The position numbers and the translations under genes were made by a program. The notes beneath the pieces were generated by a model. The model did no database searches. It saw nothing but the letters and a program-made list of their open reading frames with translations, and was not told where the DNA came from. A stretch of DNA of 20,980 nucleotides, taken from positions 1 through 20,980 of IMG/VR virus record IMGVR_UViG_3300017917_000497; one strand, given 5' to 3'. Source of the stretch: a virus. This document shows positions 1 to 20,980 of this stretch, piece by piece (within the stretch, counting starts at the first letter, position 1; every line of letters starts with the position of its first letter).

Positions 1-380
1 ATTTCTTTTTGTTGATAATACTCTTGGAAGACGTCAAAAATAGGTCTTGTCCACGGTGCCATCTTTTCATTCAAGTCACCTGGTAAAAATCCTAGATCTT
101 CGTCTACACTAACGGCGGGTCTTGTAACAATGATTTTATCAACTAGTCCATCTTGGAACATCTTAATCCCGTGCTGAACAGCCAACATGGTTTTGCCCGT
201 GCCGGCTGGTCCGATAGCTAGAATGATATTCTTGCTTTCGTCCTGTAACTTTTGTAAGTATACTTTTTGATTAGGATTTCGTGCGCTAATTATTACGCGA
301 TGTTTCTTCGCTGGAAGATATGGTTGAAAATCAATGATATTAACTTCTGATGTAAAGCGTTTCTTCACTCTTTTACTCAT
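1..380 (-). CDS. phoH: PhoH-like ATPase (5' part, runs off left edge)
   Basis: Reading the minus strand from the ATG at 380 gives an open frame of 126 codons that continues past the window edge. Residues 57-64 are a Walker A motif (GPAGTGKT), followed by VTRPAVSVDEDLGFLPGDL and then KMAPWTRPIFD, which are hallmarks of the PhoH family of P-loop NTPases. PhoH proteins are related to the N-terminal helicase domain of superfamily 1 and bind nucleotides; their role in phages is not settled, although they are very common in marine phages. A ribosome binding site (AGGAG on the minus strand, near 392-396) supports this start. It is the only minus-strand gene seen here. The C-terminal part, including Walker B, is outside the window. 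Confidence 0.93.
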   Translation of the reverse strand, partial: MSKRVKKRFTSEVNIIDFQPYLPAKKHRVIISARNPNQKVYLQKLQDESKNIILAIGPAGTGKTMLAVQHGIKMFQDGLVDKIIVTRPAVSVDEDLGFLPGDLNEKMAPWTRPIFDVFQEYYQQKE

Positions 381-490
381 CTAAGTTTGCTCCTACTCTA
401 TTAAAGCAGGACTTGTAGTGACCGCCCTGATAACTACAGAGGTCCTACACAATTATTTACTAATTTCCTGTAAAAGTAAAGCTATAACAT
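381..490. promoter_or_regulatory. Divergent intergenic region between phoH and the + strand genes
   Basis: This 110-base gap separates phoH (minus) from the first + strand gene, so promoters for both directions should lie in or near it. On the minus strand a TAAATAAT stretch near 452-460 loosely resembles a T4-type late -10 element. On the + strand no good -35/-10 pair is visible; GCTAAATA at 505-512, just inside the next reading frame, resembles the late-promoter core. No convincing hairpin or terminator was seen. Confidence 0.3.
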
Positions 491-1111
491 ATGATTTTGA
501 TACAGCTAAATAAGTATAGAAGACCCTGGGACTATAAAATGCACGATATTTTAGACGTTATACGTAATGTACAAGATTTATACGAAAACAACAGTAGTTT
601 AGCTGTGCTAAAAGACTTCGAGCGTGTGCTTGACGAAATGGATGTTTATGTATATGAAAACTGGGAAGACGGTGAATTAGCATACGGCCCTAAGGTAGAT
701 CGCCACTGGATCACAGCAGGATTTATGTGGGAGCATTCAAAGATGCCTAACCCTATTGCCGCTAAAAGATTACAGGATTTAGGTTGCAAAGTAACTTATC
801 AAAAGTCACATTTAGTTGAACCTAGAAAAATCCGTGTTCCTGAAGACATGCGTCCTGGAACTAAAAAAGGAAGATTAGAACGTAAACCTATATGGATTGT
901 TGAAATTACTATGCCTAAGAAGGTTGCGTTCGACATTTACAAAGGCTACATGGACAAGTTGAAGAACGAGGACAAAGAAGCTGAAGCAAAACCAACACAA
1001 GGCACTGCGGCAGCACCTATGGCTGCGGCACAGGCTCCGGCAGCACCTGGCGCGGCTCCTGCGGCGCCGGCTGCTCCTGCACCAGCGGCAGCACCTGGAG
1101 GCGCAGTATGA
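491..1111 (+). CDS. Unknown protein with Ala/Pro-rich C-terminal tail
   Basis: This is a 206-aa protein that I cannot assign to a named family. Residues 1-160 look like a folded, charged domain (RRPWDYKMHDILDVIRN near the start, MPKKVAFDIYKGYMD near its end). The last 35-40 residues are almost only Ala, Pro and Gly, a flexible tail. The start is uncertain: the ATG at 491 has no clear ribosome binding site, and an ATG at 539 (MHDILD) is an alternative, which would put the late-promoter-like GCTAAATA at 505-512 upstream of the gene. I keep 491 because the reading RPWDYKMHDILD looks continuous with the domain. The stop overlaps the next start as ATGA (1108-1111), so the two genes are probably co-translated. 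The general look recalls conserved proteins of marine T4-like phages, but this is memory and not a search result. Confidence 0.7.
   Translation: MILIQLNKYRRPWDYKMHDILDVIRNVQDLYENNSSLAVLKDFERVLDEMDVYVYENWEDGELAYGPKVDRHWITAGFMWEHSKMPNPIAAKRLQDLGCKVTYQKSHLVEPRKIRVPEDMRPGTKKGRLERKPIWIVEITMPKKVAFDIYKGYMDKLKNEDKEAEAKPTQGTAAAPMAAAQAPAAPGAAPAAPAAPAPAAAPGGAV
1003..1107 (+). repeat. GC-rich low-complexity tract encoding the Ala/Pro tail
   Basis: The 3' end of the first + strand gene is built from GCx and CCx codons and is strikingly GC-rich compared with the AT-rich surroundings. The octamer CAGCACCT occurs three times (1011, 1041 and 1089), so the tail probably grew by slippage or unequal recombination between short repeats. 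Confidence 0.7.
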
Positions 1112-1842
1112 AATTAAATGAAAGCCTACACGCTGGCGATTTAAGAGACTTAGTTAAAAAAGTTTTTGAAATCGATAGTTACAAGAGTAAAATAGGTAAC
1201 GACGAAGACGTTTGTGTTCTTAGCTTTACAGTTGATAGTGAAGACCCTGCTAAAGATTTAGAAAACTTCTTTGAGATGGGCTACGATTTTATTTTAGATG
1301 CAGATGTTAGCCCCGGCGAAACAGACGACGGAACGTATCGTGTCTATGTTGAGATTGAAAGATCAAGGTACATAGGTAGACAAATTTATGAACTTATCGA
1401 AGGTATCGAAAAATTGACAAACATGGAAGACATGCGTTTTAGATACTTTAAAAGTTTTAAAAGTTTAGATGCATCATTAGAAAACTTAGATTTAATTGTT
1501 CCTAAAAACAAAGAAGAATATCAAAGAGCTTCTGAAAGGAATCGTTTAGAAAATTTCCAAGAGTTCTTTTCTCGCAGTTATGCAGACGGTATACAAATGC
1601 TAGACGAGTCTATCTCTTTCAAAAGACCGTTTGGTGGTAAGATAGATTTTAACATCATTACTAGTGGTCCTAAAAAAGAAGTTTACGAAAGCATTCAAGG
1701 ACCAATTGTATTAGAAGGCAAAGACATGGCCGAAGTAATGTTTTTAACAAAGGTAATAGGCAACTACAACATTACAAAAATTAAAAACACATTTATATTT
1801 GAAAACAGCGGCTGGGCCGTTGCACTTAAAAGGAAAGAATAA
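1108..1842 (+). CDS. Unknown conserved-looking phage protein, 244 aa
   Basis: I do not recognise a named domain. The protein is acidic and mixed alpha/beta in appearance, without membrane segments, signal peptide or cysteine motifs. It begins MKLNESLHAGDLRDLV and has a C-terminal part (IDFNIITSGPKKEVYESIQG) that looks like a compact domain. The N-terminal LNE followed by Ser would fit the cleavage rule of the T4 gp21 prohead protease (hydrophobic-x-Glu), but this is weak evidence. It overlaps the previous gene by ATGA and the endolysin by TAATG, so it is translated in the same operon as the lysis genes. It could be a virion or assembly protein; nothing in the sequence proves that. Confidence 0.75.
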   Translation: MKLNESLHAGDLRDLVKKVFEIDSYKSKIGNDEDVCVLSFTVDSEDPAKDLENFFEMGYDFILDADVSPGETDDGTYRVYVEIERSRYIGRQIYELIEGIEKLTNMEDMRFRYFKSFKSLDASLENLDLIVPKNKEEYQRASERNRLENFQEFFSRSYADGIQMLDESISFKRPFGGKIDFNIITSGPKKEVYESIQGPIVLEGKDMAEVMFLTKVIGNYNITKIKNTFIFENSGWAVALKRKE

Positions 1843-2471
1843 TGGACGGATTTGATTTTGATTTTTCAATAGATAAGTTTAAAGCGATTATTGGTAATAA
1901 TCCTTATGCAGACCATTGGTACGAGGCTCTATGTAGGATCCTTCCCGATTACGACATCAATACTGTACCGCGTGTTGCGGCTTTCTTAGCACAGACAGCA
2001 CACGAATCAGGCAACTACCGTGCTATCAAAGAAAACTTAAACTACAAAGCAGAAAGTTTAATGCGTGTTTGGCCGCGATATTTTCCTAGTATGGAAATTG
2101 CAAAAGCCTATGAAAAGAAACCAGAAAAAATTGCTAACCGTGCTTACGCAAATCGTATGGGCAACGGTCCAGAAGAAAGCGGTGATGGATGGAGATATTG
2201 TGGACGTGGTTTAATTCAGTTAACTGGTAAAGATAACTATACACGTTATGCACAAAGTTTAGAAATTTCTGTTGAAGAAGCTAGTGAACATTTAACAACA
2301 TTTGAAGGTTGCGTACAAAGCGCCGCATGGTTCTGGGAAGCAAACAACTTAAACCAGTGGGCTGACAGTGGCGACATTCTAACACTGACAAAACGTATTA
2401 ACGGCGGTACACTAGGTTTAGCAGATCGTCAGAAACACTACGACCATGCTTTGCATGTGCTAGGAGCATAA
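1842..2471 (+). CDS. Endolysin, glycoside hydrolase family 19 (chitinase-like) type
   Basis: This 209-aa protein has the pattern of phage endolysins of the GH19 lysozyme-like superfamily, which cut the glycan chains of peptidoglycan. The catalytic Glu is probably E55 in AQTAHESGNY; the second acid lies in the loop NGPEESGDGW before the strongly conserved WRYCGRGLIQLTGKDNY. The C-terminal half has the SAAWFWEANNLNQWAD helix and KRINGG motif typical of the fold. There is no signal peptide or added cell-wall binding domain, so export depends on the holin. It starts at the TAATG overlap with the upstream gene, and the i-spanin-like gene starts 1 base after its stop. The length is usual for single-domain endolysins. 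Confidence 0.92.
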   Translation: MDGFDFDFSIDKFKAIIGNNPYADHWYEALCRILPDYDINTVPRVAAFLAQTAHESGNYRAIKENLNYKAESLMRVWPRYFPSMEIAKAYEKKPEKIANRAYANRMGNGPEESGDGWRYCGRGLIQLTGKDNYTRYAQSLEISVEEASEHLTTFEGCVQSAAWFWEANNLNQWADSGDILTLTKRINGGTLGLADRQKHYDHALHVLGA

Positions 2472-2472
2472 A

Positions 2473-2982
2473 GTGGGTCAGATCAGTTGGATGCTTAGTC
2501 TAATACCAGATTCAGTGTTAAACTGGATCTACTGGGGTATCATTGCGGCTGGCATTACTGGTGTGGCAGCAGGCTGGCTAGGTCGTTGGATTCCATTTTA
2601 CGGAAAATATGTGCAAGTTTTAAAACCCGTAGGTGTTATTTTATTAGTCTTAGGTGTATGGTTACGAGGCGGGTACGATACGGAAATGGCTTGGAGAGAT
2701 AAAGTTCGTCAGTTAGAAGAGCAAGTAAAAATTGCAGAAGAAAAAGCCAATAACAAAAATGTTGAAATACAAACTAAGATTGTTGAAAAAACAAAAGTTA
2801 TTAAAGAACGAGGCAAAACACAGATTGAATATGTGGATCGTGTAATTTCACAAGACAAAGAAATAATCAAGTACGTTGAAAGTTGCCCTGTTCCTAAACT
2901 TATCATAGACGAGCACAACAAGGCTGCAACACCGCCAGAGTTTTTAACAGAAATAAACAAGGCAGCGGAGGGTAAGAAATGA
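2473..2982 (+). CDS. Putative i-spanin-like inner membrane protein
   Basis: The 169-aa product has two hydrophobic segments (about residues 13-37 and 48-66) followed by a long charged coiled-coil-like region (about 70-135, QLEEQVKIAEEKANNK) and a short tail. This layout, with the coiled coil on the periplasmic side, fits an Rz-type inner-membrane spanin subunit, which fuses inner and outer membranes in the last step of lysis; classical Rz has one membrane segment rather than two. The gene uses a GTG start, supported by AGGAG at 2462-2466 six bases upstream and by the position just after the endolysin. Its stop overlaps the start of a lipoprotein gene (ATGA), as i-spanin and o-spanin genes often do. 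Function is inferred from topology and neighbours. Confidence 0.72.
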   Translation: MGQISWMLSLIPDSVLNWIYWGIIAAGITGVAAGWLGRWIPFYGKYVQVLKPVGVILLVLGVWLRGGYDTEMAWRDKVRQLEEQVKIAEEKANNKNVEIQTKIVEKTKVIKERGKTQIEYVDRVISQDKEIIKYVESCPVPKLIIDEHNKAATPPEFLTEINKAAEGKK

Positions 2983-3242
2983 GAACGCTAATATTTGCTC
3001 TCGCTATTACCTTAGCAGGCTGTACTTCTGTACCAGTTAAACAAAAGTTTCCAGACGCTCCTAGTGCATTAAAAGAGCGTTGCGAAAATTTAAAGAAAAT
3101 AGAAGGCGATAAAGTTGCTATAACAGAAATGTTAAAAGTTATTGTTCAAAATTATACTCTTTATTATGAATGTTCCACCAAAGTCGATGGGTGGAACGAA
3201 TGGTATAACGAACAGAAAAAGATTTACGAAAGTGTAAAATGA
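2979..3242 (+). CDS. Small lipoprotein, probable o-spanin (Rz1-like)
   Basis: An 87-aa precursor with a lipoprotein signal: MRTLIFALAITLAGC, where LAGC is the lipobox and C15 would become the lipidated first residue. The mature part is short, has two further Cys residues (in KERCENLKK and YYECSTK) and ends with KVDGWNEWYNEQKKIYESVK. Outer-membrane lipoproteins of this size directly after an i-spanin are typically o-spanins, which bind the i-spanin through the periplasm. The mature protein is longer than lambda Rz1 and not Pro-rich. Similar 'VQNYTLYYEC...W' proteins are, as far as I recall, annotated as Rz-like in other T4-like phages. The start overlaps the upstream stop and its own stop overlaps the next gene. 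Confidence 0.75.
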   Translation: MRTLIFALAITLAGCTSVPVKQKFPDAPSALKERCENLKKIEGDKVAITEMLKVIVQNYTLYYECSTKVDGWNEWYNEQKKIYESVK

Positions 3243-3469
3243 AAACTGCAATAGTAGGATTAGCATTGTTGGTATTATCAGGGTGTGCAACTGTCAGTCC
3301 AGAGTCTGAAAAATCTATCTCTAGAGATAAGACAATGGAAAGGATGGCAAAGTTAGCTTTGATAAACGAAATGTTAAACAGCCCAGACCCTATTGTGAGA
3401 GCGAAGGCCGCAGAAATAGCGGAAAAGTTTATAAACGATAAAGAGAAAAAGGGCTTATTCGATTTTTAA
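3239..3469 (+). CDS. Second small lipoprotein, function unknown
   Basis: A 76-aa precursor with the lipobox LSGC (residues 13-16) after a hydrophobic N-terminus, so the mature protein starts at C16 and is only about 60 residues long. The mature part is charged and probably helical (KTMERMAKLALINEMLNS, then AKAAEIAEKFINDKEKK). The gene overlaps the preceding lipoprotein gene (ATGA) and is followed by a good ribosome binding site for the holin-like gene. It might be a second spanin component, a lysis modulator or a superinfection-exclusion lipoprotein; the sequence does not decide between these. Confidence 0.72.
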   Translation: MKTAIVGLALLVLSGCATVSPESEKSISRDKTMERMAKLALINEMLNSPDPIVRAKAAEIAEKFINDKEKKGLFDF

Positions 3470-3480
3470 AGGAGCGCAAA

Positions 3481-4029
3481 ATGAGCGAGGCAGTGCAAAG
3501 CGAAAGCGAAAAGAAAAAAGAAGATTGGATGAATTCTAAGTGGCGTCCAATGATGGGTTGGATGTATATGGTTGTCTGTACTATGGACATGGTTATATTT
3601 CCTATCCTATGGAGTTTATTACAAACGTTCCACCATCAACCAATTACACAATGGAATCCTCTGACACTACAAGGTGCTGGTTTATTCCATATTGCCATGG
3701 GTGCTGTACTTGGTTTAGCCGCATGGGGACGAACACAAGAAAAACTAGGAGGAGCAAACAATGGTGGTGCACAACCAATGGCAACAAGTGGCCCAACAAC
3801 ATTTGGCTCTGCTCCGGCAGCACCAAGCAGTTTCTCAGCACCAGCTACGTCAAGTTTCGGAGCATCAAGTGCCCCAAGTAGCTTTGGCGGAGGCGGCTTT
3901 GGAGGCACACCTAGTCCGGTGCCGGCAGCAAACACAGGATTCGGAGGCTTTGGTGGTGCGCCAAGCCCGATAGGAACCACAGCAAGTGGTAAAAAGATTG
4001 TGCCCGATGAGCCACAACCTGTAATTTAA
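3481..4029 (+). CDS. Putative holin with FG/Ala/Pro-rich tail
   Basis: The 182-aa protein has a charged N-terminus, then KWRPMMGWMYMVVCTMDMV, a long hydrophobic helix (about residues 23-50), a short loop (QWNPLTL) and a second membrane segment (about 63-83) ending in AAWGRTQEKL. This matches the 3TM-type holin family known from gene transfer agents (Pfam GTA_holin_3TM), in which a W-R-P motif precedes the first helix. Holins oligomerise in the inner membrane and set the time of lysis. The C-terminal 90 residues are low-complexity Gly/Ala/Ser/Pro with six FG dipeptides, unusual for a holin. AAAGGAG just upstream gives a good ribosome binding site. The order endolysin, spanins, holin supports the call. 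Confidence 0.75.
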   Translation: MSEAVQSESEKKKEDWMNSKWRPMMGWMYMVVCTMDMVIFPILWSLLQTFHHQPITQWNPLTLQGAGLFHIAMGAVLGLAAWGRTQEKLGGANNGGAQPMATSGPTTFGSAPAAPSSFSAPATSSFGASSAPSSFGGGGFGGTPSPVPAANTGFGGFGGAPSPIGTTASGKKIVPDEPQPVI

Positions 4030-4039
4030 GGAGAAATAA

Positions 4040-4240
4040 ATGAAAAAATTATTAGCACTTTTAGCAATCGCATTTGCAGGTTCAGCATTTGCCGGCGGCG
4101 AAATGAAGGAAGTTTGTGAAGTCCAAAAGGACAAAGCAGGCAAAGTTGTAAAGAACAAAGACGGTTCTGACAAACAAGTCTGCAAGAAAATCAAAGTTCA
4201 CAAGAAGGTAGAAGGCGAAAAAGTACCTGAAAAGAAATAA
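4040..4240 (+). CDS. Small secreted Lys-rich protein
   Basis: A 66-aa precursor with a clear Sec signal peptide: MKKLLALLAIAFAGSAFA, predicted cleavage after AFA, leaving about 48 residues. The mature peptide is very Lys-rich and has two Cys (EVCEVQ and KQVCKK), which could form one disulfide bond in the periplasm. It contains the near-repeat DKAGKVVKNKDGSDK between the cysteines. AAGGAG lies just before the ATG. It is the last gene before a terminator-like hairpin, so it belongs to the lysis transcription unit. It may act on the envelope or modulate the holin, but no family was recognised. Confidence 0.72.
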   Translation: MKKLLALLAIAFAGSAFAGGEMKEVCEVQKDKAGKVVKNKDGSDKQVCKKIKVHKKVEGEKVPEKK

Positions 4241-4257
4241 TCAAAAATTATTTGGTC

Positions 4258-4286
4258 TTGACAGGTCAATGTAAATATAGTATTAT
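4258..4286 (+). promoter_or_regulatory. Sigma70-type promoter for dnaJ-clpA
   Basis: TTGACA (4258-4263) and TATTAT (4281-4286) are separated by exactly 17 bases, close to the bacterial consensus. Transcription would start near 4293, about 22 bases before the dnaJ ATG, in a leader with no ribosome binding site. The promoter lies inside an inverted repeat, and the -10 hexamer is the loop of the predicted hairpin. TTGAC-AG-GTCAA (4258-4269) is itself a small palindrome, a possible operator. Confidence 0.75.
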
Positions 4287-4308
4287 CTATATTACTTGAC
4301 CTGTTTTT
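4262..4308 (+). terminator. Terminator-like hairpin overlapping the dnaJ promoter
   Basis: CAGGTCAA (4262-4269) pairs with TTGACCTG (4296-4303), and TATAG (4276-4280) with CTATA (4287-4291); with two small bulges the arms form one long stem with loop TATTAT. Five T residues follow (4304-4308). This fits a Rho-independent terminator for the lysis genes. The same bases carry the promoter of the next unit. Confidence 0.6.
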
Positions 4309-4314
4309 ACGACT

Positions 4315-5169
4315 ATGACTGATTACTATTCAATTTTAGGTGTTAGCGAAGGTGCTAGCCCAGACGAAATTAAAAAAGCCTACAGGAAATTGGCTAATCA
4401 GCATCACCCCGATAAAGGCGGAGACCAAGCCAAGTTCAAAGACATTAGTGTTGCTTACGATACATTAAGCAATAGCCAGAAACGTGCAGAGTACGACCAA
4501 CAAAGAAAGTTTGGGGGCGGTGGTCAGTTCCACTTCAATAGCGGAGATTTCCAACACTTCCATGACATTTTTGGAGCTTCTTTTGATCCGTTTGGAAGCA
4601 GGTCTAATCCGTTTGGAGATATTTTTGGCAGGCGTGCAGCCAGAAATAGGGATCTTAACATACAATGTCAAATTACGTTGTTAGACTCCTATCAAGGAAA
4701 GCAACTTGAAGCAAGTTACAAGTTACCTAGTGGTCGTAATCAAAACGTTGTAATTAATATCCCTCCTGGTATTAGCCACGGGGAAACTATTAGATACCAA
4801 GGATTAGGAGATGATTCTGTTCCTAATGCACCTCGTGGTAGTTTAAATGTAACTGTAATTGTGTTGCCTGATCCTATGTTTAGCAGGAACGGCGACGACC
4901 TTTATACAACAATTAATATTAATCCAATTGAAGCTATGATTGGTTGTCGCAAAACTATTAAAACAATTACAGGGCAAACAATGGATTTAGAAATTAGGGC
5001 AGGAGTAGAATCCGGAGTAGAGTATGCTAGCCACGGTTCTGGATTCCCTAATGTCAATACTGGAATCAAAGGACGCTTTGTAAGCGTAATCAATATTAAA
5101 ACTCCAGCAGTCACAGACCCAGCAATCATAGCCGAATTGAAAAAACTTAATGAGGCTATTAATACCTAA
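4315..5169 (+). CDS. dnaJ: DnaJ-type co-chaperone without zinc finger (CbpA-like)
   Basis: The 284-aa protein starts with a J domain (residues 1-65: YYSILGVSEGAS, KKAYRKLANQ, and the essential HPD at 31-33), which stimulates the ATPase of Hsp70/DnaK. A Gly/Phe-rich linker follows (about 67-105, with DPFG and NPFGDIFG). The rest (about 113-270) is the two-part C-terminal substrate-binding domain with INIPPGISHGETIRYQGLG. The four CxxCxGxG zinc-finger repeats of class I DnaJ are absent, so it is a class II protein like CbpA. It presumably recruits host DnaK, since no Hsp70 gene is in the window. The promoter is immediately upstream, and clpA follows after 66 bases, so the pair looks like a proteostasis unit. 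The start has no Shine-Dalgarno sequence. Confidence 0.92.
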   Translation: MTDYYSILGVSEGASPDEIKKAYRKLANQHHPDKGGDQAKFKDISVAYDTLSNSQKRAEYDQQRKFGGGGQFHFNSGDFQHFHDIFGASFDPFGSRSNPFGDIFGRRAARNRDLNIQCQITLLDSYQGKQLEASYKLPSGRNQNVVINIPPGISHGETIRYQGLGDDSVPNAPRGSLNVTVIVLPDPMFSRNGDDLYTTININPIEAMIGCRKTIKTITGQTMDLEIRAGVESGVEYASHGSGFPNVNTGIKGRFVSVINIKTPAVTDPAIIAELKKLNEAINT

Positions 5170-5203
5170 TCAAATAATTTGATTTTTGTTACGTTAGGTA
5201 TTA
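5160..5203 (+). repeat. Nested inverted repeats between dnaJ and clpA
   Basis: TAATACCTAA (5160-5169, including the dnaJ stop) is the exact reverse complement of TTAGGTATTA (5194-5203). Inside it lies a second hairpin, AATCAAAT-A-ATTTGATT (5169-5185 region), followed by a few T residues. The structure could be a weak terminator or attenuator, or a protein-binding site. A poor promoter may overlap its right arm (TTTGTT at 5185, TATAAA at 5207, 16-base spacing). Confidence 0.5.
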
Positions 5204-5235
5204 GAATATAAACATGTTATATAAGAGGAACCCCG

Positions 5236-7503
5236 ATGGTCGAACCAAGTGACAACCTTCAACTAGTTTTTGAAAAAGCTATTGATACCGCTAAAAAATT
5301 ACATCACGAATATCTAACAATTGAACACTTGTTGTTCGCAATGTTGCTAGAAGAAAGTTTTAGCAACTGCATTCAAGGTTTTGGCAAAGATCCAGAATCA
5401 TTGAGGAAAGAACTTGCAGACTTTTTACAGCATAAGTGCGGTGAAATCACTGTTGAAGATGTAGTTGTAAAACCTAAAAAGACACAAGCTGTCGAGCGTG
5501 TTCTAAATCGAGCATTTACCCAAGTATTGTTTAACGGACGTCAACGTATCGAACCAGCAGATGTCTTTATGGCCATGATGGGCGAAAAGCGTAGCTGGGC
5601 ACAGTTTTATATTTCTAAAGCGCAAATTGATAAAGAAAAATTTGCAGATTATCTTAACAACGCAACAGAAGAAAGTGAAGAAAGTTCTCCGCAAGATACG
5701 CAAGGAGAGCGGGCACTACAAGCCTTTACTTCTAACTTAAACGACATGGTTGTTAAAAAGAAAATCGACCCTGTCATTGGACGTATCGACGAACTAGAAA
5801 ATATTTCGCTTGCACTTGGTCGTCGTAGTAAAAACAACGTTATCCTGGTTGGAGATCCTGGCGTTGGTAAGACTGCTATTGCAGAAGGTCTTGCATTTAA
5901 TATTGTTAACGGATCTGTTCCAGACTTCTTAAAAGAATACAAGGTTTACAGTCTTGATATTAGTGCTATGCTTGCAGGTAGCAAATATCGCGGTGACTTT
6001 GAAGAACGTTTCAAACTAGTGTTGAAAGGTCTTTCTAAGAAAGGTAAGACTGTGTTGTTTGTAGATGAAGCACATATGATTAGCGGTGCCGGTTCTGCTA
6101 GCAACGGAGCTAACGACCTTGCCAACATGATGAAGCCTGCTCTTAGCAAAGGCAATATTAAAGTTATTGCATCTACTACATGGGAAGAATATCGTAAGCA
6201 CTTTGAAAAGGATCGTGCCTTGATGCGTCGTTTCCAACGCATTACTATCGACGAGCCTACACAAGAAATGTCTATTCAAATCCTTAAAGGTATTAAAAAA
6301 TACTACGAAGGATTCCATAATGTTAAAATTAGAGAAGACGCCATTCAAGCCGCAGTTAAGTTGTCTGTTAAGTATCAAACAGATAAAAAACTTCCAGACA
6401 AAGCTATTGACTTGATTGACTTGGCTTGCTCTCGTTTTAACTTGAAGATTGCCGGAGAACGTATAATCGGCGAGCGAGAAGTTCAATACGAACTTGCAAA
6501 GATGGTTCAGATGCCAGAAGAAAAAATCATGGAAACTGAATCTAGTAACTTAGCTACTTTGCAAGAAAACTTGGAAGAAGAAGTGTTTGGCCAAGATCTT
6601 GCTATTACAGAAATTGTAGATAAGATTATGGTTGCACAAGCAGGCTTAAAGTCTGAAAACAAACCAATTGGTAGCTTTGTGTTTATGGGTCCAACTGGTA
6701 CTGGTAAAACAGAAACTGCAAAAGCCCTTGCTAAGAACTTAGGTGTTAAACTTCTTCGATTTGATATGTCTGAATATCAAGAAAAGCACAGCATTTCTAA
6801 GTTAATCGGTAGTCCCCCAGGATACGTTGGCTTTGAAGAAAATGCTGGATTGCTTATTACTACTATTCAAGAAAGTCCTAACGCTGTATTGCTGTTTGAC
6901 GAAGTTGAAAAGTCACATCCGGATGTATCAACTGTACTATTGCAGATGATGGATAATGGTTTTATTACCGGATCTAACGGTAAGAAAGCAGATTGCCGAA
7001 ACTTAATTCTTATCCTGACAACTAACGCAGGCGCACAAGAAGCTGAGAAAAATGCAATTGGCTTTGGATCACAACAAAAAGATTACTCAGACAAAGACCT
7101 TAACAAGTTCTTTACACCAGAATTCCGTAACCGGTTGGATGGTATTATTACATTCAATAAGTTGGGCAAGGATACTATGGTTAAGATTGTTACAAAGTTC
7201 ATTGATGAGCTTCGTAGCCAAGTAAAAGAAAAGTCTATCAAGATTAAATTAGATAAAGAAAGTATTAATTGGCTAATTGCTAAAGGCTTTGATAACAAAA
7301 TGGGTGCCAGACCATTGCATCGCTTAATTGATAAAGAAATTAAGCGTCCGTTGGCTAAGATGATGTTGTTTGGTGAGCTAAAAAACGGTGGGACACTTTC
7401 TGTAACTACAGATGATGACAAACTAGTATTGATTGCCGCACCAAAAGAGCCAAAGGTACCATTGCTAACTGTTGAAGATACTATACTAGAAAATGGAGTA
7501 TAA
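5236..7503 (+). CDS. clpA: ClpA-type AAA+ unfoldase
   Basis: At 755 aa this is almost the length of E. coli ClpA (758). Residues 1-140 form the Clp N domain (KLHHEYLTIEHLLFAMLLEE). The first AAA+ module has Walker A GDPGVGKT (206-213) and Walker B with DEAH (277-280); the second has GPTGTGKT (485-492) and LLFDEVEKSH with D555/E556. There is no long coiled-coil middle domain, so it is ClpA rather than the disaggregase ClpB. Residues 608-610 are IGF, at the place of the IGL loop by which ClpA docks on ClpP. ClpA hexamers unfold proteins and feed them into ClpP; no clpP or clpS gene is in the window, so the host enzyme would be the partner. AGAGGAA at 5224-5230 is the ribosome binding site. The gene overlaps the next by 11 bases. 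Confidence 0.95.
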   Translation: MVEPSDNLQLVFEKAIDTAKKLHHEYLTIEHLLFAMLLEESFSNCIQGFGKDPESLRKELADFLQHKCGEITVEDVVVKPKKTQAVERVLNRAFTQVLFNGRQRIEPADVFMAMMGEKRSWAQFYISKAQIDKEKFADYLNNATEESEESSPQDTQGERALQAFTSNLNDMVVKKKIDPVIGRIDELENISLALGRRSKNNVILVGDPGVGKTAIAEGLAFNIVNGSVPDFLKEYKVYSLDISAMLAGSKYRGDFEERFKLVLKGLSKKGKTVLFVDEAHMISGAGSASNGANDLANMMKPALSKGNIKVIASTTWEEYRKHFEKDRALMRRFQRITIDEPTQEMSIQILKGIKKYYEGFHNVKIREDAIQAAVKLSVKYQTDKKLPDKAIDLIDLACSRFNLKIAGERIIGEREVQYELAKMVQMPEEKIMETESSNLATLQENLEEEVFGQDLAITEIVDKIMVAQAGLKSENKPIGSFVFMGPTGTGKTETAKALAKNLGVKLLRFDMSEYQEKHSISKLIGSPPGYVGFEENAGLLITTIQESPNAVLLFDEVEKSHPDVSTVLLQMMDNGFITGSNGKKADCRNLILILTTNAGAQEAEKNAIGFGSQQKDYSDKDLNKFFTPEFRNRLDGIITFNKLGKDTMVKIVTKFIDELRSQVKEKSIKIKLDKESINWLIAKGFDNKMGARPLHRLIDKEIKRPLAKMMLFGELKNGGTLSVTTDDDKLVLIAAPKEPKVPLLTVEDTILENGV

Positions 7504-8119
7504 GACTACTACAAGACTTTTCCGGGGCATATATCAATACAAAATTGTGTTGATATGTGCAGGTGCCGGTTGGTTTAGGAACGGGGACTGGGACAATGTT
7601 GCCACTCAGCTAAAGAAAGTTGATTTTGCAAGTAAAACCTATAACCCCGTCAACAAACTAATCAAAACACAGGAAGAGTTTGATTATGCTTCTAAATTAC
7701 TAGCAAAGATTTCTAAACTAAGCGATATCGATATTAGGGTTGAAAGCCCATACCTTAGCGTCTATACAAACACTAAATCTAATGTAGACGCATTGACTAA
7801 GTTAGATAAAGCCAAGGTGAAATACATATCTGTGCCTCCTGCCAACACAAATTTAGAAGAAGGCACAGTTATAATGCCCAAAGTAGACTTTGAATTTAAG
7901 GTAACTTTGAGCAAAAGCAACACAGAACATACTGCTTTTATCGACTGGGCAGAGTCTAACGACAAGGTTAAGCTAACAAAAAGCACTAAACGAGCACTAC
8001 AACGTCCACGCAGTTGGGGCGGTACACACTTCTATATAACGGGCGAAAAGAACCTGATGCTAGCCCGTTTACACCTGGGCTCTTGCATAGGAAAAGTAGA
8101 ACGCATTATCAAAGCGTAG
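7493..8119 (+). CDS. Unknown 208-aa protein coupled to clpA
   Basis: I do not recognise a named family. The protein begins MEYKTTTRLFRGIYQYKIVL, followed by ICAGAGWFRNGDWD, and its second half contains two beta-rich stretches and a basic C-terminus (KALQ-like helix RALQRPRSWGG, then THFYITGEKNLMLARLHLG). It has no signal peptide or membrane helix. The start lies within the last 11 bases of clpA, so translation is probably coupled and it may belong to the same functional unit, for example as an adaptor, but that is only suggested by the position. The N-terminal part resembles, from memory, proteins of unknown function in other T4-like phages. Confidence 0.75.
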   Translation: MEYKTTTRLFRGIYQYKIVLICAGAGWFRNGDWDNVATQLKKVDFASKTYNPVNKLIKTQEEFDYASKLLAKISKLSDIDIRVESPYLSVYTNTKSNVDALTKLDKAKVKYISVPPANTNLEEGTVIMPKVDFEFKVTLSKSNTEHTAFIDWAESNDKVKLTKSTKRALQRPRSWGGTHFYITGEKNLMLARLHLGSCIGKVERIIKA

Positions 8120-8136
8120 CACGTAAATAGCCAAAG

Positions 8137-8145
8137 CGATAAATA
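8137..8145 (+). promoter_or_regulatory. T4-like late promoter candidate (CGATAAATA)
   Basis: CGATAAATA contains the ATAAATA core of the T4 late -10 element (TATAAATA). It lies in the 71-base gap before a new run of genes, and the same 9-mer recurs at 12787-12795. Expected transcription start is near 8151, so the mRNA would begin just before a small hairpin. Confidence 0.55.
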
Positions 8146-8146
8146 C

Positions 8147-8178
8147 AATAACCGCAGATTTTTCTGCATTATTATTTT
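8147..8178 (+). terminator. Hairpin with T-run in the gap before the 123-aa gene
   Basis: GCAGA-TTTT-TCTGC (8154-8167), extended by AATAA (8147-8151) and TTATT (8169-8173) with small mismatches, is followed by TTTT (8175-8178). It could end transcripts from the clpA unit. Because a late promoter seems to fire just upstream, it may instead be a stabilising 5' hairpin of the late mRNA. The stem is short, so the terminator call is tentative. Confidence 0.4.
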
Positions 8179-8190
8179 ACGGGCTTAAAA

Positions 8191-8562
8191 ATGCGTATAC
8201 GTGAACTATTAGAGGGCAAAATCTTTAATGATTTAGATTTTGTTAAACAAACAGGCGATAAAAGAGAATTAGACTACGACCTCATCGAGGACTTAGTTTA
8301 TTTCATGAATAACGACGATGAGCTATATCGTCGAGAAGTGTACCCAGCTATTGTAAAGTGTTTGGTTGGATCTAAAACAAAAAAGATTCCAGAAGCTAGC
8401 ATCTTTCGCCCTGCTGTAGAAAAAAGTTACAAAATTTACCTTCAAAAGTTTCCTATCAGAGAGCTTCCTGAAAACTTAGATAACGAGTTACTATCTAAAG
8501 TTTGTAAAAAAATGCACGAGGAAGTTAAACAACACATTTCCGATGGCAAGTATAAGGATTAA
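8191..8562 (+). CDS. Unknown 123-aa protein with MRIRELLEG N-terminus
   Basis: A small, mostly helical, charged protein (YDLIEDLVYFMNNDDELYR near the middle, KVCKKMHEEVKQHISDGKYK at the end) without recognised domain. Its N-terminus MRIRELLE|G closely resembles the starts of the next two genes (MLLRELFA, MNLRELFAE) and the capsid-targeting peptides of T4 head-packaged proteins, with LLE a possible gp21-type cleavage site. It is the first gene after the late-promoter-like element and is followed by TAATAATG into the next gene, so it is part of the accessory block. No good Shine-Dalgarno sequence was seen. Confidence 0.75.
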   Translation: MRIRELLEGKIFNDLDFVKQTGDKRELDYDLIEDLVYFMNNDDELYRREVYPAIVKCLVGSKTKKIPEASIFRPAVEKSYKIYLQKFPIRELPENLDNELLSKVCKKMHEEVKQHISDGKYKD

Positions 8563-8564
8563 TA

Positions 8565-10412
8565 ATGTTACTTCGTGAATTATTTGCCAATCCTAAAAAA
8601 GTTCTCGCTGAAGGCGGAAACATCTGGCCAGAGTCTGAGCAATTCGATCAAATTATTGCTAGTAGACTGGCCTCAGAAACAAACAAGTACCTAGCAGGCG
8701 TCAATACTAAAGCACACTTGATAGGCAGTGCCGCAACACCGACACCCGGTAAAATGAGCGGTGACTTAGATGTTATGGTTGATTTAGACAACATCATGAC
8801 TATGATGAAAACTAACGAACCTAAACAGGCTAGAATTGGATTAGAACAATTTTTACAAAACCAAGGCTTACAAACTAAGAGAACAGGCGTAACAGTTCAC
8901 ATACTATTACCATTTGAAGATAGTTATTATCAAGTAGACATTAAAGCAGTTAAGAACGCAGAGCGTGTAAGTAAGTTCCACACACACAATATACCTGCTG
9001 GCAGTCCTTATAAAGGTGTCCACAAACAAATGATGATGAACGCATTAGCAACTAGTCAGGGTATGCTTTGGAGTCCAGACGAAGGTCTTTATGCTAGAGA
9101 TGACAAGGGTAAAAAAGCAAACTTGTTAAGCGATAACTTAGATGATATTGCAAAAGCCTTGCTTGGACAACATGCCAAAGCAGAAGATTTAGGAAGTGTT
9201 GAATCTATTCTTAATGCTATTCCAGATCCAACACGTAAACGAGAAATATTCGACCTAGCAAGCGGTGGGTCTAGTTGGCTTAAAGTTTCTGAAGGGTGGG
9301 AATTAAAAGAGGCTGCGCCAGCAGTAGGTCGTAAATATCAGCATATTGAAGATTTAGTTTTTACGAACGGGAGTAACGGCGGATTACATGCTGTCGAGCG
9401 TCTGCGTCAAATGGGCACACAAGGTGGCTCAATTGAATTAAAGTGGGACGGTAGCCCAGTAGTGTATTGGGGTAGAGACGAAAACGGAACATTTAGAATG
9501 TTTCCAAAAAATGCTTGGGACTATGTAAAGCGTGGCGCCATGCAAACAAAGAATGGCGTCTCAACAATGATGGATAGCCCTAAGGACATAGAAAACTTTG
9601 TTATGAACACTGGAGATGCCAGTGCTAGTAAAGAAAGAAAAGCATTTGCAAAAAGATTAGCTCAACTATGGCCTTACTTTGAAAAGATTAGTCCGCAGGT
9701 TGGATTTATAGAAGGCGGAATATTGTTTAGCCCAATCAAACCTGCTGTATTAAATCGTAAAACTAACGAGTGGGAATTTACTCCCAACATAACTACATTC
9801 CATATTTCAGCAGATACTGAGTTAGGACAGCGTATTAAAACTGCACACCTTATGGTTGCTGCCACTGGCTACTATAAAACTCTAGGCGGAGATGAAGAAA
9901 GGTTCCCCAATGCAGAAGAACTATCAACACCCGATGTTATAGTTCAAGGAACTACTTACGTAGAAGAAGCACCTGGCGCAGACGAAGAAGGACTAAATCA
10001 AGTTGCTAACTTTATCTCAACAAATGCTAATGTAATTGATAGCTTCTTAGCAGGACAGCCTGGATTAAGCAAGCCAGGTGATATACTTTACAAATTTTTC
10101 AACCAGAATTTACGTGTAGCAGGTACAAAAACTAAATTTGTAACTTGGGTTAAGGCTAACCTTAGTGCAGGACAAGCACAAAAAGTTTTAACACATCCAG
10201 GGTTAAATACAGTATTAGACGCTGTAGAAATGCTTACACAAGAAAAAATGAAGTTATTATCTGTATTAGGGCAAGGTACGCACGGTGGAATCAGACAAAC
10301 AAAACCAGAAGGTTATGCACAAGCACACCCTGGAGGAAAGTTTAAATATGATTTGCCTGGACAATTTGTCAAAGCTATAGATCAAGCTAACTGGGCTCCA
10401 AGGAAGGACTAA
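8565..10412 (+). CDS. Nucleotidyltransferase plus ligase-like fusion protein
   Basis: This 615-aa protein seems to join two catalytic modules. The N-terminal part has the Pol-beta-type nucleotidyltransferase signature: GS at 54-55, then GDLDVMVD with D67 and D69 as metal-binding acids, and a later YQVDIKAV that may supply the third acid. The second part has KWDG at 293-296, the KxDG motif whose Lys is adenylated in DNA/RNA ligases, followed by FIEGGILFSP (381-390) and FTPNITTFHI (405-414), which sit where the later ligase motifs would be. The N-terminus MLLRELFA...VLAE|G resembles a capsid-targeting peptide. The combination suggests nucleic-acid end modification or repair, but substrate and activity are unknown. 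It overlaps the next gene as TAATG. Confidence 0.7.
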   Translation: MLLRELFANPKKVLAEGGNIWPESEQFDQIIASRLASETNKYLAGVNTKAHLIGSAATPTPGKMSGDLDVMVDLDNIMTMMKTNEPKQARIGLEQFLQNQGLQTKRTGVTVHILLPFEDSYYQVDIKAVKNAERVSKFHTHNIPAGSPYKGVHKQMMMNALATSQGMLWSPDEGLYARDDKGKKANLLSDNLDDIAKALLGQHAKAEDLGSVESILNAIPDPTRKREIFDLASGGSSWLKVSEGWELKEAAPAVGRKYQHIEDLVFTNGSNGGLHAVERLRQMGTQGGSIELKWDGSPVVYWGRDENGTFRMFPKNAWDYVKRGAMQTKNGVSTMMDSPKDIENFVMNTGDASASKERKAFAKRLAQLWPYFEKISPQVGFIEGGILFSPIKPAVLNRKTNEWEFTPNITTFHISADTELGQRIKTAHLMVAATGYYKTLGGDEERFPNAEELSTPDVIVQGTTYVEEAPGADEEGLNQVANFISTNANVIDSFLAGQPGLSKPGDILYKFFNQNLRVAGTKTKFVTWVKANLSAGQAQKVLTHPGLNTVLDAVEMLTQEKMKLLSVLGQGTHGGIRQTKPEGYAQAHPGGKFKYDLPGQFVKAIDQANWAPRKD

Positions 10413-11482
10413 TGAATTTAAGAGAACTTTTTGCAGAAAATATCGAGCGTACAGGCGAGAGCAAAACAGCCGTCATCGGTTGGGGAAGAGGCATGGGTCA
10501 TAAGGGACACATGTACCTTGCTGATGCAGTCATTAGCGAAGCTAGAGATACAGATTCAGATCCATATTTTGTTGTAAGTCGTACAATGGGTAAAGACGAT
10601 CCTCTCACACCCGAAGAAAAATTGTATCTTTACAAAAAAGTATTCCCTAAAATGGCGCACATCTTCCATACAGCAAGCGAAGAGTTACCAGATTTAAATC
10701 GTGTTCTTAAACATTTAGGAAATCTTGGTTATACAGATGTAACAGTTGTTGTTGGTGCTGATCAAAAGCCGGCATTCCAGTATCTTGTTAAACCAGATAA
10801 GTCTGGAGTTGAGCCTTACAAACAGTTTGGCTTTGACTCTATGAGGGTTATCAGTCGACAAGAAACTAGCAGTAAGTTTGCAAACGTAGAAGGACCACGT
10901 GCTACACCAATGCGTGATATACTTAAAGATCCTTCTGCTGACGACGATAAGAAATTTGCGGCATGGCGAGATGCTATGAATCCTGAAATTAGCGACGACG
11001 AAGTACGTGACTTAATGAAAAAGGCGCATACAAGAATGTCCGATCCTTCGTTTGGTAAAAAGCCAAAGTCTGTAAAAGAAGCCAATGCATTAGCTAGGTC
11101 ATTGAGAGAAGGATCTTCAGGAAAAGTTGGCAAGGGCGGTACAAAAAATATCGACAAAGAAAAGAAGTCAGCCATGAAAAATGCAGTAACCATTCCTGGT
11201 TTAAACCAAAGTACTGGTAGTGCTTATAAAAATTATAGAATGAGTATAGCACTTGCAGGTGCTCCTACGTTTCCTACTAAAATTGAAGCAGACAACTGGA
11301 TTGGCGGAGATCCGTTAATCAGCTCATATACAGAAGAAGAATTTGAAATGGTGAAAGCAGCCGCGTTACAAGTCGGTGCTGGAACTATACAAAACTGGTC
11401 TGGTAATCGTAGTGAAGAAATGGCCGATGTTAATAAGACAAGTGCTGTAGCAAAGATTAAAAAGAACAAATACGGAGTTTAA
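10412..11482 (+). CDS. HxGH-type nucleotidyltransferase
   Basis: The 356-aa protein has an N-terminal Rossmann-type nucleotidyltransferase domain: TAVIGWGRGMGHKGHMYLAD with GHKGH at 29-33 in place of the family HxGH motif, then VVVGADQ and, further on, VEGPRATPMRDIL in the position of the (S/T)xxxR signature. This superfamily includes NMN adenylyltransferases and cytidylyltransferases, which transfer AMP or CMP to a phosphate. The C-terminal third is Lys-rich and of unknown function. The start MNLRELFAE|N is very like the T4 Alt leader MELITELFDE. It directly follows the nucleotidyltransferase-ligase gene (TAATG), so the two may act together. The substrate cannot be read from the sequence. 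Confidence 0.78.
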   Translation: MNLRELFAENIERTGESKTAVIGWGRGMGHKGHMYLADAVISEARDTDSDPYFVVSRTMGKDDPLTPEEKLYLYKKVFPKMAHIFHTASEELPDLNRVLKHLGNLGYTDVTVVVGADQKPAFQYLVKPDKSGVEPYKQFGFDSMRVISRQETSSKFANVEGPRATPMRDILKDPSADDDKKFAAWRDAMNPEISDDEVRDLMKKAHTRMSDPSFGKKPKSVKEANALARSLREGSSGKVGKGGTKNIDKEKKSAMKNAVTIPGLNQSTGSAYKNYRMSIALAGAPTFPTKIEADNWIGGDPLISSYTEEEFEMVKAAALQVGAGTIQNWSGNRSEEMADVNKTSAVAKIKKNKYGV

Positions 11483-11483
11483 A

Positions 11484-11924
11484 ATGGAGTTAACCAAATA
11501 TCACTTAGCTTTAAAAACAGCATTTGCTAGTGAATATGCCTTTTACTTAAAGGCACAAAACTTCCACTGGAACGTAGAAGGTAGATTATTTGCACAAGAC
11601 CACGAATTATTCGGTAAAATTTACGAAGAAGTTGGAAGCATTATTGACGACTTTGCAGAAAATTTACGTAAAGCTGGAACTTATGCGCCAGCAAGTTTCC
11701 ACAAGTTTAGTATGCTAAGTGCTATTGAGGACGAACAAGAAAACATTCCTGCAGAACAAATGTACGAAACATTATATCAGGATAGCGAAAAGTTAGCTAA
11801 CATTTTCCGCATTACGTTTGATATGGCAGAGCAAAACGACGATCACGGGTTAGCTGACTTTTTAGCAGGGCGTCAAGATGCTCACAAAAAACACAGCTGG
11901 ATGCTAAGATCAACATTAAAATGA
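11484..11924 (+). CDS. dps: Dps-like ferritin
   Basis: The 146-aa protein has the length and motifs of the Dps family: YLKAQNFHWNVEG, DHELFGKIYEEV and IIDDFAENLRKAG. Dps dodecamers oxidise and store iron and often bind DNA, protecting it from peroxide. By alignment in my head with E. coli Dps, H28, H40, D55 and E59 match ferroxidase ligands H51, H63, D78 and E82, but the position of D67 is G44. The missing Asp may weaken ferroxidase activity, or a neighbouring acid (E41, E48) may replace it. There is no Lys-rich DNA-binding tail. The start lies 1 base after the upstream stop, and the stop overlaps the next gene by ATGA. Dps in a phage could protect phage DNA in the cell or the virion. Confidence 0.9.
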   Translation: MELTKYHLALKTAFASEYAFYLKAQNFHWNVEGRLFAQDHELFGKIYEEVGSIIDDFAENLRKAGTYAPASFHKFSMLSAIEDEQENIPAEQMYETLYQDSEKLANIFRITFDMAEQNDDHGLADFLAGRQDAHKKHSWMLRSTLK

Positions 11925-12199
11925 AACAGTATAGAATTACCACAGAGCACATAAATCAAGATAGTGCCGATGACTGTTATCTTGCACCGGATGATCCTGT
12001 ACACGAGTTAAAGGCAATACAACATTTAGCAGGGTTAGGTTCTGATGCAAGATTACATGAGATGCGTGGTAGCAATATAAGTATTACTGGCAATGAAAAT
12101 TTACGCATTGAAAGAGAAAATAATATTAAACCAGGAACTCCTGAATGGTTTAAATTATGGTTTAGTTTACCCTACTTAACAGGGGAGAAAAAAATATGA
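11921..12199 (+). CDS. Unknown 92-aa protein
   Basis: A small acidic protein with no recognised domain. It starts MKQYRITTEHINQDSADDCY and ends with IKPGTPEWFKLWFSLPYLTG plus a basic tail. The C-terminal motif with its many aromatic residues looks conserved and recalls small proteins of marine T4-like phages, again only from memory. The gene overlaps its neighbours on both sides (ATGA), so it is translated together with the Dps gene and the next one. No signal peptide or membrane segment is present. Confidence 0.72.
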   Translation: MKQYRITTEHINQDSADDCYLAPDDPVHELKAIQHLAGLGSDARLHEMRGSNISITGNENLRIERENNIKPGTPEWFKLWFSLPYLTGEKKI

Positions 12200-12792
12200 A
12201 AATTGAAGACTTAGACGAAAATTGGCGCAGAAGAGGTTACAGTTACGGCTATAATCCTGAAAGAGATGCTGAGAGAGCATGGGATGCCGCTCAACGCAGT
12301 GAACAAGATTTTAGAAATCGAGAGCGTAATGCTGGTGTAGAACACGAAGATGACCCAGAATGGCAACGTCAACAACGTGAAAAGGATCGTGGACCTTGGT
12401 ATTTAAAAATCAACGGAAAGATTTATAAGCAAAAAGGTATCCCCAAGTCTTTTGATTGGAAAAGTGGTGCTACAAAGTACGGACTAGCTATTCTTAAAAA
12501 CAATCCAACTGCCAAAATTTTCTTAACTAAAAAGCCAGAAGACGATTTAGCAGAAACTGCTACTGCTGGTGCAACAAACGCATCTAACATAGGAACTGTA
12601 GATGCACCGCACATTAGTCCTGGAAAGGCCCGAGGTAAAAAGAGCTACACAGGAAGTCCTAGTACAGGATCGGGTACAAAAGCGCCTCCACAGCCTAAAG
12701 TAAAACAACCCAAAACTAAAGCAGGAACAGCCGTAAATGCCCTGGACATGAAGGGTGCTAGTTTGTTCGGTGGGCCAGCCATAAAACGATAA
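12196..12792 (+). CDS. Unknown 198-aa protein with WYLKINGK domain and Lys/Pro tail
   Basis: Three parts are visible: a charged N-terminal stretch rich in Arg, Asp and Glu (residues 1-65), a small domain (about 66-120) with GPWYLKINGKIYKQKGIPK and KIFLTKKPED, and a low-complexity tail rich in Lys, Pro, Ala, Gly and Ser. The central segment looks like a compact beta-rich module I associate with other marine phage proteins, but I cannot name it. The start MKIEDLDE|N could be a short capsid-targeting peptide. GGGGAG before the ATG is a good ribosome binding site, and ATGA overlap links it to the previous gene. The basic tail suggests nucleic-acid contact. Confidence 0.7.
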   Translation: MKIEDLDENWRRRGYSYGYNPERDAERAWDAAQRSEQDFRNRERNAGVEHEDDPEWQRQQREKDRGPWYLKINGKIYKQKGIPKSFDWKSGATKYGLAILKNNPTAKIFLTKKPEDDLAETATAGATNASNIGTVDAPHISPGKARGKKSYTGSPSTGSGTKAPPQPKVKQPKTKAGTAVNALDMKGASLFGGPAIKR

Positions 12793-12795
12793 ATA
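12787..12795 (+). promoter_or_regulatory. T4-like late promoter candidate (CGATAAATA), second copy
   Basis: The same 9-mer as at 8137-8145 lies between the stop of the 198-aa gene and the ATG at 12819. Transcription would start near 12801, leaving a leader of about 18 bases with CGGAG as ribosome binding site. Identical sequence and similar placement make a shared regulatory role likely. Confidence 0.55.
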
Positions 12796-12818
12796 TATAA
12801 AGATAACGGAGTTACAAC

Positions 12819-14186
12819 ATGCCACTAGATTTAGATAACAATGAACCAACAGGACAACCAGTAGTTGGATTACAAGGCGGTGAAGCTGATCGCGAAGGAG
12901 CGATGGCTAAGGCTGATTTGTTTAAATTAGCCAACTATGCCCACAAGCTATTCCAAAACCTCAACGATGATGATCAGTTAGAAGGATGGGTACAGGCTAA
13001 AATTACTAAAGCCGCAGACTACATTGCTAGTGTGTATCACTATCTAGAGTATGAAATGAAGTTTAGCGAGTACGGTAAGGCTTTAGATGACAGCGATGTA
13101 TTAAGCGAGAGTCAAAAAGTAGCTATCAAGAATCGCTTGATGGAAGCTAAAGAGAAGATTAAAGAGCTTAAGAAGTCTCAAGCTGAAAAGCAAAAGAAAG
13201 AAAAGCACGTACACGAAGGAATTTTAAGTGGCGGCGAATCACAATGTCCAGAATGTGGTGGCTCTGGTATTGTAATGATGCCAGAAAAACAAGTTCCTGA
13301 AGCTACTAAAGAAAAGGTTAAGAAGTACAATCGTCTAATGAAGGCTGCTAAAGCTGCTCACAAGCGTATGGATGCAAATCACAACGGTATTCCAGACGAC
13401 GAAGAAATGGAAGAAGGTCAAGAAGATCTTAAGAAAACAGGTGATTCTTATAAAACATCCCGTGGCGGCACAGTAACTAAGACTAAAACAGGTCTAAAGC
13501 ACGAGAAAGGTGATTACTCTGACGAGCAACACGTTGAGCCAGCACAGAAGAAAGCAAGTAAGGCAGGTATGACTGGTGCAGAGCGTCGTGAACAAAAGTC
13601 AGCAGACAAAGAACAAGAGAAGTCGGGTAAAGATTGGGAAAAGCGTTTCGGCAAAGGTTCTGTAACACGTCACAAGATGAAAGTAGACGAAGCATCTAAG
13701 CCAGACTACATTGACTTAGACAAAGACGGCGACAAGAAAGAGCCGATGAAAAAAGCCGCCAAGGACGCTAAGAAAGAAAAGAAAGTTGACGAGTCTAAGC
13801 CAAGTGCAGGACTAAGCAAAGAGAAAAAATCCGAAGTAGTTAAAAAAGCTAAGGCAGGCGGAGACATTGGTAAACCAGGTAAAGGATTTGCTAAAGTAGA
13901 AAAGGCTGCTAAGAAGTCTGGTGCTAAAGATCCTAAAGCAGTTGCCGCGGCAGCTATGTGGAAGAACATCAAAGAAACTCAGGCATACATTGCAGAAAAA
14001 GCAAAGATGGCCGACAAAGACTATGACGGTGACGGTAAAGTAGAATCCGATAAAGATGAAGTTTGGGGTTCACGTGCTAAGGCTGCTGAAAAAGCAGGTA
14101 AGCCTTTTGATAAAAAGACTGAATCAATTAACGAGTCAACAGATATCAATCGTATTAAAGAACTTACAAATCGTCTATTAGGATAA
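12819..14186 (+). CDS. Lys/Ala-rich protein with calcium-loop-like motifs
   Basis: The 455-aa protein has a folded-looking helical N-terminal region (about 25-120) and then a long, highly charged Lys/Ala/Glu region. Three Asp-rich loops resemble EF-hand, dockerin or thrombospondin-3 calcium-binding loops: DANHNGIPDDEE (185-196), DLDKDGDKKE (299-308) and DKDYDGDGKVESDKDE (399-414). A single CPECGGSG (143-150) matches the CxxCxGxG zinc-knuckle repeat, but stands alone. Such composition fits an internal head protein or DNA-compacting protein, as in T4 internal proteins, though this is inference. A late-promoter-like site and CGGAG precede the gene, which probably starts its own transcript. Similar DxDxDG-rich proteins occur in marine T4-like phages according to my memory. 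Confidence 0.72.
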   Translation: MPLDLDNNEPTGQPVVGLQGGEADREGAMAKADLFKLANYAHKLFQNLNDDDQLEGWVQAKITKAADYIASVYHYLEYEMKFSEYGKALDDSDVLSESQKVAIKNRLMEAKEKIKELKKSQAEKQKKEKHVHEGILSGGESQCPECGGSGIVMMPEKQVPEATKEKVKKYNRLMKAAKAAHKRMDANHNGIPDDEEMEEGQEDLKKTGDSYKTSRGGTVTKTKTGLKHEKGDYSDEQHVEPAQKKASKAGMTGAERREQKSADKEQEKSGKDWEKRFGKGSVTRHKMKVDEASKPDYIDLDKDGDKKEPMKKAAKDAKKEKKVDESKPSAGLSKEKKSEVVKKAKAGGDIGKPGKGFAKVEKAAKKSGAKDPKAVAAAAMWKNIKETQAYIAEKAKMADKDYDGDGKVESDKDEVWGSRAKAAEKAGKPFDKKTESINESTDINRIKELTNRLLG

Positions 14187-14190
14187 TACT

Positions 14191-15702
14191 ATGGACATGA
14201 AGCGAATTCTACAGGCTTTTGATGGTGCTTCTACAAAGCCTGTAGAAGGCGCAAATCAAATGTCTAAGTTCTTAAAGTTAGTTAGTGAAGCTGATATAAA
14301 TCAGTCAACAAGCAAAGCAGCCTCAATCACACAAGCACCCGATGGTAGTTACACCGTAACTTACCTACGTGCTCCATTGTCTTTATCTGGTACTCCTGAA
14401 GAAGGAAAAATTCCTCCTCCACAAACTGGTATTACAGATTTAGCAACAGCTCAAAGAATTGTTGCAAGTATAGACAAAGAAGAAGATGTTATGGCCACCA
14501 TGCCATCATCTATTACCGTTAACGAATCTGATCCAATCCCTGCAATGCCAGACGTAACTGGGCTACAACCTGGGCAATCTAAAGATTTAGATAACGGTGA
14601 GCGTGTAACTGTTAACAAAGACGGTACTGTTAGCTATAGTGGTGGCTGGGGAGTTTATGTGTATAATGCACAAGGACAACATGTTAAAACACAAAGTCCG
14701 GCCTTTGGCGGATACAGCCAAGAAACAGATCCTAGCGGAAAAGTAATACAACAAAATTATAATGCAGGACCTATGAGTGTTCAGCAAGGACCTCAAGGTA
14801 CTACTGCTAGATACAATATTGGCGGGCAGGAGATGACAACAACACAAGTACAAGAAAATGACTTGTCTAAGTTTTTGTCTATTGTAGATAAAAACGATGT
14901 TAAGATATTAAATGAAAGTTCTCCTCATAAAGTTACATTGCCGGTTCAAATGGCTATGCAACATTATCAAAAGCCTAAAGAAAAAGTTGTTAAGAACAGT
15001 CTAATTTCTAAATACTTTGTTGAAGCTGAAGAAGCAATAAAACAAAAAGAAGAAGATCGAAAAGATCTAATCCGCCAGTATGCCAGCGTTATTGCAGAAC
15101 GTGTAATGATTAAAGAGTCGTCTGCACAGCAAGCGGCTATTGCTATTTCAAAAAAGAAATCGGGCAAATACGACAAAGACGGTAAGCGTATTAAAGAACA
15201 TGCAATAAAAGGACATCAGCCTGGATTTGACGGCGGTGTTGGACCTGGCATGCAAGACTATACTGTAGACGAAGCACCTATAGAATTAGATATTGAGAAA
15301 CCAATGTCTAGTATGGTTCATAGTCACAAAGGCGCAAATCCTGGTAGCATTGAATACAGAATTATGCGAGCTCGCAACCAGCTAAAAGAATTAGCCAAGT
15401 TAGCAGAAAGCAACGATCCACTAGTTTGGGAACATATTAGTAAACTATTTCCTGAGCTACAAATGAATATTGAACAAGTTGCACACGGATTATCCGAGTT
15501 GGGGAAAGAAAAACGCAAAGGCGGAGTTCGTAGTAAGAATATTCCAAAAGGGTTAGATGAAGTAGTTATGCCAAAGATAACTGCACAAAAACCTAAAGCA
15601 ATTAAACCTAAAGCAAAGACAAGTACTTGCAGAGCAGGACAAGTACAAACTGGTGTTCAAACTAAAGATGGGAAAACTGTACCCAAGTGTTCAGTAAAAT
15701 AA
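14191..15702 (+). CDS. Unknown 503-aa protein, possible virion protein
   Basis: No named domain recognised. Residues 1-35 (ASTKPVEGANQMSKFLKLVS, then EAD) are followed by a Gly/Thr/Gln-rich, beta-like region (40-215, with NKDGTVSYSGGWGVYVYNAQ), then a second SKFL motif (226-229, LSKFLSIVDKND) and a helical charged region (KVTLPVQMAMQHYQ, 275-330). Near residues 385-440 is a helical segment with IEYRIMRARNQLKELAKLAE. The C-terminus has two Cys (STCRAGQVQ, VPKCSVK). The repeated SKFL segment suggests that the beta-like part was inserted between duplicated ends. It starts 4 bases after the Lys-rich protein gene, and LVSE|A could be a prohead-protease site. The function is unknown. Confidence 0.72.
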   Translation: MDMKRILQAFDGASTKPVEGANQMSKFLKLVSEADINQSTSKAASITQAPDGSYTVTYLRAPLSLSGTPEEGKIPPPQTGITDLATAQRIVASIDKEEDVMATMPSSITVNESDPIPAMPDVTGLQPGQSKDLDNGERVTVNKDGTVSYSGGWGVYVYNAQGQHVKTQSPAFGGYSQETDPSGKVIQQNYNAGPMSVQQGPQGTTARYNIGGQEMTTTQVQENDLSKFLSIVDKNDVKILNESSPHKVTLPVQMAMQHYQKPKEKVVKNSLISKYFVEAEEAIKQKEEDRKDLIRQYASVIAERVMIKESSAQQAAIAISKKKSGKYDKDGKRIKEHAIKGHQPGFDGGVGPGMQDYTVDEAPIELDIEKPMSSMVHSHKGANPGSIEYRIMRARNQLKELAKLAESNDPLVWEHISKLFPELQMNIEQVAHGLSELGKEKRKGGVRSKNIPKGLDEVVMPKITAQKPKAIKPKAKTSTCRAGQVQTGVQTKDGKTVPKCSVK

Positions 15703-15704
15703 AA

Positions 15705-16454
15705 ATGAATTTTGTTTTAAACGAAGATAACTCAGTTACACTAACTCGTAGCAACGGTACACAAGTAACGTTCGATCCAGTTTCTTTATTAATTTTAAAA
15801 GACAGTAGTATCTCTGGACAGCTAATTGAAAGTTTCGGCCATGCTACGCACATGTCCGACGAAGAGTTAGAAGAATACAGTTGGGATCAATTTAAATCAG
15901 ATGCAGGCGACTTTGGTAGAGGTGCATTGCAAGGTGTAACATTAGGAACTGGAAAGAACATTGCCGCTGGCATTAAAAGTGCTCTTGGTCCAGGAACTTA
16001 TAAACAAGAATTAGAAAAACAAATTGCAGCCGATCGCGCCGCACAAGAACGTAGCCCGTGGCTTTATGGTGCAGGAAACGTTGCAGGTGCATTAGCTGTA
16101 CCAATCCCCGGAGGTGCTGTTGCTAATGCAGTAGTAAAAGGAACAGGAACTGCTGCCAAGGTTGCAAGAGGCGCAGTTAATGTTGGTACAAATATTGCCA
16201 CACAAGCAGCCGTTGATAAAGCTGTTAATACAGCTAACACAAAAACTTTAGGCTATGATCCAGACAAGTATCCAATTACTCCAGAAGAAATCAAAGCCTT
16301 CCAAAAAGCAAAAGGTTTAAAACAAGACGGCGTAATTGGCACAAGAACACAACAAGAACTAGATAAACTAGGACTAAAACCCCCATCGTTATCTGAAACT
16401 ATTTTAAAATTGCAACAACGGCTTGCAACTATCGAAAACGGAATGGCAGAATAA
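15705..16454 (+). CDS. Gly/Ala-rich protein with C-terminal peptidoglycan-binding domain
   Basis: The 249-aa protein has three parts: an N-terminal domain (MNFVLNEDNSVTLTRSNGTQ), a Gly/Ala-rich helical middle (about 70-165, GRGALQGVTLGTGKNIAAG and SPWLYGAGNVAGALAVPIPG), and a C-terminal PG_binding_1-like domain (about 190-230, IKAFQKAKGLKQDGVIGTRT). The middle part resembles the membrane-active segments of phage proteins that are injected with DNA, while the last domain binds peptidoglycan. I start at the ATG at 15705, two bases after the upstream stop; a GTG at 15687 would overlap that gene without support. The stop codon lies in the loop of a strong terminator, so this is the last gene of the block. 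A role at the cell envelope during DNA entry is an inference. Confidence 0.75.
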   Translation: MNFVLNEDNSVTLTRSNGTQVTFDPVSLLILKDSSISGQLIESFGHATHMSDEELEEYSWDQFKSDAGDFGRGALQGVTLGTGKNIAAGIKSALGPGTYKQELEKQIAADRAAQERSPWLYGAGNVAGALAVPIPGGAVANAVVKGTGTAAKVARGAVNVGTNIATQAAVDKAVNTANTKTLGYDPDKYPITPEEIKAFQKAKGLKQDGVIGTRTQQELDKLGLKPPSLSETILKLQQRLATIENGMAE

Positions 16455-16470
16455 TTCTGCCATTTTTTTT
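16442..16470 (+). terminator. Strong Rho-independent terminator
   Basis: AATGGCAGAA (16442-16451) pairs perfectly with TTCTGCCATT (16455-16464) around a 3-base loop TAA, which is the stop codon of the upstream gene. Eight T residues follow (16463-16470). It closes the accessory block and separates it from the replication genes. Confidence 0.92.
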
Positions 16471-16478
16471 CTCTTGTG

Positions 16479-16507
16479 TTGCTTTTACAAGATAAGTAGT
16501 TTATAAT
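16479..16507 (+). promoter_or_regulatory. Sigma70-type promoter for the dsbA-like gene
   Basis: TTGCTT (16479-16484) and TATAAT (16502-16507) are 17 bases apart; the -10 is perfect. Transcription would start near 16514, giving a short leader with AGGAG at 16521-16525. It follows directly after the terminator, so a new unit begins here. Confidence 0.8.
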
Positions 16508-16531
16508 AGGCATATTATTTAGGAGAAACAC

Positions 16532-16789
16532 ATGGGCGGTCGTTCATACGGTGCAGAAGAAAAGGCTAAATTGGAACGCTTAATTAGCGAAGGTTCCACA
16601 GTATTACGTGAAATTGAAGATTTACAAGAAGGCTTAAAAGAAACTGTTAAAGCAGTTGCAGAAGAATTACAGGTAAAACCCAGCGTTATTAATAAAGCAA
16701 TTAAAATCGCTCATAAAGGCGATTGGAGCCAGTATAACGAAGACTGGGAAGAAATTGAAGCAATTTTGGATATTACAAAACGTATCTAA
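16532..16789 (+). CDS. dsbA: Putative DsbA-like double-stranded DNA-binding protein
   Basis: The 85-aa protein is helical and acidic: KLERLISEGSTVLREIEDLQ, then KETVKAVAEELQVKPSVINK and HKGDWSQYNEDWEEIEAILD. Length and pattern match T4 DsbA, a small dsDNA-binding protein that binds late promoters and enhances late transcription (not the disulfide isomerase of the same name). T4 DsbA has a comparable central RAKDELGVDGKMFNRLL segment followed by HKDN and an acidic end. The call is based on remembered family features. Its own sigma70-type promoter suggests early or middle expression, sensible for a factor that would then act on late promoters such as those at 8137 and 12787. It lies directly upstream of the DNA polymerase. 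Confidence 0.68.
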   Translation: MGGRSYGAEEKAKLERLISEGSTVLREIEDLQEGLKETVKAVAEELQVKPSVINKAIKIAHKGDWSQYNEDWEEIEAILDITKRI

Positions 16790-16801
16790 AACTGTTATAC
16801 T
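16773..16801 (+). promoter_or_regulatory. Weak promoter candidate for the DNA polymerase gene
   Basis: TTACAA (16773-16778) and TATACT (16796-16801) have 17-base spacing; the -10 is good, the -35 poor. Its transcript would start near 16808, just before two hairpins in the polymerase leader. The polymerase may also be read from the promoter at 16479. Confidence 0.4.
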
Positions 16802-16810
16802 ATTAACGGC

Positions 16811-16867
16811 AAGGCGGGCCATAATCCGCCTTATTCGGTATTTGTCAGCCGCAAGTGACATTAGGAG
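16811..16867 (+). promoter_or_regulatory. Two hairpins in the DNA polymerase leader, possible translational operator
   Basis: Hairpin 1: AAGGCGG (16811-16817), 8-base loop, CCGCCTT (16826-16832). Hairpin 2: TGTCA (16843-16847), 8-base loop GCCGCAAG, TGACA (16856-16860). The Shine-Dalgarno AGGAG follows at 16863-16867 with the ATG at 16877. In T4, gp43 represses its own translation by binding an RNA hairpin with a 5-bp stem and an 8-base loop next to the ribosome binding site; hairpin 2 has that geometry, though not the same loop sequence. Confidence 0.5.
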
Positions 16868-16876
16868 AAAATATAC

Positions 16877-19546
16877 ATGTCTTATGTCGACGCATGGTTC
16901 GACCGCGAAAATGATATTATCAAAATCGTGGAGCGAAACAAAAAGGGCGAAAGAGAATTTAAAGATATTCCCGTACGCCACACATTTTATGTAAAAGACC
17001 CAAAGGGCAAACATCAATCAATTTACGGCGACGCAGTAAGCCGTATCGTGTGCAAAAACACAAAAGAACTTCGTAAAGAAATGGCCATTAACAGTGGCAA
17101 GACACTATACGAAGCAGACATTAACCCAATCTTTGTAACACTTAGCGAGCATTATATAAATGCAGATGCTCCTAAACTAAATGCTGCCTTTTTCGATATT
17201 GAAGTAGACTTTGATCCAGAACGTGGTTATGCATCGCCCGATGATGCATTTATGCCAATTACTGCGATTGCTGTCTACCTACAATGGATGGAAACCATGA
17301 TTTGTTTGGCGATTCCGCCTAAAACAATAACAATGGATAAAGCAAAAGAGTTAGTTGCAGAGTTTCCAAATACAATGTTATTCGATAACGAAGCACAACT
17401 GCTGGACACATTCTTAGATTTAATTAAAGATGCAGATGTTATTAGTGGTTGGAACTCCGAAGGCTTTGACGTTCCATATACAGTTAATCGTGTTACAAAA
17501 GTTCTAAGCAAAGAAGACACCCGCCGTTTTTGTTTGTTTGACCAACTTCCTCGCAGACGAGAGTTTGAAAAATTTGGACGTGAAGCAACTACTTACGACT
17601 TTATTGGTCGTGTTCATGTAGACTATCTAGAACTTTATAGAAAGTACACATATGAAGAAAGACACTCGTATAGACTGGATGCTATCGCGGAATACGAGCT
17701 TGGAGAACGTAAAACACAATACGAAGGTACATTGGATCAGCTCTACAACAATGACTTCAAAACGTTCATCGAATATAACAGACAAGACTGTGCGCTATTG
17801 GACAGACTTGATAAAAAACTAAAGTTTCTAGACCTTGCTAATACACTAGCACACGAAAATACCGTGTTGATTCAAACAACAATGGGTGCTGTGGCCGTGA
17901 CTGAACAAGCAATTATTAACGAAGCTCATCGTCGGGGGTTTGTTGTTCCTAACAGAACAAAGATGAGCGAGCGTGAAAGCAATGAAGGTGCGGCAGGTGC
18001 GTATGTTGCTTATCCTAAAGAAGGATTACAAGACTGGGTCGGATCGCTAGATATTAACAGTCTTTATCCGTCTGCGATTCGTGCATTAAACATGGGCCCA
18101 GAAACTATTGTAGGCCAATTGCGGCAAACTTATACAGAAGAACATATTCAAAACTTAATTGCCAAAGGTAAGAGTTTTGCGGCAGCATGGGAAGGTTTGT
18201 TTGGTTCGTTAGAATATACTGCTGTAATGAATCAAGAAATCGGAACTGACATTACTATTGACTGGGAAGATGGATCTAGTGATATACTAAGTGCCGCAGA
18301 AGTTTACAGATTAATCTTTGAAAGCAATCAGCCTTGGATGTTAAGTGCTAACGGTACTATCTTTACTTACGAAAAGGAAGGTATCATTCCAGGACTGTTA
18401 AAGCGTTGGTATGCTGAACGTAAAGAGATGCAGGCCAAACTAAAGGAAGCAATTAAAGCAGGTAATAAGATTGAAGAAGAATACTGGGACAAGCGACAAC
18501 TGGTTAAAAAGATTAACTTGAATAGTTTGTACGGCGCTATTCTTAATAACGGTTGTAGGTTTTTCGATAAACGTATCGGTCAATCAACTACACTAACTGG
18601 TCGTCAAATTGTTAAACACATGGCTAGTAAGGTTAACGAAATTATTACAGGCGAGTATGACTATCGAGGCAAATCGGTTATCTATGGAGATACAGATAGC
18701 TGTTACTTTAGTGCCTATACAACACTAAAGAAAGATATTGATGCTGGTCTTATTCCTTGGACTAAGGAAAGTGTTATACAACTATACGACCAAATTGGTG
18801 AGGAAGTAAACACTACATTCCCACAATTCATGCTAGATACTTTCCACGTTCCTAAAACACGCGGAGAAGTTATCAAAGCAGGACGAGAAATTGTTGGATC
18901 AAAGGCATTGTTCATTACTAAGAAGCGTTATGCTGTTCTTTACTATGATAAAGAAGGTAAACGAACAGACGTTGATGGCAAACCTGGTAAAATTAAAGCT
19001 ATGGGATTAGACCTTAAGCGCAGTGATACGCCTGAATTTATCCAAGACTTCTTAAGCGAAATTCTTGAAAAGGTACTAACAGGGTCTAGTGAACAAGAAG
19101 TTCTAGACTACATCAGCGAATTTAGAATGAAGTTTAAAGGTCGTCCTGGCTGGGAGAAAGGGTCTCCAAAACGTGCCAACAATATTACAGAATACCAAGC
19201 AAAAGAAAGTAAGCAAGGCAAAGCAAATATGCCAGGGCATGTTCGTGCTAGTATTAACTGGAATACCTTGAAAAGAATGTATAACGACAAATACTCTATG
19301 GGTATTACTGACGGTGCCAAAGTTATTGTGTGCAAACTTAAATCTAACCCATTAGACTTTACTAGTGTTGCCTATCCAGTAGACGAGCTACGTTTACCGC
19401 AGTGGTTTAAAGACTTGCCGTTTGATCATGCTGAAATGGAAGCTACCATTATCGATAAGAAGCTAGAAAACCTTATTGGTGTTCTAAACTGGAACATTAC
19501 CAGCACAGAAGAAAAAAATACCTTTAACAGTTTATTTGAGTTTTAA
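16877..19546 (+). CDS. 43: Family B DNA polymerase (T4 gp43-like)
   Basis: The 889-aa protein is close to the length of T4 gp43 (898). The 3'-5' proofreading exonuclease has Exo I FDIE (106-109), Exo II with D198 in GWNSEGFDVPY and Exo III with D304 in YNRQDCALL. The polymerase domain has motif A DINSLYPS (392-399), motif B KKINLNSLYG (NSLYG at 549-553) and motif C YGDTDS (603-608) with catalytic D605 and D607. All key residues are present, so it should be an active replicative polymerase working with the gp45 clamp encoded downstream. AGGAG at 16863 and hairpins in the leader suggest translational control. Genes for gp44, gp62 and RegA, neighbours in T4, are not in the window; a sugar dehydrogenase gene sits between polymerase and clamp. 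Confidence 0.98.
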   Translation: MSYVDAWFDRENDIIKIVERNKKGEREFKDIPVRHTFYVKDPKGKHQSIYGDAVSRIVCKNTKELRKEMAINSGKTLYEADINPIFVTLSEHYINADAPKLNAAFFDIEVDFDPERGYASPDDAFMPITAIAVYLQWMETMICLAIPPKTITMDKAKELVAEFPNTMLFDNEAQLLDTFLDLIKDADVISGWNSEGFDVPYTVNRVTKVLSKEDTRRFCLFDQLPRRREFEKFGREATTYDFIGRVHVDYLELYRKYTYEERHSYRLDAIAEYELGERKTQYEGTLDQLYNNDFKTFIEYNRQDCALLDRLDKKLKFLDLANTLAHENTVLIQTTMGAVAVTEQAIINEAHRRGFVVPNRTKMSERESNEGAAGAYVAYPKEGLQDWVGSLDINSLYPSAIRALNMGPETIVGQLRQTYTEEHIQNLIAKGKSFAAAWEGLFGSLEYTAVMNQEIGTDITIDWEDGSSDILSAAEVYRLIFESNQPWMLSANGTIFTYEKEGIIPGLLKRWYAERKEMQAKLKEAIKAGNKIEEEYWDKRQLVKKINLNSLYGAILNNGCRFFDKRIGQSTTLTGRQIVKHMASKVNEIITGEYDYRGKSVIYGDTDSCYFSAYTTLKKDIDAGLIPWTKESVIQLYDQIGEEVNTTFPQFMLDTFHVPKTRGEVIKAGREIVGSKALFITKKRYAVLYYDKEGKRTDVDGKPGKIKAMGLDLKRSDTPEFIQDFLSEILEKVLTGSSEQEVLDYISEFRMKFKGRPGWEKGSPKRANNITEYQAKESKQGKANMPGHVRASINWNTLKRMYNDKYSMGITDGAKVIVCKLKSNPLDFTSVAYPVDELRLPQWFKDLPFDHAEMEATIIDKKLENLIGVLNWNITSTEEKNTFNSLFEF

Positions 19547-19547
19547 T

Positions 19548-20303
19548 ATGAAGATAATGATAATAGGATACGGGTTTGTAGGCAGGGCAGTAGGTAACGC
19601 CTTGCAAACAAAACATAGAACACTTATAGTAGATCCTAAGTTTACTGAAAATAAAATTAGTGATTTTCTAGAATCGGATGCGGCCATCGTGTGTGTCCCT
19701 ACACCCGGAGATGACTGTGACATTACAGAAGTGCTAAATGTAATTGAACAAATACCAGTTAATGTTCCGGTATTGATTAAGTCAACAGTTACGCCGGAGC
19801 GGTTGGCACAGATTATTGTTCAATTTCCAGAACATAAAATTTGTTATAGCCCAGAATTCTTACGGGCAGTTAACTCAGACAAAGATTTTGCAACACAAAA
19901 ATTTATGATTATTGGAGGCGACGATCCTAATCATTTTTGGAGAACGTTATTTCAAACAGTTCTACTAGATTGCAAATTATACTTTGAATGCAGTTTTGCT
20001 GAAGCAAGTATGGCCAAATACACTGTTAATAGTTTCTTAGCCACTAAAGTTGCGTTCTTTAATCAAATATACGACATGTGTAAAGAAAACGGTGCCGACT
20101 ATGAGATAGTAAGGCAGATGATTTCGCACGATGCTCGCATTGGCGGAAGCCATACGTTAGTGCCGGGCTTAGATGGTGTTAGAGGATTTGGAGGTGCGTG
20201 TTTTCCAAAAGACACAAAATCGTTCTTAGAATACTCTAAAAACCTAAATAAGCCTATCACTATACTAGAAGAAACGGTAAAGTATAATGATAAAATTCGT
20301 TGA
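19548..20303 (+). CDS. Short UDP-glucose/GDP-mannose dehydrogenase-like protein
   Basis: The 251-aa protein has a Rossmann NAD-binding start (MKIMIIGYGFVGRAVG, GYGFVG at 7-12), VCVPTPGD, KSTVTPERL, SPEFLR and the catalytic motif GFGGACFPKD with C218. These are features of nucleotide-sugar dehydrogenases, which oxidise a sugar C6 alcohol to the acid in two steps using NAD+. The usual C-terminal UDP-binding domain is absent (family members are about 390-450 aa), so substrate binding must differ or the enzyme needs a partner. I start at the ATG at 19548, one base after the polymerase stop; an in-frame TTG at 19536 would overlap it. It may change host or phage glycans. Its stop codon overlaps the -35 of the clamp promoter. 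Confidence 0.88.
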   Translation: MKIMIIGYGFVGRAVGNALQTKHRTLIVDPKFTENKISDFLESDAAIVCVPTPGDDCDITEVLNVIEQIPVNVPVLIKSTVTPERLAQIIVQFPEHKICYSPEFLRAVNSDKDFATQKFMIIGGDDPNHFWRTLFQTVLLDCKLYFECSFAEASMAKYTVNSFLATKVAFFNQIYDMCKENGADYEIVRQMISHDARIGGSHTLVPGLDGVRGFGGACFPKDTKSFLEYSKNLNKPITILEETVKYNDKIR

Positions 20304-20328
20304 CTTTACACAAAAACCTAAATATAAT
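20300..20328 (+). promoter_or_regulatory. Sigma70-type promoter for the sliding clamp gene
   Basis: TTGACT (20300-20305) and TATAAT (20323-20328) are 17 bases apart, nearly the perfect consensus. The -35 begins inside the last codons of the dehydrogenase gene. Transcription would start near 20335, giving a short leader with CGGAG before the ATG at 20349. The host RNA polymerase should use it early, allowing high clamp expression independent of the polymerase gene. Confidence 0.85.
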
Positions 20329-20348
20329 CACAATATACGGAGATTCAC

Positions 20349-20980
20349 ATGAAAACTTTTTTACAAGACCTAGTTGCACACACACATAGCCTTGGCTTCT
20401 TGCCTTTGGTTAAAATTACAAGTACCGATAAGGAAACTGTAATCGAATCTATGGCGGAGGATCGTAGTGTTATTCTTAATGCCAAGACTCATAATCCGGT
20501 AGAGGACTTAGACGGCACATTTGGCATGCCTAACTTAAACAAGCTAGACATCCATTTAAAATGTCCTGAATACAAAGAAGGCGCCGGTATCAGTGTTGTT
20601 AAGCAAGATAGGAACGGTGATATTATTCCAACTGGGCTACACTTCCAAAACTCCACAGGCGACTTCGAAAACGACTATCGTTTTATGAGTCAAGATATTA
20701 TCAATGAAAAATTGAAGTCTGTTAAGTTTAAAGGTGCTAAGTGGGATATTGAATTCGAACCGAGTGTTAGTAGCATTCAACGTCTAAAATTCCAAAGTCA
20801 AGCGCATAGCGAAGAACAAACCTTCCAAGTTAGCACAGATAACGGCAACTTAATTTTTAGCTTTGGTGATGCAAGTACACACGCAGGTAGCTTTTTATTC
20901 CAATCTGGTGTTAACGGAAAATTACGTCAATCTTGGTCTTGGCCTGTATCTCAAGTGCAAAGTATTTTGAGTTTGTCAGG
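20349..20980 (+). CDS. 45: Sliding clamp, T4 gp45-like (5' part, runs off right edge)
   Basis: The open frame from the ATG at 20349 continues for 210 codons to the window edge without a stop, starting MKTFLQDLVAHTHSLGFLPL. The segment SMAEDRSVILNAKTHNPVED followed by GTFGMPNLNKLDIHL resembles gp45 of marine T4-like phages, and QTFQVSTDNGNLIFSFGDA fits the second clamp domain. gp45 is a trimeric ring that tethers the polymerase to DNA and in T4 also activates late transcription. No catalytic motif exists in this family, so the call rests on sequence resemblance, length and position close to gene 43. CGGAG upstream is the ribosome binding site. Confidence 0.82.
   Translation, partial: MKTFLQDLVAHTHSLGFLPLVKITSTDKETVIESMAEDRSVILNAKTHNPVEDLDGTFGMPNLNKLDIHLKCPEYKEGAGISVVKQDRNGDIIPTGLHFQNSTGDFENDYRFMSQDIINEKLKSVKFKGAKWDIEFEPSVSSIQRLKFQSQAHSEEQTFQVSTDNGNLIFSFGDASTHAGSFLFQSGVNGKLRQSWSWPVSQVQSILSLS

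Follow-up and report, generated by a model that had tools for sequence, protein, structure and literature searches.

The window analysed (20,980 bases) was the whole IMG/VR fragment of a T4-like phage, and megablast of the whole window against INPHARED returned 0 matches. Its upstream part encoded a DnaJ-like protein, an endolysin, two virion structural proteins and a ClpA-type ATPase (5236–7503), and its downstream part a DsbA-like regulator (16532–16789) and a family B DNA polymerase (16877–19546). Between these lay a block of nine genes, with the following features (↓ marks a predicted cut).

8138–8145, + strand: late-promoter-like site GATAAATA, upstream of gene A
8191–8562, + strand: gene A, 123 aa, unknown fold, with leader MRIRELLE↓G
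8191–8214, + strand: leader of A, predicted cut LLE↓G
8565–10412, + strand: gene B, 615 aa, leader plus PolX-type nucleotidyltransferase plus DUF6267 (ligase-like); start MLLRELFANPKKVLAE↓G
8565–8612, + strand: leader of B, MLLRELFANPKKVLAE, predicted cut LAE↓G, conserved as M[LF]LREL[FY]...L.EGGNIW
8625–9203, + strand: PolX-like catalytic domain of B (residues 21–213), with G54-S55, D67, D69 and D125 read from sequence
9327–10409, + strand: DUF6267 domain of B, with KWDG (K293) and EG..K motifs, predicted nucleotidyltransferase/ligase-like
10412–11482, + strand: gene C, 356 aa, leader MNLRELFAE↓N plus HIGH-superfamily adenylyltransferase
10412–10438, + strand: predicted leader of C, varying among relatives and absent at B-C fusion joints
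11484–11924, + strand: Dps-like ferritin without leader (PF00210, E = 3e-18; leader-like N-termini 0/16)
11921–12199, + strand: gene E, 92 aa, without leader
12196–12792, + strand: gene F, charged, leader-like MKIEDLDE↓N
12788–12795, + strand: late-promoter-like site GATAAATA, upstream of gene G
12819–14186, + strand: gene G, Lys-rich, 455 aa, without leader
14191–15702, + strand: gene H, starting MDMKRILQA (start conserved among relatives), with an internal KFLKLVSE↓A motif
15705–16454, + strand: gene I, about 249 aa from ATG, glycine-rich, with PG_binding_1
16440–16466, + strand: intrinsic-terminator-like hairpin of 12 pairs with a T run, at the end of the block

An earlier note on this DNA, made from the letters of the window, had described the block as flanked by late-promoter-like sites and a strong terminator. 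The terminator-like hairpin was found, and NATAAATA occurred in the window at exactly two sites, both on the + strand, preceding A (8138) and G (12788); the exact late promoter TATAAATA, on the other hand, was absent from the window, and its one-mismatch forms were not enriched there (27 vs 42 expected). In two large relatives (~161 kb each, G001 and G005), which were examined in full, a NATAAATA site preceded the A homologue by 41 and 51 nt, respectively, and the majority of NATAAATA sites lay ≤110 nt upstream of genes.

Relatives of gene B were detected on 283 IMG/VR stretches and those of gene C on 93; gene A had no relative in INPHARED or PDB. B matched DUF6267 (E = 9e-13), and its residues 9–217 resembled DNA polymerase beta/lambda in fold (Foldseek E = 4e-6; over 186 residues, VIA Z 11.6 and rmsd 4.4), with a complete PolX signature of GS and three carboxylates. 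All 16 of 16 members of a DUF6267 alignment matched PF19782, with K, W, D, G, E, G and K (KWDG, then EG and K) invariant; this half of B is predicted to be ligase-type nucleotidyltransferase-like, and the structural matches listed for B all fell on the PolX half. C matched phrog_3041 (E = 4e-21) and fell short of the Pfam model; its residues 17–210 resembled a PPAT/NadD-type adenylyltransferase (VIA Z 11.8, rmsd 3.0 over 153 residues; by Foldseek alone weakly, best E about 0.01), with HKGH at residues 30–33 as the HxGH motif. PDB sequence searches with B, C and DUF6267 profiles gave 0 matches. As modelled, B is a PolX with a putative ligase-like domain, the latter assigned by its motifs, and C is a HIGH-type adenylyltransferase. 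B shares with family X polymerases (pol beta/lambda) the predicted fold and the GS...DxD...D signature, but is fused to DUF6267, and the 8-kDa DNA-binding domain was not seen in it; C shares with HIGH-superfamily adenylyltransferases (CoaD/PPAT, NadD) the predicted fold and the HxGH motif, but has a long charged C-terminal tail. B might act in DNA repair and C in NAD metabolism.

Genes A, B and C were consecutive, in operon-like order, and are probably translated together. The related starts that had been pointed out on them (MRIRELLE at 8191, MLLRELF..LAE at 8565 and MNLRELFAE at 10412) were present, recurred in type in ~100 related contigs, and exceeded chance. Hydrophobic leaders were found in 33/36 distinct N-termini of A homologues, 50/69 of B and 35/60 of C, and in 12/25 of F and 8/16 of H, but in 0 N-termini of seven comparison families, three from inside the block (Dps, E and G) and four from outside it (the DsbA-like protein and three genes lying upstream). 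The pattern M.[ILVM].[ED][LFMI][LFIYM] matched 2/268 called genes outside the block in the two ~161-kb relatives, from which the binomial chance of finding it in 3/9 block genes was ~3e-5; in G001 it occurred in 4/10 block genes vs 1/127 of the rest (Fisher p = 7e-5), and in G005 in 3/9 vs 1/141 (Fisher p = 6e-4). The leader peptides were conserved while synonymous codons varied, indicating that selection acts on the leader peptide. In AlphaFold models, the leaders of B and C had pLDDT of about 41 and lay outside the enzyme domains.

Hydrophobic-Glu patterns are short, [L/I]xE is common, and one cultured cyanophage, S-SCSM1, shows no proteome-wide enrichment of the leader, all of which would suit a similarity arising by chance or from the composition of short operon genes. 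We rejected this explanation as highly improbable on account of the family tallies, the block-vs-rest p values and the conservation of leaders despite synonymous codon changes. The homologue tallies, the concentration in the block and the codon variation together indicated that the leader was real for A, B and C, moderately supported for F and weak for I. For F, relatives starting MKIKELLE↓G, MKINELVQE↓N and MKIMEILSE↓I favored a leader, but the second hydrophobic position was missing from the window's own F. The leader MNFVLNE↓D proposed for gene I, a shortened relative of larger proteins (many of 457–985 aa), was abandoned since homologue N-termini differed (MNLRDLMNKLDTIAE↓A, MDFKALLQELEAIE). 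The suggestion that Dps might be injected as well was also rejected, as none of 16 distinct N-termini carried a leader; moreover, the Dps 12-mer shell is wider than the tail tube.

Across homologues, the leader was mostly kept in A, B and C, but in a minority it was lost and the enzyme kept: many C proteins started MLLREFLNRTG without Glu, and one A clade and some C and DUF6267 proteins were leader-less. Gene splits and fusions showed what the leader follows. Where DUF6267 was a separate gene, it had acquired a leader with a terminal Glu at its new N-terminus (MLLNELFSNLKE↓A, MKIRELIIE↓A, MRAIEFLTE↓A, MKIKEFITE↓A, MKINEILTE↓A, MRASEFLTE↓A, MKFSDILFE↓A or MRAEQFILE↓N), and Glu was the sole nearly invariant leader position in a DUF6267 alignment reaching down to 20% identity. 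In B-C fusions the B leader was kept and none was seen at the internal joint (NWAPRKDN[IL]QENINRTGEGK). A second C (HIGH) subtype, with FGRFNPPHRGH, had nearly the same leader, MRLRELFEN. These results indicated that the leader goes with the polypeptide's N-terminus and not with any enzyme domain.

Such a leader could be a docking peptide of a complex outside the virion, its common N-terminal helix holding A, B and C together in the infected cell or tying them to one partner, for example the replication machinery, with no packaging. The adjacency and probable co-translation of A, B and C agree with this, as does the retention of the leader in C proteins lacking a cleavable Glu, and a shared complex also predicts that a second leader is superfluous in B-C fusions. 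The Glu kept in DUF6267 proteins does not fit it. Nor do the head genes: leader patterns outside the block of G001 and G005 were rare and mostly on head genes. In both relatives gp22 (MLDALKSLFE↓N) matched, and MILRELFYIDPDTR, a small gene starting MILRELF between the portal gene gp20 and a gp67-like core gene, was conserved in four relatives. G001 had a match in MKVYEIITP near gp20, and G005 two further matches, MKSFKEYLIE and MYNFIKTIVE.

In T4, targeting depends on residues 4 and 7 of the leader and cutting on residues 8 and 10; Asp at position 10 blocks cutting with targeting retained, and gp21 cleaves after L/I-X-E (PMC9026906). Both gp21 (Peptidase_S77), which the earlier note had proposed to look for, and gp23 were found in 6/6 large relatives searched, and G001 and G005 also had gp22 and a gp67-like gene; gp21 and scaffold core genes were absent from the 20,980-base window, which is a fragment. 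The gp23 protein had LME↓S a few residues ahead of the stretch aligned to residue 17 of the mature T4 gp23 chain, a site that appears compatible with the LxE rule for the gp21 protease. The leaders of A (LLE↓G) and B (LAE↓G) ended in L/I-x-E, the window's C in FAE↓N, and many C homologues lacked the Glu. Given the T4 mutants, the C group starting MLLREFLNRTG is possibly targeted but uncut.

Published virion proteomes bear on packaging itself. C orthologues are contained in virions of S-SM1 (as GC190; PMC3037559), S-CREM2 (ORF154; PMC10665884) and S-SCSM1 (ORF91; PMC9602691), and start MKKFSAFLNE↓A, MKNFSSFLTE↓A and MKSFLQFLKE↓A, respectively (common MK.F..FL.E↓A). These detections concern C orthologues only, all of them from cyanophages, and the proteome authors caution that co-purification in CsCl is possible (PMC10665884, PMC9602691). 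When the published S-CREM2 virion proteome (PMC10665884) was compared with the N-termini of 219 listed coding genes, the strict leader pattern occurred in 5/52 virion vs 3/167 other proteins (one-sided p = 0.02). All five virion matches were non-structural or of unknown function: a SAM hydrolase (MKDFDSFLEE), a kinase (MKRFDAFLTE), ORF13 (MKDLHSFLTE), ORF136 (MQTFSMFFSE) and the C orthologue. In the whole S-SCSM1 proteome, leader and virion presence were unassociated (1/48 vs 3/230); the neighbors of ORF91 (ORF89, 90, 92 and 93) are annotated virion proteins too, and some of the virion block proteins had no leader, indicating that not every cargo protein needs one. Gene G may belong to this leader-free group; a 36-aa segment of G was 61% identical to virion protein ORF92 of S-SCSM1 (Blastp E = 5e-9). 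The leader was also absent from C of P-HM1 and from DUF6267 proteins of P-HM1 and S-PM2. S-CBWM1, which has a virion NMNAT, was left out of the comparison because the head genes annotated in it appeared to differ from those of T4. With C orthologues bearing T4-type leaders in virions of three phages, and the leader common to other, unrelated S-CREM2 virion cargo, docking in a complex without packaging is an unlikely explanation.

The block was compared with the closest known systems. Like T4 IPI-III and Alt, which have a CTS and are processed by gp21, it consists of putatively late genes in a phage group with gp20/21/22/23, and otherwise unrelated proteins begin with a short amphipathic leader whose predicted end is usually [L/I]xE↓. 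It differs from them in the wording of the leader, M.[IL]R[ED]L[LF], and its targeting and cleavage are predictions; the T4 cargo comprises an ADP-ribosyltransferase and anti-restriction proteins, whereas that of the block would be a PolX-ligase-like enzyme and a HIGH adenylyltransferase. T4-GC190 of Kyanoviridae, a cytidyltransferase/NMNAT-like protein found in virions of the three cyanophages above, is homologous to C, and DUF6267 (GC71) adjoins it in S-SM1 as in the window; its identity to C is about 27–33%, and its leader is of the cyanophage type. Unlike these loci, the window also has gene A, a PolX domain joined to DUF6267, and Dps.

We interpret the block as probably a T4-type capsid-targeted cargo module, the leader being used by part of its proteins. 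This reading, which the earlier note had advanced, gained good support for A, B and C from leaders that track N-termini, from gp21, gp22 and gp23 in the large relatives and from C orthologues in virions. As the leaders resemble the T4 head-loading tag, the particle probably carries enzymes B and C and delivers them together with its DNA. Packaged and gp21-processed proteins could instead act only within the head, in core packing or DNA condensation, with no functional delivery; T4 IPIII has a role in head assembly (PMC9026906), and in the block G is Lys-rich and F charged. B and C have complete catalytic signatures, which core packing would not need, and we regard action confined to the head as quite unlikely.

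For a cargo module delivered with the DNA, the following course may be envisaged. The block would be expressed late in a T4-type phage, from the late-promoter-like NATAAATA sites preceding A and G. Leaders acting like the T4 capsid-targeting sequence would be present on A, B and C at the least, and probably on F and H, and the amphipathic leader would dock each protein onto the scaffold core of the prohead. The gp21 protease, usually cutting after [L/I/F]-x-Glu, would then free the enzyme inside the head, and at infection the enzyme would pass out through the tail together with the DNA. The steps of docking, cleavage and injection, like the delivery of B and C, are proposed here. On entry, B, with its PolX and ligase-like parts, would repair gaps or ends in DNA, and C would serve as a nucleotide or NAD-type adenylyltransferase. 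Tentatively, and with less confidence than for the module itself, we propose that these phages may package an enzyme of two domains (PolX plus DUF6267 ligase), able to fill and join gaps, with a nucleotide adenylyltransferase and inject both with the DNA as a repair or counter-defence kit, the leader being an exchangeable address tag, attached to new enzymes at gene splits and dropped at fusions.

The earlier note had not seen such a set described. The presence of a C-type enzyme in virions is already known (PMC3037559, PMC10665884, PMC9602691), but no paper was found that connects this presence with a targeting leader. In the literature searched, with most subscription journals outside its scope, there was no description of the modular leader, of its link to head genes or of a leader-tagged PolX-DUF6267 protein, and no paper on DUF6267 was found.

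If the interpretation is true, the leader would provide a sequence rule for particle-borne proteins of lake and ocean T4-like phages and would explain the route of NMNAT-like enzymes into cyanophage virions. It would also reveal a packaged PolX-ligase-like enzyme, apparently undescribed. A natural tag present on many enzymes would also offer a means of loading phage heads with proteins.

Immediately 5′ of gene A, the first leader-bearing gene of the cargo block, was a gene of 208 aa (7493–8119) without a family match, kept in this position in about 100 relatives. Within the block, an xxKFLxxV-like motif recurred in gene H (14191–15702, plus strand; QMSKFLKLVSEAD and NDLSKFLSIVDKND), and these copies were possibly internal protease sites or repeats. 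Gene I (15705–16454, plus strand) encoded ~250 aa; most of the relatives' versions were far larger (up to 985 aa), and the large ones were glycine-rich with a peptidoglycan-binding end. Compared with these, the window's gene I looked like a shortened form.

Leader-like peptides were also seen in other phages (a slash marks the predicted cut by the prohead protease gp21). ORF12 of cyanophage S-CREM2, a Cas9-like virion protein (L180, 7704–10313), contained LRFASFMAE/AA, ending near residue 25 and not at the protein start. For the Bellamy cytidyltransferase (L199, 2111–3298), an upstream in-frame start gave MKSLFQFLNE/AQSQAS, a cyanophage-type leader, and the annotated start seems to lie too far downstream.

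The gp21 match in the large relative G005 (45201–45829, minus strand; L172) contained an in-frame stop and a frame change, reflecting either an assembly error or a broken gene. Two contigs, G002 (399,796 bases) and G003 (345,369 bases), were jumbo-sized; both carried the T4-like head module of the window's relatives and also encoded cargo-block relatives.
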